From: Streptomyces sp. NBC_00286
GTDB taxonomy: Bacteria; Actinomycetota; Actinomycetes; Streptomycetales; Streptomycetaceae
Direction of reading: 5' to 3'
Length of the DNA: 64,000 bases
Assembly: GCF_036173125.1 (NCBI RefSeq)
Contig: NZ_CP108054.1
Span: 4,836,001-4,900,000, forward strand
The notes under the pieces were generated by a model. That model was not told where the DNA came from, did no database searches, and saw only the letters and a list, made by a program, of their open reading frames with translations. The position numbers and the translations under genes were made by a program. Below, piece by piece: positions 1-64,000 of this stretch; the stretch's first letter is position 1, and every line of letters begins with the position of its first letter.

Positions 1-1284
1 GCGCACACGGTCCGCACGGTGGTGCTCGACGTCGAGGACGTCCAGGCGCCAGCCGTCCAGGTCGAGCACGTCACCCTTGGCCGGGATCCGCGCCAGCCGG
101 GTGGCGACCAGGCCGGCCACCGTCTCGTACGGGCCTTCGGGCGCGGCGAGTCCTATCTCGGTCAGCTGGTCGATGCGGACGCTGCCGTCCGCCTCCCACA
201 CCGCGCGGCCGTCCGCCGCGGCGGGGGCGGGCAGCAGGTCAGGGACCTCGATCGGGTCGTGCTCGTCGCGGACTTCGCCGACGACCTCCTCGACGATGTC
301 CTCCACCGTGGCCACGCCCGCCGTACCGCCGTACTCGTCGATGACCACGGCCATGGTGCGACTGGCCCGCATCCGCTCCAGCAGCCGGTCGGCGGGCAGG
401 CTGTCGGGCACCAGCAGCGGGGCGGTGGCCAGCTCGGTGACCGGCGTGACGGCCCGCTCGGCGGGCTCCAGGGCCAGCACGTCACGGATGTGGACCGTGC
501 CGACCACCTCGTCCAGGCTGTCGCGGTAGACCGGGAAACGGGACAGCCCCGTCGCATAGGTCAGATTGGCGGCGTCGGCGGCCGTCGCGTGCACTTCGAG
601 GGCGCGGACGTCGACCCGCGGGGTCATCACGTTCTCCGCGGTCAGCTCGCTCAAGTGCAGCGTGCGCACGAACAGTTCGGCGGAGTCCGTCTCCAGCGCC
701 CCTTCAGCGGCCGAGTGCTGGGCAAGCGCGACGAGTTCCTCGGGGCCGCGGGCAAAGGCCAGCTCCTCGGCGGGCTCCAGGCCGAAGCGGCGTACAAACC
801 GGTTCGCGGTGTTGTTGAGGTGGCGGATGAACGGGCCGAACGCCGCCGTGAAGCCGCGCTGCGGTCCCGCGACCACCTTGGCGACAGCCAGCGGGCGGGA
901 GATCGCCCAGTTCTTCGGCACCAGCTCGCCGACCACCATCAGCACCACGGTGGAGACGACCACGCCCAGCACGGTCGCCACCGACGAGGCGGCACCACCC
1001 AGGCCGATCGCCTTCAGCGGGCCGCGCAGCAGCGCCGCGAGGGACGGCTCGGCGAGCATGCCGATCACCAGCGAGGTGACCGTGATGCCCAGCTGGGCGC
1101 CGGACAGCTGGAACGTCAGACGGCGTACGGCCTTCAGCGCGCCGTCCGCGCCGCGCTCGCCCGCCTCGGCGGCGCGCTCCAGGTCGCCGCGCTCGACGGT
1201 GGTCAGGGAGAACTCGGCGGCGACGAACAGGGCGCAGGCGAGGGTGAGGAGCAGGGCAAGCAGAAGCAGCAGGATCTCGGTCAC
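1..1284 (-). CDS. CNNM/CBS-domain membrane protein (hemolysin C / CorC-like), C-terminus off the edge
   Basis: Reading leftwards from a GTG at 1284 gives 428 codons with no stop before the edge. The N-terminus is a long hydrophobic helix followed by AAEFSLTTVERG, then two more membrane segments (ITVTSLVIGM, VVVSTVVLMVVGELVPKNWA), the CNNM (DUF21) pattern. A CBS pair follows: VMTPRVDVRAL, RFPVYRDSLDEVVGTVHIRD, and MAVVIDEYGGTAGVATVEDI. Family members are membrane proteins linked to divalent-cation transport; the 'hemolysin' name is historical. The missing end would be the CorC/HlyC transporter-associated domain, whose start (WEADGSVRIDQL) is visible. Upstream is a G-rich ribosome site. It is divergent from spo0M. 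Confidence 0.9.
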   Translation of the reverse strand, partial: MTEILLLLLALLLTLACALFVAAEFSLTTVERGDLERAAEAGERGADGALKAVRRLTFQLSGAQLGITVTSLVIGMLAEPSLAALLRGPLKAIGLGGAASSVATVLGVVVSTVVLMVVGELVPKNWAISRPLAVAKVVAGPQRGFTAAFGPFIRHLNNTANRFVRRFGLEPAEELAFARGPEELVALAQHSAAEGALETDSAELFVRTLHLSELTAENVMTPRVDVRALEVHATAADAANLTYATGLSRFPVYRDSLDEVVGTVHIRDVLALEPAERAVTPVTELATAPLLVPDSLPADRLLERMRASRTMAVVIDEYGGTAGVATVEDIVEEVVGEVRDEHDPIEVPDLLPAPAAADGRAVWEADGSVRIDQLTEIGLAAPEGPYETVAGLVATRLARIPAKGDVLDLDGWRLDVLDVEHHRADRVR

Positions 1285-1676
1285 CGTGCCACCCCCGCTC
1301 CCTCACGCATGTGTCTCGGGCGGGTCGTGGCACGGCTGGTACTGGGAGGCTCACCCATTGCGGGACGTCGCTCCTTCTCGGCTCGGAGGGTCGGGCAGAC
1401 CCTCGGGGGTCGGGAGGGCTGACACACCCTCCGGGCCATCGTAAAAGACGGGCAAAGCTTCCAGGTCATGTCCATTGCCGACCTGACGGGCGGCTTCTTT
1501 CGGACTTTCCCGCCACAGGCTTCAGGAAACAGCCTGGACCGGCCCCGAGAACCCTATGCTTCTACTCGGCTGTAGAGGGAGAACGTGAGGGCTACCCGGG
1601 TTGTTCCCATGCACCCGCACACCCATCCGCCCCCTCGTCACGAGAAACACACGCACATGAAGGAGTGGACGCCGCG
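1285..1676. other. Divergent intergenic region without a gene
   Basis: This 392-base gap separates the CNNM gene (leftward) from spo0M (rightward). It holds the first BlaI-type operator at 1561-1576 and an AAGGAG ribosome site at 1660-1665 for spo0M. Reading frames across it carry no recognisable protein. Confidence 0.7.
1561..1576. promoter_or_regulatory. BlaI-type operator, copy 1 (spo0M)
   Basis: TCTACTCGGCTGTAGA is an inverted repeat of the form TCTAC-N6-GTAGA. Three more copies occur at 2725, 4888 and 5131. It lies 100 bases before the spo0M start. BlaI/MecI repressors bind TACA-N-TGTA dyads, and a BlaI-family gene sits inside the cluster, so it is read as that repressor's site. Confidence 0.7.
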
Positions 1677-2660
1677 ATGGTGTTCAAACGGCTGCTCGGC
1701 TCGCTCGGTGTGGGCGGACCCACGGTGGACACGACCCTCGACCCGGGCCCGGTCCTGCCCGGTGCCGGCCTTACCGGTCAGGTCCATCTCAAGGGCGGCG
1801 ACGCCGACTTCGACATCGAGCACATCACCCTGGAACTGGTGGCGCGGGTCGAGGCCGAACACGAGGACGGGGAGAGCGAAGGAGCAGTCTCCTTCGACCG
1901 GTTCAGCGTCGGCGGCAGCTTCCGGCTGGCCGCGGGCGAGCAGCAGAGCGTGCCGTTCGGCGTGACGTTGCCCTGGGAGACCCCGATCACCGAGTTGTAC
2001 GGGCAACCGCTGGGCATCGTGCTCGGCGTGCGCACCGAGCTGGCGGTGGCCGGCGCGAAGGACAAGGGCGACCTCGACCAGCTCACGGTGCGCCCGCTGC
2101 CCGTGCAGGAGGCGATCCTCGAAGCCCTCGGCCGGCTCGGCTTCGGCTTCCGGTCCGCCGACCTGGAGTACGGCCGCATCGGCGGCACCGGGCAGCAACT
2201 GCCCTTCTACCAGGAGATCGAGCTCACCCCGGCGCCGCAGTACGCGCACGTCATCAACGAGATCGAGCTGACCTTCCTCGCCGCACCGGGCGGCATGGAG
2301 GTCGTCCTGGAGGCGGACAAGCGGGGCGGCTTCTCCTCCGAGGGACACGACGCTCTCACTCGCTTCACGGTCGGCCACCACGATGTCGAGCACCGGGACT
2401 GGAACACGGAAGTCGACGGCTGGATCCGGCAGTTGGCCGAGCACAGGGCCTCGTACGGATCGCACGCCGCGTACGGCTACCACGACCACCACGGCCACCA
2501 CGAGCACCACGACGGCCACCGCTCCGGGCCGGGCATGGGCACCGCCGTCGCCGCCGGTGCGGCGGGTCTCGCGGTCGGTGTCGCCGGCGGCATGGTCGCG
2601 GCCGAAGTCGTCGACGAGGTCGGCGACTTCTTCGAGGGCGATGAGGAAGAGGAAGAGTGA
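1677..2660 (+). CDS. spo0M: Spo0M-like sporulation/stress protein
   Basis: The 327-residue product matches the SpoOM family: the opening MVFKRLLGSLGVGGPTVDT and an arrestin-like beta-sandwich with LPGAGLTGQVHLKGGDADFDIEHI and PFGVTLPWETPI. Known Spo0M proteins are cytoplasmic modulators of sporulation and the cell envelope with an arrestin fold. The C-terminus adds a His-rich stretch (HDHHGHHEHHDGH), a Gly/Ala-rich hydrophobic segment and an acidic tail ending EGDEEEEE. The ATG at 1677 is chosen for AAGGAG 11 bases upstream. A hairpin follows at 2669-2701. An operator at 1561 suggests BlaI control together with terB and terD. Confidence 0.88.
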   Translation: MVFKRLLGSLGVGGPTVDTTLDPGPVLPGAGLTGQVHLKGGDADFDIEHITLELVARVEAEHEDGESEGAVSFDRFSVGGSFRLAAGEQQSVPFGVTLPWETPITELYGQPLGIVLGVRTELAVAGAKDKGDLDQLTVRPLPVQEAILEALGRLGFGFRSADLEYGRIGGTGQQLPFYQEIELTPAPQYAHVINEIELTFLAAPGGMEVVLEADKRGGFSSEGHDALTRFTVGHHDVEHRDWNTEVDGWIRQLAEHRASYGSHAAYGYHDHHGHHEHHDGHRSGPGMGTAVAAGAAGLAVGVAGGMVAAEVVDEVGDFFEGDEEEEE

Positions 2661-2668
2661 TCAGGAGG

Positions 2669-2701
2669 GAGGGGGCGAAGCCCGAGGCGCTCGCCCCCTT
2701 C
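2669..2701 (+). terminator. Hairpin terminator after spo0M
   Basis: AGGGGGCGA (2670-2678) pairs with TCGCCCCCT (2691-2699) around a 12-base loop, just after the spo0M stop and before the terB operator. There is no T-tract, which is usual in Streptomyces. Confidence 0.6.
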
Positions 2702-2724
2702 CTCGTCACCCCACCCTGATAACT

Positions 2725-2740
2725 TCTACATTGCTGTAGA
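2725..2740. promoter_or_regulatory. BlaI-type operator, copy 2 (terB)
   Basis: TCTACATTGCTGTAGA; the dyad extends to a perfect 20-base CTTCTAC...GTAGAAG palindrome at 2723-2742. It lies 61 bases before the terB ATG, in the position expected for promoter occlusion. Confidence 0.75.
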
Positions 2741-2801
2741 AGAATGCGGCGGTCAGGGCCCCTCCGGGCCCGGACCCACCTCTGACACGTACGGAGTTCT
2801 C

Positions 2802-3257
2802 ATGGCCCTGTGGGACCGCATCAAGGATTCTGCATCGACGATGCAGACCCAGCTGATGGCGAAGAAGAACGACCTCAAGAGCGGCGCCTTCCGCGACGCG
2901 AGCATGGCGATGTGCGCGTTGGTGGCCGCCGCCGACGGCACCATCGACCCGGCCGAGCGCCGCCGGGTGGCCCAGCTCATCGCCACCAACGAGGTACTGC
3001 AGAACTTCCCCGCCGACGACCTCCAGCGCCGCTTCGACGACAACCTCAACAAACTGGTCGCCGACTTCGACTTCGGCAAGGTCAGCGTCCTGCAGGAGAT
3101 CGCCAAGGCGAAGAAGAAGCCCGCCGAGGCGCGCGCCGTGATCCAGATCGGCATCGTCATCGGCGGCGCCGACGGCGACTTCGACAAGACCGAGCAGGCC
3201 ATCGTCCGCGAGGCGTGCTTCACGCTCGACCTGCCGCCGCACGAGTTCGACCTCTGA
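2802..3257 (+). CDS. terB: TerB-family tellurite-resistance protein
   Basis: A 151-residue all-helical TerB protein. It contains the paired acidic motifs of the family: VAAADGTIDPAERRRVAQL near residue 50 and IGGADGDFDKTEQAIV near residue 130, thought to bind divalent metal. TerB is a cytosolic protein of the Ter stress system, associated with TerD/TerC, tellurite resistance and membrane stress. The ATG at 2802 opens the canonical MALWDRIKDSASTMQTQL. It has its own BlaI-type operator and converges on the M56 gene, with a shared hairpin between them. Confidence 0.92.
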   Translation: MALWDRIKDSASTMQTQLMAKKNDLKSGAFRDASMAMCALVAAADGTIDPAERRRVAQLIATNEVLQNFPADDLQRRFDDNLNKLVADFDFGKVSVLQEIAKAKKKPAEARAVIQIGIVIGGADGDFDKTEQAIVREACFTLDLPPHEFDL

Positions 3258-3305
3258 GCGAAGGCGGAATGCGTGCCGGGCCGATGTCACGGAGACCTCG
3301 GCCCG

Positions 3306-3349
3306 GGGTCGGGTAGCCCGGAGCATCTCAGCCCCGGCCTACCCGACCC
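3306..3349. terminator. Bidirectional hairpin between terB and the M56 gene
   Basis: GGGTCGGGTAG (3306-3316) and CTACCCGACCC (3339-3349) form an 11-bp perfect stem with a 22-base loop, between two convergent genes. Confidence 0.65.
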
Positions 3350-3449
3350 TCGCCCGGCCTGTCCCGGCACGGTCACCGCCAAGGCCCTGCTCACCGAACT
3401 CGGCCTCCCCTCCGGCCCAGCCTCGACCGCGCACTCGTCGCCGAGCGGG

Positions 3450-4382
3450 TCAGAGCGGTGTCGCCGCGTGCAGGATGAGGACCATCGTCACCGCGGAGTT
3501 CGCTGACGAGAGCGCGGACACCGCGGTTCCCGCCGCCGCGCCCCAGGCGGCCAGGCCCACCGAGGTGAACACCGACGGCCAGCTGCGCATCGCGGGCGGA
3601 GGGCCGAGCAGGGCGGCGACCCGGCGCGGCACCGGGCCCGGCGCGGCAAGAGACGCGAGCGTGGGTACCGGGGTGGCCCGGGAGACCAGGGCCGCCTTGC
3701 CGATCGCGCATGCCACGTCCCTGCGACTGCCGACGGCGTGGGCCGCCTCCTCGTCCGCCCACCGCTCCGCCGTGTAGGACACGGCCGTGCGCAGCGGCCG
3801 CAGGAACGGGTTGGCGCGCGCGGCCAGTTGGACGGCGAGCAGGAACCGATGGTGCCGGGCGGCGAGATGGGCGCGCTCGTGGGCGAACAGCGCGCGCCGT
3901 TCGGCCGGTTCGAGGCGGGACAGCAGGCCGGTGGTCACCACCACCCGACCCCGTCGCCCTTCGGGGAGGGCGTACGCGTACGGCACCTCGTCGGGCAGTA
4001 CGGCCACCTCGGCGCCGGGCAGGCCGGCGAGTGCCCGGTGGGCGCGGCGGCGCACCCGCCCGTGCCGCCACAGCGTGCGGCCGCAGGCCAGCAGCACCGC
4101 GAGCAGCGCCGGAATGGCCGCCTTGCCGGCGACCTCGTCGTACGGCACCGCCTCGCGCACCTCGGGGTCCGACCAGCCGTCGGGCAGCGGGTTGCCGGGC
4201 AGTTGCGCGGTACCGACCACCATCAGTAGCCCCAGGCACACGGTGCTGCACACCGCCATCACCACGGCCAGCCCGGTCAGCAGCCGGGTGGCGGTCCGTG
4301 GATGCAGCCGCTGCTCGGCCAGGCGGGCGATCGGCCATGCCGTCAACGGCAGGACCAGCGGCAGAAAGACGAACACCCCCAT
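3450..4382 (-). CDS. M56-family membrane metallopeptidase (BlaR1-like partner of BlaI)
   Basis: The 310-residue protein has hydrophobic N-terminal helices (VFLPLVLPLTAW, LAVVMAVCSTVCLGLLMVV, AAIPALLAVLLAC), then a cytoplasmic zinc-protease core with the HExxH motif in ALFAHERAHLAARHHRFL near residue 165 and the downstream AERWADEEAA acidic site. It ends with another hydrophobic segment. M56 proteins paired with BlaI cleave or inactivate the repressor on sensing a signal. No penicillin-binding sensor domain is present, so the signal is probably not a beta-lactam. It starts 6 bases after the blaI stop, in the same operon. Confidence 0.87.
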   Translation of the reverse strand: MGVFVFLPLVLPLTAWPIARLAEQRLHPRTATRLLTGLAVVMAVCSTVCLGLLMVVGTAQLPGNPLPDGWSDPEVREAVPYDEVAGKAAIPALLAVLLACGRTLWRHGRVRRRAHRALAGLPGAEVAVLPDEVPYAYALPEGRRGRVVVTTGLLSRLEPAERRALFAHERAHLAARHHRFLLAVQLAARANPFLRPLRTAVSYTAERWADEEAAHAVGSRRDVACAIGKAALVSRATPVPTLASLAAPGPVPRRVAALLGPPPAMRSWPSVFTSVGLAAWGAAAGTAVSALSSANSAVTMVLILHAATPL

Positions 4383-4388
4383 GAGGCT

Positions 4389-4778
4389 TCAGTCTTCCCT
4401 CTCGCCCTTGGCTCGACCCAGCAGTTCGCGCAGCAGTCGTTCGTCGTCCGGTTGCAGGGAGGTGACGAAGCTGGCCAGCACCGCCTCCCGGTCACTTTCG
4501 GCGTCGAGCACCTTGCGCATCTTGTGCGCGGCCAAGCCCGCCTGGTCCGACGCCGGGGTCCAGGCGAAGGACCGGCCGGCGCGCTCGCGGGTGACCGCGC
4601 CCTTGGCCAGCAGCCGGGTGAGGATCGTGATCACCGTCGTATAGGCGAGGTCTTCGCCGAGGCGTTCCTGCACCCAGCCCGCGCTCGCCGGGCCGTCCGC
4701 CTCGCTCAGGGCCGACAGGACGAGCGCCTCGAGTTCACCCTGCCCCCGCCGGCGGGGACGCTGCCGCTGATCCGTCAC
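4389..4778 (-). CDS. blaI: BlaI/MecI/CopY-family transcriptional repressor
   Basis: From the GTG at 4778 (GGAAGGGAG ribosome site just upstream) the product is 129 residues, typical for BlaI. The winged helix reads GELEALVLSALSEADGPASAGWVQERLG then LAYTTVITILTRLLAKGAVTRERAGRSFAW; the C-terminal helices form the dimer part. BlaI proteins bind TACA-N-TGTA dyads and are released by proteolysis. Four such dyads occur within 3.6 kb, upstream of spo0M, terB, terD and this gene. A longer reading frame extends upstream to 4922 but would include the operator and lacks conserved sequence. Confidence 0.9.
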   Translation of the reverse strand: MTDQRQRPRRRGQGELEALVLSALSEADGPASAGWVQERLGEDLAYTTVITILTRLLAKGAVTRERAGRSFAWTPASDQAGLAAHKMRKVLDAESDREAVLASFVTSLQPDDERLLRELLGRAKGERED

Positions 4779-4887
4779 GCTCTGTCTCCCTTCCGCCGAC
4801 CCCGAATTCACGGGCGGTCCATCGTATCGACGACCCACAGCCGGCCACCGCGCCACGACCGGTGCTCCATCGCCCCTCACCACAACA

Positions 4888-4903
4888 TCTACATGACTGT
4901 AGA
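4888..4903. promoter_or_regulatory. BlaI-type operator, copy 3 (blaI autoregulation)
   Basis: TCTACATGACTGTAGA, 110 bases upstream of the blaI GTG. It probably gives feedback control of the blaI-M56 operon. It also overlaps the ATG of a small rightward reading frame (4893-5048). Confidence 0.7.
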
Positions 4904-5048
4904 AGTTACGCCACCTGGGCAACTTCCCTGCCCCACCGACGGCAACAACACAAGGAGATTCGACGCCGCCACCTGGGGCTCGGCCATCGCGGGCCCACTC
5001 GTCCCGCTGATCGGCTACCGCATCCTCTTCGGCAACTCCCGTGAATGA
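4893..5048 (+). CDS. Possible 51-residue small membrane peptide
   Basis: The ATG lies inside operator copy 3. The peptide has a polar N-terminus with one Cys and a hydrophobic tail (WGSAIAGPLVPLIGYRILFG). A strong AAGGAG at 4952-4957 falls inside the frame but has no start codon at the right distance, so it may be the relic of a gene whose start was lost. No family is recognised. It could equally be non-coding. Confidence 0.22.
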   Translation: MTVEVTPPGQLPCPTDGNNTRRFDAATWGSAIAGPLVPLIGYRILFGNSRE

Positions 5049-5130
5049 CCGGCCACTTCACCGCGCCCACCACTTCTCGGCCATACGCGACACGGCCAAC
5101 CTTCGAGGCTACGTAACCCCTTCCTCGCCT

Positions 5131-5146
5131 TCTACAGTGTTGTAGA
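5131..5146. promoter_or_regulatory. BlaI-type operator, copy 4 (terD)
   Basis: TCTACAGTGTTGTAGA, 81 bases upstream of the terD GTG, fits the consensus TCTACA-N4-TGTAGA. Confidence 0.7.
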
Positions 5147-5160
5147 TTTTTATCCCGGGT

Positions 5161-5196
5161 CCGCCGGGTCCGCCGGGTCCGCCGGGTCCGCCGGGC
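5161..5196. repeat. Four tandem 9-bp repeats in the terD leader
   Basis: CCGCCGGGT is repeated three times, then once with a changed last base, between operator copy 4 and the terD ribosome site. It would be transcribed as a G+C-rich leader. No function can be assigned. Confidence 0.6.
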
Positions 5197-5227
5197 CCTG
5201 ACCTGACGCATCGAGAAGGAGTACGCA

Positions 5228-5803
5228 GTGGGAGTTTCCCTGGCCAAGGGTGGCAATGTCTCGCTCAACAAGGAGGCGCCGGGTCTGACCGCCGTCCTGG
5301 TCGGTCTGGGCTGGGATGTGCGCAGCACCACCGGCACCGACTTCGACCTCGACGCATCCGCGCTGCTGCTCGACACTTCCGGCAAAGTGCTCTCCGACCA
5401 GCACTTCGTCTTCTACAACAACCTGACCAGCCCGGACGGTTCGGTCGAGCACACCGGCGACAACCTCACCGGTGAGGGCGAGGGCGACGACGAGGCCGTC
5501 AAGGTGAACCTCGCCACCGTGCCCGCAGAGATCGACCGGGTCGTTTTCCCGGTGTCCATCCACGACGCCGAGAACCGCGGCCAGAGCTTCGGCCAGGTCC
5601 GCAACGCCTTCATCCGCGTCGTCAACCAGGCCGACGGCCAGGAACTGGCCCGCTACGACCTCTCCGAGGACGCCTCGACGGAGACCGCGATGGTCTTCGG
5701 CGAGCTGTACCGCAACGGTGCGGAGTGGAAGTTCCGCGCGGTCGGTCAGGGTTACGCGTCCGGCCTGGCCGGGATCGCCTCCGACTTCGGCGTCAACGTC
5801 TGA
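5228..5803 (+). CDS. terD: TerD-family stress protein
   Basis: The 191-residue product is canonical Ter[31 protein letters not shown] at the start, the calcium-binding acidic loop [12 protein letters not shown] near residue 40, and [21 protein letters not shown]. TerD proteins are cytoplasmic beta-sandwich Ca2+-binding proteins linked to tellurite and oxidative stress resistance; in Streptomyces they also affect differentiation. The GTG at 5228 has AGAAGGAG 8 bases upstream. Operator copy 4 controls the promoter, and a hairpin at 5812 follows. Confidence 0.95.
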
Positions 5804-5811
5804 CACAGGCA

Positions 5812-5844
5812 GCCCGCCCCCGGGCCTGATCCCCAGGGGCGGGC
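5812..5844 (+). terminator. Hairpin after terD
   Basis: GCCCGCCCC (5812-5820) pairs with GGGGCGGGC (5836-5844), a 9-bp G+C stem eight bases after the terD stop. Confidence 0.6.
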
Positions 5845-5993
5845 CCGGAACCGTCCCCCGCCACGCGCATCACCGACTCCAAGAGCGGCCCCCCGCTCGC
5901 CGGCCGGCAGCCGTGCCGGTCCGGGCGGGCTTGCAGCGGTTCCCGGACAGATCCATCAACAGCGTCAAACCCCGAAGGAGAGGCACCCCCCCC

Positions 5994-6578
5994 ATGTCGG
6001 TCAACATGACCAAGGGTCAGCAGATCAGCCTGAACAAGGCCGACGGCAGCGCCCTGACCTCCGTCCGGATGGGCCTGGGCTGGCAGGCCGCGCCCCGCAA
6101 GGGCTTCCTCGCCAAGCTCGCCGGAGGCGGAGACATCGACCTGGACGCCTCGGCCGTGCTCTTCGCCGCCGGGCAGCCGGTGGACGTCGTCTTCTTCCAG
6201 CACCTGGTCAGTGATGACGGCTCCGTCCGGCACACCGGGGACAATCTCACCGGCGGGGCCGGCTCCGGAGGCGACGACGAGGCCGTCCTCGTCGATCTGG
6301 CCCGCGTCCCCGCACACGTCGACCAGATCGTCTTCACCGTCAACTCCTTCACCGGCCAGACCTTCGCCGAAGTGCAGAACGCGTTCTGCCGCCTGGTCGA
6401 CGAGGCCACCGGAGCCGAACTGGCCCGCTACACGCTCACCGGCGGTGGGAAGCACACCGCCCAGATCATGGCCAAGGTCCACCGCACCGGCGGCAGCTGG
6501 CAGATGAAGGCCATCGGCGAACCCGCCACCGGCCGCACCTTCCAGGACCTGCTGCCGTCCATCGCACCCCACCTGTAG
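5994..6578 (+). CDS. terD: TerD-family protein, second copy
   Basis: The 194-residue paralogue of the preceding terD starts MSVNMTKGQQISLNKADG and keeps the acidic loop DIDLDASAVLF and the DNLTG motif. A Lys-rich insertion (APRKGFLAKLAGGGD) precedes the metal loop, marking it as a divergent subtype (TerX/CABP-like). The ATG at 5994 is preceded by GAAGGAG with a longish 13-base spacing; the ATG at 6006 is an alternative. It lacks its own operator dyad, so it may have a separate promoter or be read through from terD. Confidence 0.92.
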   Translation: MSVNMTKGQQISLNKADGSALTSVRMGLGWQAAPRKGFLAKLAGGGDIDLDASAVLFAAGQPVDVVFFQHLVSDDGSVRHTGDNLTGGAGSGGDDEAVLVDLARVPAHVDQIVFTVNSFTGQTFAEVQNAFCRLVDEATGAELARYTLTGGGKHTAQIMAKVHRTGGSWQMKAIGEPATGRTFQDLLPSIAPHL

Positions 6579-6655
6579 ACCAGGGCTGCCCGCCCGCCTC
6601 CCTCGATGCGCCCAGGGCCGTCCCCGGACCGGGCCACACAGCAGAAAGGACCCGC

Positions 6656-6934
6656 ATGTTCGGACTCAGCGAGCTCGCGATCATCCTTATCGTCGTCATA
6701 GCCGTCCTCGCCGCCAAGAAACTCCCCGACCTCGCCCGCTCGGCGGGCAAGTCGGCGCGCATCCTCAAGGCGGAGGCCAGGGCGCTCAAGGAGGAGGAGC
6801 AGGGTACGGCCGGGGAGCAGGCGGCCCCTCGCGTGATCCAGGGCGAGACCGGCGCACCCGGCCCAGCGGCCACCGATGCGCCCCGGTCCGCCACGCGACC
6901 GGGCGGCGAAGAGCCTCCGCGCGCCCAGGGCTGA
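6656..6934 (+). CDS. tatA: TatA/E twin-arginine translocase subunit
   Basis: The 92-residue product has one N-terminal membrane helix (MFGLSELAIILIVVIAVLAAKKLPDLARSAGKSARI), the FG hinge motif, an amphipathic helix and a polar acidic/Pro-rich tail. TatA forms the Tat export pore in the membrane. The AGAAAGGA ribosome site is good. Streptomyces usually carries a main tatA near tatC elsewhere; this copy stands alone beside the Ter genes and may be an accessory paralogue. Confidence 0.9.
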   Translation: MFGLSELAIILIVVIAVLAAKKLPDLARSAGKSARILKAEARALKEEEQGTAGEQAAPRVIQGETGAPGPAATDAPRSATRPGGEEPPRAQG

Positions 6935-6946
6935 CGCACACGGTGT

Positions 6947-7207
6947 TCATACACCCAGGGCGCGCAGCAGCATCGGCAGGGAGTGGTGCAACTCCCGTTC
7001 TCCGTAGGCCGGATGGTGGGTGCCGGAGTGGAAGTGTCCGGTCACCGGGGCGCCGAGCCGGCGCAGCCGGGCATCCAGGGACCGGGTGAGGTCGTGGATG
7101 ACGGCTTCCGCCGGGTCGTACGCGCTGCCCGGCGGGTCGAGCGGGCCTGGGGTGCCGTTCCCGGTCGAGAGGTAGACGGGGGTGTGGCGCAGGCGCTTGG
7201 CCAGATG
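6947..7207 (-). pseudogene. Esterase C-terminal relic
   Basis: Leftward translation gives LAKRLRHTPVYLSTGNGTPGPLD, then FHSGTHHPAYGERELHHSLPMLLRALGV and a TGA at 6947-6949. This is the C-terminal quarter of a secreted esterase/mycolyltransferase-like alpha/beta hydrolase: the last beta strands and the catalytic-His region. The sequence joins abruptly, in a different frame, to the response-regulator fragment at about 7205, so the gene lost its N-terminus by a deletion. Confidence 0.75.
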
Positions 7208-7377
7208 CGGATGTCCATCAGGACGACGTCGGGCCGGGTCAGCCGCACCGCCTCCACGGCCTGCCGCCCGTCGGCCGCCTCCGCGACCACCACCAGGTCG
7301 TCGGTCAGGTCCAGCAGGGCGCGAAAGCCCGCCCGTACGACGGTCTGATCGTCCGCGAGGACCACACGCACTGTCAC
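7205..7377 (-). pseudogene. Response regulator receiver-domain relic
   Basis: Starting from a GTG at 7377 the frame reads VRVVLADDQTVVRAGFRALL, continuing to VVLMDIR, the phospho-acceptor region of a NarL/LuxR-type regulator. After the DIR motif, where MPG is expected, the sequence switches to esterase. The rest of the receiver and the DNA-binding domain are missing. The start overlaps the histidine-kinase stop by 4 bases, so this was a normal kinase-regulator operon before the deletion. Confidence 0.8.
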
Positions 7378-8218
7378 GGTCGCTCCCCTCCGTTGTCGCC
7401 GCGGGCCGGGAGTTCGGCCCGTACCCGGTAACCGCCGCCGGGCAGCGGCCCGTAGTCGATCCTGCCCCCGGCCGCCGCCGCCCGCTCCCGCATCCCTGCC
7501 GGCCCGAAACCGCCCGAGGCCGGTGGCGTGGCCGACGGACCGTCGTCGACGACCTCCACCGTCAGCCGACCGTCCCTCCGGACGACGGACACCGCCGCGT
7601 GCCGGGCGCCGGAGTGCTTGACGACGTTCGTGAGTGCTTCCTGGACGATCCGGTACACGGCGAGCCCCACCACCGGCGATACACCGTCCGGCTCTCCCTC
7701 CCGCCGGAGCGTGATCTCCACATCGCCCCCCGCGAACCGGTCGACCAGCTCGGCGAGCCGCTCGAGCCCCGGCGCCGGTTCCACCGGATCCCCCTCCGGC
7801 TCGCGCAGGACGGTGACGGTGGCCCGCAGCTCCCGTACGCCTCCTTGCCCGCCTCCCGCACCTGGCGCATCGCCGCCCGGGCCACCTCGGGCTTCACGTC
7901 GAACGCGTCCAGCGCCACGCCCGCCTGCACGGTCATCACCGCGACCGTGTGCGCGACGACGTCGTGCAGCTCACGGGCGATCCGCACCCGCTCCTCACGC
8001 ACCCGACGCGCCGCCTCCCGTTCCCGGTCCTCCTCCGCACGGACGGCCCGGGCGGCGTACTCGGCCTGCAACTGCCGCCGCGTACGCACCACTTCACCCA
8101 GCAGCAGCGGCACCAGCGGCCACAGCATCTCCAGTACCGCCAGCCCCTGCGGGTTCACCACGTCGTTGCCGTATGAGCGCCCATGCCCGAGCGCGTACGA
8201 CAGCGGGAGTACCCGCAT
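7374..8218 (-). pseudogene. Histidine kinase, truncated and frameshifted
   Basis: The upper part reads GQGLAVLEML-type membrane sequence, then the HisKA_3 core VRIARELHDVVAHTVAVMTVQAG. The frame is lost near 7838 after QVREAGKEA. The continuing kinase sequence (LRATVTVLREPEGDP, YRIVQEALTNVVKHSGARH, VVDDGPS) is found in another frame to the stop at 7374. A single indel therefore splits the gene. The N-terminal membrane region is also shortened: only one of the usual four to five helices remains, after a possible start remnant RPWFFLDR near 8250. It is inactive as it stands. Confidence 0.82.
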
Positions 8219-8326
8219 ACGCCCCGACGCGCCGCACCGGGCCGATCCAGGAAGAACCAGGGGCGGCGTCCAGCCCCGGGAAGCAGGAAGCGCTTTGCCG
8301 CACGGCCGCTTCGGGCGGCCCCTAGG

Positions 8327-8373
8327 CGACTCCCTGGAGTCGACCCTGAGACATCCCCCATCCGACCCTGAGA
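8327..8373. promoter_or_regulatory. Palindrome plus 11-bp direct repeats before the dead two-component system
   Basis: CGACTCC-CT-GGAGTCG (8327-8342) is a 16-bp dyad. It overlaps the first of two direct repeats CGACCCTGAGA at 8341-8351 and 8363-8373, 22 bp apart (two helical turns). They lie upstream of the kinase relic and may be leftover binding sites of its response regulator. Confidence 0.5.
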
Positions 8374-8375
8374 TG

Positions 8376-8426
8376 TGTCAGGAATCTTTGACAGGTGCTC
8401 GCTAGGGCTGTCAGCCTTTTCTGACA
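8376..8426. promoter_or_regulatory. Twin TGTCA-N8-TGACA operators
   Basis: Two 18-bp dyads, TGTCA-N8-TGACA at 8376-8393 and 8409-8426, have centres 33 bp apart. They sit 20-70 bases before the ArsR-like start. The placement suggests autoregulation of this regulator and its downstream genes. Confidence 0.65.
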
Positions 8427-8446
8427 GGTACGAGGGAAGGGGCGCG

Positions 8447-8818
8447 ATGCCCGAGGTCGCTGATGACGACGGCGTACCGCCTCCGGCACCGACGGGCGAC
8501 GAGTTGCTGAAGGTGCTCTCCGCGCTGGGCAATCCGCACCGGATGCGGATCGTCGCGGCGCTCATGGAAAGCCGGAACTACGTCAGCGCGCTGGCGCGCG
8601 AGATCGGTATGGGCCGACCGTTGCTGCACATGCATCTGCAGCGACTGGAGGCCGCCGGACTGGTCGTCGGCACGCTCGAACTCGCGGAGGACGGCAAAGC
8701 GATGAAGTACTTCGAAGTCACGGCTTTTTTCTACGAGTTGACGCCCCACGCCATCGCCCAGGCGGCGACGACCATCACCGAGACCGCTGACCGGACCGCG
8801 AAAGAGGAAGTGAAGTGA
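8447..8818 (+). CDS. ArsR-like winged-helix regulator
   Basis: The 123-residue protein carries a winged helix: DELLKVLSALGNPHRMRIVAALMESRNYVSALAREIGMGRPLLHMHLQRLEAAGLVVG, followed by a wing (EDGKAMKYFEVTAFFYEL) and a short C-terminal helix. No clustered Cys metal site is seen, so it is unlikely to sense thiophilic metal. The ATG at 8447 follows GGGAAGGGGC. Its stop overlaps the start of the next small membrane protein, and twin operators lie upstream. A role as local repressor is inferred. Confidence 0.85.
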   Translation: MPEVADDDGVPPPAPTGDELLKVLSALGNPHRMRIVAALMESRNYVSALAREIGMGRPLLHMHLQRLEAAGLVVGTLELAEDGKAMKYFEVTAFFYELTPHAIAQAATTITETADRTAKEEVK

Positions 8819-9129
8819 ACAAGGAACTGGTGACGCTCGCCGCCGACGGATCCGAGGTGGAGGCCCTGGTCGGCGCCGTCGGCGCGGCCGGAGTCTTCGC
8901 CCTGCTCATCGTGATCGTCTGGCAGCTCGCCGCCACCTGGCGAGCCCGGATGCTGGCAGCGCGCGAGGAGCAGTACAAGGAGCTCGCGACGAAGTACGCC
9001 CAACTCCTCGAAGACACCGTGGAGTTGCAGCGCCGCACCGTCGAGGAACAGCGACAGACCCTGGACGAGCTGACGCAGACCCGGCTGGCGGTCGGCTCGA
9101 TGGAGAAGATGATGCGCGAGATCGAATAG
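8815..9129 (+). CDS. Small membrane protein with coiled coil
   Basis: The 104-residue product has one membrane helix (VGAAGVFALLIVIVWQLAATW, residues 22-42) and a cytoplasmic coiled coil (REEQYKELATKYAQLLEDTVELQRRTVEEQRQTLDELTQ). It starts at a GTG that overlaps the regulator's stop (GTGA), so the two are translationally coupled. No family is recognised. As partner of a winged-helix regulator it could be a membrane anchor or sensor, which is inference only. A hairpin follows. Confidence 0.8.
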   Translation: MNKELVTLAADGSEVEALVGAVGAAGVFALLIVIVWQLAATWRARMLAAREEQYKELATKYAQLLEDTVELQRRTVEEQRQTLDELTQTRLAVGSMEKMMREIE

Positions 9130-9143
9130 CAGCTGCCACAGGT

Positions 9144-9175
9144 GTACGGCCGGGAGCGCCAACTCCCGGCCGTAC
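9144..9175 (+). terminator. Hairpin after the small membrane gene
   Basis: GTACGGCCGGGAG (9144-9156) and CTCCCGGCCGTAC (9163-9175) form a 13-bp perfect stem with a 6-base loop, separating the regulator pair from the MMPL gene. Confidence 0.7.
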
Positions 9176-9317
9176 CGAGAAACACACACCCCGGACACAC
9201 ATCCCGTTCGCCACGGCAGGTCGTCACACCTCATGCGCCGTGGTGCGGGCCCCGTGCGCCCTGTGCCGGTCGCCGCACTGGCTACCGGTGGCGCGTTCCC
9301 CACGAAGGAGACTACTC

Positions 9318-11438
9318 ATGCGTGCGCTGCTCAAGCGCGTCGCCCGTGCGCCCGGCGGGCGGCGTGGCAAATGGTTCGTCCTGGCCGCCTGGCTGATCGT
9401 GGCCGTCGCACTCGGCCCGCTGGCCGGGAAGCTCGGCGACGTCGAGGACTCGAGTGCCAACGCCTTCCTGCCGCGTGGCGCGGAGTCCGCGCGGGTCAAC
9501 ACGGAGCTGGAGAAGTTCCGTACGGACACGGTCATGCCCGCTGTCGTCGTCTACACCGGCGAGGGCGCGGACGAGAAGGCGGCCGCCGACCGGACGGCCT
9601 TCGCGCAGTTCGTCCCGCCTGGCGAGGAGGTCTCGCAGCCGATCCCGTCCGAGGACCGGGAAGCCCTGATGACCGTCGTCCCGCTGGACAGCGAGGACGA
9701 CATCACTAGCAAGATCGACGAGCTGCGCAAGGTCGCCGGAGCCAATGCGCCGCCGGGTGTCGACGTCGAGGTCGGCGGACCCGCCGGCTCCCTCACGGAC
9801 TCCGTCGCGGTCTTCGACGGCCTCGACTCGACGCTGCTGCTCGCCACCGGCCTGGTCGTGGCCGCACTGCTGCTGATCACGTACCGCAGCCCGTTCCTGT
9901 GGCTGCTGCCCCTGCTCTCCGTCGGCTTCGCGGCCGTCCTCACCCAGGTCACCACCTACCTGCTGGCCAAGCACGCCGGACTTCCGGTGGACCCGCAGAG
10001 CGCGGGCGTGCTGATGGTGCTCGTCTTCGGCGTCGGCACCGACTACGCGCTGCTGCTCATCGCCCGCTACCGCGAGGAACTGCACCGTCACGCCGACCGC
10101 CATGAGGCGATGCGCATCGCGCTCCGCCGCTCCGGACCGGCGATCCTCGCCTCGGCCGGCACCATCGCCGTCGGCCTGGCCTGCCTCGCCTTCGCCGACA
10201 TCAACTCCTCCCGCTCGCTGGGACTGGTCGGCGCGGTCGGCGTCGTCTGCGCCTTCCTCGCGATGGTTACGGTGCTTCCGGCGCTGCTCGTCATCACCGG
10301 CCGCTGGGTGTTCTGGCCGTTCGTACCGCACCACGGCACCCCCGCCCGCAAGCCGCGCACCGTCTGGTCCCGCATCGGAACGGCCGTCGCCCGGCGCCCC
10401 CGCTGGTCGTGGATGATGTCCGTCGCCGCCACCGGCGTCCTTGCCCTCAGCGCGGTCGGCATCTCCATGGGCCTGACGCAGGCCGAGATGTTCCAGGACA
10501 AGCCCGAGTCGGTCGTCGCCCAGGAACGCATCTCGGCGCACTATCCGTCCGGCGCCTCCGACCCCGCGAAGATCGTCACCAGCACCGACCGGACCGGCCA
10601 GGTCCGGACCGCCGCGGCCGCGGTCGACGGCGTGGCCCGCGTCGAGAACGACGGCGATCGCACTCCAGACGGCCAACTCACCACCCTCTCCGTCGTGTTG
10701 CAGGACACCCCGGACAGCCAGGCCGCCAAGGACACGATCGACGACCTCCGCGACGCCGTGCACCAGGTCGAGGGCGCACACGCCCTCGTCGGCGGTACCA
10801 CCGCGCAGACCCTCGACACCCAGCGGGCCGCCGACCGCGACCTGACCACGGTCATCCCGATCGTGCTCCTGGTCGTCCTGGCCGTCCTGATCTGGCTGCT
10901 GCGGGCCCTCGTTGCCCCGCTACTGCTTCTGGCCACCGTGGTGTTGTCGTACTTCGCCGCCCTCGGCGCCTCGAACCTGCTCTTCGAACACGTCCTGGGC
11001 TTCGCCGGCGTCGACTGGTCGATCCCGCTCATGGGCTTCGTCTTCCTGGTCGCCCTCGGCATCGACTACAACATCTTCCTCATGCACCGTGTGAAGGAGG
11101 AGGCCGCCCGCCTCGGCCACACGCACGGCGTCCTGGAAGGACTGACCAGTACCGGCGGCGTCATCACCTCCGCCGGCATCGTCCTCGCCGCCACCTTCGC
11201 GGTCTTCGCCGGTCTGCCACTGGTCACCATGGCCCAGATGGGTGTCCTGGTCGGCATCGGCGTCCTGCTGGACACCTTCCTCGTCCGTACGGTCCTGGTC
11301 CCAGCCCTCGCCCTGGACCTGGGCCGCTGGTTCTGGTGGCCGGGCCGCCTGTTCCGCGGGCTCCCGCACACCGAACCGGACGCTTCCGAGAGCGCCGGCT
11401 CGTCCTCGGCGCGGGACCGGGCCCACGAGGTCGCGTGA
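9318..11438 (+). CDS. MMPL/RND-family transporter
   Basis: The 706-residue protein repeats the RND layout twice: a helix (WFVLAAWLIVAVAL), an extracytoplasmic domain with VEDSSANAFLP, then a five-to-six-helix bundle including GVGTDYALLLIARYREEL; the second half has LGIDYNIFLMHRVKEEA. The GxxxDY motifs carry the proton-relay Asp. MMPL proteins export lipids or lipid-like molecules across the membrane. The ATG at 9318 is chosen for GAAGGAG upstream. Control by the upstream ArsR-like protein is possible, but a hairpin separates the transcription units. Confidence 0.93.
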   Translation: MRALLKRVARAPGGRRGKWFVLAAWLIVAVALGPLAGKLGDVEDSSANAFLPRGAESARVNTELEKFRTDTVMPAVVVYTGEGADEKAAADRTAFAQFVPPGEEVSQPIPSEDREALMTVVPLDSEDDITSKIDELRKVAGANAPPGVDVEVGGPAGSLTDSVAVFDGLDSTLLLATGLVVAALLLITYRSPFLWLLPLLSVGFAAVLTQVTTYLLAKHAGLPVDPQSAGVLMVLVFGVGTDYALLLIARYREELHRHADRHEAMRIALRRSGPAILASAGTIAVGLACLAFADINSSRSLGLVGAVGVVCAFLAMVTVLPALLVITGRWVFWPFVPHHGTPARKPRTVWSRIGTAVARRPRWSWMMSVAATGVLALSAVGISMGLTQAEMFQDKPESVVAQERISAHYPSGASDPAKIVTSTDRTGQVRTAAAAVDGVARVENDGDRTPDGQLTTLSVVLQDTPDSQAAKDTIDDLRDAVHQVEGAHALVGGTTAQTLDTQRAADRDLTTVIPIVLLVVLAVLIWLLRALVAPLLLLATVVLSYFAALGASNLLFEHVLGFAGVDWSIPLMGFVFLVALGIDYNIFLMHRVKEEAARLGHTHGVLEGLTSTGGVITSAGIVLAATFAVFAGLPLVTMAQMGVLVGIGVLLDTFLVRTVLVPALALDLGRWFWWPGRLFRGLPHTEPDASESAGSSSARDRAHEVA

Positions 11439-11468
11439 GGCACCTCGTCGGTTGCGGCCTGTTTGAGA

Positions 11469-11500
11469 GCGAATGCGCACCCGCAAGGGTGCGCATTCGC
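11469..11500 (+). terminator. Strong hairpin terminator
   Basis: GCGAATGCGCACCC (11469-11482), loop GCAA, and GGGTGCGCATTCGC (11487-11500) make a perfect 14-bp stem between the convergent MMPL and FhuF-like genes. Confidence 0.8.
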
Positions 11501-11586
11501 CGGCGCCGCCCGCGCAGGTGGGTGGCACGCCAGAAGCTGTCGGGCAACCCCCCACCGACTGCGCTGCCCGGTCGCGCCCACATGCT

Positions 11587-12288
11587 TCACCGAGCCAGGC
11601 AGCAGTCTCCGCATTTCGTGCCCGTGGGCGTGCGGTAGAAGAGGCAGCAGCTGCGGCGGCGGAAGGTCAGGTCGGGTCCGGTGAAGTGGCCGGTGCCGGC
11701 CAGGCGTCCGGTGGCCAGGAGGCCGGTGGTGAGTTCGGTGAGCGGGCCGCGCAGGGCCGGCCGTGCCGGCAGGAGTACCTGGGCTGTCCCGGCCAGTGCG
11801 GAGGCGGTGTTTCCGTCCAGGAGGCGGGGGGAGATCTTGACGCGGAGCCCGGCGGCCAGTGCGTTCAGGTGCTGCTCGACCACCAACTCGTAGAGCGCCT
11901 CGGTGAGGTGTGGGATCCGGTCGGCGTACCAGCCGGTGAGGGCGGGCAGCCACAGGGCGGGGCCGTCGTCGGCGCGGTGCAGCCCGGCCAGGTCGGGGAC
12001 GATGCCGTGCAGGAGCGTGCAGGCCAGGACCGGGGACCACAGGCGTGCGGCGTGTCCGAGCTGCGCGATGGAGACGCCGATGCGTGCCTCGCGGGTGTCG
12101 TAGCGGTCGGCAACCGCCTCCGCGAGGTCGGTGAAACCGCGGGCGTAGGCGTCGGTGACCGGATGCCAGCCCTGGCCAGGGCCGCCCACGGCCAGGGTGA
12201 AGAATCCTCCGAGAGCCGCCACGTCCTCCAGGGCTGCGGCGACGGCCTCGGCGGGCGCGCGAGCGGATGCGGGTGTAGGTGCGGTCAT
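11587..12288 (-). CDS. FhuF-like (2Fe-2S) reductase
   Basis: The 233-residue product ends in the FhuF Cys signature: RRSCCLFYRTPTGTKCGDCCLAR, the CC-x10-C-x2-C ligand set of the 2Fe-2S cluster. FhuF-type proteins reduce ferric siderophores in the cytosol. Its ATG overlaps the ABC ATPase stop (ATGA), making it the last gene of the riboswitch-led operon. With a cobalamin riboswitch at the head, its substrate may be a corrinoid (Co3+ reduction) rather than a siderophore; that is inference. Confidence 0.8.
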   Translation of the reverse strand: MTAPTPASARAPAEAVAAALEDVAALGGFFTLAVGGPGQGWHPVTDAYARGFTDLAEAVADRYDTREARIGVSIAQLGHAARLWSPVLACTLLHGIVPDLAGLHRADDGPALWLPALTGWYADRIPHLTEALYELVVEQHLNALAAGLRVKISPRLLDGNTASALAGTAQVLLPARPALRGPLTELTTGLLATGRLAGTGHFTGPDLTFRRRSCCLFYRTPTGTKCGDCCLAR

Positions 12289-13142
12289 GTCTGCGCGGCT
12301 CCCTGTCTGTGTCCGGGTCTGTGTCCGGGCGGGCGGTCGCCGGTCAGGTCGTGGCCGGTGAGCAGCGTCACCTGGGGCAGGCCGGTACGGGGATGCTCGG
12401 TGACGTCCGCCTCGACGCGGTAGACGTCGGCCAGCAGGGCGGGGGTGAGGACGTCCCGTGGTGCGCCGTGGGCGACCACACGTCCGGCCGCCATCACACA
12501 GAGGCGGTCGCAGAACGACGCGGCGAGGTTGAGGTCGTGCAGCGCGACGACGGCGGTGACTCCGAGGCGGCGGACGAGCCGGAGTGCGTCGAGCTGGTGG
12601 CGCAGGTCGAGGTGGTTGGTGGGCTCGTCCAGCACCATCGTCCCGGTCCGCTGGGCGAGTGCGCGGGCGATCAGGACGCGCTGCTTCTCCCCGCCCGACA
12701 GCCGCTCGAACGGCGCGTCGGCCAGGTCGGCGGCGTCGAGTTCCGACAAGGCCGCCATGACGATGGCGCGGTCATCGGCGTCGTCGCCCGCGAAGGCGCG
12801 CTTGTGCGGGGTGCGGCCCATGGCCACCACCTCGTACACGGTGAGCTCGAAGTCCCCGGCGTGCTCCTGCAGGACAGCCGCCAGGTGACGGGCCAGCCGC
12901 TTGCCGGGCATCCGCCAGACGTCCGTCCCGTCCAGCAACACCCGTCCCGAGGTGGGACGCAGCGCCCGGTAGACGGTCCGCAAGAGGGTGGACTTGCCGG
13001 CGCCGTTCGGGCCGACGAGCCCGACCACCTCCCCGGCAGACACCCTCAAGGAGACCTGGTCCACCAGCGGCCTGCCGTCGACGACCACCGACACGTCGTC
13101 GATGTCCAAGGCCCCGGGTGCCGCTTCCGGTCGTACGGTCAT
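12285..13142 (-). CDS. ABC transporter ATPase (FepC/BtuD-like)
   Basis: The 285-residue ATPase has Walker A GPNGAGKST, Q-loop VLQEHAGDF, signature LSGGEKQR, Walker B MVLDEPTNHLD and a switch His (VALHDLN). It is the energising subunit of a FecCD-type importer. The ATG at 13142 overlaps the permease stop by 4 bases. The C-terminus ends in a short His/Gly-rich tail that is probably non-essential. Confidence 0.93.
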   Translation of the reverse strand: MTVRPEAAPGALDIDDVSVVVDGRPLVDQVSLRVSAGEVVGLVGPNGAGKSTLLRTVYRALRPTSGRVLLDGTDVWRMPGKRLARHLAAVLQEHAGDFELTVYEVVAMGRTPHKRAFAGDDADDRAIVMAALSELDAADLADAPFERLSGGEKQRVLIARALAQRTGTMVLDEPTNHLDLRHQLDALRLVRRLGVTAVVALHDLNLAASFCDRLCVMAAGRVVAHGAPRDVLTPALLADVYRVEADVTEHPRTGLPQVTLLTGHDLTGDRPPGHRPGHRQGAAQT

Positions 13143-14293
13143 CGTGCCCTCCTGCGCATCAGCCAGAGGAAGAACGGGCCGCCGACCAGGGCGGTGAGGA
13201 TGCCGACGGGGATCTCCTCGGGGTTCATGAGGGTGCGTGCGGCCAGGTCGGCGGCGATCAGGAAGGCCGCGCCGAGCAGGGCCGCGGCCGGGAGCGCACG
13301 GCGGTGGTCGGCCCCGACCAGGAGTCGTACGACGTGGGGCAGGATCAGGCCGACGAAGCCGATCTGGCCGCTGACCGCGACGATCGTGCCGATCATCAGC
13401 GCGACCACGGTGAACAGCGCGGCCCGGAAGCGGTGGACGTCCAGGCCGAGGGCTGCCGCGGCCTCCTCCCCGGCGAGCAGCAGGTTCAGCGGACGGCTCA
13501 CACCGAGCAGGACGGCCGTGCCGAGCAGGACCGCGCCGGCCGGGATCCACACCATCGTCCAGGTGGTGCCGGCCAGTCCGCCGAGCATCCAGCGCAGCGC
13601 CGACTGCGTCTTGTGGGGGTCGTTGGAGGTGACCACGAGGAAACTCGCCACGGCCGACAGCACCTCGGCCATCGCCACGCCCGCCAGCACCAGCCGCACG
13701 GTGGTCATCCGTCCGCCGGAGCGGGCCAGGAAGTACACCGCGACCAGGGCCGCCAGCGCGCCGCAGAACGCCGCCAGCGGCAGCGAGAAGGCACCGAACA
13801 GCGTCACGTTGAAGACGAGGACCAGCACCGCGCCGACGCTCGCGCCCGACGAGACCCCCAGCAGCATCGGATCGGCGAGCGGATTGCGCACCAGGGCCTG
13901 CAACGCCATCCCCGCCACCGACAGTCCGGCTCCGACCACCGCGCACAGCAGTACCCGGGGCAGCCGGACGTCGGTGACGATCGTCTCGCGCACCGGGGGC
14001 CACGTCGGTTCGGCCAGGGCGGGGTGCAGTTGGTGGAGCAGGATGCCCCACACCTCCCCGGCCGGGATCGTGACCGAACCGGCCGCGATCCCGAACGTCG
14101 CCGCCACCGCGACCAGGGCGCCGAGCCCGGCCAGCACCAGGGCGTAGGGGAGCCTGCGGCGGCCGGTCACGGACTGCGCGGCCCCGGGCCCGGGAGCGCT
14201 CTTGCCGACCGCCTCGGCAGTCCCTGGCATCCTGCCCGCGTCGGCCCCGTCGGCGTCTCGGCCGGCGGCGGCCGGCTCCGTCACACCGGTCAC
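13139..14293 (-). CDS. FecCD/BtuC-type ABC permease
   Basis: The 384-residue permease has about ten membrane helices and family motifs RLPRVLLCAVVGAGLSVAGMALQALVRNPLADP and FVGLILPHVVRLLVGADHRR. It imports a chelated metal or corrinoid across the membrane. The GTG at 14293 overlaps the binding-protein stop (GTGA). This leaves a ~45-residue Gly/Ala-rich N-terminal extension; a GTG nine bases later is an alternative start. Confidence 0.92.
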   Translation of the reverse strand: MTGVTEPAAAGRDADGADAGRMPGTAEAVGKSAPGPGAAQSVTGRRRLPYALVLAGLGALVAVAATFGIAAGSVTIPAGEVWGILLHQLHPALAEPTWPPVRETIVTDVRLPRVLLCAVVGAGLSVAGMALQALVRNPLADPMLLGVSSGASVGAVLVLVFNVTLFGAFSLPLAAFCGALAALVAVYFLARSGGRMTTVRLVLAGVAMAEVLSAVASFLVVTSNDPHKTQSALRWMLGGLAGTTWTMVWIPAGAVLLGTAVLLGVSRPLNLLLAGEEAAAALGLDVHRFRAALFTVVALMIGTIVAVSGQIGFVGLILPHVVRLLVGADHRRALPAAALLGAAFLIAADLAARTLMNPEEIPVGILTALVGGPFFLWLMRRRAR

Positions 14294-15279
14294 CGGAAGC
14301 GGTCCGGGTGAAGCTGACGGGCCAGCGATGAAACGGCCGCGGGCACCCGTACGCCCAGGACGGTGGAGGACAGCGGCAGCACCGCGAACCGCTGGTTCTT
14401 GATGGCGGGTACGTCCTTCAGAGCCGGGTTGGCGAGCAGGAACTCCTTCTTCTGGGCCACGGTCTGGTCGCCGTAGTCGTAGATGACGATGACTTCGGGC
14501 GCCCGCTCGGCCACCTGCTCGAACGACACGTCGCCGAAGGGCTTGTCGAGCTCGGCGAAGAGGTTGACCCCGCCGGCCCGCTCGATCATGTCGTTGCCGA
14601 TGCCCGCGCCGCCCGCGGTGAAGGCGGTCTTGTCGCCGCTGTCGTAGACGAACAGCTTGACCGGCTCGACGCCGTCGAGGCGCTCCTCCACCTCGTCCAA
14701 GGTGGCGTGCAGCCGCTCGATCTGCCGCTCGGCCCGCGCCGGGACGCCGAAGACCTTGGCGACCTCGCGGATCTCCTTGTCCATCAAGGTCATGGTCACC
14801 GGCCCGGACGGGCACTCCTCGAGGTTGAGGCGCGTGTTGACGCCGGCCTTGGTGAAGGCGTCACGGGAGCGGCCCTCCTTCTCGTCGAAGGTGGAGGACC
14901 AGCCGCCGTAGACGAAGTCGGGCTCGGCGGCCAGCAGCGTCTCGTACGACGGGTACTCCTTCGACAGCACCTTGACCTTGTCGTAGGCGGCCCGGTAGTC
15001 GGGGAGGATCTCGTCATCGAGGTAGCCCGTGCCGACCATCGACTTCTCCAGCCCGAGCGCCAGCATCACCTCGGTCGCGTGCTGGTTCAGCGACACCGCG
15101 CGCTGCGGCGGGCGCTGAAACGTCGTCTTCACCCCGCAGTTGGACACGGTGACCGGGAAGCCCTTCGCGGCCGGGCCGTTGGCGCCACCGGCGTCGTCCT
15201 GGGCGCTTGCGCCGCATCCGGAGATCAGCAGAGCTGTGGCCATGGCCAGCAGATAGGACAGCGGGCGTGTGCCCGTCAT
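14290..15279 (-). CDS. Substrate-binding lipoprotein (BtuF/FepB-like)
   Basis: The 329-residue protein has a lipoprotein signal (LLAMATALLISGCGAS, lipobox LISGC). A class III periplasmic-binding fold follows: RAVSLNQHATEVMLALGLEKSMVGTGY, then EVIVIYDYGDQ near residue 265. It captures the ligand outside the cell for the FecCD permease. A cobalamin riboswitch upstream makes cobamide uptake (BtuF role) more likely than ferric siderophore. The 69-base gap to the 2Fe-2S gene carries a 15-bp direct repeat GGACGGTCGGCGCGC. Confidence 0.88.
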   Translation of the reverse strand: MTGTRPLSYLLAMATALLISGCGASAQDDAGGANGPAAKGFPVTVSNCGVKTTFQRPPQRAVSLNQHATEVMLALGLEKSMVGTGYLDDEILPDYRAAYDKVKVLSKEYPSYETLLAAEPDFVYGGWSSTFDEKEGRSRDAFTKAGVNTRLNLEECPSGPVTMTLMDKEIREVAKVFGVPARAERQIERLHATLDEVEERLDGVEPVKLFVYDSGDKTAFTAGGAGIGNDMIERAGGVNLFAELDKPFGDVSFEQVAERAPEVIVIYDYGDQTVAQKKEFLLANPALKDVPAIKNQRFAVLPLSSTVLGVRVPAAVSSLARQLHPDRFR

Positions 15280-15348
15280 GGGAGGTTCCTCTCGTACGGG
15301 TGCTACGGACGGTCGGCGCGCGGACGGTCGGCGCGCGGGCTGCCGGTC

Positions 15349-15768
15349 TCAGGAGACCGCGCGGCGCCGAGGCGGGGTGAAGGCGTAGAGGTCGAGGATC
15401 TCGGGCCGGGGAGCGATGCCGGGGCCGCCCGCCCTCACCCAGGCGGCGATGTCCTCGGTCGCGGCCGGGTCGTTGACCAGACCCAGCCAGACCGGCCGCG
15501 CCCCGGCGGCCCGTCCGGCGGCGGAGGGCTGCACGACGATCACGTTGGCCTGATCGCACACGTCCAGGCATGCGGAGACGCGTACGGGGGCGGCCTCACG
15601 GAGGCGCGCGGTCTGCGCCGCGTGATCGACGCCGGTCACTTTGGGACTGCCGCAGCAGCAGTCCCGGCACACGACGACCCGGCACGGCACCTGGCCGGGC
15701 GGTATCGCCTCGACCGGTCCCCTGCCCCCCGGGCTCTCGTACGCCCCCTCGGCCGGCCTCACGGGCAT
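15349..15768 (-). CDS. (2Fe-2S) ferredoxin-domain protein
   Basis: The 139-residue product has the thioredoxin-like 2Fe-2S Cys pattern: VVVCRDCCCGSPKV and, ~30 residues later, ACLDVCDQANVIVVQP. Similar proteins are often found with cobalamin or cobalt genes in actinomycetes. The ATG at 15768 follows GGAGGAGGG. It is the first gene after the riboswitch and precedes the binding protein, so it is presumably repressed when B12 is abundant. Confidence 0.8.
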   Translation of the reverse strand: MPVRPAEGAYESPGGRGPVEAIPPGQVPCRVVVCRDCCCGSPKVTGVDHAAQTARLREAAPVRVSACLDVCDQANVIVVQPSAAGRAAGARPVWLGLVNDPAATEDIAAWVRAGGPGIAPRPEILDLYAFTPPRRRAVS

Positions 15769-15823
15769 GCCGAACCACCCTCCTCCGGGGAAATCCGCCC
15801 CGGGTTCGTCGAGGAGGCGACCG

Positions 15824-15965
15824 CGTGAGTCTCCTGGCTCTCGGGTCGAAGCTCGTCCCGGCCTTCCCACCCGTCTCCGGGCAGTGGCCTGTTCGGGATC
15901 CGCTCGCCGATCACAGTGGCGGGACCGCGCCGGATTCACACCGGCTTCCTCGTCCGCCGTCGCCT
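15824..15965 (-). promoter_or_regulatory. Cobalamin riboswitch
   Basis: On the leftward strand the order is: GAAGCCGGTGTGAATCCGG, then GGTCCCGCCACTGTGATCGG (the B12-box core), a variable stem with GGGTGGGAAGGCC, and the closing GAGCCAGGAGACTCAC. These are the conserved blocks of the AdoCbl riboswitch in the correct order. It ends about 55 bases before the 2Fe-2S gene start. The control mode (translational or transcriptional) is not clear from sequence. Exact boundaries are approximate. Confidence 0.9.
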
Positions 15966-16177
15966 TGTCGCCGAGCATCATCGCATCTGAGGCACGGCGC
16001 GTCATCAGGGCGGTACCCAGGGGGCGTTACGCCTCTTGCCCGACAGCCTCTTGCCCGACAGGCGAAGCCGACGCGCCCTCTGCGGCGCTTCCGGGAACAC
16101 CACTGCCGGTTCGGCGTCGAGGCGTCTCTGGACCGGCTGGAGGAGAACGCCCGTGGAGGAGACCGGGCCGCGCGGCA
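15966..16177. other. Spacer upstream of the riboswitch
   Basis: No gene is recognised between the riboswitch and the end of the hydrolase gene. It should contain the leftward promoter of the cobalamin operon. A direct repeat TCTTGCCCGACAG occurs at about 16033-16060. Confidence 0.5.
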
Positions 16178-17221
16178 TCACGTCGCGCTGCGCTCGCTCG
16201 CCTCTCTCATGTCCCGCTCCACGGCCCGGTTCTGCGCGGTGTCCGGCTGTCCCGCCGCGCTGCCCGGACGTCCGGCGCGGAGCAGTCCGCTCCAGTTCTC
16301 CCGGCTCCAGTCGGCCGGGCCGGTGGTACGCGTGAACTCCTCGACGAGGGAGAGGAACCGCGCGGGGTCGGTGTGGAACGGGAAGTGCCCGGCCCCCTCG
16401 AAGATCTCCAGGCGGCTGCCGGGCATCGCCTCGTGCGCCCCGTACGCGTGCCGTACGGGCACCACGCTGTCCCGGTCGCCCCAGATCAGCATCGTGGGCA
16501 TGCCCTCGGTGAGGTAGCAGCGGTCGAGCATGGTCACCACCTGGCCGCGCCAGTCGACCACGGCGCGCAGGGTACGGATGAAGGCGCTGCGCGAGGTCGC
16601 GTCGGGAAGCGCGTCCACGAGGGTGAGCAACTCCGGTGCGTCCTGGCCCAGATCGGTGTCGAGGAGTCGCATCAGGTGGGCGAACAGGCGTGCTTGCACA
16701 CCCATGCCGGGCAGGCGCAGCGCGGAGAGCATCAGATGGGCGCCGGGCAGCGACACCGCCCGCAGGACCGGATTCACCTCGCGGCCCACGCCGCCCGCGC
16801 TGACCAGGATCAGCCGCTCCGTGCGCTCCGGGAACTGGTACGCGAACTGCATGGCGACGCCGCCGCCGAGCGAGTGCCCGACCAGCGTGGCCTGTTCGAT
16901 GTCGAGCGTGGACAGCAGGTCGCGCACCCCGTTCGCGTACGCGGCGACCGAGTAGTCGGCCCGGGGCTTCTCCGAGGCGCCGTGGCCGAGCAGGTCGGGG
17001 GCGATCACCGTGTGGGTGCGGGCGAGGTCGGGGATGAGCTCGGCCCAGGTCGCCGAGGAGTCGCCGATGCCGTGGATCAGGACGAGTACCGGGCCCTGGC
17101 CGGCCATGCGGTAGGCACGGCGGTAGCCGTGCACGACGCGGTGGTGCAGCCGTAGTTCTCCGTCGCCCACCGGGCGCAGCCGCTTGATGCGCTGCGGGCG
17201 CTCGCGCGGGACGTCGACCAC
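16178..17221 (-). CDS. Alpha/beta hydrolase
   Basis: The 347-residue protein has the oxyanion HGIGDSSATW, nucleophile elbow VGHSLGGG (Ser), acid site LIWGDRDSVVP and catalytic His in GAGHFPFHTDP. The C-terminal ~50 residues are an Arg/Ala-rich tail. Substrate is unknown. The GTG at 17221 follows GGGAGGTG; a longer frame to 17359 lacks conserved sequence. It is divergent from the TetR gene, so the twin operator between them may control it too. Confidence 0.85.
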   Translation of the reverse strand: MVDVPRERPQRIKRLRPVGDGELRLHHRVVHGYRRAYRMAGQGPVLVLIHGIGDSSATWAELIPDLARTHTVIAPDLLGHGASEKPRADYSVAAYANGVRDLLSTLDIEQATLVGHSLGGGVAMQFAYQFPERTERLILVSAGGVGREVNPVLRAVSLPGAHLMLSALRLPGMGVQARLFAHLMRLLDTDLGQDAPELLTLVDALPDATSRSAFIRTLRAVVDWRGQVVTMLDRCYLTEGMPTMLIWGDRDSVVPVRHAYGAHEAMPGSRLEIFEGAGHFPFHTDPARFLSLVEEFTRTTGPADWSRENWSGLLRAGRPGSAAGQPDTAQNRAVERDMREASERSAT

Positions 17222-17495
17222 CGGCTCACCTCCCGTTCCGGGCCGCAGAAAATACGGCTCCAGGCGCTCGGTTCCAGCGTAGGGCCCTTGTCTCACAAGG
17301 GATTTCGGTGAGGTTTCGCCTCCGCTAACCGCGCGAACCGACATGTACGGAAAGGGCATTGTCAGTGGCGGACGACAAGCTGGATCGTCGAGTGACAGCT
17401 GGACGCAGGCGACCGTGCGCGCCTAGCACTCCACCCGTAGTTATGGATCTTGATAGGCCGCCATCGACAAGCAGCCGAATGCGGGAAAGTGGGCG

Positions 17496-17534
17496 GAGTG
17501 AGTGCTCACTCATTGACGGAGTGAGCACTCACTC
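17496..17534. promoter_or_regulatory. Twin TetR operators inside the tetR promoter
   Basis: GAGTGAG-N2-CTCACTC occurs at 17496-17511 and 17519-17534, centres 23 bp apart. Between them is TTGACG (17513-17518); TACTCT (17537-17542) lies 18 bases further. The second dyad therefore fills the spacer between -35 and -10 of the tetR promoter. Confidence 0.75.
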
Positions 17535-17549
17535 CGTACTCTTGCGGTC

Positions 17550-18161
17550 ATGACAGCACCTAAGGAGAACCAGACCACCCGCCGCCGCGCTCCCGGCATG
17601 TCGCCGGAGGAGCGGCGCGCGATGATCATCCAGAGCGCGATCCCGCTGATCGCCGAGTACGGCGCCGCGGTGACGACCGCGAAGATCGCCCGCGCCGCGG
17701 GCATCGGCGAGGGCACGATCTTCCGGGTTTTCGCCGACAAGGACGAGCTGCTGCAGGCCTGCATGGCCGAGGCGCTCTCCCCCGAGCACGCGGTCCGCGA
17801 GCTCGACGCGATCGACGTATCCCAGCCGCTGCCCGACCGGCTCACGGAGGCGGCCGAGGCACTGCAGGCACACATGGACAGGATGGGCGCGATCCTCGGC
17901 TCGCTGGGGCATCGCGGCGGCAAGCACCCCGGCACGGTACGCGGCGCGGGCCGCGACGAGTCGATGACCCGTATCCGCGCGGCCCTCGCGGAGCTGCTGG
18001 AACCAGACAAGGCGGCCCTGCGCCGACCGCCGGAGCAGATCGCGGCCCTCTTCTTCGGGCTGCTCTTCACCCAGCCGCGTACGGAGGACGAGCCCGACCT
18101 GACCCCGCAGGAGCTGGTCGAGGTCTTCCTGCGCGGGGCGCTCTCGGGGGGCGCCAAGTGA
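17550..18161 (+). CDS. TetR-family regulator, probably leaderless
   Basis: The 203-residue protein has a TetR HTH (AVTTAKIARAAGIGEGTIFRVFADKDELLQACMAEAL) and a divergent ligand domain. The ATG lies only 7 bases after the -10 element, with no ribosome site, so the mRNA is probably leaderless. Twin GAGTGAG/CTCACTC operators overlap the promoter, suggesting tight autorepression. The stop overlaps the DUF6069 gene (GTGA). Confidence 0.9.
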   Translation: MTAPKENQTTRRRAPGMSPEERRAMIIQSAIPLIAEYGAAVTTAKIARAAGIGEGTIFRVFADKDELLQACMAEALSPEHAVRELDAIDVSQPLPDRLTEAAEALQAHMDRMGAILGSLGHRGGKHPGTVRGAGRDESMTRIRAALAELLEPDKAALRRPPEQIAALFFGLLFTQPRTEDEPDLTPQELVEVFLRGALSGGAK

Positions 18162-18568
18162 GCGCGCGGAGAAGGCGCCTGGGAGTTACGGCCCTGGCCG
18201 TCCTGGCCCCCGTCCTGGTGTGGCTGGTCGCGGACCCACTGCTGGGGCACCGGCTGCGAATCGCCGACGGCGAGCAGACGCTCGACATCGGCGCCGTGCC
18301 CGTGGCGGTCGTCGCACTGCTCGCGTCGCTCTCCGGCTGGGGACTGCTGGCCGCCCTGGAGCGGTTCGTGGCGCGGCGCGCCCACGCCATCTGGACCGGG
18401 GTGGCCGGCGCCGTACTGGCCGTGTCCTTCCTGCCGTTCATCGGCGACGGCATGGACGGCGGCACCCGGGTCTCCCTCGCGCTGATGCACCTGGCGGTGG
18501 CGGCGGTCCTGATCCCGGGACTGGGCGGCAGATCCCCCGGGGCGGGAGCCGGTGCCGCTGGGGGATGA
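18158..18568 (+). CDS. DUF6069-family membrane protein
   Basis: The 136-residue product has four hydrophobic segments (LAVLAPVLVWLVADPLL, VPVAVVALLASLSGWGLLAAL, IWTGVAGAVLAVSFLPFI, LALMHLAVAAVLIPGL). DUF6069 proteins are commonly encoded beside TetR regulators in Streptomyces; function is unknown. It is translationally coupled to tetR by GTGA and shares its operator control. Confidence 0.82.
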   Translation: MSARRRRLGVTALAVLAPVLVWLVADPLLGHRLRIADGEQTLDIGAVPVAVVALLASLSGWGLLAALERFVARRAHAIWTGVAGAVLAVSFLPFIGDGMDGGTRVSLALMHLAVAAVLIPGLGGRSPGAGAGAAGG

Positions 18569-18700
18569 CCGCCAGCACCAAGTACGCCGCGAACAGCGCC
18601 AGAGGGAAGCAGCCTGCCAAAGCGTCGCGCGGTGGGGGATGACCGGCAGAGTGTCCACCACGACGACGAGATGAACAGCGATGCAACCGCACCACCGGCC

Positions 18701-18807
18701 AACCGCCTGAAGCAGTGGCGTGGCATCGCCACTCGCTACGAGAAGACCGCGCCATCTACCTGACCGGACTCCACATCGCAGGCATCTTCCTCTGGTCCGA
18801 TCGCTGA
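18701..18807 (+). pseudogene. IS5-family transposase 3' relic
   Basis: Translation gives NRLKQWRGIATRYEKT, then after a one-base frameshift AIYLTGLHIAGIFLWSDR and a TGA at 18805. This is the conserved C-terminus of IS5-type transposases (NRLKQWRGLATRYDK...LHLAGIFLW). Only about 35 codons survive. Confidence 0.75.
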
Positions 18808-18818
18808 TGCGCCTGAGA

Positions 18819-19235
18819 CTACGTCCTGGCGATCTCTCGCCGGAGCTGACGGGTAAAGCGGCGAAGTAGGTCCAACGTCTCCTGGTGCTCGGCCCTGCGA
18901 TCGTCCCCGCCCTCACTGGGCCGGGACTTCCAGACCCGACGCGCGAGAGTGTCGGCGAGTTCGACGGTGTCGTCGGCACACACCAGGTAGAGGGCCGACC
19001 GGGCTTCCTGCATCCGGCCCGACAGCTCGTTGCCCCCGGCACCGTCGTCACTCAGCTGTGATTCCCGGAGGTAGTCGATCAGCTGAGTCACGGCAGTGTT
19101 GAAGCCGATCCCGGCTTTGAGCTTCTGTTCGCGAAGCCACATGCGGTCTTGTCGGCGCGCGGTGAACCAAGAACCGAACACGGCCCCTATGAGGCCGAAA
19201 CCGGCACCAATGGCCACGGACAGGATGTTCACCAC
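18819..19235 (-). CDS. Membrane-anchored hypothetical protein
   Basis: The 138-residue product has one N-terminal membrane helix with Gly-rich face (ILSVAIGAGFGLIGAVFGSWFTARRQDR), then a helical cytoplasmic domain (LREQKLKAGIGFNTAVTQLIDYLRES; ETLDLLRRFTRQLRREI). It resembles many small actinobacterial single-helix proteins of unknown function. A GGGGGAG ribosome site lies upstream of the GTG. Confidence 0.7.
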   Translation of the reverse strand: MVNILSVAIGAGFGLIGAVFGSWFTARRQDRMWLREQKLKAGIGFNTAVTQLIDYLRESQLSDDGAGGNELSGRMQEARSALYLVCADDTVELADTLARRVWKSRPSEGGDDRRAEHQETLDLLRRFTRQLRREIART

Positions 19236-19321
19236 GGTCAGCTCAGCTCCCCCGGCACACGATCAACGCCAGGCTACAGAAGCCGTCGAAGTGCCCAACC
19301 GATGAGCGCTCACACACCAAA

Positions 19322-19348
19322 GGAGGGGGCGACGCAGTCGCCCCCTCC
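19322..19348 (+). terminator. 12-bp hairpin next to an island scar
   Basis: GGAGGGGGCGAC (19322-19333), loop GCA, GTCGCCCCCTCC (19337-19348). It is a strong terminator-like stem with no intact rightward gene before it, so its original gene was probably lost. Confidence 0.55.
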
Positions 19349-19476
19349 ATGCTCCACGCCGCCCTCTACGGCGACGAGGACCAAGCCGTGATCCTCACCT
19401 ACGCGTGGGACCGCCTCCTGATCGACCCGGTACCGGGCCCCGAGGACCGGACAACTTCACCAGCCTCGAACCGATG
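19349..19476 (+). pseudogene. Hypothetical small gene fragment
   Basis: ATG immediately after the hairpin opens a 42-codon frame (MLHAALYGDEDQAVILTYAW) with no ribosome site. The stop overlaps the next ATG (ATGA), as in a real operon. It looks like the remaining end of a gene whose front was removed. No family recognised. Confidence 0.4.
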
Positions 19477-19752
19477 ACTCTGGCCGTGTGGGCAGTGCCG
19501 GCCAATGCCCACCCGATCGCTCCGGCAGGCTCCACCCTCCCCCGCCTTGCGACAGAGCTCCCACACACCTTCGCGCTGATCGACCCGCACCACGGCGCCG
19601 AAGGCATCACCCGCCAACTCGAAGAACTCGTCAGCCACTTGTCGCCAGCGTCGATCGATCTCCTGGACGTCGATCAATTCGAGGCCGAAGCCCGAGGCCG
19701 CGGAGTCACTCACACGGCCCTCCGCCGCATCGCCGACGTCGTCACTCGATCA
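19474..19752 (+). pseudogene. Truncated hypothetical gene with RGVTHT motif
   Basis: From the overlapping ATG the frame reads MTLAVWAVPANAHPIAPAGS and later EARGRGVTHTALRRIADVV, then runs into the 3' end of the NTPase gene on the other strand. A paralogous fragment (EARKRGVTHTTFRRITEAL) occurs at 47612-47800, where it continues for 40 more codons and couples to a downstream gene. Here the 3' part was replaced by the A+T-rich island. Function unknown. Confidence 0.5.
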
Positions 19753-22053
19753 GTGGCCACGCTGAAAGAACTCACTATCCGGGCTATTCGCGTTTCGCAG
19801 CGTTTGCATCATGTGTTCGACTTCCCTTGCCGCTGCCCAAGTCGGCCTATTCTCCTGATCCGATCGCCTACCGCTAAAGGCCGACAGGTGCTCCCAGTCG
19901 ATCCCATATACGGCCTCCTCCGCTGTCTCGAAACCGTCAAAATGAGGAGCATCCGGGATAGCGCGGTAGTAGTCGATAATCTCTTTCATTTCTGCCGCGG
20001 ACGAAACCGGCCCCTCGTGCGGCTGCGACCAGTCATCAATGGCATCTTTGGCGTATTCGTAGCGCACTGACTCAAGTGTCTCCAGGGCCTCTTCGACTTC
20101 CGCCCCTGGAGCATAGTGCTCCACATTAAGTAGCACACGCTCAGCCTCATCGATCAGTGTCCAATCACTGATGTCCGCCAAAGCCCACTCAATAGCAGAG
20201 GTGACGGCGTCAGCGAAGGCATGTCGACCTTCCGGCGTTTCATCCTCGTCGAGAATCTGCAGCAACGCGTTATAGTCCACCGCCCCGTTCGCTGCATTCA
20301 TCCTCTCCTTATTCTCAGCAACCGCTTCAAGTCCCATGCCACGGATTACGGCAGAGCCGACATCTCGCCCAATCTCCAAGTACACCCAAGCTCGCCGGGC
20401 AAAGTCGATAACTGGCGCCCCTCGACGACTATGAGCGTCAAACGGTATAGCGCGAAATGCAGTAACCGCAGCCTCCTCCAACTCACGTTTGAGCTCCTTG
20501 TACGTCGAGAGCATGGGGCCATTGCCGGGGGCTGGAAATTGCAGCCACAGAGCCTCAAATTGCTCGTAATATCTGACGAGGCTCATTAGCGAGACGAGCT
20601 CTGCACTATCGGATTGAATGAGGTTAACGAAATAGTCGCGCACAGACGGATTATGGAAGCCTACATGGATTTCCCCAAGCCTCTGCGATGTTTTAAGCAT
20701 GGTGCCGTCTAGAATACTCAGCGTCTTTTTGAGGTCACGCAGAGACTCCCCGTACATCCCCCAAAGATCCTGCAAATCCTTGAGTCGAATATTGGCGAGG
20801 AATGAAAATATGACCTTCAACAACTTTACGTCGGTGTCGCTGAGCTGGTGCGTGACTATATGGTCCCAGAGTCGATGGGGATCTTCCAGATTGGCAAGGA
20901 TATCGCTGGGCGCCAGGTCGGGCTGGTCCGAAAGTAGCTCCGCCTCAGCAAGTGTTGCGGCCACGATCCGAGGATTGAAGTTGCGATGCTCGATGATGGG
21001 TCGGTAAATCTCCGGAGATGCAAACGATGCCTTGACGCTCGCGGGCAACGGGGAATTGTAGACGTGATTATAGAGGATGGATGCACGGCACCGAAAGGTG
21101 TAGTTCTTTAGATCGAGAACATACATCTGCGGGTCGAACGAATGCCTGTCAAGCCTCTCGTACCGCTGTTTAGCCTGAGCCAGAATGTATTCACGCGTGG
21201 TCAGAATCAACCTCTTGCTAGGATCGCGTGCCACCCTCTTCATGAGTGACAGAAGGCGACCGTCCTCATTCTTTCCCAGCTTTTCATCCAGCGTTGTCTG
21301 TCCCAGAAAATCATCATAGTAATAGACCTGCTTCACTTCATCGTCCCAGATGTGATTCACTTCCTCTGCGTCTTCCGATATTTCAACCAGCTCATACCCA
21401 TCCCTGAGGTACTGAGCGCACAAGATGTGGGCGAGTGTTGTCTTGCCGACCCCAGGTATGCCCGCAATCACGCAGACGCGCTTTGTCTCCAGAATCTCTA
21501 GCGCCCGTACGTAGCTTGGGTTAACCGCATAGGTGAGGAGCGTCTGTTCTAGCTCTCGAACCAGCGCTTGAGATCGAGTAACGATATTTTTAACGAGCAG
21601 CGAGTTCAGCACGGATGCACTCGTTAGCCATAGACGCAGGTGCCTACGCACAACAAGTTCATGCTTGCGCAGCAAAGCGTCTATCTCGTCCTTTCCGTAA
21701 ATGTCGTCGGGAGATTTCACATACGGCTGCAGGGCAGCAAAAAGTTTATCTTTGGAGCCCCTCGTAAGCGTTAGAGAGGTGGCCAACACGTACCTCGCAG
21801 GGTTAAGATGAGCCACCTTGACGGACTCAACCTTGGTGACATGCTCCACGAGTTTGGCGCGCGTAGACCTGTGCCAATGTTTGCATTGAATTATTAGCGA
21901 TGAGCCATCGGGGTAGGTATGACGCAGATCTACGCCACCGTCGGCGCCCGAGGTGAAGATTTCGAACCGGAGCCCAAATTCTTCCTCGAACACGTCTTTA
22001 CAGACCGCTTCGAAGTCGAAGTCTGTCAGGCGGCTCAACTCGAACGTTTCCAA
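19750..22053 (-). CDS. Mrr-type nuclease fused to nSTAND3 NTPase (probable anti-phage protein)
   Basis: The 767-residue protein starts with an Mrr-like restriction-endonuclease domain: LTDFDFEAVCKDVF, then GADGGVDLR (Asp42) and IIQCKHW (Gln56, Lys58), the PD-(D/E)xK pattern. A STAND NTPase follows: Walker A GIPGVGKTTL (198-207), Walker B VYYYDD (244-249) and an arginine-containing LILTTREYIL sensor. The remaining ~400 residues are helical, typical of a sensor region. Such fusions are known or predicted phage-defence proteins that sense a viral component and cut DNA. TTG at 22053 follows GAGGGGG. Base composition and codon use (ATA, TTA, AAA) differ sharply from flanks, indicating transfer. 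Confidence 0.85.
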   Translation of the reverse strand: METFELSRLTDFDFEAVCKDVFEEEFGLRFEIFTSGADGGVDLRHTYPDGSSLIIQCKHWHRSTRAKLVEHVTKVESVKVAHLNPARYVLATSLTLTRGSKDKLFAALQPYVKSPDDIYGKDEIDALLRKHELVVRRHLRLWLTSASVLNSLLVKNIVTRSQALVRELEQTLLTYAVNPSYVRALEILETKRVCVIAGIPGVGKTTLAHILCAQYLRDGYELVEISEDAEEVNHIWDDEVKQVYYYDDFLGQTTLDEKLGKNEDGRLLSLMKRVARDPSKRLILTTREYILAQAKQRYERLDRHSFDPQMYVLDLKNYTFRCRASILYNHVYNSPLPASVKASFASPEIYRPIIEHRNFNPRIVAATLAEAELLSDQPDLAPSDILANLEDPHRLWDHIVTHQLSDTDVKLLKVIFSFLANIRLKDLQDLWGMYGESLRDLKKTLSILDGTMLKTSQRLGEIHVGFHNPSVRDYFVNLIQSDSAELVSLMSLVRYYEQFEALWLQFPAPGNGPMLSTYKELKRELEEAAVTAFRAIPFDAHSRRGAPVIDFARRAWVYLEIGRDVGSAVIRGMGLEAVAENKERMNAANGAVDYNALLQILDEDETPEGRHAFADAVTSAIEWALADISDWTLIDEAERVLLNVEHYAPGAEVEEALETLESVRYEYAKDAIDDWSQPHEGPVSSAAEMKEIIDYYRAIPDAPHFDGFETAEEAVYGIDWEHLSAFSGRRSDQENRPTWAAAREVEHMMQTLRNANSPDSEFFQRGH

Positions 22054-22291
22054 CGCGTCCCCCTCACAATGAGAGGTCCCAGTATCAGCCCGAAACCATC
22101 CGCGCGTCCCCCGTTCAGCGCATCACGGCCGGTGACCATGCTGCCTGCCCAGGCAACTGGTGGCGTTGATTCGACGTCAGGGCGGTGACGTGCAGCGCGG
22201 CTGGCCGTGGGGCTGCTGCTAAAGGACTGGGTGTTGTTGGCGGCGACATACCCTGGATAGCGGCCACCTACCAGAGGGGGGAACGTTGAAG
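22054..22291. other. Upstream region of the NTPase, no gene recognised
   Basis: G+C content rises again here. It should hold the NTPase promoter. Rightward translation shows a short GLLLKDWVLLAATYPG tail and stop near 22258, possibly a gene end of unknown family. The IS3 element starts at 22292. Confidence 0.4.
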
Positions 22292-23243
22292 TGTCAATCC
22301 CCTCCGAACGTGGAGACGTTCCTGTGCAGCCAGCTCTTCGGAGAGACCGGCCCAGTAGTCGTGTTCGTAGTCGATCGGGCTCTTGAACCCGCACACGCTG
22401 TAGCCGCCGCACGTTGTAGAAGTCCGTGATCCAGGTCGCGCTCCGTATCTGCGCCTCGGCACGGGTGGCGAAGGTGTGCCGGTGGACGTACTCGACCTTC
22501 AGGACGCTGTTGAACTCTTCGCTGACGGCGTTGTCGAAACATGATCCGACCCGGCCCATGGACGGGAGGACGCCCAGCCTGCGGCAAGCCCGCCTGAACC
22601 TGCGGGAGCCGTACTCGCTCCCGCGATCACTATGAAAAATGACGCCGCGCACGTCGCCGCCCCGGGTGGCCACGGCCATGTTGAGGGCGGCGACGACCAG
22701 GCCAGCGTCGTGACGGGCGCCCATCGCATAGCCGAGCAGGCGGCGGGAGAACAGGTCGATGACCGTGGCCAGATACAACTTGCCCTCCCCGGTCTCGATC
22801 TCCGTCATGTCCCCGCACCAGACCAGGTCGGGCGCCTCGGCGGTGAAGTCCCGCCGCACGAAGTCCGGGCTCGCCGGCCGCTTCCCGGGCCGGGTCAGCC
22901 CCCGTCGACGACGGACCTTGCGGGCGACCAGGCCGAGTTCGGCCATGAGCTTGGCGATGGTGTTCACCGACACCCGCCAGCCCTGACGCACCAGCGTGAT
23001 CCAGATCTTCGGGGACCCGTAGGTGCCGCCCGACTTGGCGAACTCCGCCTTCACCGCCTCCACCACCTGCTGACGACGGACCTCACGGCTGGTGGGCCGG
23101 CGGTTGCGGTGCTTGTAGAACCACGACTCACTCACGCCCAACGCGCGGCAGGAGACGCGGTGCGGGATGCCGTGCGGCAGGGTCCTCTGGTCGCTGATCG
23201 TCCCGACGACGGACGCCGGGTCCGCCACGGCTACTTCACCCAC
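22268..23243 (-). pseudogene. IS3 transposase orfB, frameshifted near its end
   Basis: The frame holds an rve integrase core with the DDE triad: VWCGDMTEI, VIFHSDRGSEYGS and NAVSEEFNSVLKVEYVHR. After DFYNVRRL (about 22410) the reading frame changes; the expected end (VCGFKSPIDYEHDYWAGLSEELAAQ) continues in another frame to a stop at 22268. In the unshifted frame, translation runs out of the element to 22035. The catalytic core is intact but the C-terminus is altered, so activity is doubtful. Confidence 0.8.
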
Positions 23244-23570
23244 AGGACCATGCAGCGTTTGAGGACATCACGCTCCATCGCCAGTTCCTTGTTGTCCCGT
23301 TTGAGCTGCGCATTCTCCCTCCGCAGCCGCTCCATCTCGTCACCGCCGCCACCCGGTGTGCTCCCGGCACGGCGAGCCCGCGACACCCAGCTGGCCAGCG
23401 TGGTCTCGTTGACCCCCAGATCCTTCGCGACCTCGGCGATGGTCTTGCCGGTCTCGGTGACGATCCGTACGGCCCCCTCACGGAACTCCGCGTCGAACTT
23501 CCGCCGCTTCTCTGCCATGACTCCCAACTTCCCCTGCAGTCAGGGTCTTCACGCTACGAGGGGAGGGACA
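22292..23570 (-). mobile_element. IS3-family insertion sequence, 1279 bp
   Basis: Imperfect terminal inverted repeats can be aligned: the left end reads TGTCCCTCCCCTCGTAGCGT inward from 23570, the right end TGTCAATCCCCTCCGAACGT inward from 22292, and both continue with GAGAC/AAGAC. It contains overlapping orfA and orfB. No clear 3-4 bp target duplication is visible (AAG against AGG), so one flank may have changed since insertion. Confidence 0.8.
23231..23527 (-). CDS. IS3 transposase orfA
   Basis: The 98-residue product has the helix-turn-helix KFDAEFREGAVRIVTETGKTIAEVAKDLGVNETTLASWVSRAR and a leucine-zipper-like coil (MERLRRENAQLKRDNKELAMERDVLKRCM). It overlaps orfB by 13 bases, as expected for programmed -1 frameshifting that makes the OrfAB transposase. 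Confidence 0.9.
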   Translation of the reverse strand: MGVMAEKRRKFDAEFREGAVRIVTETGKTIAEVAKDLGVNETTLASWVSRARRAGSTPGGGGDEMERLRRENAQLKRDNKELAMERDVLKRCMVLWVK

Positions 23571-23828
23571 AGGACGACCAGCCCCCGCCACGGCGAGGAC
23601 CACGGGGGCCGGTTCACGTGCACGGCCGGCCTCCCCGTACCACCCGGCATCCCCGCCTTGCCGGCGTCGACCCGAAGCGTTCCCCGCCGGGTGGTCCTTG
23701 CCGCTCCGCAACGCGAGGCGAAGTGGTCCGGATCGGGAGGAAGTTAGGCCCGCCTCCGAGTCAGGCCCGTTGTCGGAGAGTGTCGTTGCGACCTCGGGCT
23801 GGCCCCTCCCGGGGTACCCGTCCAAGGC
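23571..23828. other. Intergenic region, no gene seen
   Basis: About 260 bases between the IS and the DUF418 gene. A leftward frame of 115 codons crosses the IS boundary but shows no conserved sequence, so no gene is called. Confidence 0.5.
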
Positions 23829-25202
23829 TCATCGGACGCGATTCGCCACCTTGGTGGCGCCGTTGAGCAGGTGCTCCAGCGGTCCGCGGCGGAGGAAGCG
23901 GGACCAGATCGCCGCGAACAGGGTGGCCCCGGCGATAAACCAGAGCAGCAGTGCGGCGGAGGCGGACTGCGGTGGGGTGGCCGCTTCGCCGGGGAGGGCG
24001 AGGATGGCCAGGATGTGGGCCACGTAGAGGGTCAGGGACATCGTGCCGACGGCGATGATCGGAGTTGCCAGCCGGCGCAGCCACAGGAGGCGGTCCATCG
24101 CCAGCGTCAGGCACAGGAGCACGGTGATCGCGATCCCGATGCTGCCGATGAGGTCGAACGTGGAGCCGGTGTGCGGCTCGGCTGCCAGCAGCCACCATGC
24201 GTCGGGGCCCCGCAACTCACCACCGACCGGCATGTCGAATGATCCCGATGCCGAGCCTGATCCCGATCCAGGTGCCATGCCGGGGTCCTTCATGGCACCA
24301 GGGTCCTTCATGTCGGCCACCTTCGCCGCGATCTTCTGAGCGCCGCCGGACAAGCGGAGCGCCAGCCACGAGACGCCGTATCCGAACACGATCAGCGCGG
24401 GACCGACCACGGCGAGCCGCCGCTGCACCGCGCCGGAGGTCAGATCCAGTCGGCCCAACGCCATGCCGGTGACCACGAACGTCATCCACGTGATCGCCGG
24501 GTAGAGGCCGGTGAGCAGGAGGTCGAGTACGCCCACGCCGGAGAGTCGCGCGATCGGGTCGTACGAGTCGATGGTGTTCACGATCGACTCGGTGAGCAGC
24601 GCTCGGAGGCCGTACGCCAGCTGCGGTGTGACGACCGCGAGTGCGACCGCGGTGATCGCGAGCGTCCTGGCCCGCAACCGCAGCAGGGGCAGGGCCAGCA
24701 GGAAGTACAGCGCGTAGAAGTTTAGGATTCCGGCGCCGCCGAAGTTGGTCATCGCCAATGCGCTGCCCAGCACCAGCAGGATCACGGCCCGGATCACGAT
24801 CCGGGCCTTCGCCTGCCGGCCGGCCAGTCCGGTCTTCGGCTCGCGGCGGCCGGCGATCAGCATCAACGAGAACCCGGCGAGGGTGGCGAACAGCGCCGAC
24901 GCCCGGCCGCTCGCCAGGCCCAGGAACCAGTCGCCGACGCCGCCGCCGGGCGTGGGGAAGGGGCCGACGTGCACGGCGAACATTCCGAATACGGCCAGTG
25001 CACGGGCGAGGTCCACCCCGACCAGCCGCGCCATCGGCGTCGGCCGTTCCGTCGCCGTGGCGGACTCGGGTGCGGAACCCACCGTGGCGGACTCGGGTGC
25101 GGCACGCACTGTGGCGGGCGCGGGTAAGGAATGCGCCGTGGCGGACTCGGGTGCGGATAAGGAACGCGGAGGCGCCTTCTTGGCGCTGTCGATCTCAGTC
25201 AC
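23829..25202 (-). CDS. DUF418-type multi-spanning membrane protein
   Basis: The 457-residue protein opens with a ~57-residue disordered extension made of repeats APESATV/APESATA, then MARLVGVDLARALAVFGMFAVHVGPFP, the acyltransferase/DUF1624-DUF418 start. About ten membrane helices follow, with GTMSLTLYVAHILAI near the end. A Met/Gly/Ser-rich loop (MKDPGAMKDPGMAPGSGSGS) interrupts the middle. Family role is transport or transfer at the membrane; substrate unknown. GTG at 25202 is used; ATG at residue 58 would remove the repeats. Confidence 0.8.
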   Translation of the reverse strand: MTEIDSAKKAPPRSLSAPESATAHSLPAPATVRAAPESATVGSAPESATATERPTPMARLVGVDLARALAVFGMFAVHVGPFPTPGGGVGDWFLGLASGRASALFATLAGFSLMLIAGRREPKTGLAGRQAKARIVIRAVILLVLGSALAMTNFGGAGILNFYALYFLLALPLLRLRARTLAITAVALAVVTPQLAYGLRALLTESIVNTIDSYDPIARLSGVGVLDLLLTGLYPAITWMTFVVTGMALGRLDLTSGAVQRRLAVVGPALIVFGYGVSWLALRLSGGAQKIAAKVADMKDPGAMKDPGMAPGSGSGSASGSFDMPVGGELRGPDAWWLLAAEPHTGSTFDLIGSIGIAITVLLCLTLAMDRLLWLRRLATPIIAVGTMSLTLYVAHILAILALPGEAATPPQSASAALLLWFIAGATLFAAIWSRFLRRGPLEHLLNGATKVANRVR

Positions 25203-25485
25203 TGGGACGACGTTGCCTGAGCGTAGGGGCGGTCAACCATCCGACGGGCTACGGGAGTTGCCCCGCCGGTCGGCTGAACGGCCCCCGCCGATCGACGGGG
25301 GCCGACGTCACCTGAACGTTGAACGACGCCTGCCTCACCACGAAGTGACGTCAAAGAAGTTCCCGGCTCAAGGCAACCCTTTGCGAAGCCTGTGACCACA
25401 AGGATTCGGATCTGGCCATTTCAGTGCCTGAATACGCCAATCCGCCATTCCTCTGGTGTACGGCATGCAAGGAGAGCACCTCCCC
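25203..25485. other. Divergent intergenic region with hairpin
   Basis: It separates the DUF418 gene from the GH74 gene. GGCCCCCG (25280-25287) pairs with CGGGGGCC (25296-25303). AAGGAG at 25469 is the GH74 ribosome site. No gene is seen. Confidence 0.5.
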
Positions 25486-28167
25486 ATGAACAACCCCACG
25501 AACGGCGGGCGCCGCGGGCGCCACCGCCGTCGCTGGACCGCCACCGGCCTGCTGCTCGGCGTACCCGCCGTCCTCGTGCCGTACCTTCTGTTCGCGCAGG
25601 AGGACTCGCAGGCCGCGACGGTCGACGGCGATGCCTACTACCGGCTGGTTTCCGTACGCAGCGGCAAGGTGCTGGACGTCAACGCCTTCTCCACCGCCGA
25701 CGGCACCCGCATCCAGCAGTGGACCGACCAGAACACCGCCAACCAGCAGTGGAAGCTGAGACCCGCCAGGGACGGCTACTACGAGCTGGTGAACCGAAAC
25801 AGCGGCAAAGTGCTGGGAATCGCGGGCGATTCGACCGCCCGGGCAGCCGCCGCCGAGCAGCAGACCGACAGCTCCTCCGCCTCCCAGGAGTGGCGGCTCG
25901 ACGAGGTGAGCGGTTCCGACGCCGTCACCTTCACCTCCCGCAGGAGCGGCCAGGTCCTGGACGTCTCCGGAGGCTCCAGGGCCGACGGCGGGGCCGTCAT
26001 CCAGTATCCCGGCAAGGGCAGCACCAACCAGCAGTGGAAGCTGGTGAAAACGGCCGAGACCCAGGCGGCAGGGACCCAGGAAACAGGGACCGGCACCGCG
26101 CAGACCCCGGCCACCGCCGCGGCCGGACCGTATGTGTGGAACAACGTCCAGGTGGTGGGCGGCGGTTACGTCACCGGGCTGGTGTTCAACCCGCGCGAGA
26201 AGGGCCTGCTGTACGCGCGTACCGACATGGGCGGCGCCTACCGCTGGGACGTCGCGGCCGAGCAGTGGATCCCGCTGACCGACTGGGTCGGCGACAAGGA
26301 CTGGAACCTGCTGGGCATCGACTCGGTGGCCACCGACCCCGTCGACCCCGCCCGGCTCTATCTCGCAGCGGGCACCTACACCAACAGCTGGGCGGGCAAC
26401 GGCGAGATCCTGCGCTCCAAGGACCGGGGCCGCACCTTCCAGCGCACCGACCTGCCCTTCAAGCTGGGCGCCAACGAGCCCGGCCGCGGCGCGGGCGAGC
26501 GGCTCGTGATCAACCCCTCGGACCCCGGCACCCTGCTGCTTGGCACCCGCAAGAACGGCCTGTGGCGCAGCACCGACCACGGCGTGACCTGGAACCAGGT
26601 CTCCTCGTTCCCGGTCAAGGACGGGGCGAGCAGCGGCGCGGGCATCTCCTTCGTGACGTACGGCCCGGCCGACAGCAAGACGATCTACGTCGGCGTCAAC
26701 GACAAGTCCACCTCCCTGTATCGCTCCACCGACGGCGGCAGCACCTGGCAGGCCGTCTCCGGGCAGCCCACCGGCCAGATGCCGCAGCACGGCGTGCTCT
26801 CCGGCGACGGCTCGCTGTACCTGACGTACAGCAACAGCATCGGCCCCATGGACGCGACGGCGGGCTCGGTGTGGAAGTACACGCCGGCCGGCGGGGCGTG
26901 GAAGAACATCTCTCCGTCCCAGGGCAGCTACGGGTTCTCCGGTCTGGCCGTCGACCCGCAGAAGCCGTCCACGGTGATGGTGACCACCCTCGACCGCTGG
27001 TGGCCCGAGGACGAGATCTACCGGAGCACCGACGGCGGCGCGAACTGGAAGGCACTGGCCGACAAGTCGGAGCGGGACGCCTCCGCCGCTCCCTACGTCG
27101 GTACCGGCACCGGGCACTGGATGACCGCCCTGGCCATCGATCCCTTCGACTCCGGGCACGTGCTGTACGGCACCGGCAGCGGCATCTGGCGCAGCAAGGA
27201 CGCGGGCGCCACCGACAGCGGCGGCACCAGCCACTGGACCGTGGGGGCCCGGGGGCTGGAGGAGACCGCGGTGCTGGACGCGGTCGCCCCGCCCGGCGGT
27301 GCCACCGTCATCTCCTCCATGGGCGACCTCGGCGGTTTCCACTACGGCGCCTCCACCGCCCTGGCCAAGGTGCCCGACGGGCGGCTGAAGAACCCGATGA
27401 TGATCACCAGCACGGACATCGATTTCGCCCAGTCCGACCCCTCGGTGATGGTCCGCGTCGGCCGTGGCGGCGAGCAGGACGGCGCCTACTCCACCGACGG
27501 CGGCAGCAGCTGGAACGGCTTCAAGTCGGAGCCGGTGGGCAGCGCCGACAGTGGCCAGGTCGCGCTCGCGGCGGACGGCTCCGCCATCGTCTGGACCCAG
27601 GAGGGTCAGGCCCCGTACCGCTCGACCGACAAGGGCGCGACCTGGTCGAAGGTCAGCGGCCTGGGCAACGGCGCCGTGGTCGTCGCCGACCGCTCCTCGG
27701 CCAAGACCTTCTACTCACTGTCCGGCGGCACGCTCTACGCCAGCACCGACGGCGGCACGACCTTCACCGCCCGCGCCACCAACCTGCCCTCCGGCCGGCT
27801 CACGGCCGTCCCCGGCATCGCCGGTGACCTGTGGATCTCCGGCCATGACAAGGGGCTGCTGCACTCCACCGACGGCGGCCGCACCTTCACCACGCTCGAC
27901 ACGGTGAAGTCCGCCTCCGCCCTCGGCTTCGGCAAGGCCGCACCGGACGCCTCCTACCAGGCCCTGTACATGATCGGCACCGTCAAGGACGTCACCGGCG
28001 TCTTCCGCTCCACCGACAAGGGCGCCACCTGGCTCCGCGTCAACGACGACGCCCACCAGTGGGGCAACATCAGCGGCGGCGGCGTCGTCACCGGCGACCC
28101 CGACACCTACGGGCGCGTCTACATCGGCACCAACGGACGCGGCCTCCAGTACGGCGACCCGTCCTGA
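25486..28167 (+). CDS. Secreted GH74 xyloglucanase with ricin-type carbohydrate-binding domain
   Basis: The 893-residue product has a signal or anchor helix (WTATGLLLGVPAVLVPYLLFAQ). A beta-trefoil ricin domain (residues ~48-190) follows with repeated QQW motifs (RIQQWTDQNTANQQWKL, NQQWKLVK). A linker leads into the GH74 double beta-propeller with TDMGGAYRW (Asp near 247) and SMGDLGGFHYG (Asp near 614), the usual catalytic Asp sites. Many RSTDGGxTW Asp-box repeats are present. It probably hydrolyses plant xyloglucan outside the cell. Family GH74 enzymes more often carry CBM2; the N-terminal ricin domain is less common. ATG at 25486. Confidence 0.9.
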   Translation: MNNPTNGGRRGRHRRRWTATGLLLGVPAVLVPYLLFAQEDSQAATVDGDAYYRLVSVRSGKVLDVNAFSTADGTRIQQWTDQNTANQQWKLRPARDGYYELVNRNSGKVLGIAGDSTARAAAAEQQTDSSSASQEWRLDEVSGSDAVTFTSRRSGQVLDVSGGSRADGGAVIQYPGKGSTNQQWKLVKTAETQAAGTQETGTGTAQTPATAAAGPYVWNNVQVVGGGYVTGLVFNPREKGLLYARTDMGGAYRWDVAAEQWIPLTDWVGDKDWNLLGIDSVATDPVDPARLYLAAGTYTNSWAGNGEILRSKDRGRTFQRTDLPFKLGANEPGRGAGERLVINPSDPGTLLLGTRKNGLWRSTDHGVTWNQVSSFPVKDGASSGAGISFVTYGPADSKTIYVGVNDKSTSLYRSTDGGSTWQAVSGQPTGQMPQHGVLSGDGSLYLTYSNSIGPMDATAGSVWKYTPAGGAWKNISPSQGSYGFSGLAVDPQKPSTVMVTTLDRWWPEDEIYRSTDGGANWKALADKSERDASAAPYVGTGTGHWMTALAIDPFDSGHVLYGTGSGIWRSKDAGATDSGGTSHWTVGARGLEETAVLDAVAPPGGATVISSMGDLGGFHYGASTALAKVPDGRLKNPMMITSTDIDFAQSDPSVMVRVGRGGEQDGAYSTDGGSSWNGFKSEPVGSADSGQVALAADGSAIVWTQEGQAPYRSTDKGATWSKVSGLGNGAVVVADRSSAKTFYSLSGGTLYASTDGGTTFTARATNLPSGRLTAVPGIAGDLWISGHDKGLLHSTDGGRTFTTLDTVKSASALGFGKAAPDASYQALYMIGTVKDVTGVFRSTDKGATWLRVNDDAHQWGNISGGGVVTGDPDTYGRVYIGTNGRGLQYGDPS

Positions 28168-28180
28168 CCCAGACGCCCGA

Positions 28181-28218
28181 GCGGGGCCGCAGGCATGCAT
28201 ATTGGCCTGCGGCCCCGC
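28181..28218 (+). terminator. Hairpin terminator after GH74
   Basis: GCGGGGCCGCAGGC (28181-28194) pairs with GCCTGCGGCCCCGC (28205-28218), a perfect 14-bp stem. Confidence 0.8.
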
Positions 28219-28281
28219 CGGTAGTTCCCGGCGCTGTTGTGGAGTCGAGTACTGCCTACTGGGGCCCTACACTCACCACCG

Positions 28282-28305
28282 GTAACCAATCGCCTTCACG
28301 TAACC
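28282..28305. promoter_or_regulatory. Paired GTAACC element upstream of hxlR
   Basis: GTAACC at 28282-28287 and 28300-28305 (18-bp period) lie in a ~40-bp block that recurs, about 80% identical, upstream of the NTF2-like gene (29211-29234). Both blocks begin CTCACCA. It is the likely HxlR binding site. Confidence 0.65.
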
Positions 28306-28323
28306 GATGAGGGGATGTCTCGC

Positions 28324-28698
28324 ATGCCACAGCTGCCGGCCTTCGACGTCATGACGGCGACCTGCCCGTCCCGCACCTCACTGGTTCGCATCGCCAACAA
28401 GTGGACGGCCATGGTGGTCATCGCCCTCAGTTCCGGCCGCATGCGCTTCCGCGAGCTGCGCGCCACCGTCGACGGCATCAGCGCCAAGGTCCTCACCGAG
28501 ACCCTCCGGGACCTGGAACGGGACGGACTCGTCACCCGGCATGTGTACGCGGAGGTCCCGCCCAGGGTCGAGTACGAGCTCACCGAACTGGGTCGCACCC
28601 TGCACGCCCCGCTTCAGGCATTGGGCAGTTGGGCCGAGGACCACATCACCGAAGTACTCGCGGCACGCGAGAGTTACGACGCCCGCCAGCGGCCGTGA
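28324..28698 (+). CDS. HxlR-family transcriptional regulator
   Basis: The 124-residue winged-helix protein has CPSRTSLVRIANKWTAMVVIALSSGRMRFRELRATVDGISAKVLTETLRDLERDGLVTRHVYAEVPPRVEYELTELGRTL, the full HxlR signature with a Cys near the N-terminus as in redox-sensing members (HypR, QorR). ATG at 28324 is preferred because GAGGGG lies 9 bases upstream; the ATG at 28315 overlaps that site. Its upstream element is repeated at the divergent NTF2-like gene. Confidence 0.9.
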   Translation: MPQLPAFDVMTATCPSRTSLVRIANKWTAMVVIALSSGRMRFRELRATVDGISAKVLTETLRDLERDGLVTRHVYAEVPPRVEYELTELGRTLHAPLQALGSWAEDHITEVLAARESYDARQRP

Positions 28699-28729
28699 CT
28701 GGTCACCAGAGGTCAACGATGCGGGTGGC

Positions 28730-29125
28730 CTACTGTCCCCAGAAGGCGTCCTCGGCGACCTGGTCGCCGGAGAACAGCCACATCTCGACGATCTTGCCGT
28801 CCTTGAGGCGCAGGACATCCACGCCGTCCATGCCCATGGAGGCGTCCTCGCGCTCGCCGGCGAAGTGGATCGAGGCGGCCACCATGTCGCCGTTGCCCAT
28901 CAGGGTGTGGACCGTGTCGATGGCGAAGGAGCCCTGGCTGGCCTCCATCATTCCGCCGAGCATCGCGAAGACGGCGTCGCGCCCCTTGTGCTCGCCGGAG
29001 AACCGGTTGGCGCCCGGCTGGTGCCAGACGATCTCCTCGGCCAGGAGCTCGCCCACCTTGGCCAGGTCGCCCTTCTGCACGGCCTGGAAGTACTCACTCG
29101 CGATGTCGACGTTCTTGCCGGTCAT
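28730..29125 (-). CDS. NTF2-like (SnoaL-type) protein
   Basis: The 131-residue product has the cone-fold pattern: ASEYFQAVQKGDLAKVGELLAEEIVWHQPG, GRDAVFAMLGGMM and DVLRLKDGKIVEMWLFSGDQ. Such proteins are small enzymes or ligand binders; no catalytic residues can be assigned. It converges on hxlR and carries the same GTAACC pair about 86 bases upstream, so it is probably the HxlR target. Confidence 0.85.
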   Translation of the reverse strand: MTGKNVDIASEYFQAVQKGDLAKVGELLAEEIVWHQPGANRFSGEHKGRDAVFAMLGGMMEASQGSFAIDTVHTLMGNGDMVAASIHFAGEREDASMGMDGVDVLRLKDGKIVEMWLFSGDQVAEDAFWGQ

Positions 29126-29210
29126 GACAACACTCCTTACGCCCCTGACGTAGAGGCGATACGACTTGCCGTTACGGGTTCGCCCTGCTGTACCTCCATA
29201 CTCACCATCA

Positions 29211-29234
29211 GTAACCAGTCACCTCAACGTAACC
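29211..29234. promoter_or_regulatory. Paired GTAACC element upstream of the NTF2-like gene
   Basis: GTAACC at 29211-29216 and 29229-29234, with the same 18-bp period and neighbouring CTCACCA as at hxlR. Confidence 0.65.
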
Positions 29235-29281
29235 AATGGGCCAATGTGACGCACGCCACACACGACTTCGGCGCGCGTATC

Positions 29282-29830
29282 TCAGCCCCTCTCGAAGTGG
29301 CTCGGTCTGCCGTTCCGGTGGACCAGGCGGCCGAGCCGCTCCGCCCTCGCCCGCGGCATGAGCGTCCACCTGCCGTCGGAATCGCGTAGGGCGGCCGAGT
29401 GCCAGGGGGTGGTCCAAGCATCGGGTGCGTCGAGGAGGCGCATGCCGAACTTGGCGGCGCCGATGGGCTGGGGATGGATGGACAGGCGTACGGCGCGGGG
29501 GTGGTGCTCGGCGATGAGGTCGCCCCAGGCGCGGCTGCGCTGGATGACGCCGTAGGCGCGTCTACGGCGTTCGCGCTGGAGGGCGGAGCGGCTGCCGGTG
29601 AAGTCGGTGGTGTCGTCGAGGAGGAAGCGGGTGATGCCCCGATACAGGGCGAGGGTGGGGGCGTCGGCGCGGACCTCGGCGCGCAGGGCCTCCAGGGTGG
29701 GGGCGTACTGGTCGTGGACGCGGGCGCGTTTGGTGTCGTGGGGGAGGTCGCCGAGGACGTCGCGCAGGTCGAGGACGGACAGGTGGTGCAGGTCCAACGT
29801 CCGTATGACTGCACGGAGTTCGTCAGAGAG
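29282..29830 (-). pseudogene. Isonitrile synthase (PvcA/DIT1 family) C-terminal relic
   Basis: The frame contains LSDELRAVIRTLDLHHL, DVLGDLPHDTKRARVHDQYAPTLEALRAEVR, LALYRGITRFLLDDT, ALQRERRRRAYGVIQRSRAWGDLI and VRLSIHPQPIGAAKFGMRLLDAPDAWTTPWH, the conserved C-terminal half of PvcA-type enzymes that convert Tyr/Trp to isonitriles. A full enzyme has about 320 residues; the N-terminal half, including the Rossmann-like part, is absent and no proper start exists. It ends at 29282. Confidence 0.8.
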
Positions 29831-30109
29831 CGGGCGGCGGCACCAGTCTCCGCAACGCGAAACCCGCTTCGGTGGAGGACTGCTGGGCTTCTTCCATCAC
29901 CGGCCTCCTGACCTTGCTCGGACAGCTCGGACACGGGAACCACGGCTGGATCCCCTACGGCCGTACCGATAGAGGAGTCGGCTCACACAAGGAGCGAGTT
30001 CCGTACGCCCCTGAATTGAGTTCTTCGTCAACAGGCAACCACACGCCCTTTTCACCTCTCTCACAGGTTGCTCACAGACTTGATCATGGCGCTCACAGAC
30101 GAGGATCAG
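29831..30109. other. Intergenic region before the lysyl-oxidase gene
   Basis: No gene is recognised. It contains the truncation edge of the isonitrile synthase relic and the promoter region of the next gene. Confidence 0.45.
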
Positions 30110-31777
30110 ATGACCAGACAGCAGCACCACCGCAGTCGCCTGCAGCGTTCGGCGTTAGCCGCAGGCGCCGCGCTCACCGTCGCCGTCGCCGGGGCGGGAG
30201 CCGCTCCCGGAGCCGGGGCGGCCGAGGAGGGCACGGCAGGCAAGCCGAAGCTCAAGCTGATCGCCGCGTCGAACGCGGTGACAGCCGAACGCTGGGAGTG
30301 GGAGGGGGAGACCGGCGTCGACCTGGACCTGGGGACGTACGTCACCGTCGACAACGCGCCACTGGAGATCAAGGTCAAGCGCAAGTCGTACAAGGACCCC
30401 ATAGTCGCCCAGCAGATCCTGCGCGACGGCACGAAGACCACGACCAAGACCCTCCCCGCCGGCCTGGTGAAGGACTTCACCGGGCTGCCCGGCTTCCTGG
30501 AGGTGTCTTTCGAGGACGCGGCAGGCCAGGAGGTGGCCAAGAGCAAGGGCAACTTCTGCCCGAACAACGCCTCCGGCCGTATCCGCCCCGACGGCGCGGC
30601 GACCTCCCACTATCCGCAGAGCTGCCCGACCAACCCGTTCACGCTGGGCTCGGTGTGGGGCGTGGAGAGGGGCTGGGCGTCCAACTCCAGCGCCTACGGC
30701 TACGACGAGCCGGTGGACCTGGCGGTCGGTGAGTACACGGCGAAGGTGCGGGTGGCGAAGAAGTACCGGGACCTGTTCGGCATCCCCAACGACCAGCCGA
30801 CGATCAAGGTGACGGTGCGTGAGGAGAACGACGGGGGCGGCGGCGCGGGACTGACCGCCCGCTCCGGCCACTCCGGGCACTCCGGGCATCAGGCCGCCGG
30901 CCGCGCGGGCCACCACGGCCCCGACGCCCCCACCCCGGGCGCCCTCTCGCACGCCCTCGAGGACCGGGGCCTGGCCCACCACTTGGGCGACGGACCCGGC
31001 CACACCGACGGCTCCCGCATCGCGCCCGCACTGAAGCCGGCCACCAAGCGGCCCACCGGCCGGGCGAGCGTCCCGGCCGACGTGCCCAAGCCCGACCTGC
31101 GGTCCCTGCCCGCCTTCAACATCGCCATCAGCGACGGTGCGGACGGCGACGTGGCCGACAAGGACTACCTCGCCTTCAGCGCCAACGTCTGGAACGCGGG
31201 CCCCGCCCCCCTCGTCGTGGACGGCTTCCGCAGCCCCGGCAAGGACCTGATGGACGCCTACCAGTACTTCTACGACGCGGCCGGCAAGCAGGTCGGCTAC
31301 ACCCCCACCGGCACCATGGAGTGGGACCCGCGCGAGGGCCACGATCACTGGCACTTCACCGACTTCGCCAGCTACCGCCTGCTCAGCGCGGACCAGACGA
31401 AGGAGATCCGCAGCGGCAAGGAGGCGTTCTGCCTGGCCAACACTGACGCCGTCGACTACACGGTGAAGAACGCCAACTGGAAGCCGTTCAACACCGATCT
31501 GTCGACCGCCTGCGGCGAGGAGAACTCCATCTCCGTACGGGAGGTCCTCGACGTCGGCTCCGGTGACACGTACACCCAGGACATTCCCGGGCAGTCCTTC
31601 GACATCAGCGACGTGCCGAACGGCACGTACTACATCCAGGTCATCGCCAACCCGGAGAAGCGCCTCAAGGAGACGAACACCGGCAACAACGTCGCGCTGC
31701 GCAAGGTCGTCCTGAGCGGTGAGCCGGGCGCACGCTCGGTGACCGTGCCGCCGCACCATCTGATCGACGCCCCGTAA
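30110..31777 (+). CDS. Secreted lysyl-oxidase-like copper protein
   Basis: The 555-residue protein has a Sec signal (LQRSALAAGAALTVAVAGAGAAPGAGA). The C-terminal half holds the lysyl oxidase signature: LAFSANVWNAGPAPLVVDGF, WDPREGHDHWHFTDFASYRL (copper ligands His411, His413, His415) and FCLANTD, SIPGQSFDIS-like end. The N-terminal half is an extra beta domain, joined by a His/Gly-rich linker (HSGHSGHQAAGRAGHHG). It may oxidise lysine side chains or bind copper outside the cell. ATG at 30110 with GAGG 5 bases upstream. Confidence 0.88.
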   Translation: MTRQQHHRSRLQRSALAAGAALTVAVAGAGAAPGAGAAEEGTAGKPKLKLIAASNAVTAERWEWEGETGVDLDLGTYVTVDNAPLEIKVKRKSYKDPIVAQQILRDGTKTTTKTLPAGLVKDFTGLPGFLEVSFEDAAGQEVAKSKGNFCPNNASGRIRPDGAATSHYPQSCPTNPFTLGSVWGVERGWASNSSAYGYDEPVDLAVGEYTAKVRVAKKYRDLFGIPNDQPTIKVTVREENDGGGGAGLTARSGHSGHSGHQAAGRAGHHGPDAPTPGALSHALEDRGLAHHLGDGPGHTDGSRIAPALKPATKRPTGRASVPADVPKPDLRSLPAFNIAISDGADGDVADKDYLAFSANVWNAGPAPLVVDGFRSPGKDLMDAYQYFYDAAGKQVGYTPTGTMEWDPREGHDHWHFTDFASYRLLSADQTKEIRSGKEAFCLANTDAVDYTVKNANWKPFNTDLSTACGEENSISVREVLDVGSGDTYTQDIPGQSFDISDVPNGTYYIQVIANPEKRLKETNTGNNVALRKVVLSGEPGARSVTVPPHHLIDAP

Positions 31778-32023
31778 GGAGTCCGCGGTGCTCCTGGGAC
31801 CCGTCGCTCCGGCGCGGGCCTCAGGGGCACCGGCACCGCGTCCCGGTGGTCACCGCGGCTCTCGTAGAGGAGCAACAGAGTCCCTTGCTACGGTGCGCCG
31901 ATGTCCCATACCTGGGGAGTCCGGATGCCCGCGCGTTCATGGCGCGCCCTGAGTCCGGCCGCCTCCAGCGCGTAGTCGCTGACCTGGGCTTTTTAGCTGT
32001 CCCACAAGGGATCGGATCCCTTC
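31778..32023. other. Convergent intergenic region
   Basis: No gene is seen. AAGGGATC-G-GATCCCTT at 32006-32022 is an 8-bp inverted repeat directly after the VOC stop and may end that transcript. Confidence 0.5.
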
Positions 32024-32464
32024 TCAGCGCAGTTGCTCGGCCAGTCCGACGATGATGCCCTCCGGGCCGCGGAGGTAGCAGAGCAGGTAACTGTCCTCGA
32101 ACTTGGCGATCTCGCCGACGAGTTCGGCGCCGTGAGGGCGCAGGCGGGCGACGGTGTCCGCGATGTCGTCGACGGCGAACATGACGCGGTGCGTGCCCAG
32201 AATGTTGTGCGGCCGGTTGCGCGGCCCGGCGCTGATCACCGCGGGACTGCGGTACTTCGCCAGCTCGAGCCGACTGTGACCGTCCGGGGTACGGAGCATC
32301 GCGATGTCACAGCGGACGCCGTCGAGTCCGGTGCACCGATCGGCGACGGGGCCCTCGACCTCCCCCCTGCCCTCCAGCTCCATACCGAGTTCCACGAAGA
32401 ACGCGACGGCGGCATCCATGTCCCCGACGACGATGCCGACGTTGTCCATCCGCTGAATCGCCAT
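32024..32464 (-). CDS. VOC (glyoxalase/bleomycin-resistance fold) protein
   Basis: The 146-residue product has the paired beta-alpha-beta fold: MDNVGIVVGDMDAAVAFFVELGMELEG and HRVMFAVDDIADTVARLRPHGAELVGEIAKFEDSYLLCYLRGPEGIIVGLAEQL. Metal ligands are plausible (His/Glu at the strand ends), but the substrate cannot be told. ATG at 32464 follows GAAGGGGAAG; a longer frame to 32503 is less likely. Confidence 0.88.
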   Translation of the reverse strand: MAIQRMDNVGIVVGDMDAAVAFFVELGMELEGRGEVEGPVADRCTGLDGVRCDIAMLRTPDGHSRLELAKYRSPAVISAGPRNRPHNILGTHRVMFAVDDIADTVARLRPHGAELVGEIAKFEDSYLLCYLRGPEGIIVGLAEQLR

Positions 32465-32612
32465 GCTGGCTTCCCCTTCTTCCGCTTCTTCCGCGTGTTT
32501 CATCCTCGTACGGCCGGTGGTGGCCGCTGATGCCCCTGGGACGCAGCCGGTGGCACGTTCTCGACATCCGCAGACCGCCGAACTCGGAGAAATCTGGACC
32601 GCTCGTCGCCGG

Positions 32613-33260
32613 TCATCCGCGGAGGTAGGTGAGGACGGCGAGGACGCGGCGGTGGCCGTGGCCGTCGAGGTGGAGCTCGAGTTTCTGGAGGATGTTGCTG
32701 ACGTGCTTGTTGACCGCTGCCTCGGTGACGTACAGCTCGCGGGCGATGGCGGTGTTGGTGCGCCCCTCGGCCATCAGGGCGAGGACCTCGCGCTCTCGGG
32801 GCGTGAGGCGCTGCAGGGGATCGCGGCGGCGGTTGAGAAGTTGGCGGACCACCTCGGGATCCACGACCGTCGCGCCCGCGGCGACCTGGGCGACCGCGTC
32901 GACGAACTCGCTGACGGCGCTGACGCGGTCCTTGAGGAGGTAGCCGACCCCGGTGTCGCTGCCGAGATCGAGCAGATGGGCTGCGTAGGACTGCTCGATG
33001 TACTGGCTGAGTACCAGGACCGGCAGGCTGGGGCGTTCCTGGCGCAGGGCGACGGCGGCGCGCAGGCCGTCGTCGGTGTTGTCCGGTGGCATGCGGACGT
33101 CGGTGACGACGATGTCGGGAGCGTGTTCCCGGACCGCCGCGATCAGGGCGTCCGCGTCGCCGACGGCGGCAAGCACCTGGTGGCCGAAGCGGGTGAGCAC
33201 GCCGACCAGGCCGTCCCGCATCAGCGGGGAGTCCTCGGCGAGTACGACGGTCAACGGCAC
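32613..33260 (-). CDS. LuxR/NarL-family response regulator
   Basis: The 215-residue protein has a receiver domain (VVLAEDSPLMRDGL, phospho-Asp in IVVTDVRMPP, LLKDRV) and a C-terminal LuxR helix-turn-helix (LTPREREVLALMAEGRTNTAIARELYVTEAAVNKHVSNILQKLEL). Its start overlaps the kinase stop by 10 bases, so the two are co-transcribed. Confidence 0.93.
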   Translation of the reverse strand: MPLTVVLAEDSPLMRDGLVGVLTRFGHQVLAAVGDADALIAAVREHAPDIVVTDVRMPPDNTDDGLRAAVALRQERPSLPVLVLSQYIEQSYAAHLLDLGSDTGVGYLLKDRVSAVSEFVDAVAQVAAGATVVDPEVVRQLLNRRRDPLQRLTPREREVLALMAEGRTNTAIARELYVTEAAVNKHVSNILQKLELHLDGHGHRRVLAVLTYLRG

Positions 33261-34471
33261 GGCAACTCCACGTGCATCAGGGTAGGCCCGCCCTGTGGGC
33301 TGGAGATGCGGAGTCTGCCGTCCGCCACGGCGACACGGTCGGCCAGGCCGACGAGTCCGGTGCCCGCCTCCGGTGTGGCGCCGCCGATGCCGTCGTCACT
33401 GACGGACAGGTCCAGCAGGTCGGTGTGCAGGCGGGCGTGCACCTCGACTCGGGTTGCCTGACTGTGCTTGACGGCGTTGGTCAGAGCCTCGGCGATCACG
33501 AAGTACGCCGCTGTCTCCACGGAGAGTGGCAGCCGACGAGGCAGGCGGATGTCGACCGTGACGGGCAGTACGGAGCGCCCCGCCAGGTTCTCGACCGCGG
33601 CGGCCAGACCGTGGTCGGTGAGGGCCTTCGGGTGGACGCCGCGGCTGAGCTCACGCAACTCGTCGACAGCGAGCGCCACTTGTTCCTGTGCCTTGGCGAG
33701 CCGGCCGGCCATAGGTGAGTCCGGCTCGGTGTCGAGGGCGGCCAGACCGAGCATCACGTTCAGGGAGACCAGCCGCTGCTGTGCCCCATCGTGAAGGTCC
33801 CGCTCGATCCGGCGCCGCTCCGCGTCGAAGGCATCGACCAGCCGCACCCTGGAGGCCCGTACGTCGGTGAGCTCACGGCCCAGTTCGCTGTCGCGCGGCG
33901 CCAGCATGAGACGGGTGACGGCCGCCCTGGCGCCGGCCCAGGCGGTGATGGTGTACGGCGCGGCGGCGAGCAGGCAGAGACCGACGATCACCAGCGGCCA
34001 GGCGCCGGCGTCGTCGAGGGGCGACATGATCACCAGTACGGGGACGACCAGGGCGAAGCCCAGGACGAGGAAGTCCATCCACCACAGAGCGGTCGCCGAC
34101 ACCGCGGTGAAGCCCAGCTCACGCCAGGTCGCGGGCTCTCGCAGCCGGGTTCGTACCCATCCGACGAGTCCCGGACGTTCGGGGGCCCGGTGCGGGTCCG
34201 GCACCGGGTCGAGGTCCACCAGGCGCAGGCGCCACCGCTCGAAGCGGGTGACGGCGACACCGGACAGCGCCACACCGAGCAGGATCGGCACCCCCGCCAA
34301 CACCACCAGCGATACGGCCCCTGCGACCAGCGCCACCACGAGGACCGCGCCGGCAACGGCACCGAAGACCACACCGGACAGCAGATAGGCGAAGGACCGC
34401 CAGGGCCAGCTGGAGCCGAGCACCTTCAGCGGGTTCTGACCGAGCGCCTGCCAGGCGGTCCGATGTCGCAT
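33251..34471 (-). CDS. Sensor histidine kinase
   Basis: The 406-residue kinase has two pairs of N-terminal hydrophobic helices (SFAYLLSGVVFGAVAGAVLVV..., LGFALVVPVLVIMSPL...). A HisKA_3 domain (DAERRRIERDLHDGAQQRLVSLNVMLGLA, phospho-His in RDLHDG) is followed by a HATPase domain (YFVIAEALTNAVKHSQAT, DDGIGG, GTGLVGLADRV). No large outside sensor is present. It is upstream of the response regulator and divergent from the serine hydrolase, with a 16-bp palindrome between. Confidence 0.93.
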   Translation of the reverse strand: MRHRTAWQALGQNPLKVLGSSWPWRSFAYLLSGVVFGAVAGAVLVVALVAGAVSLVVLAGVPILLGVALSGVAVTRFERWRLRLVDLDPVPDPHRAPERPGLVGWVRTRLREPATWRELGFTAVSATALWWMDFLVLGFALVVPVLVIMSPLDDAGAWPLVIVGLCLLAAAPYTITAWAGARAAVTRLMLAPRDSELGRELTDVRASRVRLVDAFDAERRRIERDLHDGAQQRLVSLNVMLGLAALDTEPDSPMAGRLAKAQEQVALAVDELRELSRGVHPKALTDHGLAAAVENLAGRSVLPVTVDIRLPRRLPLSVETAAYFVIAEALTNAVKHSQATRVEVHARLHTDLLDLSVSDDGIGGATPEAGTGLVGLADRVAVADGRLRISSPQGGPTLMHVELPCR

Positions 34472-34505
34472 CCCTCGAACCTACCGAGCCGGGGATCTTG
34501 GGGCA

Positions 34506-34521
34506 GTAGTGCATGCACTAC
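34506..34521. promoter_or_regulatory. Perfect 16-bp palindrome in a divergent promoter
   Basis: GTAGTGCATGCACTAC lies 34 bases before the kinase start and 60 before the serine-hydrolase start. It is a good operator candidate for control of either or both. Confidence 0.55.
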
Positions 34522-34580
34522 CTCTGAACTCGCGTGCGCGCCCGTGCGCCGGCAGGGGATGGACCGGTGCACTGGCCTGC

Positions 34581-36134
34581 ATGAAGCTGATCACCGTCCC
34601 TACCGGCATGCGTCGCCGACTCGGCACCGTGCTGGCCGCGCTCGGCATCGCGGTCGCGGCCACCGCCGTACCGGCCTCCTCGGCCCCGCGGTCCACCGTC
34701 GCCCTGGAGTCCACCGCCGCCTCGGGGTCGTACGCCGCCCCGGATCCGGCCTCGATCGACCGATTCGTACGCGACTACCTGGAGCAGACCCGGCTGCCGG
34801 GCGCGGTGGTCGCCGTGACCGAGGGCGACCGGGTCGTCCACACCGCGGGATACGGGCACACCGCCTCCGGTCAGGCCATGACGGAGCGGACGCGCCTACC
34901 CGTGGCGTCACTGTCGAAGTCCATGACCGCACTCGCCGTCATGCAACTGGTAGAGGCGGGCAAAGTCGACCTGGACCAGCCTGTGCACCGCTATCTGCCC
35001 GAGTTCACCCTGGCCGACCGGCGTTCCCGGGAGATCACCGTCCGGCAGGTCCTGACCCAGACCTCCGGTATGGCCGACTCCGCCTACCCGGATCTGACCC
35101 GCGCCCAGCCGCACACCCTCAAAGAGGCCGTCGCCGCGATGCGCGAGGCGCCCCTCGCCGCCGAGCCAGGAACCCGGTACCGCTACCACAACCCCAACTA
35201 CTTCGTCGCGGCACGCCTGGTGGAGGTGGTCAGCGGACAGCCCTTCGCCGACTACCTCTCCGTCAATCTCTTCGATCCGCTGCGCATGACGCACACCGCC
35301 TCCCTCGACACGACCACCGAGATGCCCGACCGGGCGCGCGGCTACGTCCGCGCCTACGGCACCGTGTTGTCCCGTCCGCACCCGCGCTGGTTCACCGCGG
35401 GCGGCCACGGTGTCGTCACCACGGCCGACGACCTCTCCCGGTGGCTCATCGCCCAGAACAACCAGGGCGTGTCCGCCGAGGACCGCCGTATCGCCACCGC
35501 ACGCACCATCGAGCTGACGCACACCCCACCGAAGGCGCCGAAGGACACGGACTACGGGATGGGTTGGCGGCGGAATCGGCAGGGTGACGGGCCCGAGCAG
35601 ATCCAGCACAGCGGCCAACTCCTGACCCACAACTCCATGGCCACACTGCTGCCCGACAGCCGGATCGGCATCGCGGTCGTCACCAATACCGGCCTGATCT
35701 CCGGAGACGACGCCGCCCAGATCTCGCAGGGCCTCGTCGACCTCGCGCGGGGCAAGAAGCCCGAGGTGGCGAAGCCCTTCTCGATGACGGCCGACTGGGT
35801 TCTGGCGGCCCTGACTCTGCTGGCGGCGGGTCTCGGCATCCGCGGTGTCCTGCGCGCGCCCCGATGGGCGCGGCGCTCCGCACGGCGACCATGGTGGCGT
35901 ACGGCCCTGCGGTTGCTGCCCCAGACGCTCCCGATCCTCTTCCTCGCTCAACTCGCCGCGCTGCTCGGCCTGTTGATGAACCGCTCCGGAACCCTGGCGC
36001 AGACCACCTACGCCTGGCCGGCCCTTGTCGTATGCGCGGCAGTCGGGAGCCTCGCCTCCGTCGCGGTCGTCAGCGCCCGGGCTCTCGCCTTGTTCCGCTG
36101 CCGCCAACAGGCAATATCTGTGACCGCGAAATGA
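34581..36134 (+). CDS. Membrane-anchored serine hydrolase (class C beta-lactamase/DD-peptidase fold)
   Basis: The 517-residue protein has a signal peptide (LGTVLAALGIAVAATAVPASSA). The penicillin-binding fold has SLSK (Ser110, Lys113 in VASLSKSMTA), the Tyr motif YHN (RYRYHNPNYF) and a C-terminal HSG triad. Three C-terminal membrane segments follow (VLAALTLLAAGLGI, LPILFLAQLAALLGL, AWPALVVCAAVGSLASV). This layout matches Streptomyces esterase or carboxypeptidase homologues acting outside the membrane. No strong ribosome site precedes ATG 34581; ATG 34608 is an alternative. Confidence 0.85.
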   Translation: MKLITVPTGMRRRLGTVLAALGIAVAATAVPASSAPRSTVALESTAASGSYAAPDPASIDRFVRDYLEQTRLPGAVVAVTEGDRVVHTAGYGHTASGQAMTERTRLPVASLSKSMTALAVMQLVEAGKVDLDQPVHRYLPEFTLADRRSREITVRQVLTQTSGMADSAYPDLTRAQPHTLKEAVAAMREAPLAAEPGTRYRYHNPNYFVAARLVEVVSGQPFADYLSVNLFDPLRMTHTASLDTTTEMPDRARGYVRAYGTVLSRPHPRWFTAGGHGVVTTADDLSRWLIAQNNQGVSAEDRRIATARTIELTHTPPKAPKDTDYGMGWRRNRQGDGPEQIQHSGQLLTHNSMATLLPDSRIGIAVVTNTGLISGDDAAQISQGLVDLARGKKPEVAKPFSMTADWVLAALTLLAAGLGIRGVLRAPRWARRSARRPWWRTALRLLPQTLPILFLAQLAALLGLLMNRSGTLAQTTYAWPALVVCAAVGSLASVAVVSARALALFRCRQQAISVTAK

Positions 36135-36342
36135 GAAATAGACGCCACGCTCGATGAAGATTCCTCACTCGGCAGGTGGAACAGAATTACTCAGGGCACA
36201 CCGTCGATCGCACCGTGATACTGTCGATCCCAGTTGCAGTTGTGGTTCCCGAACGCTTGGGAGTGTTCTCGCCGGTTTTATACGCCGGTGGAGCTCCTTA
36301 CATCTCCGGTTAATTTCCGGCGGGGTGATCATCGCGACGACG

Positions 36343-36367
36343 CGGAGTCCGCACAGTGTGGACTCCG
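36343..36367 (+). promoter_or_regulatory. Hairpin in the cold-shock mRNA leader
   Basis: CGGAGTCC (36343-36350) pairs with GGACTCCG (36360-36367); the inner CAC/GTG can extend the stem across one mismatch. It ends 14 bases before the ribosome site AGGAG of the cspA-like gene, in the leader that commonly controls cold-shock mRNA. Confidence 0.55.
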
Positions 36368-36392
36368 AACACCGCCCCAAAGGAGATTCAAT

Positions 36393-36596
36393 ATGGCTAC
36401 CGGCACCGTGAAGTGGTTCAACGCGGAAAAGGGCTTCGGCTTCATCGAGCAGGACGGCGGCGGCGCCGACGTCTTCGCTCACTACTCGAACATCGCCGCT
36501 CAGGGCTTCCGTGAGCTGTTGGAAGGCCAGAAGGTCACCTTCGACATCGCGCAGGGCCAGAAGGGCCCGACGGCCGAGAACATCGTTCCCGCCTGA
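36393..36596 (+). CDS. Cold-shock protein (CspA family)
   Basis: The 67-residue product [34 protein letters not shown] is a canonical CSD with RNP1 (KGFGFI) and RNP2 (VFAHY). It binds single-stranded nucleic acid and acts as an RNA chaperone. AAAGGAG lies 8 bases upstream of the ATG. A perfect intrinsic terminator follows, and a DEAD-box helicase gene is next, a natural partner in cold adaptation. Confidence 0.97.
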
Positions 36597-36613
36597 CGCC
36601 GGCACGTACTTCG

Positions 36614-36651
36614 CAGCTGGGGCCCGCACCTTGGGGTGCGGGCCCCAGCTG
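36614..36651 (+). terminator. Intrinsic terminator after the cold-shock gene
   Basis: CAGCTGGGGCCCGCACC (36614-36630), loop TTGG, GGTGCGGGCCCCAGCTG (36635-36651): a perfect 17-bp stem followed by GTCGATTTT. Confidence 0.92.
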
Positions 36652-36803
36652 GTCGATTTTCGGGGCGCGGGCCATCTGACAGCCCGTCCTCCCCTCGCAC
36701 TTTCAGCCGCAGCGTGATCCAGGGGGCATGGCCCAGGGCATGGCCCCCTTGATCCCCCATTCATCTCCTGCTGCATTCCTTACTGCATCCTCTGCTGCCG
36801 GGA

Positions 36804-36835
36804 TCTCACTATTCTCGTGAGAGACAAATCTCACG
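36804..36835 (+). promoter_or_regulatory. Three alternating arms upstream of the DEAD-box gene
   Basis: TCTCAC (36804-36809), GTGAGA (36817-36822) and TCTCAC (36829-36834) alternate, so the middle arm can pair with either neighbour. The CGTGAGA/TCTCACG stem at 36816-36835 is perfect. This is a candidate for a two-state RNA or a DNA operator in the helicase leader. No gene is seen between 36652 and 36987. Confidence 0.4.
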
Positions 36836-36987
36836 CGTATCCCTGCGCATTCACCACGCATGCCTCGCACATTCCCTTCGGGATCCCATCCGATCCCGCA
36901 TCGCCATCGGCTCGTTCTCGCGATTCTCTGCGCTGCTCAATTGCTGCGGGAATTCCTTGATTCGTGCCATATCAAGGAAGGTTCCGC

Positions 36988-38529
36988 ATGAACCGCACCC
37001 GTACAAACGATCGCTTCGCCCGCACTCGCGCCGGAGGTTCCGGCTCCAAGAGGGGCGGCAGCCGCTACGGAGCCGGGGCCGGAAGCGCAGTCCCCGGCCG
37101 CTCCGGTACTCCGCGCCGTCCCGAAGGGTACGGACGTCGACAGGCCGCGCCTCAGGGTGAGTTCGCGCTGCCGAAGACGATCACCCCCGCGCTCGGTGCC
37201 GTCGAGACGTTCGCCGAACTCTCCATGCCTGCGCCGTTGCTGGCCGCGCTCGGCCACGAAGGCGTGACCGCACCGTTCCCGATCCAGGCGGCGACTCTGC
37301 CGAACTCCCTCGCCGGCCGCGACGTCCTCGGCCGTGGCCGCACCGGTTCGGGCAAGACGCTCGCCTTCGGCCTCGCGGTCCTCGCCCGTACGGCCGGTCA
37401 GCGCGCCGAGCCCCGGCAGCCGCTGGCCCTCGTCCTCGTACCCACCCGCGAGCTCGCCCAACAGGTCACCGACGCGCTCACTCCGTACGCCCGAGCTCTG
37501 CGGCTGCGGCTGACCACCGTGGTCGGCGGGATGTCGATCGGCAGGCAGGCCGGGGCACTGCGGGGCGGTGCGGAGGTCGTCGTCGCCACGCCTGGCCGGC
37601 TCAAGGACCTCATCGACCGCGGCGACTGCCGGCTGGACCGCGTCGCCATCACCGTTCTCGACGAGGCCGACCAGATGACCGACATGGGCTTCATGCCCCA
37701 GGTCACCGCGCTGCTCGACCAGGTGCGTCCCGAGGGTCAGCGGATGCTCTTCTCGGCCACCCTGGACCGTAACGTCGACCTGCTGGTCCGCCGCTATCTG
37801 CACGACCCGGTGGTCCACTCCGTCGACCCGTCCGCGGGTGCGGTCACCACCATGGAGCATCACGTACTCCACGTACGCGGCGCGGACAAGCACCGCACCA
37901 CCACCGAGATCGCGGCCCGCGAGGGCCGGGTGCTCATGTTCCTGGACACCAAGCACGCGGTGGACCGGCTGACCGAGCATCTGCTGAACAGCGGCGTCCG
38001 CGCCGGCGCCCTGCACGGCGGCAAGTCCCAGCCGCAGCGCACCCGGACCCTGGACCGGTTCAAGGCCGGGCATGTGACGGTGCTGGTGGCGACCAATGTC
38101 GCGGCACGCGGAATCCACGTCGACAACCTCGATCTGGTCGTGAACGTCGATCCGCCCAGCGACCACAAGGACTATCTGCACCGTGGCGGCCGTACGGCAC
38201 GCGCGGGCGAGTCCGGCAGCGTGGTCACCCTGGTGACCCCCAACCAGCGCCGCGACATGAGCCGGCTGATGGCCGCCGCCGGCATCACGCCCCAGACAAC
38301 CCAAGTGAACTCGGGTGAAGCGGAGTTGACCCGCATCACAGGCGCTCAGGCCCCTTCGGGTGTCCCGGTCACCATCACGGTGCCGGTCGCGGAACGCCCC
38401 CGGCGCGGCGCCTCTTCCTCGTCCCCGTCCCGGGGCCGCCGCCGCGGTCGCCCCGCCCAGGGCCGACCCACCGGCGAGGCGGCACGCCGCACGGCACAGC
38501 GGCCGCCCGCCTCCAACCCGGCGGCCTAG
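36988..38529 (+). CDS. DEAD-box RNA helicase
   Basis: The 513-residue protein has a basic Gly/Arg-rich N-terminus. Helicase motifs follow in order: Q motif FPIQAATL, Walker A GRTGSGKT, PTRELA, TPGRL, DEAD (VLDEADQM), SAT, then in domain 2 ATNVAARGIHV and HRGGRTARAG. The C-terminus is another Arg/Ser-rich tail. It unwinds structured RNA; neighbours (CspA, SCO5918 family) suggest a cold/RNA-maintenance role. ATG at 36988 follows AAGGAAGG. Confidence 0.95.
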   Translation: MNRTRTNDRFARTRAGGSGSKRGGSRYGAGAGSAVPGRSGTPRRPEGYGRRQAAPQGEFALPKTITPALGAVETFAELSMPAPLLAALGHEGVTAPFPIQAATLPNSLAGRDVLGRGRTGSGKTLAFGLAVLARTAGQRAEPRQPLALVLVPTRELAQQVTDALTPYARALRLRLTTVVGGMSIGRQAGALRGGAEVVVATPGRLKDLIDRGDCRLDRVAITVLDEADQMTDMGFMPQVTALLDQVRPEGQRMLFSATLDRNVDLLVRRYLHDPVVHSVDPSAGAVTTMEHHVLHVRGADKHRTTTEIAAREGRVLMFLDTKHAVDRLTEHLLNSGVRAGALHGGKSQPQRTRTLDRFKAGHVTVLVATNVAARGIHVDNLDLVVNVDPPSDHKDYLHRGGRTARAGESGSVVTLVTPNQRRDMSRLMAAAGITPQTTQVNSGEAELTRITGAQAPSGVPVTITVPVAERPRRGASSSSPSRGRRRGRPAQGRPTGEAARRTAQRPPASNPAA

Positions 38530-38681
38530 AACCGACAGCTCCACCCTCCACGTACACGGACCGGGTCGTCTACGGGACGTCCTCGGCGCCGGTGGACCAC
38601 TGGGCGTGCTCGCCCACTCCCGCGGACCCGCGTCAGCCGGCCGGTCAGCCCCGTACTCGTACTCCATCCCTGTGAGGCATC

Positions 38682-38990
38682 ATGCGCTGTGTCATCGCCC
38701 GGTTCCCGTTCGAGTTCACCAAGCAAGAGGTAGTGGACTCCATGAAGGGCATCAAGCCCGAGGCCATCACGGGTGAGTCCGTGCTCATCGGCCGCCGCCA
38801 CTATCCCGTCAAGCAAGTGGGCGAAGTCATCACCCGGCAGGACCGCCGTGACTTCACCAGCGGGGAAGTCACCCGCGCCATGAGCCGCCTCGGTTTCACC
38901 TGCCGCGACGGCGAGGAGAGCGCGCCCGCCGCCCCCGCCCTGACACCGCTGCAGGCCGCATCGGCCCTGCTTGGTACGCCCGCCTCCTGA
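38682..38990 (+). CDS. SCO5918-family small protein
   Basis: The 102-residue product MRCVIARFPFEFTKQEVVDSMKGIKPEAITGESVLIGRRHYPVKQVGEVITRQDRRDFTSGEVTRAM matches a small conserved Streptomyces family found next to DEAD-box helicases. Function is unknown; the basic N-terminal half suggests nucleic-acid or ribosome contact, which is inference. A long hairpin terminator follows. Confidence 0.85.
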   Translation: MRCVIARFPFEFTKQEVVDSMKGIKPEAITGESVLIGRRHYPVKQVGEVITRQDRRDFTSGEVTRAMSRLGFTCRDGEESAPAAPALTPLQAASALLGTPAS

Positions 38991-39028
38991 GCAATGAGGA
39001 CCGGCCGAAGCCGGCGGCATCACAGCAG

Positions 39029-39070
39029 CGACGAGAGCCCTGCCGACACACGTCGGCAGGGCTCTCGTCG
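39029..39070 (+). terminator. 19-bp terminator hairpin
   Basis: CGACGAGAGCCCTGCCGAC (39029-39047), loop ACAC, and its complement at 39052-39070, between convergent genes. Confidence 0.9.
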
Positions 39071-39078
39071 TGAGCGTC

Positions 39079-39453
39079 TCAGGGTTCGGAGTAGCTGAAG
39101 TCGCCCACGGTCCAGGCACTGACGTCGCTGATCGCGACTCGGTACATGCCACCCGTCTCGGGGATCCCGACACTGCCCTGCAGGATCCGGGCGAGATGGA
39201 AGTGCAGGTGCGTGGGCGCCTCACCGCGGTCGGTTCGGTCCTCTGACCGATCGGCATCGAAGACACCGGAGAACTGGCCGAGACGGTCCGAGTCCTTCAG
39301 TACCTCCGACACGCGCTCCCTCCACACGGCTTCGGGCGCCAGCCGGCCGGTGATGACGGCTCCGCCCACCACCACGGTCAGCGACATCTGATTGCTTTGC
39401 GCGGACTCCACCTTGGCGGCGATGTCCGCGAGCAGGTCGTCAGGTTTCGACAT
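39079..39453 (-). CDS. Possible GvpU-like gas vesicle accessory protein
   Basis: The 124-residue product starts MSKPDDLLADIAAKVESAQSNQ and has a beta-rich core (MSLTVVVGGAVITGRLAPEAVWRERV; HLHFHLARILQGSVGIPETGGMYRVAISDVSAWTVGDF). The GG-VITG pattern and length resemble actinobacterial proteins called GvpU. No other gas-vesicle gene is present here, so it would be an orphan with another role. No clear ribosome site precedes the ATG. Confidence 0.5.
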   Translation of the reverse strand: MSKPDDLLADIAAKVESAQSNQMSLTVVVGGAVITGRLAPEAVWRERVSEVLKDSDRLGQFSGVFDADRSEDRTDRGEAPTHLHFHLARILQGSVGIPETGGMYRVAISDVSAWTVGDFSYSEP

Positions 39454-39571
39454 GAGAGCCGATTTTATGCAGCGGTCGGTCCTCTGTGCCCATTTCCTGT
39501 ACGTGACCTTGTACGGGATCTCCGGCGCCGACGCGATGCCGGCGCACGGGGGGGGTGGGGAGCCGAGCACC

Positions 39572-39623
39572 GGAGCGGTGGGGACCGGGGCGCTGGAGCG
39601 GTGGAGACCGGGGCGCTGGAGCG
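39572..39623. repeat. Tandem 23-bp repeat
   Basis: GGAGCGGTGGGGACCGGGGC... repeats at 39572-39594 and 39595-39617 with one change, plus a partial third copy to 39623. It lies in a 750-base non-coding stretch. Confidence 0.75.
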
Positions 39624-40143
39624 CATGGTTCACCGTGCCGCCGCTGTCGGTCGCCACTGTCAGTCGGCGCAAAATACCTACGCCTCGAGAGCACCGAAAT
39701 CTATGCTCGCCGGAGTAGACATTGGCTGGTGATCTGGTTAAGGTTCCTTTCGTAGACACGGTCAAGAAGGCCCGGCAGACACGAACTGCCAGGCAGCGGT
39801 ACATGAAGTTCGCAGGTCAGGGCGACTGTGGAGTTCCGAAGCCAGGTTGTTCGCAGGACGGTGACGGGGCTGACAGTCGCACTGGGCGGCTCGCAGGTTG
39901 AGGGGCCGCCGACAGCAGTACCAGCAGTTCGCATCACTCAGAGGAAGGACGGAGGGAGCAGACGCCATCAGGATCGCCCGGCCCGGGAAGCATCATCCGG
40001 TCGGGTACCGCAAGACCCGGATTGGAAGGTGGTCCCCGGTCACGAATCCGCGATCCCCGCATTTCCGGCCCTCTCCCGGGCCGGGCAGCGGAAACAGCAG
40101 GTCGGCAGAGCAGTAAGGCCGACAGATGGTGTTCAATCCCTTC
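39624..40143. other. Long non-coding stretch upstream of the MerR gene
   Basis: No convincing gene exists between 39454 and 40201. The G+C content dips near 39700-39780. It should contain the MerR promoter, and a small RNA is possible but not shown. Confidence 0.5.
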
Positions 40144-40175
40144 GGGGCCCTGGTGCCGCACGGCACCAGGGCCCC
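40144..40175 (+). terminator. Strong hairpin 26 bases before the MerR start
   Basis: GGGGCCCTGGTGCC (40144-40157), loop GCAC, GGCACCAGGGCCCC (40162-40175). A perfect 14-bp stem just before an ORF with GAGGTG ribosome site; it could terminate an upstream transcript or attenuate this gene. Confidence 0.7.
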
Positions 40176-40201
40176 TCGACGCGTCGTACAACGAGGTGTA
40201 A

Positions 40202-40540
40202 ATGACAGCAGATACTCCGCTCAGCGGTCGTCTGGACGACGACGACTACCCCGCGTACACCATGGGCCGGGCCGCCGAAATGCTCGGCACCACCCCCGGC
40301 TTTCTCCGGGCCATCGGTGAGGCCCGTCTGATCACTCCGCTCCGCTCGGAAGGCGGGCACCGCCGGTACTCCCGTTACCAGCTGCGGATCGCCGCCCGCG
40401 CCCGCGAACTCGTCGACCAGGGGACCCCGATCGAGGCCGCCTGCCGCATCGTCATCCTCGAGGACCAGCTCGAGGAAGCGCAGCGCATCAACGCCGAGTA
40501 CCGCCGCGCCGCGAAGGACGAGTCCGACAGTTCCAGCTGA
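40202..40540 (+). CDS. MerR-family (BldC-like) DNA-binding protein
   Basis: The 112-residue protein carries a MerR winged helix: [75 protein letters not shown], with a short helix for dimerisation and no ligand domain. It is a small regulator of the stand-alone MerR type; targets unknown. Confidence 0.9.
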
Positions 40541-40767
40541 GTACTTCGGCCAAGGCCCACTTCCCTATGGGCGACGGGCCCGGGTGGGGTGGCAACTTTC
40601 GGCGCTGGATCGTGTATTGGAGCGCGCCGGGAGGCCATCCGGCCAACGGCTGGGGAATGAACGTAGGCGACGCTGGAGAGAGACGCGCCGGAGCGGCGCA
40701 GGCCGGTCCGGTCCATCGCTGCGGTTCGGCCAGGGGCTCGTCGGGTCAACTGCCTCATCCCCTTGTT

Positions 40768-41043
40768 CACCGGCTGCGGCCCACCTTCTCCTGCGCCCCC
40801 GAGGACGGCGCCCGCTTCGTCCAGGACCGCATCGCCAAGGAGAGCGACGAGATCTGGGCCGTACTGGAGGCCGGTGGCCGGGTCTACATCTGCGGGGACG
40901 GCCGCCGCATGGCCCCCGCGGTGCGGGATGCGTTCATGGCGATCTACCGCAAGCACACCGGCGCGGGCGGCGACGAGGCCGGCGCCTGGCTGAACGCCCT
41001 GATCGAGTCTGGCCAGTACGTGGAAGACGTCTGGGCCGGCTGA
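40768..41043 (+). pseudogene. P450/flavin reductase C-terminal relic
   Basis: The frame LRPTFSCAPEDGARFVQDRIAKESDEIWAVLEAGGRVYICGDGRRMAPAVRDAFMAIYRKHTG ends AWLNALIESGQYVEDVWAG. This is the NADPH-binding end of a CPR-type reductase as in CYP102 fusions (CGDGRRMAP, YVEDVWA). The FAD, FMN and heme domains are missing; the sequence upstream (40567-40767) is unrelated. Confidence 0.8.
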
Positions 41044-41084
41044 CCACCCAGAGTGCGCTGGTCCGGCTGACCACCCAGGGTGCG
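41036..41084. repeat. 22-bp direct repeat over the reductase stop
   Basis: CCGGCTGACCACCCAGAGTGCG (two pieces: CCGGCTGACCACCCAG, then AGTGCG) at 41036-41057 recurs at 41063-41084 with one change. It duplicates the last codons and stop. Confidence 0.7.
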
Positions 41085-41151
41085 GCGCCGACGCCCACCG
41101 CACTCCCCGCCGAGCCCGGCGAGCCTGCCGGGCCCGCCGGGCCCGCCGACC

Positions 41152-41196
41152 GACAGGGCCACGGACGCCCCCTCCCCCCATGTCCGTGGCCCTGTC
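41152..41196. terminator. 15-bp hairpin between reductase relic and TetR
   Basis: GACAGGGCCACGGAC (41152-41166) pairs with GTCCGTGGCCCTGTC (41182-41196); loop of 15 bases. Confidence 0.75.
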
Positions 41197-41284
41197 TTCT
41201 ACGAAACGGGGCGCGGACGCTGCTGTGACGGTGACAGTGGCGGTGACGGCGGCAACGGCGAGGTCGGCCTGTTCCGCCCCGCCG

Positions 41285-41908
41285 TCACTTCGTCGGCAGG
41301 GCCATGAGCTCCATTCGGCCGCCGGCGAGCGCGACGACAGCGGAGACCAGAGCCTGCAGACAGATGAGCTCGGCCTCCTCGTCGGGCAGTGAGAGATGCT
41401 GCACCGAGAGGCCGTCGAAGCCGGCCAGGAAGAACCGGGCGAGGGTCTCCGCCGGCTGGGCGAGCTGGTGACCGGTGCGCTCGGCCGCCTCGGTCACCAG
41501 CTTCGTCGTCACGGCCATCGTCTCGCGGGAGTGGCTCTCAAGGGCTTCCTGCAGCCGCGGTGTCCGGAGCGCGAACATGGACAGTTCGTGGAGGAGCTGG
41601 TGGGTGGTCGGCTGCTCGCGCAGGGTCCGCCACAGGGCGGTGGCGAGCGCCGCGATCGACTCCTCGAAGCCGGCGTCCGCGGGCGCCGCCCGTTCGACCT
41701 GGGCGACCAGATCATGGGTGAGCTGCTCCATGACAGCCCGGTACAGATCTTCCTTGGTGCCGAAGGTGTAGTGCACCGTCGCCTGGGCCACGCCCAGCTC
41801 GGCCGCGATGGCACGGGTGCTTCCGGCAGCCACCCCCTCCCTGGTCATGAGGTCGATGGCGGCCTTGATCAGCTGAGGGCGGCGCTCCGCCGCGGAAACA
41901 TGAGCCAT
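41285..41908 (-). CDS. TetR-family regulator, probably leaderless
   Basis: The 207-residue protein MAHVSAAERRPQLIKAAIDLMTREGVAAGSTRAIAAELGVAQATVHYTFGTKEDLYRAVM has a full TetR HTH. The helical ligand domain includes FALRTPRLQEALESHSRE. Upstream on the same strand is TATGAT followed by GTTCCCC and the ATG, which leaves no room for a leader. A GTCGTACGAC palindrome at 41943-41952 may be its operator. Divergent partner unknown. Confidence 0.88.
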   Translation of the reverse strand: MAHVSAAERRPQLIKAAIDLMTREGVAAGSTRAIAAELGVAQATVHYTFGTKEDLYRAVMEQLTHDLVAQVERAAPADAGFEESIAALATALWRTLREQPTTHQLLHELSMFALRTPRLQEALESHSRETMAVTTKLVTEAAERTGHQLAQPAETLARFFLAGFDGLSVQHLSLPDEEAELICLQALVSAVVALAGGRMELMALPTK

Positions 41909-42042
41909 GGGGAACATCATATCGACTTTGTCCAGCGATCAAGTCGTACGACCAAATTGCGGCGGCGGCACCACCGCGTGGACCGGTGGTGCCGCCTCGT
42001 GTCGCCTGCCCTGCGCCGGGATGGGCGGGCGGGATCAGTGGC

Positions 42043-42942
42043 TCAGCCCCTGCACTGCTGGGCCGCGCTGCAGCCCCGGTTGTAGTCGTTCGCCGGGAGC
42101 GCCGGGATGTTCAGGTCCTGGTCCAGGTCGAGGTCGGCGGTCGGGTCGGCAATCGGGTCGTAGCGGTAGTTGGGGACGTAGTTGGGGTTCGGCACCCAGC
42201 GTTCCTCGTCGAAGGTGACGCTCTGCATCTCGAGCCGGCCGTTGACCGCCCGCCCCGTCAGGCGGTAGATCTGCACGCCGGTGATCGCCTGGGGCGGAAT
42301 CCTGTGGAAGAAGGCCCATTCGTCCTGGCTCCGGTAGTGCTCGTACATGGCCGGGTCCCCACGAAGCTGGTCGGGCACGTACAGGGGGACGCCGGTCACG
42401 AACCGCGGGTCGATCGTGTAGACGAAGGTCCTGACTTCGTGGGTCGAGTGTATGCAGTGGCTCATGACGAGCCATCCCACGACCGGGATGCTCTCGCCGA
42501 TCGTCCAGCCCGGCCCCTGGCAACGCGGCTCAGCGGCCTGGTTCGCGAGGGTGATCTGCCCCTGGCTCCGGGCGAACGGCACCGCGACGTCCCGCGTACC
42601 CGACGTGGAGATGTAGCCGCTGTCGTTGGACCCGTGTCCGCCGTGGACATGGTTCCTGAGGTCGTAGTTCGTTCCCCGGGCTGTGAAGCCGTTGGCGAAG
42701 ATGTCGTTCGGGTGCCGGGAGTCGCCGCGGTACACCACACCGGGCGTCGGTCTCTGCGACAGCGCGCCGTTGGGCTCGTCCTGCGCGCTCGCGGAACCGG
42801 TGGTCGTCACGAGCGCACCGGTGGCGATCAGCGTCACGAGAAGGAACCGCAGGACGAGATGGAAGGGCTTCGGCAGTCGGCGCTGCGTCCGCCACCGAGG
42901 CGCGCCGCGCTGGGGGCCCGCCACTGTGTGTGAGTGGGGCAT
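42043..42942 (-). CDS. Secreted Scabin/pierisin-like ADP-ribosyltransferase toxin
   Basis: The 299-residue protein has a long signal peptide (cleavage likely after SASA, residue 53). The mART fold shows all three signature sites: Arg72 in VVYRGDSRHP, STS in GYISTSGT (112-114), and the Q-x-E catalytic pair in YRSQDEWAF (Gln206, Glu208). Scabin of the plant pathogen S. scabies and pierisins modify guanine in DNA or nucleotides. The mature domain has an extra Cys-containing loop (134-168) and a ~45-residue acidic, Pro/Tyr-rich tail ending in two Cys. ATG at 42942 follows GGAG. A TetR gene lies downstream. Confidence 0.87.
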   Translation of the reverse strand: MPHSHTVAGPQRGAPRWRTQRRLPKPFHLVLRFLLVTLIATGALVTTTGSASAQDEPNGALSQRPTPGVVYRGDSRHPNDIFANGFTARGTNYDLRNHVHGGHGSNDSGYISTSGTRDVAVPFARSQGQITLANQAAEPRCQGPGWTIGESIPVVGWLVMSHCIHSTHEVRTFVYTIDPRFVTGVPLYVPDQLRGDPAMYEHYRSQDEWAFFHRIPPQAITGVQIYRLTGRAVNGRLEMQSVTFDEERWVPNPNYVPNYRYDPIADPTADLDLDQDLNIPALPANDYNRGCSAAQQCRG

Positions 42943-43203
42943 ACGTGGTTCTCCAGTGCTCGGTCTGCCGTTGTCCGGCCTGACTGCACCGAGGCTGGCG
43001 AGGGGAGAGTTGATGGTCACCCCCGTTTCATCAGGGAAATCAATTCGCGCCGGGTGAGGATTTGATTGGCGGAGGGGTTCGTTCGGTACGGCCGGCGGGG
43101 GTCGGGTCGGCGAAGGTCGGGTCGGCGACGCGCGCGTCACCTGTCGCCCTCGCTACTTGCAGCGACGGCCGCAGCCGCGCTCCTCATCCGGCTCCGATCA
43201 TGA

Positions 43204-43524
43204 TCAGAGAGCCGGATCCGACGGCCCCACGATCGCCCGCAGCGCCGCAAGGTGCCCCTGATACGCATCCCGGCCGCGCCGGGTCAGCCGGAGCCACACT
43301 CGCTGCCGGGTGTCGCGTACGGCCTTCCGCTGCTCGACGTAGCCGGCGTCCATCAGCACGGTGACGTGCTTGCTCAGCACGGAGGCAGAGAGATCGAGCT
43401 GCTTTTGGACCAGACCGAACTCCGCCTCGCCCGCAGCATCCAGGAGGGCGCAGATGCGCAGCCGGTTCGGGGCGTGGATGGTGGTGTCGAACCCCTCCAG
43501 CCGGTCGTGGATTTCGGCGCTCAC
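43204..43524 (-). CDS. Winged-helix regulator (MarR/ArsR-like, stand-alone)
   Basis: The 106-residue product has IHAPNRLRICALLDAAGEAEFGLVQKQLDLSASVLSKHVTVLMDAGYVEQRKAVRDTRQRVWLRLTRRGRDAYQGHLAAL, the HTH_27 pattern. GTG at 43524 overlaps the stop of the membrane-protein gene (GTGA). It probably binds the three TTTCC-N5-GGAAA dyads upstream of the pair. Confidence 0.88.
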   Translation of the reverse strand: MSAEIHDRLEGFDTTIHAPNRLRICALLDAAGEAEFGLVQKQLDLSASVLSKHVTVLMDAGYVEQRKAVRDTRQRVWLRLTRRGRDAYQGHLAALRAIVGPSDPAL

Positions 43525-44012
43525 GGCGTCTTCCGGTGCAGGCGTACGAAGGCAAGGTGGAAGCCGACGGACACGGCGACACCGATCAGCGAGGCCGCGA
43601 ACAGCCACACCGGCCGTCCAGTGGCGCGGAAAGCGAACCCCGCTCCCACCAGCAGCACGGGCAGGCCGATGGTGAGCGGCACGGTCGCCCGCTTCGGCAG
43701 TACGTCCAACCGCAGCGCCACCCCGGTCTTGGCGCGCCACGCGTTCCCCGCGACGACGAACAGCGCCAGGTACACCGCGGCACTCGTCACGAGGATGGTC
43801 ATCCACGCGGAACGCGGCAGCAGCCACTCCGGGTCGGCCATGAAGCCTCCGAACGTGATCGGGAGCGCGGCGATGTAGAGCGTGAGCGTGATGAAGAACC
43901 AGTTCGGCCACGGTGTGGCCGACAGCGCCGCGGCGGAGGCCCGTACGTGCTCGGTGTCGGCCAGGGCGGCATGGGCCTGCTCGGGCGTCAGTCGCACCCC
44001 GTTAGTTTCCAT
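43521..44012 (-). CDS. Four-helix membrane protein paired with the winged-helix regulator
   Basis: The 163-residue product METNGVRLTPEQAHAALADTEHVRASAAALSATPWPNWFFITLTLYIAALPITF has four hydrophobic helices and a cytoplasmic N-terminal helix. It resembles a Streptomyces family of unknown function always encoded with such regulators. The ATG at 44012 lies within the first operator dyad; no ribosome site is clear. Confidence 0.82.
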   Translation of the reverse strand: METNGVRLTPEQAHAALADTEHVRASAAALSATPWPNWFFITLTLYIAALPITFGGFMADPEWLLPRSAWMTILVTSAAVYLALFVVAGNAWRAKTGVALRLDVLPKRATVPLTIGLPVLLVGAGFAFRATGRPVWLFAASLIGVAVSVGFHLAFVRLHRKTP

Positions 44013-44071
44013 ACCGGAAAGAGTAGCGGCCAGTTTCCGGCATGGAAAGAGACGAGTTTCCAGCACGGCAA
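44006..44071. promoter_or_regulatory. Three TTTCC-N5-GGAAA operators
   Basis: TTTCC-N5-GGAAA at 44006-44020 and 44034-44048, and TTTCC-N5-GGCAA at 44057-44071, spaced 28 and 23 bp apart. The first covers the start codon of the membrane gene, ideal for autorepression. Confidence 0.75.
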
Positions 44072-44077
44072 GTGACC

Positions 44078-44106
44078 TGTCCGGCACTTTCGGCGAGTGC
44101 CGGACA
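44078..44106 (-). terminator. Hairpin after the HAAS-type membrane gene
   Basis: TGTCCGGCAC (44078-44087) and GTGCCGGACA (44097-44106) form a 10-bp stem, between the 44162 stop and the operator array. Confidence 0.7.
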
Positions 44107-44161
44107 CCGCTGGTCGTACAGAGTCGTACACAACCGCCCGTACTGCCTGCCGCACGAGGCC

Positions 44162-44740
44162 TCACTCACTGTCGGCCGTGGCGGCCTTCGCGTTCCGTTT
44201 GTCGCTGACCACGTAGGCGAGTCCGGGAAGAAGCAGAGCCGCGATGAACCACACCTGAAGCGTGAACAACACCTCATCCCCGACCAGCCATCTGGTGAGC
44301 AGTGCTGCAGGCAGGACGACGACGAGGGTGAGCGCCCAGTTCTTGACTATGCCCAGACTGCCGCGCCGCGTTTCCCAGACGACCGTGACGGCCGCGAGAA
44401 GCACGTAGAAGGCTATGCGATCGACGGTCAGCTCCACCTGCCCGGTCCAATGGAACAGGCAGGAGAACAGCAGCACGACGCCGAATACGGAGCAGGTCAT
44501 CGCGACCATACGCAGCACCCGGAGGGCGAGCGGAGCGCGGGCCCGTGCCCACGTCGCGGCAAACGCTCTGACATCGCCACCGACGACGTCCTGAGGTGTA
44601 CGGCCCGCAGCCTCCGCGTCTTCCAGGTGCGCCGTGAGCTCGTCGAGCATCTCCCGTACGGATGCGTCATCGATCCCTCTGTACTCCCAGTTGCTGCGAC
44701 AGACCGCGAGTATCTGCTCGTTCGTCATGGCGTGCGTCAT
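44162..44740 (-). CDS. HAAS-type membrane protein paired with PadR
   Basis: The 192-residue protein has an N-terminal helical domain (NEQILAVCRSNWEYRGIDDASVREMLDELTAHLEDAEAAGRTPQDVVG) of the HAAS kind, then five hydrophobic helices. These proteins are regularly encoded after PadR repressors and probably act as membrane partners in stress response. ATG at 44740 follows GGGGGAGAG. Tandem 17-bp repeats separate it from padR. Confidence 0.82.
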   Translation of the reverse strand: MTHAMTNEQILAVCRSNWEYRGIDDASVREMLDELTAHLEDAEAAGRTPQDVVGGDVRAFAATWARARAPLALRVLRMVAMTCSVFGVVLLFSCLFHWTGQVELTVDRIAFYVLLAAVTVVWETRRGSLGIVKNWALTLVVVLPAALLTRWLVGDEVLFTLQVWFIAALLLPGLAYVVSDKRNAKAATADSE

Positions 44741-44761
44741 GGCGCGCTCTCCCCCGTGATG

Positions 44762-44844
44762 GATTCGGTGTCCGTCAGGTTTCGGTGTCCGTCAGGTTTC
44801 GGTCCGTCAGGTTTCGGTGTCCGTCAGGATTCGGTGTCCGTCAG
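44762..44844. repeat. Five tandem 17-bp repeats across the padR 3' end
   Basis: The unit GATTCGGTGTCCGTCAG or GTTTCGGTGTCCGTCAG recurs five times (one copy is 15 bp), plus a partial copy. Each unit carries an in-phase stop for one frame of the leftward strand, so repeat number changes the PadR tail and the padR-membrane gene spacing. Confidence 0.85.
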
Positions 44845-45183
44845 GATTCGGTCCACCTGCCCGGTGAAGGCGCGCCACACGGCCTGGCCGCTGGTCAGTT
44901 CGGCGCGCCCGGCCTCGGTCAGGCGGTAGTACTTGCGCGGGGCGCCGCCGCTCGAGGACGGCGCGCGGTACGAGGAGATGAGCCGCGCCCGTTCCATCCG
45001 GGCGAGCAGCGGATAGATGCTGCCCTCGCTCACCAACTCAAGCCCACTGTCCGCCAGCGCCTCCACGAACTCGTAGCCGTACCGCGGCCGACTGGAGATC
45101 AGCGACAGCAGACACAAATCAAGGACCCCACGCAGGAGCTGACTGCGCCGCTGGTCATCCGATTCGGGCGCCCCCTTTATCAT
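44824..45183 (-). CDS. PadR-family repressor, probably leaderless
   Basis: The 119-residue product has the PadR winged helix: LLRGVLDLCLLSLISSRPRYGYEFVEALADSGLELVSEGSIYPLLARMERARLISSYRAPSSSGGAPRKYYRLTEAGRAEL. Upstream on its strand is TTGCGG, 17 bases, TACCTT, 7 bases, ATG (45183), which places the start at the transcript 5' end. It probably represses its own pair with the membrane protein. Its last codons are made of the tandem repeat. Confidence 0.88.
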   Translation of the reverse strand: MIKGAPESDDQRRSQLLRGVLDLCLLSLISSRPRYGYEFVEALADSGLELVSEGSIYPLLARMERARLISSYRAPSSSGGAPRKYYRLTEAGRAELTSGQAVWRAFTGQVDRILTDTES

Positions 45184-45274
45184 GCGGTACAAGGTAGTCG
45201 GCATTGCCATGCACCGCAAGACACTTGCGCCGCAGGGCAGCCAGCCACCACGCAGGAACTCAGTCGATCCGGCC

Positions 45275-45330
45275 CCGTCCCGGCTCGGTCCCGACCCGTC
45301 CCGGCTCGGTCCCGACCCGTCCCGGCTCGG
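45275..45330. repeat. Two and two-thirds 21-bp repeats upstream of padR
   Basis: CCGTCCCGGCTCGGTCCCGA-C at 45275-45295, 45296-45316 and partly 45317-45330. Period 21 bp means each unit faces the same side of the helix. Confidence 0.75.
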
Positions 45331-45732
45331 CAATTCCCACACTTCGAATCAGAGTGATATACATCACGCCGGAATTTTACCGAATGGGATTGATTGACTG
45401 ATTACTGCTGGTAACAGCTGCACTCTTTTGAATCTCAATCGGGCATTCTCCACCACAGGTGGCAATTCAACCGATTCTCGAGGTCGGCGAAATTAGCACC
45501 CGCGACGGCCGGAGAGCCTCTTCGTCCTGGTCACTGGTGTGTGCGGGTGGCGGAGATTGTGTGCCGACGGCTGAATCCGTACGTCCTTATGGGCCGGGCG
45601 GACCTCGTCAGGGCCGGTCGGCGGTAGTACGGACGTTCATTGCCCGGTGCGCTCGCCGGTCCCCATAATGACCGGGCTCGCCAGCGCTGCGCTGCTTTGC
45701 TGCCAATGCCGGACCACTGAGTGAGGCCACGT
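45331..45732. other. Intergenic region, no gene seen
   Basis: The first 150 bases are A+T-rich for this genome. It holds the promoter of the CAP gene and perhaps distal padR sites. No coding region is recognised. Confidence 0.5.
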
Positions 45733-46524
45733 ATGAACAAGCATCGCCAGAAAAAGAAGCGCCGGAAGATATCCCGTACCGCAGTCATCGTGGTGGCTGC
45801 GGGCGCCGTGGGTATTCCTTCGGTCGCACTGGCGAGCGGCAGCGAGCTGGGAGGCTTGCGCAGTGTGGCGTCCTCCTGGCTGGGATGGGGCGGCGGCACA
45901 TCGGATCAAGTAGCCGACGCGGAGCCCTCGCGGACGCCCTCCGCGTCCCCGGACACCCCCAAGGCGAGCCCTTCTCCTCGTACCACTCCGGCGAAAACCC
46001 GGAAAGCCTCCCCCTCGGCGTCCAAGAGCCCCAGTCCCACCCCGACGCGTCCCCGCACCAAGCCCGACAGGCCTGCTCCGCCTCCAAGCACGCCGACTCC
46101 GAAGACCACGCGTCCCAGCAAAGCTCCGAGCGCCCCCGCCAGCCCTGCGGATTCCGGCCCCACGAGTCGTGTGCTGGCTCTGGTCAACGCAGAACGCGAG
46201 AAGGCAGGTTGCGGCCCGGTGACCACGAACGCCAAGCTCACCAAGGCTGCCCAGAACCACAGCCAGGACATGGCCGACCACAAGAACATGTCGCACACCG
46301 GTTCCGACGGTTCGGACATGGGCGAGCGGCTCGCTCGCGTCGGATACAACTTCAGGTCGGCCGGCGAGAACGTCGCCGCCGGATACGGCACCCCCGAAAG
46401 CGTCATGGACGGCTGGATGAACAGCCCCGGCCACAAGGCCAACATCCTCAACTGCGGCTTCAAGGAGCTCGGCATCGGCCTGGCCCAGCCGGGCAACTAC
46501 TGGACGCAGAACTTCGGGTCGTAG
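45733..46524 (+). CDS. Secreted CAP (SCP/PR1) domain protein
   Basis: The 263-residue product has a basic N-terminus and signal helix (SRTAVIVVAAGAVGIPSVALA), then a ~100-residue Ser/Pro/Thr/Lys-rich linker. The C-terminal CAP domain reads VLALVNAEREKAGCGPVTTNAKLTKAAQNHSQDMADHKNMSHTGSDGSDMGERL and AGENVAAGYGTPESVMDGWMNSPGHKANILNCGFKELGIGLA, with the two His (NHSQ, MSH) and Cys pair of the family. Extracellular; function of bacterial CAP proteins is unclear. ATG at 45733 follows GAGG. Confidence 0.92.
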   Translation: MNKHRQKKKRRKISRTAVIVVAAGAVGIPSVALASGSELGGLRSVASSWLGWGGGTSDQVADAEPSRTPSASPDTPKASPSPRTTPAKTRKASPSASKSPSPTPTRPRTKPDRPAPPPSTPTPKTTRPSKAPSAPASPADSGPTSRVLALVNAEREKAGCGPVTTNAKLTKAAQNHSQDMADHKNMSHTGSDGSDMGERLARVGYNFRSAGENVAAGYGTPESVMDGWMNSPGHKANILNCGFKELGIGLAQPGNYWTQNFGS

Positions 46525-46629
46525 CCGGACGGCATCCCTGGCATGGGCCGACCTGCCCGCCGCGTCACGGTGTGTGGTTCGGGGGGCCGCCGTGGCCGGT
46601 TGAGGGCATCCATCTGCAGGGAGACGTCT

Positions 46630-47175
46630 GTGATCGTCTGGGTGAACGGTGCATTCGGCAGCGGGAAGAGCACGCTGGTGGATGAACTACGTCCGCGCTG
46701 GCCCGAGGCGCTGGTCTATGACCCGGAGATGGTCGGCTACGTGCTGCGCGAGATCGTTGAAGGACCAACCGGCGACTTTCAGGATCTGCGGCTGTGGAGG
46801 CGGCAGGTCGCGGACCTTGCCGTGGGACTCGTCGAGGAGTATGAGCGACCCGTTCTGGTGCCCATGACGCTGGTCAACCCCGGCTATGTCGAGGAGATCT
46901 TCGGCGCCCTGAAGGACGCGGGGATAGCTGTCCACCACTTCTTCCTCAAGGTCTCCGAGGACGTGTTGGTGAAGCGGATCGAAGGGCGGAGCTTCACGCC
47001 TGACGATCCCGCGCAGGATGAACGGGTGCGCGGGTGGTGCAAGTCCAAGATCGAGTCCTGTATGGCCGCAGTGGACTCGCTGCCCAGTGACACCGTGTTC
47101 CTGGACGGCGAGCTGAGCCCGCGGGAGTTGGCCGACGGCGTGCTGGCCCGCGTCGGCGCGGCCCCGGCCCGGTAA
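46630..47175 (+). CDS. P-loop kinase-like NTPase (AAA_33/TmrB type)
   Basis: The 181-residue protein starts VIVWVNGAFGSGKSTLVDELRPRWPEALVYDPEMVGYVLRE. The Walker A GAFGSGKST and the DPEMVGYVLR match TmrB-like and chloramphenicol-phosphotransferase-like kinases, and GWCKSKIESCMAA is the lid-like region. TmrB gives tunicamycin resistance in Bacillus; the substrate here is unknown. GTG at 46630 follows GGGAG. Confidence 0.85.
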   Translation: MIVWVNGAFGSGKSTLVDELRPRWPEALVYDPEMVGYVLREIVEGPTGDFQDLRLWRRQVADLAVGLVEEYERPVLVPMTLVNPGYVEEIFGALKDAGIAVHHFFLKVSEDVLVKRIEGRSFTPDDPAQDERVRGWCKSKIESCMAAVDSLPSDTVFLDGELSPRELADGVLARVGAAPAR

Positions 47176-47291
47176 TCCGGGACCTCGCCGACAGTCGGCC
47201 ACTGGAGCGTCGCTCGGTCTCGAAGGAAGGGGCCCAGGGGTTCCGGCCCGGCGATCGCATGGATCGGTTCACGTCAGAACGCGCGACAGCG

Positions 47292-47343
47292 GAGAGCGCG
47301 AGTTCGATGCTCGTCGCCCGCTCCATGCGAAACCCCAGGTCAG
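47292..47343. repeat. Decayed tRNA 3' end, copy A
   Basis: GCGAG-TTCGATG-CTCGT keeps a tRNA T-arm shape (5-bp stem, seven-base TTCGA loop), followed by an acceptor-like CGCCCGCTCCA and AAACCCCAGGTCAG. No D-arm or anticodon arm precedes. The same 52-base string recurs at 49684-49732. Confidence 0.55.
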
Positions 47344-47543
47344 TGGCCTGGAGCTTCGGTCTTGCCGCTGCCTCCCCTGTCCTTCTGGGCCGGCCCGTAC
47401 TGCTTGCGCGCCTCAGCCAGTTGATGCCCACGGGCCTCCGCCAGAAGGCGGCGCGATCCGGCTTCCACCTCGGCGGGCTCCACTCCGGCCGAGTACAGCT
47501 CCTGCTCCAGGGTCTCCCAGTCCTGCGGGGCCTTCTTGGGCAT
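47340..47543 (-). pseudogene. XRE/HigA-type antitoxin, C-terminus lost
   Basis: The 67-residue product starts MPKKAPQDWETLEQELYSAGVEPAEVEAGSRRLLAEARGHQLAEARKQYG, the typical opening of actinobacterial XRE antitoxins that precede a HigB-like partner. The helix-turn-helix expected next (LTQKDVAAKMGVS...) is replaced by AQKDRGGSGKTEAPGH and a stop inside the decayed tRNA end. No toxin gene is found. Confidence 0.65.
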
Positions 47544-47611
47544 GCCTGCTCCTCGTCAATCGCCTGTGTCGCCGGTGTGGCCGCGGCAGCCCATCGGGGC
47601 CGGGCTCGGTT

Positions 47612-47800
47612 GCCGAAGCCCGGAAGCGCGGAGTCACCCACACGACCTTCCGCCGCATCACCGAGGCACTGAATCTCAACGGCTCCCTGCGCGAGGACCT
47701 GCGCCAACTGCTCATCAGCAACCGCCCGCAGCAGTACACGCCGCCGCTGTGGAGCATCACGGCCAGTGGCCCGACGGACCATGGGGAACCGACACCATGA
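47612..47800 (+). pseudogene. RGVTHT-motif gene fragment
   Basis: The open frame reads AEARKRGVTHTTFRRITEALNLNGSLREDLRQLLIS and ends TGA at 47798, overlapping the next ATG. Paralogue of the fragment at 19474-19752. The 5' part is missing. Function unknown. Confidence 0.5.
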
Positions 47801-48174
47801 GCGCATTCAGCAGCGACCTCGGCCTGAGCGTGCAGGACACCACCGGCAACGGCACCGAACTCGACGTGGCAACCAACTTGCTGAACGGCGACATCAGACT
47901 GTCGATCCTCTGGACCCAAGAAATCCTGCTGTCCCCGGACGACGCCGACCAGGTAGCCCAAGCCCTTCAACAGGCCGCGGAACAAGGGCGCAGGATCGCA
48001 GCGGACACAAGGCGGCAGTTCGACGAGCGCCACTCAGGCTCAACCGAGCCTAAGGGCTGTCCCGCAAAGATCGGTTTGAGTGGCCCGGGGCGCTTGACCC
48101 CGGGCTTGCGGTCAATCAGGCGACCGCTCCACCCGCGTTTTGGATCAGCTGCTGGAGCACCTTCACCGTGGTGA
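47797..48174 (+). CDS. Hypothetical protein with altered C-terminus
   Basis: The ATG overlaps the preceding stop (ATGA). The product MSAFSSDLGLSVQDTTGNGTELDVATNLLNGDIRLSILWTQEILLSPDDADQVAQALQQAAEQGRRIAADTRRQ is acidic and unrecognised. After codon ~84 it runs into IS-like GGGCTGTCCCGCAAAG (48055-48070) and across the end of the marR gene, so the natural stop was probably lost. Confidence 0.55.
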   Translation: MSAFSSDLGLSVQDTTGNGTELDVATNLLNGDIRLSILWTQEILLSPDDADQVAQALQQAAEQGRRIAADTRRQFDERHSGSTEPKGCPAKIGLSGPGRLTPGLRSIRRPLHPRFGSAAGAPSPW

Positions 48175-48583
48175 CGTAGTCCGCGTCGTCGATGCCCTCG
48201 TGGAGGGCGGCGCGGATCGCGGGGGCATTGCGGGCCAGATCGACGCGGGCCTGTTCCCCTTCCGGGGTGAGCCACAGCCGGTCCTCGGTGTCCTGGGTCA
48301 GCCAGCCGCGTTCAAGGAGCCTCTCTGCTTCCGCCGCCAGGTCGTCCTCTGGACGGATGTAGGAGGTCATTGCCTCCCGCAGCTCGGACAGGGTCATCCC
48401 CTCGCCGTCGGGCGAGATGTCGTTCACCGATAGGTTGCGCAGCAGCCAGAATTGGGGCTGGGTGTAGCCCTTTTCGGCCTGCTGGGCACGGGTGTACGCG
48501 ATGAGCGCTTCGTAGGCGACACCGGTCCAGTACGCGGCGGGCTGTCCGGCGAGTTCGGCGTCGAGGATCTGCTGTGTCGTCAT
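48116..48583 (-). CDS. MarR-type winged-helix protein
   Basis: The 155-residue product MTTQQILDAELAGQPAAYWTGVAYEALIAYTRAQQAEKGYTQPQFWLLRNLSVNDISPDGEGMTLSELREAMTSYIRPEDDLAAEAERLLERGWLTQDTEDRLWLTPEGEQARVDLARN has the MarR winged helix and terminal helices. ATG at 48583 follows GGAGGGG. Ligand and targets are unknown; it is the only intact regulator in the scarred 47-50 kb zone. Confidence 0.85.
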   Translation of the reverse strand: MTTQQILDAELAGQPAAYWTGVAYEALIAYTRAQQAEKGYTQPQFWLLRNLSVNDISPDGEGMTLSELREAMTSYIRPEDDLAAEAERLLERGWLTQDTEDRLWLTPEGEQARVDLARNAPAIRAALHEGIDDADYVTTVKVLQQLIQNAGGAVA

Positions 48584-48719
48584 GGGGTATCCCCTCCGTG
48601 TTTCAGTGTGGAGCCCGCACACCGTGCAGGTCGTGGTGAGACCGTATGACCTCAAGTTCGGTTGAGGGCAAGCAGGTGATCTTCCGGGCGACTGTGGGTG
48701 CGGGAAGGAGGAACCTTGC

Positions 48720-48948
48720 CTCTGGCCCGGCAGCTAAGGGTTACTTGAGGCGTCGACCCCCGCCACGGACCGATCAACTCCCGGATTGGAAGGAGGAGCA
48801 CAACCGCTCGCACAAGCAGGTCAGGGCCCGCGTCGAGCACACCTTCGCCCGCATGAAGGACTGGAAGATCCTGCGCGACGGCCGACTCAAAGGCGACGGC
48901 GTCCACCACGCCATCCTCGGCATCGCCCGCCTGCACGAGCTCCGGTAG
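48720..48948 (+). pseudogene. IS5-family transposase C-terminal relic
   Basis: LPDWKEEHNRSHKQVRARVEHTFARMKDWKILRDGRLKGDGVHHAILGIARLHEL is the conserved end of IS5/IS1647-type transposases (the Glu of DDE in RARVEHTFARMK). The catalytic Asp residues upstream are missing. Confidence 0.8.
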
Positions 48949-49807
48949 GCAAGTGCGTCGTCAACGATGACGCCGCGAGCGGTGATCGCCCGATCCCACC
49001 GGGGAAGGGCAGAGATCTGATCCAGCGTCACCGTCTCGTTCATACCCGGCCACGGCCGTCCAGACAGGCCCATGCGCCAGCGCTCTCCCTGAAGGCCAAC
49101 CACTCATGAATGCGGGTGGACCGTCACGACCGACCCACACCACCCCAGCCACGACACTCGCGATCATCTACACCCCTGAACGCCGCTCCAGTGCATGCTT
49201 CCTCGAAGGAAGCCCGTCCCCAAGGCAGTTCGGCGCGGCACCGGCCCATCTCACTTTCCGCCTCATTCAGCACCGCTCACGGCCGTTCAGATCGGACCTG
49301 GGCTGGCCCGTCGACTGGCGGCCGACCGTCCTTACCGCGGGGGGTACCTGCCGACGGGAACTCGCGAGGTCGGGCGACCCCATGACCCCACGTGAACGCC
49401 CCTACACACAGCCGATCGCCCCACCACCACAGTTGGAAAGCGTGCGCCTGTCATCGACCTGGGTCAGAGGTGTGCGCGGTCGGCGCTGACAGGTCATTGC
49501 CTGGCCATCGACGAAGCCCAGCCGTCGGTTAGGTCCCGGACGAGTCTCCGGGCCGCCCCCAGACAGGCCAGGGATGCAACCATTCCCTTCAGAGCTGGAA
49601 CCCCCGGAAGCCGACCGCGCGCTTGAGACCATAGCCGCAGGCACTGACGACGGACCTGGTGGATGATCGCAGCTACCCATGCTGAGAGCGCGAGTGCGCC
49701 CGTCACCCGCTCCACGACAAACCCCAGGTCAGAGACCGGGGGTTGTTTATCGTCTATTCCTGCGGGCGGGGCGCAACAGTCGCACCATAAGGCCTGGGCG
49801 CCATGGC
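48949..49807. other. 859-base region without a recognisable gene
   Basis: Several frames are open but none shows conserved sequence. It contains the second decayed tRNA end (49684-49732). It is best read as degenerate mobile-element debris. Confidence 0.55.
49684..49732. repeat. Decayed tRNA 3' end, copy B
   Basis: GAGAGCGCGAG...CGTCACCCGCTCCA...AAACCCCAGGTCAG matches copy A at 47292 with a 3-base loss in the T loop. Direct repeats 2.39 kb apart bracket the scarred region. Confidence 0.55.
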
Positions 49808-50347
49808 TCAACCGGGCGGCCTGACCGAGGACCGTATGCCGAGCCACTGCTCTGCGTTCCAGGCCTCGAAGCGTTCTGCCTCGGTGAAACCCAGCCTTGC
49901 TGCGAGGCGCATTGAGGGGGTGTTGGCGGTCTGGGTGGTGAGGACCACTGGTTCGCCGGGGAGGGCGGCGGTGAGCCAGTCGAGTGCTGCTGTGCACGCC
50001 TCGAAGGCGTATCCGTGTCCCCACGACCGTGGCAGGAACAGGTAGCCGAGATCGGCCTTTCCCGCGGCAGTCGGGCGATGGTGCTCCGGTGCTCTTCTGA
50101 GCAGGATTTGGCCGATCATCGCGCCGTCGAGCTCGACGACGAAGCTCCCGGGCCACCGTGCGGGCACCTCGGGCATCTCGAGCTCGAGTTCCTCACGCTG
50201 CCGGGGACCGCCGAGGTACGTATGCACCTCGGGTGAGGCGAGGAGTTCGATGAACGTCGCACGGTCTTGGGCCAACGGCTCGCGGAGCACGAGCCGTTGG
50301 GTTCTGATGGGGGCGGGTGGCCAGGCGACGGGCCCGAGTTCAATCAT
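49808..50347 (-). CDS. GNAT-family N-acetyltransferase (RimJ/RimL-like)
   Basis: The 179-residue product has IRTQRLVLREPLAQDRATFIELLASPEVHTYLGGPR and the acetyl-CoA-binding segment DLGYLFLPRSWGHGYAFEACTAALDWL, then QTANTPSMRLAARLGFTEAERFEAWN. It acetylates an amine, target unknown. ATG at 50347 or 50356. Confidence 0.9.
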   Translation of the reverse strand: MIELGPVAWPPAPIRTQRLVLREPLAQDRATFIELLASPEVHTYLGGPRQREELELEMPEVPARWPGSFVVELDGAMIGQILLRRAPEHHRPTAAGKADLGYLFLPRSWGHGYAFEACTAALDWLTAALPGEPVVLTTQTANTPSMRLAARLGFTEAERFEAWNAEQWLGIRSSVRPPG

Positions 50348-50490
50348 GGCGGGCAAGCTATCCCACGCCCCTGCCCAGGGATCCGAAAGATGGCCATCTC
50401 CGGCCGTCTGAGCTTGGTCTTCTCCCAGTCAGATGCCCAGCAGCCCCGCCAGCCATTACGCAGCGCCGGCGCGGGCCCGTCTCCACGCCG

Positions 50491-51369
50491 TCACGCCATC
50501 CTGTTCAACAAGTCGGCCAGTACGTCCGGCCGTTCCAGGGCGATGAAGTGGCCGGCCTTCGGCAGCTGCATGAAGTCGGCGGTCGGTAGCAGGTCCTTGT
50601 TGACTTGCCTGTCTGAGGGGCGGGACCAGTCCTTCTCTCCGTAGATGAGGTGGATGGGGGCCTTGACCTCGGGGTAGCGGGAGCGGGACGCGATGAGGCT
50701 GGGCAAGGCCTGGTAGACGGACCGGGCGACCGTCGCGTAGCCGGGGCGGGTGCCTACCTGGAGGAGTTCGTCCAGGTAGTCCTCCCGTAGTGCGGTCTTG
50801 TCGCCGAGGCCGCCCTCGAGGATTTTACGGAGGGCGGGCTTGGGCTCCACGCCGGCGATGACCTGGCCTACTCCTGGAGTGAGGACGCCGGTGACCACCA
50901 CGCGGGCGAGGAGGCTGGAGCGGGCGATGCCGTCGCGGAAGTCGTACGCGTTGATCGCGACGACGCGTCGTACGCGCTCCGGGAGGTCGGCCGCGGTGGT
51001 CAGGGCGAGTACCGCGCCCATGGATTCTCCGGCCAACGTCACGTCGTGGAGGTCGAGTTCGGTGAGGAGGCGTTTGACGCCCGCGCGCATGGCCGGTTCG
51101 TCGTACGAGGCGCCGGGGACGATCTCCGAGTAGCCCATTCCGGGGAGGTCGAGGGCGTACACCGTGTAGCGGTCCGCGATCAGCGGGATGAGGTGGCGGA
51201 AGTGCTCGGCCTGGGTGCGCACGGTGTGCAGCAGGACCAGGGGGGCACCGGTGCCTGCCTTGAGGTAGCGCAGAGCTCCCTCGCGTCCCTCAAGTCCCGC
51301 GCGCGGGGTGATGGTGTGGCTGGTGGTCCCCGGGATGTGGATCGTGGGACGTGACTCGGGTCTGGGCAT
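50491..51369 (-). CDS. Alpha/beta hydrolase in the AAACCGATCGGTTT regulon
   Basis: The 292-residue protein has LVLLHTVRTQAEHFRHLIP (oxyanion site), YALDLPGMGYS, the elbow LAGESMGAVLA (Ser), acid region LIYGEKDWSRPSD and catalytic His in PKAGHFIALERPD. It starts 28 bases after the SDR stop in the same operon. Substrate unknown; the paired SDR suggests oxidation/hydrolysis of a small organic compound. Confidence 0.87.
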   Translation of the reverse strand: MPRPESRPTIHIPGTTSHTITPRAGLEGREGALRYLKAGTGAPLVLLHTVRTQAEHFRHLIPLIADRYTVYALDLPGMGYSEIVPGASYDEPAMRAGVKRLLTELDLHDVTLAGESMGAVLALTTAADLPERVRRVVAINAYDFRDGIARSSLLARVVVTGVLTPGVGQVIAGVEPKPALRKILEGGLGDKTALREDYLDELLQVGTRPGYATVARSVYQALPSLIASRSRYPEVKAPIHLIYGEKDWSRPSDRQVNKDLLPTADFMQLPKAGHFIALERPDVLADLLNRMA

Positions 51370-51397
51370 CTCGTCGGGCTCCTTGTATGTGAAGGGG

Positions 51398-52099
51398 TTA
51401 CTTGGCCAGTTGGGCGTACAGAGCGGACAGGTCGTCGGCCAGGCCCGCCTTGACCTGGCGTGTGATGTCGTCGGCGAGTACCTCGTACGCGCCTGTCTCG
51501 ACGCCGTCGAGGGCGAGGGCGGCGACGTCGCGCGGGTCGGACTTGGGTGCGTCGACGCCGGCCGCGAGGTCCGTGTCGACGTATCCCACGTGCAGTCCGG
51601 TTACGACGATGCCGCGCGGCTGCAGTTCCAGGCGCAGGGAGTTGGTCTGCGACCACAGGGCGGCCTTGGACGCGCTGTAGGAGCCGCCGAGCGCCAGCCA
51701 GGAGAGCACGGAGTGCACGTTGAGCACGTGGCCGCCGCCGTTGCGTTCGATGATCGGTACGAAGGCCCGGGTGAGCAGCAGGGGGCCGTAGAAGTTGGTC
51801 TCGAATTCCCGGCGTATGTCGTCGAGCGGGGAGTCGAGGAAGGAGGCGCCGACCGACGCGCCGGCGTTGTTGATCAGTACGGTGACGTCCTGCGCCTGTG
51901 CGGCGGCCGCCGCCACGGACGCCGGGTCGGTGACCTCCAGCGCTACCGGGACGGCGTCGGGGTGCGTCACGCTGCGCGGGTCGCGGGCCGTGGCGTACAC
52001 CTTGCTGGCGCCGCGCTCGTACAGCTCCTCCACCAGGGCCTTGCCTATGCCTCGGCTGCCGCCGGTGACGAAGACGTTGGCGCCCTTCAGTGCGGTCAT
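51398..52099 (-). CDS. Short-chain dehydrogenase/reductase
   Basis: The 233-residue SDR has the NAD(P) motif FVTGGSRGIGKALVE, NNAG (VLINNAGASVG) and the catalytic YxxxK (GGSYSASKAALWS) with Ser in VHSVLSWLA. ATG at 52099 follows GGAGG. Two operator dyads precede it at 52120 and 52145. First gene of the operon with the hydrolase. Confidence 0.92.
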   Translation of the reverse strand: MTALKGANVFVTGGSRGIGKALVEELYERGASKVYATARDPRSVTHPDAVPVALEVTDPASVAAAAAQAQDVTVLINNAGASVGASFLDSPLDDIRREFETNFYGPLLLTRAFVPIIERNGGGHVLNVHSVLSWLALGGSYSASKAALWSQTNSLRLELQPRGIVVTGLHVGYVDTDLAAGVDAPKSDPRDVAALALDGVETGAYEVLADDITRQVKAGLADDLSALYAQLAK

Positions 52100-52119
52100 G
52101 ACTGCCTCCAGAGAGTGGG

Positions 52120-52158
52120 AAACCGCTCGGTTTCCGCATACCGTAAACCGATCGGTTT
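52120..52158. promoter_or_regulatory. Two TetR operators upstream of the SDR operon
   Basis: AAACCGCTCGGTTT (52120-52133) and AAACCGATCGGTTT (52145-52158), centres 25 bp apart. The second is a perfect 14-bp palindrome. Confidence 0.8.
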
Positions 52159-52293
52159 CACTGCGCAAGCCCACGTTGCACCGCCGCCACCCCGTCCGCG
52201 AAGACGGCAACGGGTCCGGAGTGCTCAACTTCCGCCATCCACCGGACGGTGAGGGCGGATCGGGGGCGACCGGCAGCCCGGCCTTGCATGCCG

Positions 52294-52330
52294 AAACCGA
52301 TCAGTTTACGGTGGTGAAACCGATCGGTTC
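52294..52330. promoter_or_regulatory. Two TetR operators upstream of the 4Fe-4S gene
   Basis: AAACCGATCAGTTT (52294-52307) and AAACCGATCGGTTC (52317-52330), centres 23 bp apart. Confidence 0.8.
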
Positions 52331-52382
52331 CTCGCCGTGGAGGCGAGTCTCGAACCCGAATCCCCAGGAGTCAGGAGTACGG

Positions 52383-53492
52383 ATGACTGCCGCGCGCGAC
52401 GCCGAAGGGCAACCCACGGCCCCAGCTCCCCGGCTACCGGCGAAGCTGGCCGCCCACCCCTCCGTACGGGCCGTACTCGCCCGGCGCGCGGCCGGTGGCG
52501 TCGCGAGCCCGCCGGCGGTGATCGACGCGGCCTGGCTGCGCGAACTGTGCCTGGCGGCCGGGGCGGGCGACGCCGCCGCGGTCAGCCTGGACCACCCTGA
52601 CCTGGTCGGCGAGCGTGAGTACGCGCAGTCCGCGCTGCCCGGCACCCGCACCCTGATCGCGATGGCGGTGCGGATGAATCGCGACAACTGCCGCTCGCCG
52701 GCCCGCAGTGTGGCCAACCAGGAGTTCCACCAGGCCGACGAGCAGGCCAACCACGCCGCCCGTAGCGTCACTCAGGCGTTGCAGGACGCCGGTTACCGCG
52801 CGCTCAATCCGTCCGTCGGTTTCCCGCAGGAGATGGATCGCTTTCCCAGTGAGCGGATCTGGGTGGTGGCGCACAAGACGGTCGCCGTGGCCGCCGGGCT
52901 CGGTGTGATGGGCCTGCACCGCAATGTCATCCACCCGAAGTTCGGCAGCTTCATCCTGCTGGTGACCGTCCTGGTGGACGCGGAGGTGAGCGAGTACGGG
53001 CAGCCGCTGGACTACAACCCGTGCATCGACTGCAAGTTGTGCGTCGCCGCCTGCCCGGTCGGCGCCATCGCCAAGGACGGTTCCTTCGACGCGCCGGCCT
53101 GCACCACGCACAACTACCGCGAGTTCATGAGCGGGTTCACCGACTGGGCGCAGACCGTGGCCGACAGCGAGGACGCCGCCGACTACCGCTCCCGGGTCAG
53201 CGATTCGGAGAACGCCTCGATGTGGCAGAGCCTGAGCTCACCTCCCGGCTACAAGTCCGGCTACTGCCTTGCCGTCTGCCCCGCCGGCGAGGACGTTCTG
53301 GGCCCCTACCTCGATGACCGCAAGACGTTCATGGACACCGTGCTGCGGCCGCTCCAGGACAAGAAGGAGACCCTGTACGTCCTGCCGGGCTCGCACGCGC
53401 AGGAGTACGCCCAACGCCGCTTCCCTCACAAGCCCCTCAAGGAAGTCACCGGCGGCTGGCATCCCCCGGCCAAGCGCTCTGCGTCCGACTGA
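52383..53492 (+). CDS. 4Fe-4S reductase (QueG/reductive-dehalogenase-like)
   Basis: The 369-residue product has a QueG-like N-terminal part (LPGTRTLIAMAVRMNRDN, VVAHKTVAVAAGLGVMGLHRNVIHPKFGSFILL) and a two-cluster ferredoxin domain: NPCIDCKLCVAACPVGAI and SGYCLAVCPAGEDVLGPY. In QueG and reductive dehalogenases this scaffold carries cobalamin, and a B12 uptake operon is present 37 kb away. The end replaces the HEAT repeats of QueG by a short tail. ATG at 52383 follows AGGAG. Controlled with the SDR and hydrolase by the TetR sites. Confidence 0.82.
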   Translation: MTAARDAEGQPTAPAPRLPAKLAAHPSVRAVLARRAAGGVASPPAVIDAAWLRELCLAAGAGDAAAVSLDHPDLVGEREYAQSALPGTRTLIAMAVRMNRDNCRSPARSVANQEFHQADEQANHAARSVTQALQDAGYRALNPSVGFPQEMDRFPSERIWVVAHKTVAVAAGLGVMGLHRNVIHPKFGSFILLVTVLVDAEVSEYGQPLDYNPCIDCKLCVAACPVGAIAKDGSFDAPACTTHNYREFMSGFTDWAQTVADSEDAADYRSRVSDSENASMWQSLSSPPGYKSGYCLAVCPAGEDVLGPYLDDRKTFMDTVLRPLQDKKETLYVLPGSHAQEYAQRRFPHKPLKEVTGGWHPPAKRSASD

Positions 53493-53531
53493 CCGGCCGT
53501 TCCGGCTCAGCGGACAACCTGCAACCTCGGG

Positions 53532-53545
53532 AAACCGATCAGTTT
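53532..53545. promoter_or_regulatory. TetR operator at its own gene
   Basis: AAACCGATCAGTTT, 32 bases before the tetR ATG, overlapping the expected -35 region. Confidence 0.8.
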
Positions 53546-53577
53546 TCAATCTGTTGGAATCGAGTTAACCTCGCAGC

Positions 53578-54147
53578 ATGACCACCGAGGCGAAGCCAAG
53601 TCCCCGCGAGCGGCTGCTGGAGGCAGCGGCCACGCTCACCTATCGAGCCGGTGTCGGTATCGGCGTCGAGGCGCTGTGCAAGGCGGCGGGGGTGTCGAAG
53701 CGCTCCATGTACCAGCTGTTCGCGAGCAAGGACGAGCTGCTGGCGGCCAGTCTCGAGCGGCGTACTTCCGCGTACGTGGAGATGCTCTTGCCCGCGGCGG
53801 GCGATGACCGTGAGCCTCGCGAACGGATCATGCATGTCTTCGAGCAGGTGGAAGCGCAGGCGGGCACGCCCGAGTTCCGCGGCTGCCCGTTCCTGGCCGC
53901 GCAGATCGAGCTCAAGGATCAGGACCATCCCGCGAGCTGGGTGGCCCACGAGGTCAAGGCGAACCTGACTGCCTTCTTCCGCGCCGAGGCCGAGCAGGGC
54001 GGTGCCGGCGATTCCGACCTGCTGGCCCGGCAGCTCAGCCTCGTCTTCGACGGCGCGAGCGCCCGCGCGGGAATCGGGGCCGACAAACTTACGGGGCTTG
54101 TCGCGCCCACGGTGACCACGCTGCTCGATGCGGCGGGCGTGCGCTGA
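53578..54147 (+). CDS. TetR regulator of the AAACCGATCGGTTT regulon
   Basis: The 189-residue protein has the HTH PRERLLEAAATLTYRAGVGIGVEALCKAAGVSKRSMYQLFASKDELLAASLERR. The ligand domain reads FRGCPFLAAQIELKDQDHPA. Five copies of an AAACCGATCGGTTT-type dyad lie upstream of it, the SDR operon and the 4Fe-4S gene. AGTTAA lies 10 bases before the ATG and no ribosome site is visible, so the mRNA is probably leaderless. Confidence 0.9.
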   Translation: MTTEAKPSPRERLLEAAATLTYRAGVGIGVEALCKAAGVSKRSMYQLFASKDELLAASLERRTSAYVEMLLPAAGDDREPRERIMHVFEQVEAQAGTPEFRGCPFLAAQIELKDQDHPASWVAHEVKANLTAFFRAEAEQGGAGDSDLLARQLSLVFDGASARAGIGADKLTGLVAPTVTTLLDAAGVR

Positions 54148-54281
54148 CGCGTCACCTTTCCGAAACGCCCCCTTGCGTCCCGTACTCGGGGGAAGTCCAA
54201 CCTCGTTATCCCCGCCTCCGCAGGATGAACAAGCTGGCCGGCTGACGCAGAAGCGCTCCCTGGCGCCGCTGCGTGGACCCG

Positions 54282-54857
54282 TTAGCGGCGCGGTCCCGCG
54301 ATGGCGTAGGCCGCGGTGCCGGTGACCGCGAGGACGACGGCCGTCCAGGTGCCCGCCGTCGTGCCGGGCGGCAGCAGCATCCAGGTCGCCACCTGCATCG
54401 GCGTATCCGTCGCGGGCGGGGCGACGAGCGAGAGCGAGAGCGAGGCGAACGGCAGCGTCCATGCGTACTGGCCGCCCGACAGCGCCGCGCCCAGGGCGGC
54501 CAGTCCCATCAGACCCGCGCTGCCCCGGACGACGAACGCGGTGGTGGCCATGTCCTCCCCCATCGTCTGCGCTGTCAGCAGCACGGCGGCGACGACCGCG
54601 CCGGCGAGCAGCACGTGCGCCGCTCTGCGGGTCACCCAGCGGATCGCGGCCGTCCGGTCCAGCGCGAGGTCCTGCCCGCTCAGCCCGATCGAGGCTGCCA
54701 TCGCCCCCGTAGCGAGGACGAGCACGGGCATCCGCGGATCACCGGCTCCCTCGCCCCCGTCCCTGGCGAGTGCCCACGCCGCCACCGTGCTGATCACCAC
54801 TGCGGCGAGCGAGGCGGGTACCTGACGCGAGCGCGCGTACAGCATCAGCCATCTCAC
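54282..54857 (-). CDS. Membrane protein at the end of the ABC operon
   Basis: The 191-residue product has about five hydrophobic helices (LAAVVISTVAAWALA, VTRRAAHVLLAGAVVAAVLL, GSAGLMGLAALGAALSG, MLLPPGTTAGTWTAVVLAVTGTAAYAIAG). GTG at 54857 overlaps the preceding stop. Probably a second permease-like subunit; no family recognised. Confidence 0.75.
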   Translation of the reverse strand: MRWLMLYARSRQVPASLAAVVISTVAAWALARDGGEGAGDPRMPVLVLATGAMAASIGLSGQDLALDRTAAIRWVTRRAAHVLLAGAVVAAVLLTAQTMGEDMATTAFVVRGSAGLMGLAALGAALSGGQYAWTLPFASLSLSLVAPPATDTPMQVATWMLLPPGTTAGTWTAVVLAVTGTAAYAIAGPRR

Positions 54858-56251
54858 CGGGGCGCACCGCCCTCCAGCACGGAGAACGCGTCGCCCTTGC
54901 AGGAGAGCGCGACGGCGCGCATCGCGTTGATCCGCGAGAGCTGCTCGGCCCGCGGAAGCGCGTTGAGTTCCTTCCACACCGTGCGGGTCTCGGCTTCGCC
55001 CCCGGGGCGCAAACGTGCCGACTCTCCGCCGGTGAGCGACCTGAGGTCACCGAGGACCCAGCCCGCCGCGACGGTCTGCGCTATTTGGTCTCCCCCGGTG
55101 CCGCTCCAGCCGACGGGGGAGCACCCGGGCACCATCCCCTTGGCGACCAGAGCCCGGGTCAGCTCCTCGCCCTTCGCCGCGGCGATGATCTCGTCGTCGA
55201 AGTCGAAGAGCACGGTGTGGCGGGACCACTGTGGCGTGGAGCCCTCCGGCAGTACGGCGGCGTTCTCCCGGACCGAGACCGGCGCCCGGCTGCCCAGGGC
55301 ATCGTGCAGCAGGCGCAGCGCCTCCTTGCCGGGACCCGCCAGGTCGTCGAGTCGTGCCTGGTGGGTCTTCGTCACGCACACCGGGCCGTCGCACACCAGC
55401 GCCGCCGCGGCCTCGTCTACGACGTACATCCGGCGCGGGTCGGAGGGGAGGACGAGCAGGGCGAGCACCGCGCACGCCAGGACGGGCGTCAGGGCGATCA
55501 GCCGGGCGCGCAGGGTCGCGGCGACCAGCAGCGCGAAGCCGGTCGCGGCGATGCCGAGCAGCCAGATCGTCTGCCCGACGTGTACGGAGGCGGAGAGCGT
55601 GACGAGCACATCGCGCACCGCTTCCACCGCCGGTGACAGCAGGGAGATCCGGTTCGGCTCTGTGATCTCGACGCCCTCCATCGCGGTCGTCCGTGTCCGG
55701 CCCAGCGACATGTGCATGAGGGCCGTGAACACGAAGGCGGTCATGGCCAGCGCGGGCGGGGTGAGCGCGGACGGCAGGGCCCTCCCGGCCCCCATGCCCA
55801 GCACGGCACCCGCGACGAGGAAGAGCGCCCCCACCAGCGAGATCGGCAGCCATCCGAGGTGCGCGTACCCGGCGTTGGCGAACACTTGGACCCCACCCAC
55901 GAGGACGAGGAGCGCGAAGGCCGAGGCCAGCGTCATCGCCGTCGCGCCCGCCAGCGTGGCCGCGCGGTGCCAGGCGGGCCGCGGCGTGCTCGTCAGCAGC
56001 TCGGACATCTTCGAGCGGTGGTCGCGCAGGCCCTGCAGCGCCCCGAGTCCCACGACGAGCGGCCACAGGTAGAACAGCAGGCCGCGGGTCCACAGGGCCA
56101 GGGGTGTCCATTGGGCCGTCCACGCCGTGGTGCCCGTCCACGACGCGACGTTGATCAGGTACAGGAACGCCAGCGCGGTCGTCAGGACCACGGCGCCGGC
56201 CCACGGGGCGATGGAGCGCTTCAGCTCGATGCGCAGGACACTGACGTTCAC
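54854..56251 (-). CDS. Large membrane protein of an ABC exporter
   Basis: The 465-residue product starts VNVSVLRIELKRSIAPWAGAVVLTTALAFLYLI and has six to seven helices (ABC-2-like) before a soluble C-terminal ~170-residue domain (VDEAAAALVCDGPVCVTKTHQARLDDL...). GTG at 56251 overlaps the ATPase stop (GTGA). It is the membrane partner of the ATPase; the extracytoplasmic C-terminal part is unusual and unassigned. Confidence 0.78.
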   Translation of the reverse strand: MNVSVLRIELKRSIAPWAGAVVLTTALAFLYLINVASWTGTTAWTAQWTPLALWTRGLLFYLWPLVVGLGALQGLRDHRSKMSELLTSTPRPAWHRAATLAGATAMTLASAFALLVLVGGVQVFANAGYAHLGWLPISLVGALFLVAGAVLGMGAGRALPSALTPPALAMTAFVFTALMHMSLGRTRTTAMEGVEITEPNRISLLSPAVEAVRDVLVTLSASVHVGQTIWLLGIAATGFALLVAATLRARLIALTPVLACAVLALLVLPSDPRRMYVVDEAAAALVCDGPVCVTKTHQARLDDLAGPGKEALRLLHDALGSRAPVSVRENAAVLPEGSTPQWSRHTVLFDFDDEIIAAAKGEELTRALVAKGMVPGCSPVGWSGTGGDQIAQTVAAGWVLGDLRSLTGGESARLRPGGEAETRTVWKELNALPRAEQLSRINAMRAVALSCKGDAFSVLEGGAPR

Positions 56252-57057
56252 CAAGTGCCCCTTCCCTGCTGGGGCTTGAGCAGCATGGCCGAATAGCCGC
56301 GCTCCAGCGGGCTGTCGCCCTCGTGCTCCGTGCCGCCCACCGAGGCCAGCTCGTCCGGAGGGCCCTGGAAGACCAGCCGGCCCTCGGCGAAGAGCACCAC
56401 GTCGGTGCAGGCGGCGGCGACGTCCTCCACCAGGTGGGTGGAGACGACCACGCAGGTGTCCGTACCGAGCTCCTGCAGCAGCTCGCGGAAGCGCAGCCGT
56501 TGCGCCGGGTCCAGGCCGACCGTGGGCTCGTCCAGCAGCAGGATCGACGGATCGTTGACGATGGCCTGGGCGATGCCGACCCTGCGCACCATGCCGCCCG
56601 ACAGCGTCTTCATTCGCGCATCGGCGCGGTCCGCCAGACCCACCCGTTCCACGGCGCGTTGCACCGCCCCCGGGATGTCCGCCTTGGGGACCTGCTTCAG
56701 CCACGCCATGTACTCGACGAACTCGCGCACCGTGAAGCGCTTGTAGTAGCCGAACTCCTGCGGCAGATAGCCGATCCGGCGGCGCAGCGCACGGTGCTCG
56801 CCCCTGCCGCCCACGGACTCACCGAGCAACTCCAAGTTCCCCTCGGCGGGGCGCAGTACGGTGGCCAGCGCCCGGATGAGAGTGGTCTTCCCCGCCCCGT
56901 TGGGTCCGAGGAGGCCGTGGACGCCGGTGCCCAACGACAGGTCGAGCCCGTCGACGGCCATCCGTTTCCGGCCGGCCCTGACCTTCAGACCGGTGGCCCG
57001 GATCTCCCAGGCATAGGGCGTGGGCGCGATGTCGGCCGCGCTTACCGCGGGCATCAT
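56248..57057 (-). CDS. ABC-2-type transporter ATPase
   Basis: The 269-residue ATPase has Walker A GPNGAGKTT, IGYLPQEFGYYKRFTVREFVEYMAWLK (Q-loop), signature LSGGMVRR, Walker B LLLDEPTVGLD and switch His VVSTHLVED. The LSGGMxRR signature is typical of exporter ATPases. ATG at 57057 follows AAAGGAA. A long tandem repeat separates it from the anti-sigma gene. Confidence 0.92.
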   Translation of the reverse strand: MMPAVSAADIAPTPYAWEIRATGLKVRAGRKRMAVDGLDLSLGTGVHGLLGPNGAGKTTLIRALATVLRPAEGNLELLGESVGGRGEHRALRRRIGYLPQEFGYYKRFTVREFVEYMAWLKQVPKADIPGAVQRAVERVGLADRADARMKTLSGGMVRRVGIAQAIVNDPSILLLDEPTVGLDPAQRLRFRELLQELGTDTCVVVSTHLVEDVAAACTDVVLFAEGRLVFQGPPDELASVGGTEHEGDSPLERGYSAMLLKPQQGRGTW

Positions 57058-57080
57058 GCGGTTCCTTTCCGACGGTCCGA

Positions 57081-57521
57081 TGCGCGGACCTGTCCGATGG
57101 GTTCGATGGGTTCGGTCGGTTCGGTCGGTTCGGTCGGTTCGGTCGGTTCGGTCGGTCCGATGGATCCGATGGGTTCGGTCGGTCCGATGCGCACACCGGT
57201 CCGATGGGTTCGACGGGTTCGGTCGGTTCGGTCGGTCCGGTCGGTCCGGTCGGTCCGATGGATCCGATGGGTTCGGTCGGTCCGATGCGCACACCGGTCC
57301 GATGGGTTCGACGGGTTCGGTCGGTTCGGTCGGTCCGGTCGGTCCGGCGGTCCGGTCGGTCCGATGGGATCGATGGGTTCCATCGGTCCGGTGGATCCGG
57401 CGGGTTCGATGGGTTCCATCGGTCCGGTGGATCCGTTGGGATCGATAGGTTCCATCGGTCCGGTGGGTCCGTTGGGATCGATAGGTTCCATCGGTCCGGT
57501 GGGTCCGTTGGGTTCGGTGGG
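57081..57521. repeat. ~440-bp degenerate tandem repeat open in nearly all frames
   Basis: The unit is a 9-mer GGTTCGGTC with variants GGTCCGATG, GGTTCGATG, GGATCCGAT. Five perfect units stand at 57110-57154, and a 98-bp block at 57154-57251 is repeated at 57252-57347. Because the unit lacks stops, translation is open in nearly all frames (for example THRTDRTHR, PTEPTEP, SVRSVRSV). It is not a plausible protein gene. Confidence 0.9.
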
Positions 57522-58340
57522 TCATCGATGGGCTCCCAGCGCGGAGTACGCGCCCCTGCGGGCGATCACGACACCGATGCCGAGCGCGAGGATCAGCCCC
57601 CACACGGGCAGACCGCCCGACTGCAGAGCGAAGGCCGTACGGCTCGTGGCGAGCGTCGGCGCCACGATGACGGCGGCCCATACGGCCGTCAGCGCGACGG
57701 CGGCACGGGTCACTCCGATGACACCGCCGAGCGCCAGGGTCGTAGAGGTGAAGGCCAGACAGGGCAGCAGCCACTGGGCGGCCGTCACCCCCGTAACCCA
57801 TCCGGCCATCAGCAGCGCGGGGACGACCACGGCGAGCACGGACGTGGTGCGGCGCAGCACCAGATAGAACCCGGCCATGGGCACCGAGGCCGTCAGTTCG
57901 TACGCCGGATCCAGGCCGCGGGACCAGGACGCCGCGACGCCGAGTACGGGCAGGACCGGGGCGAACAGCAGCACCAGCGACACCTCGCCGAAGCCGGGGC
58001 TGACCAGGTCGAGCAGCAGCGCGAGCAGTGTCATGCTCCCGACCATGGCCAGCCACGGCACCATCGCGGGCGTCAGCCACGTCGAAAGCCGCGCCGAGCA
58101 GCGCCGCGTGCGCGGCATCGTGGCGGTGGCGGCCAGGTGGGGTTCGAGGCCGGACCACACGGTGTCGACCAGCGCCGCCACGGCGGGCGCCTCGGCTGTG
58201 ACGGCGGCCGACAGCCGGTCGCGGCACACTCCGCACGCCTCCAGATGGGCCTCCAGGGCCCACAACTCGTCGGTGGCGAGATCCGTGCCGCCGCGGGCGT
58301 AACCGTCGATGATCCGCATCGACGCGTGCTCCACGCTCAT
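57522..58340 (-). CDS. Anti-sigma factor-like membrane protein
   Basis: The 272-residue product has an N-terminal zinc-binding ASD motif (HLEACGVCRDRL: H-x3-C-x2-C) followed by about five membrane helices. ZAS-type anti-sigma factors hold an ECF sigma at the membrane. Its ATG overlaps the sigma stop (ATGA). Confidence 0.82.
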   Translation of the reverse strand: MSVEHASMRIIDGYARGGTDLATDELWALEAHLEACGVCRDRLSAAVTAEAPAVAALVDTVWSGLEPHLAATATMPRTRRCSARLSTWLTPAMVPWLAMVGSMTLLALLLDLVSPGFGEVSLVLLFAPVLPVLGVAASWSRGLDPAYELTASVPMAGFYLVLRRTTSVLAVVVPALLMAGWVTGVTAAQWLLPCLAFTSTTLALGGVIGVTRAAVALTAVWAAVIVAPTLATSRTAFALQSGGLPVWGLILALGIGVVIARRGAYSALGAHR

Positions 58341-58897
58341 GCCAGCGCCTTCCGCATCGCGATCCGGGCCCGACGGGCACGGGTCTTGACCGTGCCCTCG
58401 GGCAGTCCGAGCAGGACGGCCGTCTCCCGGACGGACAGCCCGTCGAGCACCATGGCCTGCAGTACTTGTCTGAGTTCCGGCGCGAGGCGGCGCAGCGCGT
58501 CCCCGACGTCACCGCCGACGGTGGCCGCGAGTACCTCGTCCTCGGCGGCGGGCGCCGGGGGCAGCAAGGCGGCCGCGGGCGGCGGCTCCGCGTGGTGGGC
58601 CCTGCGCCGGAAGGCGTCGACGAGGCGGCGCGCCGCGATCGTCCACAGCCAGCCGACGGCCGTCCCTCCGACGGCGGCCCCGGCGAACGCGCCCGCCGCG
58701 CGCCACACCGCCAGATACGTCTCCTGCATGACCTCGGCGACGATCTGCTCGTCCGCGCAGCGACGGCGCAACCGCACCGCCAGCCACGGCGACGTACGCC
58801 GGTACAGCTCCTCGAACGCGGCACGGTCGCCCCTGGCCACCAGCCGGACGAGACGCTCCTCGTCCAGCTCGCCCGGTGCCTTCCTGACTGATCTCAC
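58337..58897 (-). CDS. ECF RNA polymerase sigma factor
   Basis: The 186-residue product has sigma region 2 (ARGDRAAFEELYRRTSPWLAVRLRRRC... VMQETYLAVWRAAGAF) and region 4 (LRRLAPELRQVLQAMVLDGLSVRETAVLLGLPEGTVKTRARRARIAMRKAL). GTG at 58897 is provisional since its ribosome site is close; the frame is open to an ATG at 58960. Co-transcribed with the anti-sigma and probably drives this operon. Confidence 0.88.
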   Translation of the reverse strand: MRSVRKAPGELDEERLVRLVARGDRAAFEELYRRTSPWLAVRLRRRCADEQIVAEVMQETYLAVWRAAGAFAGAAVGGTAVGWLWTIAARRLVDAFRRRAHHAEPPPAAALLPPAPAAEDEVLAATVGGDVGDALRRLAPELRQVLQAMVLDGLSVRETAVLLGLPEGTVKTRARRARIAMRKALA

Positions 58898-59022
58898 ACC
58901 CTCTAGACGCCCGGCCCGGACGGCAGGTTTTCCCTTCGGAGTGATCCCCGTCACACGCATGAAGGGGCCACTGGGCCACCTCCCCGTATACCGACTGTCG
59001 GGGTGCGAGGGAGGCGGACGGG

Positions 59023-60651
59023 TCAGATCACGCGGAAGAGGTCCGCGGCGGCGTGGACGTCGGTGAGGTCCTCGATGGCGCGGAGGTTGTCACAGAGGGC
59101 GTCCAGGACCGAGTCGGCTTCGGCTACGCGTGGGGCGCCGATGGCCACGCCGAAGACACGGAAGCCCAGCCGGTGCTTGGCGTCGTTCCAGCCGCGCATC
59201 CAGTCCTCGGTGACGCCGCAGTCGTCGTCGGTGAGCATCACGATGTCGCCGCGCATGCGGGCGGCGTCGTTGAACTCCTCCTCCAGCAGTTCGCCGGCCG
59301 CCGACAGCGGCCGCTGGTAGCTGGTGCCGCCGCCGAGGAAGCTCTCCGCGAAGTCGAGGACGCGGGCCACGTCGGCGGGCTCGTCGGCCGGGAAGCGGAA
59401 GACCCGGAGTTTGTCGGCGGCGGAGAACAGGATGCCGACGAAGTCACGCCCCGCGTCGCGGGCCTGGTCCAGCAGCGCCAGGGCGCACGCCTTGGCCCAT
59501 GCTTCCCGGGTGACGCCGCCGGGCCCGGCCTCGTACATCGAGTGCGAGGTGTCCACGCACGCGATGACGGCGCCCCGGCCGGTGGCCTGATCGCCCTGGC
59601 TGTCGTAGAGCATCAGCTCGCCGGCGGCGTAGCGCGCGGCGAACACGGCGCGCAGTGCGGGCAGTCCGAGGCCCGCCAGTTCGGAGGGGATCACGCGGGA
59701 GAGGTCGTTGCCGAGCGTGACGCCGACCAGCTCGCCGGTGGCGTTCTCCACCTTGCGGGCGCGTTCGCCGCCGGCCATCTGCCGGAAGCGGCCGATCAGT
59801 TCGGCCCACTCGGCGAGACGGCTGGTGCGCAGCCGCTCGGCGAGCCGGGCGCGTTGGTCGTACGGCATCCGCTCCAACTGGCCGGGGCCGACGCCCCATG
59901 CACGCATCAGGGCGGCTTCGTCTCGTACGGCCTCGGCGGCCTTCGCCGCCGCGGTACGCGCGGTGGTACGGATTCCGGGGGCGGTCGCGGCGAGGGCCTG
60001 CGTGGCGGTCTGGCCAGCCTGACGCGCGGTGGCCTCGGCTGACTCGGCCGCCTCGATCGCCTTTTGTACGGCGTCGGCGTCGGCCGACAACTTGCCGTCC
60101 TCGTCGGCCTGTTGAAGCGCCTCGCTTACGGCGGTCGCCGCGTCGTCGGCGTCCTGCTGGGCCTTCCTCGCTTGCTCGGCCTGTGCCTGGGCGTCCCGGG
60201 AGTGTTCCAGCATCCGGCGCAGGGCGGAGGCCTGGGCGAGTACGGCCATGGCGGCGGCGTAGGGGTCACCGGCCGTTTCCCGGTGCAGTTCGGCGAACTC
60301 CGGGGACTCCAACAGCGCGGTGGTCGCTTGGTGGTTGACCAGCCGGGAGGGGTCCATTTCGGCGCGCTCGCGCAACCGGGGATTGACCTTGTAGGCGGCC
60401 AGGAAGGCGTCGGTCAGGAGGTCGGTGGTGAAGTCGGTGGCGGGGTTGGCGGTGTGGCCGTAGCGGTCCTTCAACTCCTCGGCCAGATCGCGGAGTCCGG
60501 CCGACTGCTCGTACGTGTCGCGCCATGTGATGCGGTCGAACCGGTCGGCGATCACGGCCGTGGTGTGCCGCTCGGGGGCGACGTCGGAACGGGCGAGCCA
60601 CGTCGCAGCCCGGCTCGCCAACTCGTCGAGCCTGCTCGGTGTCTCGCCCAT
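59023..60651 (-). CDS. VWA-domain protein (ViaA/CoxE-like) partner of MoxR ATPase
   Basis: The 542-residue protein has an N-terminal helical domain, a central Ala/Gln-rich coiled coil (~160-235) and a VWA domain with MIDAS DTSHS (VIACVDTSHSMYEAG) and Thr/Asp partners (VMLTDDDCG). ViaA works with the RavA/MoxR AAA+ ATPase in protein assembly or activation. The ATPase gene lies just upstream (61101), separated by 449 bases. Confidence 0.88.
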   Translation of the reverse strand: MGETPSRLDELASRAATWLARSDVAPERHTTAVIADRFDRITWRDTYEQSAGLRDLAEELKDRYGHTANPATDFTTDLLTDAFLAAYKVNPRLRERAEMDPSRLVNHQATTALLESPEFAELHRETAGDPYAAAMAVLAQASALRRMLEHSRDAQAQAEQARKAQQDADDAATAVSEALQQADEDGKLSADADAVQKAIEAAESAEATARQAGQTATQALAATAPGIRTTARTAAAKAAEAVRDEAALMRAWGVGPGQLERMPYDQRARLAERLRTSRLAEWAELIGRFRQMAGGERARKVENATGELVGVTLGNDLSRVIPSELAGLGLPALRAVFAARYAAGELMLYDSQGDQATGRGAVIACVDTSHSMYEAGPGGVTREAWAKACALALLDQARDAGRDFVGILFSAADKLRVFRFPADEPADVARVLDFAESFLGGGTSYQRPLSAAGELLEEEFNDAARMRGDIVMLTDDDCGVTEDWMRGWNDAKHRLGFRVFGVAIGAPRVAEADSVLDALCDNLRAIEDLTDVHAAADLFRVI

Positions 60652-60805
60652 GGTCCCGGCCCCTGGTCCTGATTACCTGACCCTGACTACCTGGCCCTGC
60701 TGCCCTGTGTTCAGAGCTGCGCCTCCACCATGCTCGCGTCCACCGTTCCTGGGGACTGAGCAGGAGTAAGTCCGCTCAGCCGTACGCCCCGAACGGTCTT
60801 GGGCG

Positions 60806-61021
60806 CTCCCCCAGACTCCGTCCGGGGGGACCCCCAGGTCCCCGGCGTACTCAACCCCAGGTCGGCGACACGCATCCTGTGCGTGGTCCGGGCCCGGGAG
60901 GCCGGATCCCTCACGACCCGGCCATATGGGTACGGCCAGAGGCGACGGGGAGGCCCCGAACCATCACTCCGGTGGAGCGGGGGCCCCGCACTCCCCCAGC
61001 TACCGCTGGGGGTGCCCCCAG
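60806..61021. repeat. Two Streptomyces intergenic palindromes between the MoxR and VWA genes
   Basis: CTCCCCCAG-N4-like stems stand at 60806-60837 (CTCCCCCAGACTCCG...) and 60991-61021 (CTCCCCCAGCTACCGCTGGG...), each with GGGGG arms and a trailing CCCCCAG. They match a short repeat type common in Streptomyces gaps. The rest of 60652-61100 shows no gene. Confidence 0.65.
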
Positions 61022-61100
61022 GCACCGTACCCGGCGTCCCAGATCGCACGATCGCCGTAGCCCGAACAGCCCACACTGCCGCAAGTCCGGAAGCCGACCA

Positions 61101-62348
61101 TCACACGATCGAGGTAATCCGCCCTCGTGCGCACTTCTCGGCTGCGGGTGGTACCCCCAACGCCTCCGTAAGAACGCGCGCGCGAACCGCGCGCTGGCGG
61201 CCCGTGACCCTGTCGATGGCTGCGGTGGAGCGGCCCGCGCCCGCTGCCTCCTCGCGCAGCTTTTCCAGGCGCTTGCCCGCCATAGCCAGCTGATTGTGGG
61301 CCTTCTTGATGACCCACTCGCTCAGCGCCTCGCGGGACTGACCGGCCATGGCGTCGAGTTGGGCTTCCAGTTCCTCGATGGTGTCGGCGAGGTCGAGGGC
61401 CTCCTTGGCGTCGGGGTTGACCAGGTGCAGCACCTCGCGCTCGACGGTCGGGCGCTCGGCGGGGGAGTTCCACAGCACGTGCGTCAGCACGGACAGGTCG
61501 GTCTCGGCGACCGCCGGGCGGCCGTCGAGGTACGCGGATGCCTGGAGCAGGCCCACCGCCTGCCGCCAGCGGCGGTCGGAGGCGACGAGTTCCTTGCGGC
61601 GCAGGGCGGCCCGCAGCGTGCAGACCGCGTCCACGATCGCGTCGGGGACGTCCACGGCCGGGACGGCTTCGGTCACGGCGTGCTGCAACTCGGCCAGTTC
61701 GATGGTGGTGCGGGTCGGTGGGGCCGGGCGGCTGACGGCTGAGCGGACCAGTGCGGCGAAGTTCGAGGGGTCCTCGAGGTACCCGACCTCGATCCGTACC
61801 AGCAGGCGGTCGTAGATCGCGGCGGCGTCCTCTTCGGCGGGCAGTTCGTTGCTCGCGGTGATGGCGCCGATCAGGGGGCAGCGGATCGGCTCGCCGCCGT
61901 TCTCGGGGTGGTAAATGCGCTCGTTGAGGTAGCCCAGCGTCTCGTTCAGCGCCGCTGTGGAGCACTTGAAGATCTCGTCGATGAACGCGACGTGGGCGGT
62001 CGTGGCGCGGCCTTCGTAGACTTGGCGGTACTCGCCTCGGGCCAGGGCGGCGACGTCGATGGGGCCGAACATCCGCGTCGGCGCGGTGAACTTCGACAGC
62101 AGGATCTCCCAGTACGACGCCCCCTCGACACGGCCCGTGAGCTCCCGGGCCAGCTCGGACTTCGCCGTTCCGGGCGGGCCGAGCACTAAGGAGTGCTGTC
62201 CGGCCAGCAGCGTCACGACCAGCGTCCGCACCACGTCGGCCCGCTCGTAGAAACGGTCGGACAGCTCGTCGCTGATCGCCCGCAGCCTCTCGGCCGTGTC
62301 CTGCGCGTCCTGCGTCTCGTGCGTCTCCTGCACGTCCGGTGCGCCCAT
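61101..62348 (-). CDS. MoxR/RavA-type AAA+ ATPase
   Basis: The 415-residue protein has Walker A GPPGTAKSELARE, Walker B VAFIDEIFK, sensor and arginine-finger region (LVRIEVGYLEDPSNFAALV), then a helical C-terminal part. MoxR ATPases cooperate with VWA proteins to load metals or remodel complexes. ATG at 62348 follows AGGGAGTTG; a longer frame to 62438 lacks conserved sequence. Confidence 0.92.
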   Translation of the reverse strand: MGAPDVQETHETQDAQDTAERLRAISDELSDRFYERADVVRTLVVTLLAGQHSLVLGPPGTAKSELARELTGRVEGASYWEILLSKFTAPTRMFGPIDVAALARGEYRQVYEGRATTAHVAFIDEIFKCSTAALNETLGYLNERIYHPENGGEPIRCPLIGAITASNELPAEEDAAAIYDRLLVRIEVGYLEDPSNFAALVRSAVSRPAPPTRTTIELAELQHAVTEAVPAVDVPDAIVDAVCTLRAALRRKELVASDRRWRQAVGLLQASAYLDGRPAVAETDLSVLTHVLWNSPAERPTVEREVLHLVNPDAKEALDLADTIEELEAQLDAMAGQSREALSEWVIKKAHNQLAMAGKRLEKLREEAAGAGRSTAAIDRVTGRQRAVRARVLTEALGVPPAAEKCARGRITSIV

Positions 62349-62506
62349 CTTCAACTCCCTGACGACAAGGCCTTGTTGGGCGCGAGACGGCCCTTTCCCT
62401 TCGACGGTACGACGAGGGCACATCATCGCGGCGCACAAGGGCGCACTCGTTCACGTACGGCACCCCCACTGCCGTACAAGAGTGTGCATGCGCACCATTT
62501 GCGTGA

Positions 62507-62539
62507 TTAGCCTGATTTGAGAAGCTTAGCCTGACCTAA
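62507..62539. promoter_or_regulatory. Iron box (DmdR/IdeR-type)
   Basis: GAAGCTTAGCCTGACCTAA (62521-62539) keeps the right half of the iron box (TAGGCTnACCTAA) with one change; TTAGCCTGA at 62507-62515 is a second partial copy. It lies 40 bases before the iron-binding protein GTG. Confidence 0.65.
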
Positions 62540-62579
62540 CCACGGGTCCGGGCGTGCCCGGCAACGGAGGAGCGGCATC

Positions 62580-63635
62580 GTGAGTACGTCCCGGATGAGG
62601 CCCCTGCTGGCGTCGGCCCTCGGTGGCCTGCTGGCCCTGGGAGCCACGGGCTGCGCGGCGGAGAACGCCGCGCAGGCCGAGGCCGAAGCGGTGTCGGACG
62701 AGAAGATCACCGTGTACAGCGGCCGGAGCGAGGACCTCGTCAAGCCGGTGCTGGACGACTTCCAGAAGGCCAGCGGCATCACCGTCGAGGTGCGCTACGG
62801 CGATACCGCGCAGATGGCCGCCCAGCTGCAGGAAGAGGGCGACCGGAGCCCGGCGGACGTCTTCCTCGCCCAGGACGCGGGAGCCCTGGGGGCCGTGGCC
62901 GGGAGGGGCCTGTTCGCCAGGTTGCCCGGCGAGGTGCTGGACAAGGTGCCGGCGGCCTATCGGGACGAGGGCGGCGAGTGGGTCGGTGTGACGGGCCGCG
63001 TACGCACGATGGTCTACGACACCGACCGGGTCGCCGCGGCCGATCTGCCCGAGTCCGTCTTCGAGCTGACCGAGCCCGAGTGGAAGGGCAGGGTGGGCAT
63101 CGCGCCGACGAACGGCTCCTTCCAGGCGTTCATCACCGCGATGCGGGTGGAGCACGGCGACCAGCGGACCGAGGAGTTCCTCGCGGGGCTGAAGGCCAAC
63201 GACGCGCAGATCCGCGAGGGGAACGCCCCGATCGTCGCCGACGTCAACTCCGGCAAGCTCGCCTCCGGGCTGGTCAACCACTACTACGTGTACGAGCTGG
63301 CCAAGGAGGAGGGCACCTCCGTCGAGGCCCTCAAGGCGAAGAACCACTTCTTCCCGGACAAGAACATCGGCAGCCTGGTCAACGTCTCCGGTGTGGGCGT
63401 ACTGGACAAGGCCGACGACGATCCCGACGTACGCGAGTTCGTCGACTATCTGCTCGGCACCCAGGCGCAGACCTACTTCGCCGAGGACACGTACGAGTAC
63501 CCGCTGATCGACGGCGTCCGCACGGCCCCCGGCCTGCCCTCGCTGTCGTCGCTGAACGCACCGGACATCGACCTCGATGACCTGGACGACCTGGCCACCA
63601 CCGTCGAAATGATCAAGGAATCGGGGCTCGTCTGA
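62580..63635 (+). CDS. Fe3+ ABC transporter substrate-binding lipoprotein (FutA/FbpA-like)
   Basis: The 351-residue product has a lipobox (LLALGATGCAAE). The transferrin-like fold starts ITVYSGRSEDLVKPVLDDFQKASGITVEVRYGDTAQMAAQLQEEG and continues WVGVTGRVRTMVYDT and NHYYVYEL, where the Tyr pair binds Fe3+. It delivers iron to the permease encoded next. GTG at 62580 follows AACGGAGGAG. An iron box precedes it. Confidence 0.93.
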   Translation: MSTSRMRPLLASALGGLLALGATGCAAENAAQAEAEAVSDEKITVYSGRSEDLVKPVLDDFQKASGITVEVRYGDTAQMAAQLQEEGDRSPADVFLAQDAGALGAVAGRGLFARLPGEVLDKVPAAYRDEGGEWVGVTGRVRTMVYDTDRVAAADLPESVFELTEPEWKGRVGIAPTNGSFQAFITAMRVEHGDQRTEEFLAGLKANDAQIREGNAPIVADVNSGKLASGLVNHYYVYELAKEEGTSVEALKAKNHFFPDKNIGSLVNVSGVGVLDKADDDPDVREFVDYLLGTQAQTYFAEDTYEYPLIDGVRTAPGLPSLSSLNAPDIDLDDLDDLATTVEMIKESGLV

Positions 63636-64000
63636 GCAGTACGCCGACCCTCGTCCTGCGCCGGGCGCGGCGACTGATGCCGCGACCGGCACTGGCCTGC
63701 GCGGCGCTGCTCGCCATCGGCGTCGCCCTCCTTCCGCTGGCCTACCTGGGCATACGGGCCGCTGAGGCGGGCGGGGACCGGATCGCCGGCGAGCTGATCA
63801 CCGGGCGTACCGGGGAACTGGTCGTACGAAGCGTGGCGCTGGCCGCGGTCGTCACCGCGGCCTGCACGGTTCTGGGCGTGGCCGCGGCGTTCCTGGTCAC
63901 CCGCACCGATCTGCCGGCCCGGCGGCTGTTCGGGGTGCTCGCCGCGCTTCCGCTGGCGGTTCCCAGCTATGTCGCGACCTTCGCCTGGGTGTCCACGGTG
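63632..64000 (+). CDS. Iron ABC transporter permease (FutB/FbpB-like), cut by the edge
   Basis: The frame reads RRARRLMPRPALACAALLAIGVALLPLAYLGIRAAEAG, TGELVVRSVALAAVVTAACTVLGVAAAFLVTRTDLPARR and LPLAVPSYVATFAWVSTV with no stop at the edge, the N-terminus of a BPD-type permease. A CTG at 63632 overlaps the binding-protein stop (CTGA); the first ATG is 63677. Continues off the right end. Confidence 0.85.
   Translation, partial: MSSTPTLVLRRARRLMPRPALACAALLAIGVALLPLAYLGIRAAEAGGDRIAGELITGRTGELVVRSVALAAVVTAACTVLGVAAAFLVTRTDLPARRLFGVLAALPLAVPSYVATFAWVSTV

Follow-up and report, generated by a model that had tools for sequence, protein, structure and literature searches.

BlaI/MecI repressors are best known for their role in beta-lactam resistance. 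Streptomyces commonly carry TerD, TerB and Spo0M genes, whose induction and function are poorly understood; for Ter proteins the cellular role has long been open. In the part of PMC7253601 consulted, the BlaI/MecI/CopY operator consists of TACA/TGTA half-sites with a two-base spacer (N2), and the part of PMC9834060 consulted gives the HEXXH, EXXXD and Arg motifs of BlaR1. Among the matches listed from the openly licensed literature, no title or abstract opening reported that BlaI controls ter or spo0M genes; in the portion of PMC8131028 seen, the words BlaI, tellurite and Streptomyces have nothing to do with one another, PMC12175524 and PMC5402319 were discarded as BlaI papers because 'blai' occurs only within author names, and PMC3123327 contains none of the terms sought. 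Table rows on acid stress in S. albulus, from an excerpt of PMC7317143, list TerD, TerZ and an HtpX-annotated protein with raised values, which is a lead only.

The DNA examined (the window) was a stretch of 64,000 nt from Streptomyces sp. NBC_00286 (GCF_036173125.1, NZ_CP108054.1, positions 4,836,001-4,900,000, forward strand), in which the following features were located.

1561..1576, + strand: putative operator of spo0M, TCTACTCGGCTGTAGA, directly 3' of the -10-like TATGCT (1555-1560)
1677..2660, + strand: spo0M, putative target (PF07070 Spo0M, E 4.1e-79)
2725..2740, + strand: putative operator of terB, TCTACATTGCTGTAGA, with GATAACT (2718-2724) just before it
2802..3257, + strand: terB, putative target (PF05099, E 2e-26)
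3450..4382, - strand: membrane metalloprotease of the BlaR1 type (M56), lacking a penicillin-binding sensor (Pfam, motifs, model)
4389..4778, - strand: blaI, Penicillinase_R repressor (PF03965)
4888..4903, - strand: putative operator of the blaI-protease operon, TCTACAGTCATGTAGA on the - strand
5131..5146, + strand: putative operator of terD, TCTACAGTGTTGTAGA
5228..5803, + strand: terD, putative target (PF02342, E 2.2e-87)
5994..6578, + strand: second TerD-domain gene, terD2 (Pfam)
6656..6934, + strand: tatA-like gene (Pfam)

Both TerD- and TerB-domain genes were thus present in the cluster according to Pfam. The blaI gene has a GTG start with GGAAGGGAGA upstream, and 6 bases separate the end of its stop codon from the protease ATG. 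An exact pattern scan of this locus found no dyad of its own for the second terD, which from its spacing and strand is probably carried on the terD transcript, as is probably the tatA-like gene; among relatives, an exact site precedes the tatA gene itself in 17 of 41 cases.

The initial annotation had placed TCTAC-N6-GTAGA dyads upstream of spo0M, terB, blaI and terD, and all four were recovered as exact matches at 1561, 2725, 4888 and 5131 (4 matches in the window, 0 in 100 window shuffles). The 9.85 Mb genome contains no exact match beyond these four; a first-order Markov model from the window predicts about 0.9 genome-wide by chance, and 0.0003 in the 3.6 kb. The reversed pattern, used as a control, has 5 matches in this genome, so a count of four is by itself unremarkable and was rejected as evidence; by untallied inspection the reversed pattern is often equally frequent in other genomes too. 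The remarkable feature is that all four dyads fall within 3.6 kb and that every one of them precedes a gene, with distances to the start codon of 108 (spo0M), 69 (terB), 89 (terD) and 117 (blaI) bases. Near-matches were rejected as further sites, since CTACA-N4-TGTAG with one mismatch gave 15 extra places and its reversed control 46, and the set of four was therefore kept without them. The tighter core TCTACA-N4-TGTAGA is matched by three of the four sites; in the spo0M site the inner A is missing, and at the spo0M sites of relatives this position holds A in 16, T in 15 and G in 5 cases (n = 36). Ahead of the spo0M dyad, every base of CCCTATGCT is conserved in at least 80% of 36 spo0M sites. 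Immediately 5' of the dyad, a -10-like hexamer is clear at spo0M (TATGCT) and likely at terB, and no conserved -10/-35 was found at the terD and blaI sites in the comparison of relatives' sites; therefore, an operator placed over the start site has a sequence basis for spo0M at most.

The repressor matches the Penicillinase_R winged-helix family (PF03965, 87.4 bits against a cut-off of 22.6) and the structures 1p6r and 2g9w (the nearest solved, E 2.6e-7), the latter of which we take to be Mycobacterium tuberculosis BlaI, and has no cysteine in its 129 aa. The site at its own promoter, a putative operator, had been called BlaI-type, which holds for the half-sites TACA/TGTA but not for the spacer: when spacers of 0-8 bases were scanned upstream of blaI, such dyads occurred with spacer 4 only, and the two-base form (TACANNTGTA) was not found. 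This N4 dyad was present in 84/112 blaI upstream regions where BlaI identity is at least 65%, 6/20 at 48-65% and 2/6 below 48%. The neighbouring protein was annotated as an M56 protease lacking a penicillin sensor, and both points were borne out, though Pfam matched only M48 (PF01435) at E 0.001 or better and not the M56 model. The database names of relatives and structural comparison make it M56/BlaR1-like; HERAH at 168-172, E206-x3-D210 and R253-R254 correspond to the HEXXH, EXXXD and Arg of the BlaR1 gluzincin site, and neither the Pfam scan nor the model contains a PBP-type domain, the protein ending at residue 310. Its modelled fold resembles BlaR1, with transmembrane helices and an extracellular loop, EL1, between helices 2 and 3 (approximately residues 60-82), which is the most conserved segment of the protease. 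F104 of BlaI, matched by eye to the presumed staphylococcal cleavage-site P1' Phe, is invariant where aligned among 115 + 20 unique BlaI.

We consider it about 75% probable that these genes form an autoregulated BlaI-M56 repressor-protease switch over a Ter/envelope regulon, with BlaI freed by the protease on an envelope signal; binding and repression are deduced from comparative evidence and release from homology to BlaR1. A BlaI dimer would sit on TCTACA-N4-TGTAGA in the promoter regions and, as the comparison suggests, keep down the expression of spo0M, of terB, of terD together with terD2 and tatA, and of the blaI-protease operon itself. The candidate release arm is the co-encoded sensor-less metalloprotease which, by analogy with BlaR1, would cleave or otherwise inactivate BlaI on an envelope signal, whereupon the Ter/Spo0M genes would be turned on; in relatives the same would hold for LytR-CpsA-Psr, ion-channel, acyltransferase and small membrane-protein genes. 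EL1 or the membrane helices are presumably the likeliest sensor.

Proteolysis, which the initial annotation had suggested, is judged by homology to be probably the way in which BlaI is released. The same BlaI regulon could instead be freed by a small ligand such as a cytoplasmic peptidoglycan fragment, with the protease making the ligand or doing something else without cutting BlaI; in B. licheniformis the gamma-D-Glu-mesoA2pm dipeptide inactivates BlaI and BlaR1 is proposed as its generator (PMC3305447, in part), and the envelope genes in the regulon would suit such a signal. We regard this route as rather unlikely, since both the protease's catalytic residues and the residue presumed to be the P1' Phe of BlaI show conservation, and cleavage of S. 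aureus BlaI by BlaR1 is discussed structurally in the consulted part of PMC9834060.

Across 80 Streptomyces/Kitasatospora loci retrieved by BlaI, the exact site lies upstream of 37/39 terD, 29/33 spo0M, 22/26 terB and 59/79 blaI genes. In a survey of 295 genomes, the core TCTACA-N4-TGTAGA was present in 92 of the 94 with a close BlaI and in 2 of the 68 with no or only remote BlaI (Fisher p = 2e-36, a value that ignores relatedness and is not relied on), and it gave 458 sites against approximately 8 for the reversed control as read from the table; the discriminating pattern is this 12-base core rather than the 5+5 pattern. Indeed, the initial annotation had proposed a search of ter genes beside blaI in other Streptomyces, and what emerged was a motif that accompanies ter, spo0M and blaI genes and goes with a close BlaI, the opposite of a motif missing from orthologous ter clusters or scattered over many unrelated genes. 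The 265 sites compared (counted as site-gene pairs, so that a site between two divergent genes counts twice) share their arms and vary in the N4 centre. Median distances to the start codon are 64-84 bases for spo0M, terB, terD, terD2, blaI, LytR-CpsA-Psr, tatA and Transgly_assoc genes and 109 for ion-channel genes. In 17 genomes, chosen not randomly but mostly because their site counts were high or completely listed, 49 of 63 core sites stood at a regulon family, compared with 11% for positions drawn at random from these stretches, and 12/63 had no assigned target gene; sites omitted from this set include G118 3491627 and 6555442, G196 C2 and C20, G019 C3 and G090 9235630. One site listing holds at least 75 sites and spans fewer than all 41 genomes, and 30 of the 68 BlaI-poor genomes were examined.

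A different transcription factor acting on the dyad, with blaI merely one of its targets, would explain genomes G136 and G245, which have exact sites at regulon genes and no close BlaI detected, and 18/79 blaI genes are without a site. It is nevertheless very improbable, because core sites follow BlaI similarity across the 295 genomes, TACA/TGTA is the half-site of the BlaI/MecI/CopY family (PMC7253601, part consulted), this N4 dyad also stands at the promoter of more distant blaI genes (<65% identity) with other neighbours, in 8/26 cases, and the site is altered in the BlaI-poor genome G085. That the dyads are terminators, promoters or other structural or chance repeats is scarcely credible. 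The palindromes are indeed short, chance would yield the 5+5 pattern about once per genome, and some core sites have no assigned target; yet their shared arms, their spacing before start codons and their concentration at regulon families argue for operators.

Control of Ter/Spo0M genes by a BlaI regulon is therefore strongly supported by the comparison across relatives, and in many Streptomyces a BlaI-family repressor and a sensor-less protease appear, judging from sequence, to control a conserved Ter/envelope stress set via one DNA site. The regulon had been described as local, which is correct for this genome but not for several others, where it is scattered, has more envelope genes and includes LytR-CpsA-Psr, ion-channel, acyltransferase, Transgly_assoc and tatA genes. 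A class-level search outside the genus returned 16 sites in 15/268 genomes; 13 of them (L247-L259) had no regulon families nearby and a 14th (G445, L293) lay at a DedA-type blaI, and with 14 of the 16 examined we therefore claim no Ter regulon outside the genus.

Further, we tentatively suggest, with slightly less than even credence, that proteases of the BlaR1 type without a sensor came to serve Streptomyces as general receptors of envelope stress, EL1 replacing the penicillin domain, via BlaI proteins reading a new operator with a 4-base spacer, in at least two branches: the Ter/Spo0M/LytR-CpsA-Psr/ion-channel branch and a sister branch over DedA/PAP2 membrane proteins (likely undecaprenyl-lipid recycling). 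If this were true, Ter proteins would belong to the response to cell-envelope damage. A conserved putative operator, its defined repressor and a membrane protein that is a candidate receptor together give a direct handle on Ter/Spo0M, with blaI deletion as an on-switch and a terD or spo0M promoter reporter for the signal. The results also suggest a wider role for the BlaI-M56 pair: beyond the penicillin alarm for which it is chiefly known, it may relay envelope stress in general, and EL1, which in BlaR1 is a signalling loop, could act as a sensor in its own right.

Among the known systems, the sigmaE envelope-stress regulon of S. coelicolor includes sco2368, regarded here as a TerD-type gene. 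This gene, listed as 'hypothetical protein', is a sigmaE target whose product rises with vancomycin, as in the present regulon a TerD-type gene is a putative target, but control there is by a sigma factor through a different promoter motif, and 'BlaI' is absent from the main text of PMC6767563, of which parts were consulted for the targets. The copper repressors CopY/CopR belong to the same family and use the same half-site (RNYKACANNTGTMRNY, PMC7253601, part consulted). They differ in being metal-responsive through C-terminal CXC motifs, whereas the Streptomyces BlaI has no cysteine, and in their N2 spacer against N4 here. The mycobacterial BlaI (Rv1846c) and its M56 partner come close, 2g9w being the nearest solved structure, and the partner Rv1845c is likewise not known to carry a sensor. 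For this BlaI the targets on record are blaC, sigC and ATP-synthase genes, with no ter or spo0M among them in the consulted parts of PMC8265638 and PMC12565901. BlaI-BlaR1/MecI-MecR1 of Staphylococcus and Bacillus licheniformis share with the present system a Penicillinase_R repressor whose operon also encodes a membrane protease of the M56 gluzincin kind, a site with TACA/TGTA half-sites at the repressor's own promoter, the same catalytic residues and EL1 between helices 2 and 3. Unlike those systems, the Streptomyces protease, at 310 aa, stops after its last helix and has no C-terminal penicillin-binding sensor, no beta-lactamase or PBP gene stands at any of the four sites, and the spacer is 4 bases against their 2.

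The exact dyad TCTAC-N6-GTAGA occurs four times in the window and nowhere else across the 9,853,519-base genome in a genome-wide pattern search, and, as the initial annotation had reported, its copies at 1561, 2725, 4888 and 5131 each lie upstream of a gene (spo0M, terB, blaI and terD, respectively), 69-117 bases from the start codon. The tighter core TCTACA-N4-TGTAGA fits three of the four, the exception being the spo0M dyad. The genes are arranged as follows.

5' end of the window, + strand: spo0M, terB
After terB, - strand: blaI and a membrane metalloprotease gene, as one operon
Beyond the blaI operon, + strand: terD, a second terD, a tatA-like gene

Between the terD operator and the terD start codon, GGGTCCGCC stands in tandem (5153-5200). 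The - strand at 7042-8218 shows, by eye, fragments resembling a response regulator and a sensor kinase in overlapping frames, which suggests that a broken two-component system adjoins the ter/blaI cluster.

Taken alone, a count of four dyads per genome is not striking, because about one is expected by chance; the pattern reversed as a control gave five matches in the source genome versus four for the real dyad. The clustering of four dyads in 3.6 kb (0.0003 expected), every one upstream of a gene, is beyond chance.

The motif recurs upstream of ter genes near blaI in other Streptomyces, where the initial annotation had proposed to look for it. In 80 loci from named genomes, retrieved by BlaI, we counted genes whose match starts at most 30 residues from the query start with at least 150 bases available upstream, and exact sites at most 300 bases from the gene start. 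Such sites were present at terD (37/39; 39/39 at one mismatch), spo0M (29/33; 31/33 at one mismatch), terB (22/26), blaI (59/79), the Transgly_assoc gene (5/6), the ion channel (3/3), LytR-CpsA-Psr (8/15), the acyltransferase (3/10), tatA (17/41) and CNNM (13/49), the last probably being sites in common with the divergent spo0M, and at none of the protease (0/76), terD2 (0/5) and PAP2 (0/1) genes. The motif is not spread over many unrelated genes: a separate count by gene family in the same loci found no site in 30 of the 40 largest.

Across 295 genomes of the genus, with 458 core sites (chance estimate 0.023 per genome), the core motif follows the BlaI repressor. Binned by the E-value of the best BlaI match, it was present in 92/94 genomes below 1e-50, 56/77 at 1e-40 to 1e-50, 33/56 at 1e-20 to 1e-40, and 2/68 with nothing better than 1e-20. 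In these two, G136 and G245, both terB and spo0M are preceded by exact sites, as is the ion-channel gene in G245. No BlaI or protease was present in their fetched neighbourhoods; the scan of the genomes scored 14 of 31 and 36 first-look candidates, so it may have missed a BlaI elsewhere in them. Conversely, genome G085 had no BlaI match at 1e-8 and a terB 91% identical to that of the window; three of the ten dyad bases are changed, with position unchanged and flanks similar, and in this single case the dyad looks like one that decayed once the repressor was lost. The other 17 TerB matches (46-61% identical, bar one partial match at 74%), which came from 30 of these 68 genomes poor in BlaI, had no dyad within two mismatches in 250 bases.

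Upstream of blaI, with duplicates removed, four was the only spacer found for TACA-Nn-TGTA (n 0-8), in 84 of 112 distinct regions at BlaI identity of at least 65%, 6/20 at 48-65% and 2/6 below 48%. This is wider than the spacer of two in the CopY operator, attributed to BlaI and MecI too in its published description (PMC7253601). Across 265 site-gene pairs, the information lies mostly in the arms, whose ten bases are fixed by the search pattern itself, plus the inner A (86%) and T (97%), and less in the flanks. This half-site also occurs in other dyads, apparently of distinct classes, because the 75 matches listed for TCTACA-Nn-TGTAGA (n 0-12, 41 genomes) fell not only at n = 4 (40) but at n = 2 (17), 10-11 (16), 1 (one) and 5 (one). 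Paired N2 dyads, 29-44 bases apart, were observed in the source genome (G000:C1:2167338-2167383, L266) and in G001, G003, G009, G017, G033 and G039; the source pair immediately precedes a gene that by eye resembles an FAD monooxygenase, with none of the genome's four BlaI-family matches nearby. The long palindrome TCTACACCACTCAGTGGTGTAGA (spacer 10-11), at G000:C1:6342225-6342247 and at single places in several relatives, seems to be conserved as the site of a different regulator.

The regulon had been called local, which stands in the source genome; in several others it is scattered. A non-random sample of 17 genomes, picked for many or fully listed sites, supplied 80 stretches, in which targets lay either within the BlaI cluster or distant from it; G190 carries terD, a Transgly_assoc gene, an ion-channel gene and a spo0M-terB pair at separate places, each with its own site. 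Over all 80 stretches, 49/63 core sites were upstream of a regulon family, as were 21/44 non-core sites, whereas positions drawn at random from these stretches were so in 11% of cases; 12/63 core sites had no assigned target and two more had a CNNM gene only. Pfam identified the extra families as LytR_cpsA_psr, Acyl_transf_3, Transgly_assoc and Ion_trans. Three further families have an upstream core dyad, and one member of each, scanned against Pfam, gave no match: a short protein with a 73-81 aa core (L195:2337-2558, L206:9275-9520, L208:1512-1928; two genomes) and a secreted-looking 356-375 aa protein (L187:824-1951, L232:823-1893; two genomes), both possible extra regulon members, and a small 82-91 aa family, 82% identical (L169:1925-2200, L211:1698-1946; two genomes).

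In a sister group, BlaI proteins 50-58% identical to that of the window are encoded divergently to a DedA/VTT-domain gene, the gap between the two holding a dyad, and PAP2-domain genes carry sites too (L191, L229, L237). L182, L192, L198, L201, L210, L223, L228, L238 and L293 each have a BlaI-M56 pair, with a BlaI of about 47-58% identity, next to a DedA/VTT-domain gene, the intervening dyads often being TCTACTGAACTGTAGA-like or tandem. G445, which belongs to a different family within the class, has beside such a pair a short DedA-like frame and, 0.3 kb past this frame, a UppP-like gene (named by eye). In a tree of 84 BlaI sequences, all 53 ter-linked and no DedA-linked BlaI fell in one 63-tip clade (support 0.76), and 6/9 DedA/PAP2-linked BlaI in another (0.97). 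DedA and PAP2 proteins act in undecaprenyl-lipid recycling, so the sister branch looks like an undecaprenyl-recycling branch, and this role points to the envelope as a theme common to both branches. A further BlaI-family gene near the chromosome end (G000:C1:9815812-9816144, L115) adjoins an M56-like frame and a CopZ-type metal-binding-looking frame (by eye); the genome-wide search placed no exact TCTAC-N6-GTAGA dyad there.

We propose that BlaI would bind and repress these targets and its own gene, that an envelope signal would lead the protease to inactivate BlaI, presumably by proteolysis, that Ter, Spo0M and envelope proteins would then be made, and that freshly made BlaI would reset the system. 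What the analysis shows of this switch is its anatomy, the specificity of the sites, their co-occurrence with BlaI, and the residues and predicted fold of the protease; binding, proteolysis and the signal are inferred. As to how BlaI is released, the chief competing view is that a ligand does it; B. licheniformis BlaI is inactivated by a peptidoglycan dipeptide, according to PMC3305447. S. coelicolor offers a Ter-type gene tied to envelope stress, namely sco2368, which we take to be of the TerD type. It is a sigmaE target whose product rises with vancomycin, as PMC6767563 states.

Among the matches listed from the open-licence literature, which leaves most subscription journals outside, neither BlaI over ter or spo0M nor a BlaI operator with a 4-base spacer was described. 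The components are already known singly: BlaI, M56 proteases, the sensor-less BlaI-M56 pairs of mycobacteria, and Ter genes. We file the mechanism class as known, and the target set, the wider operator and the candidate receptor as new: BlaR1 is defined by its penicillin sensor, whereas the Streptomyces protease, as first described, is a candidate receptor without it.
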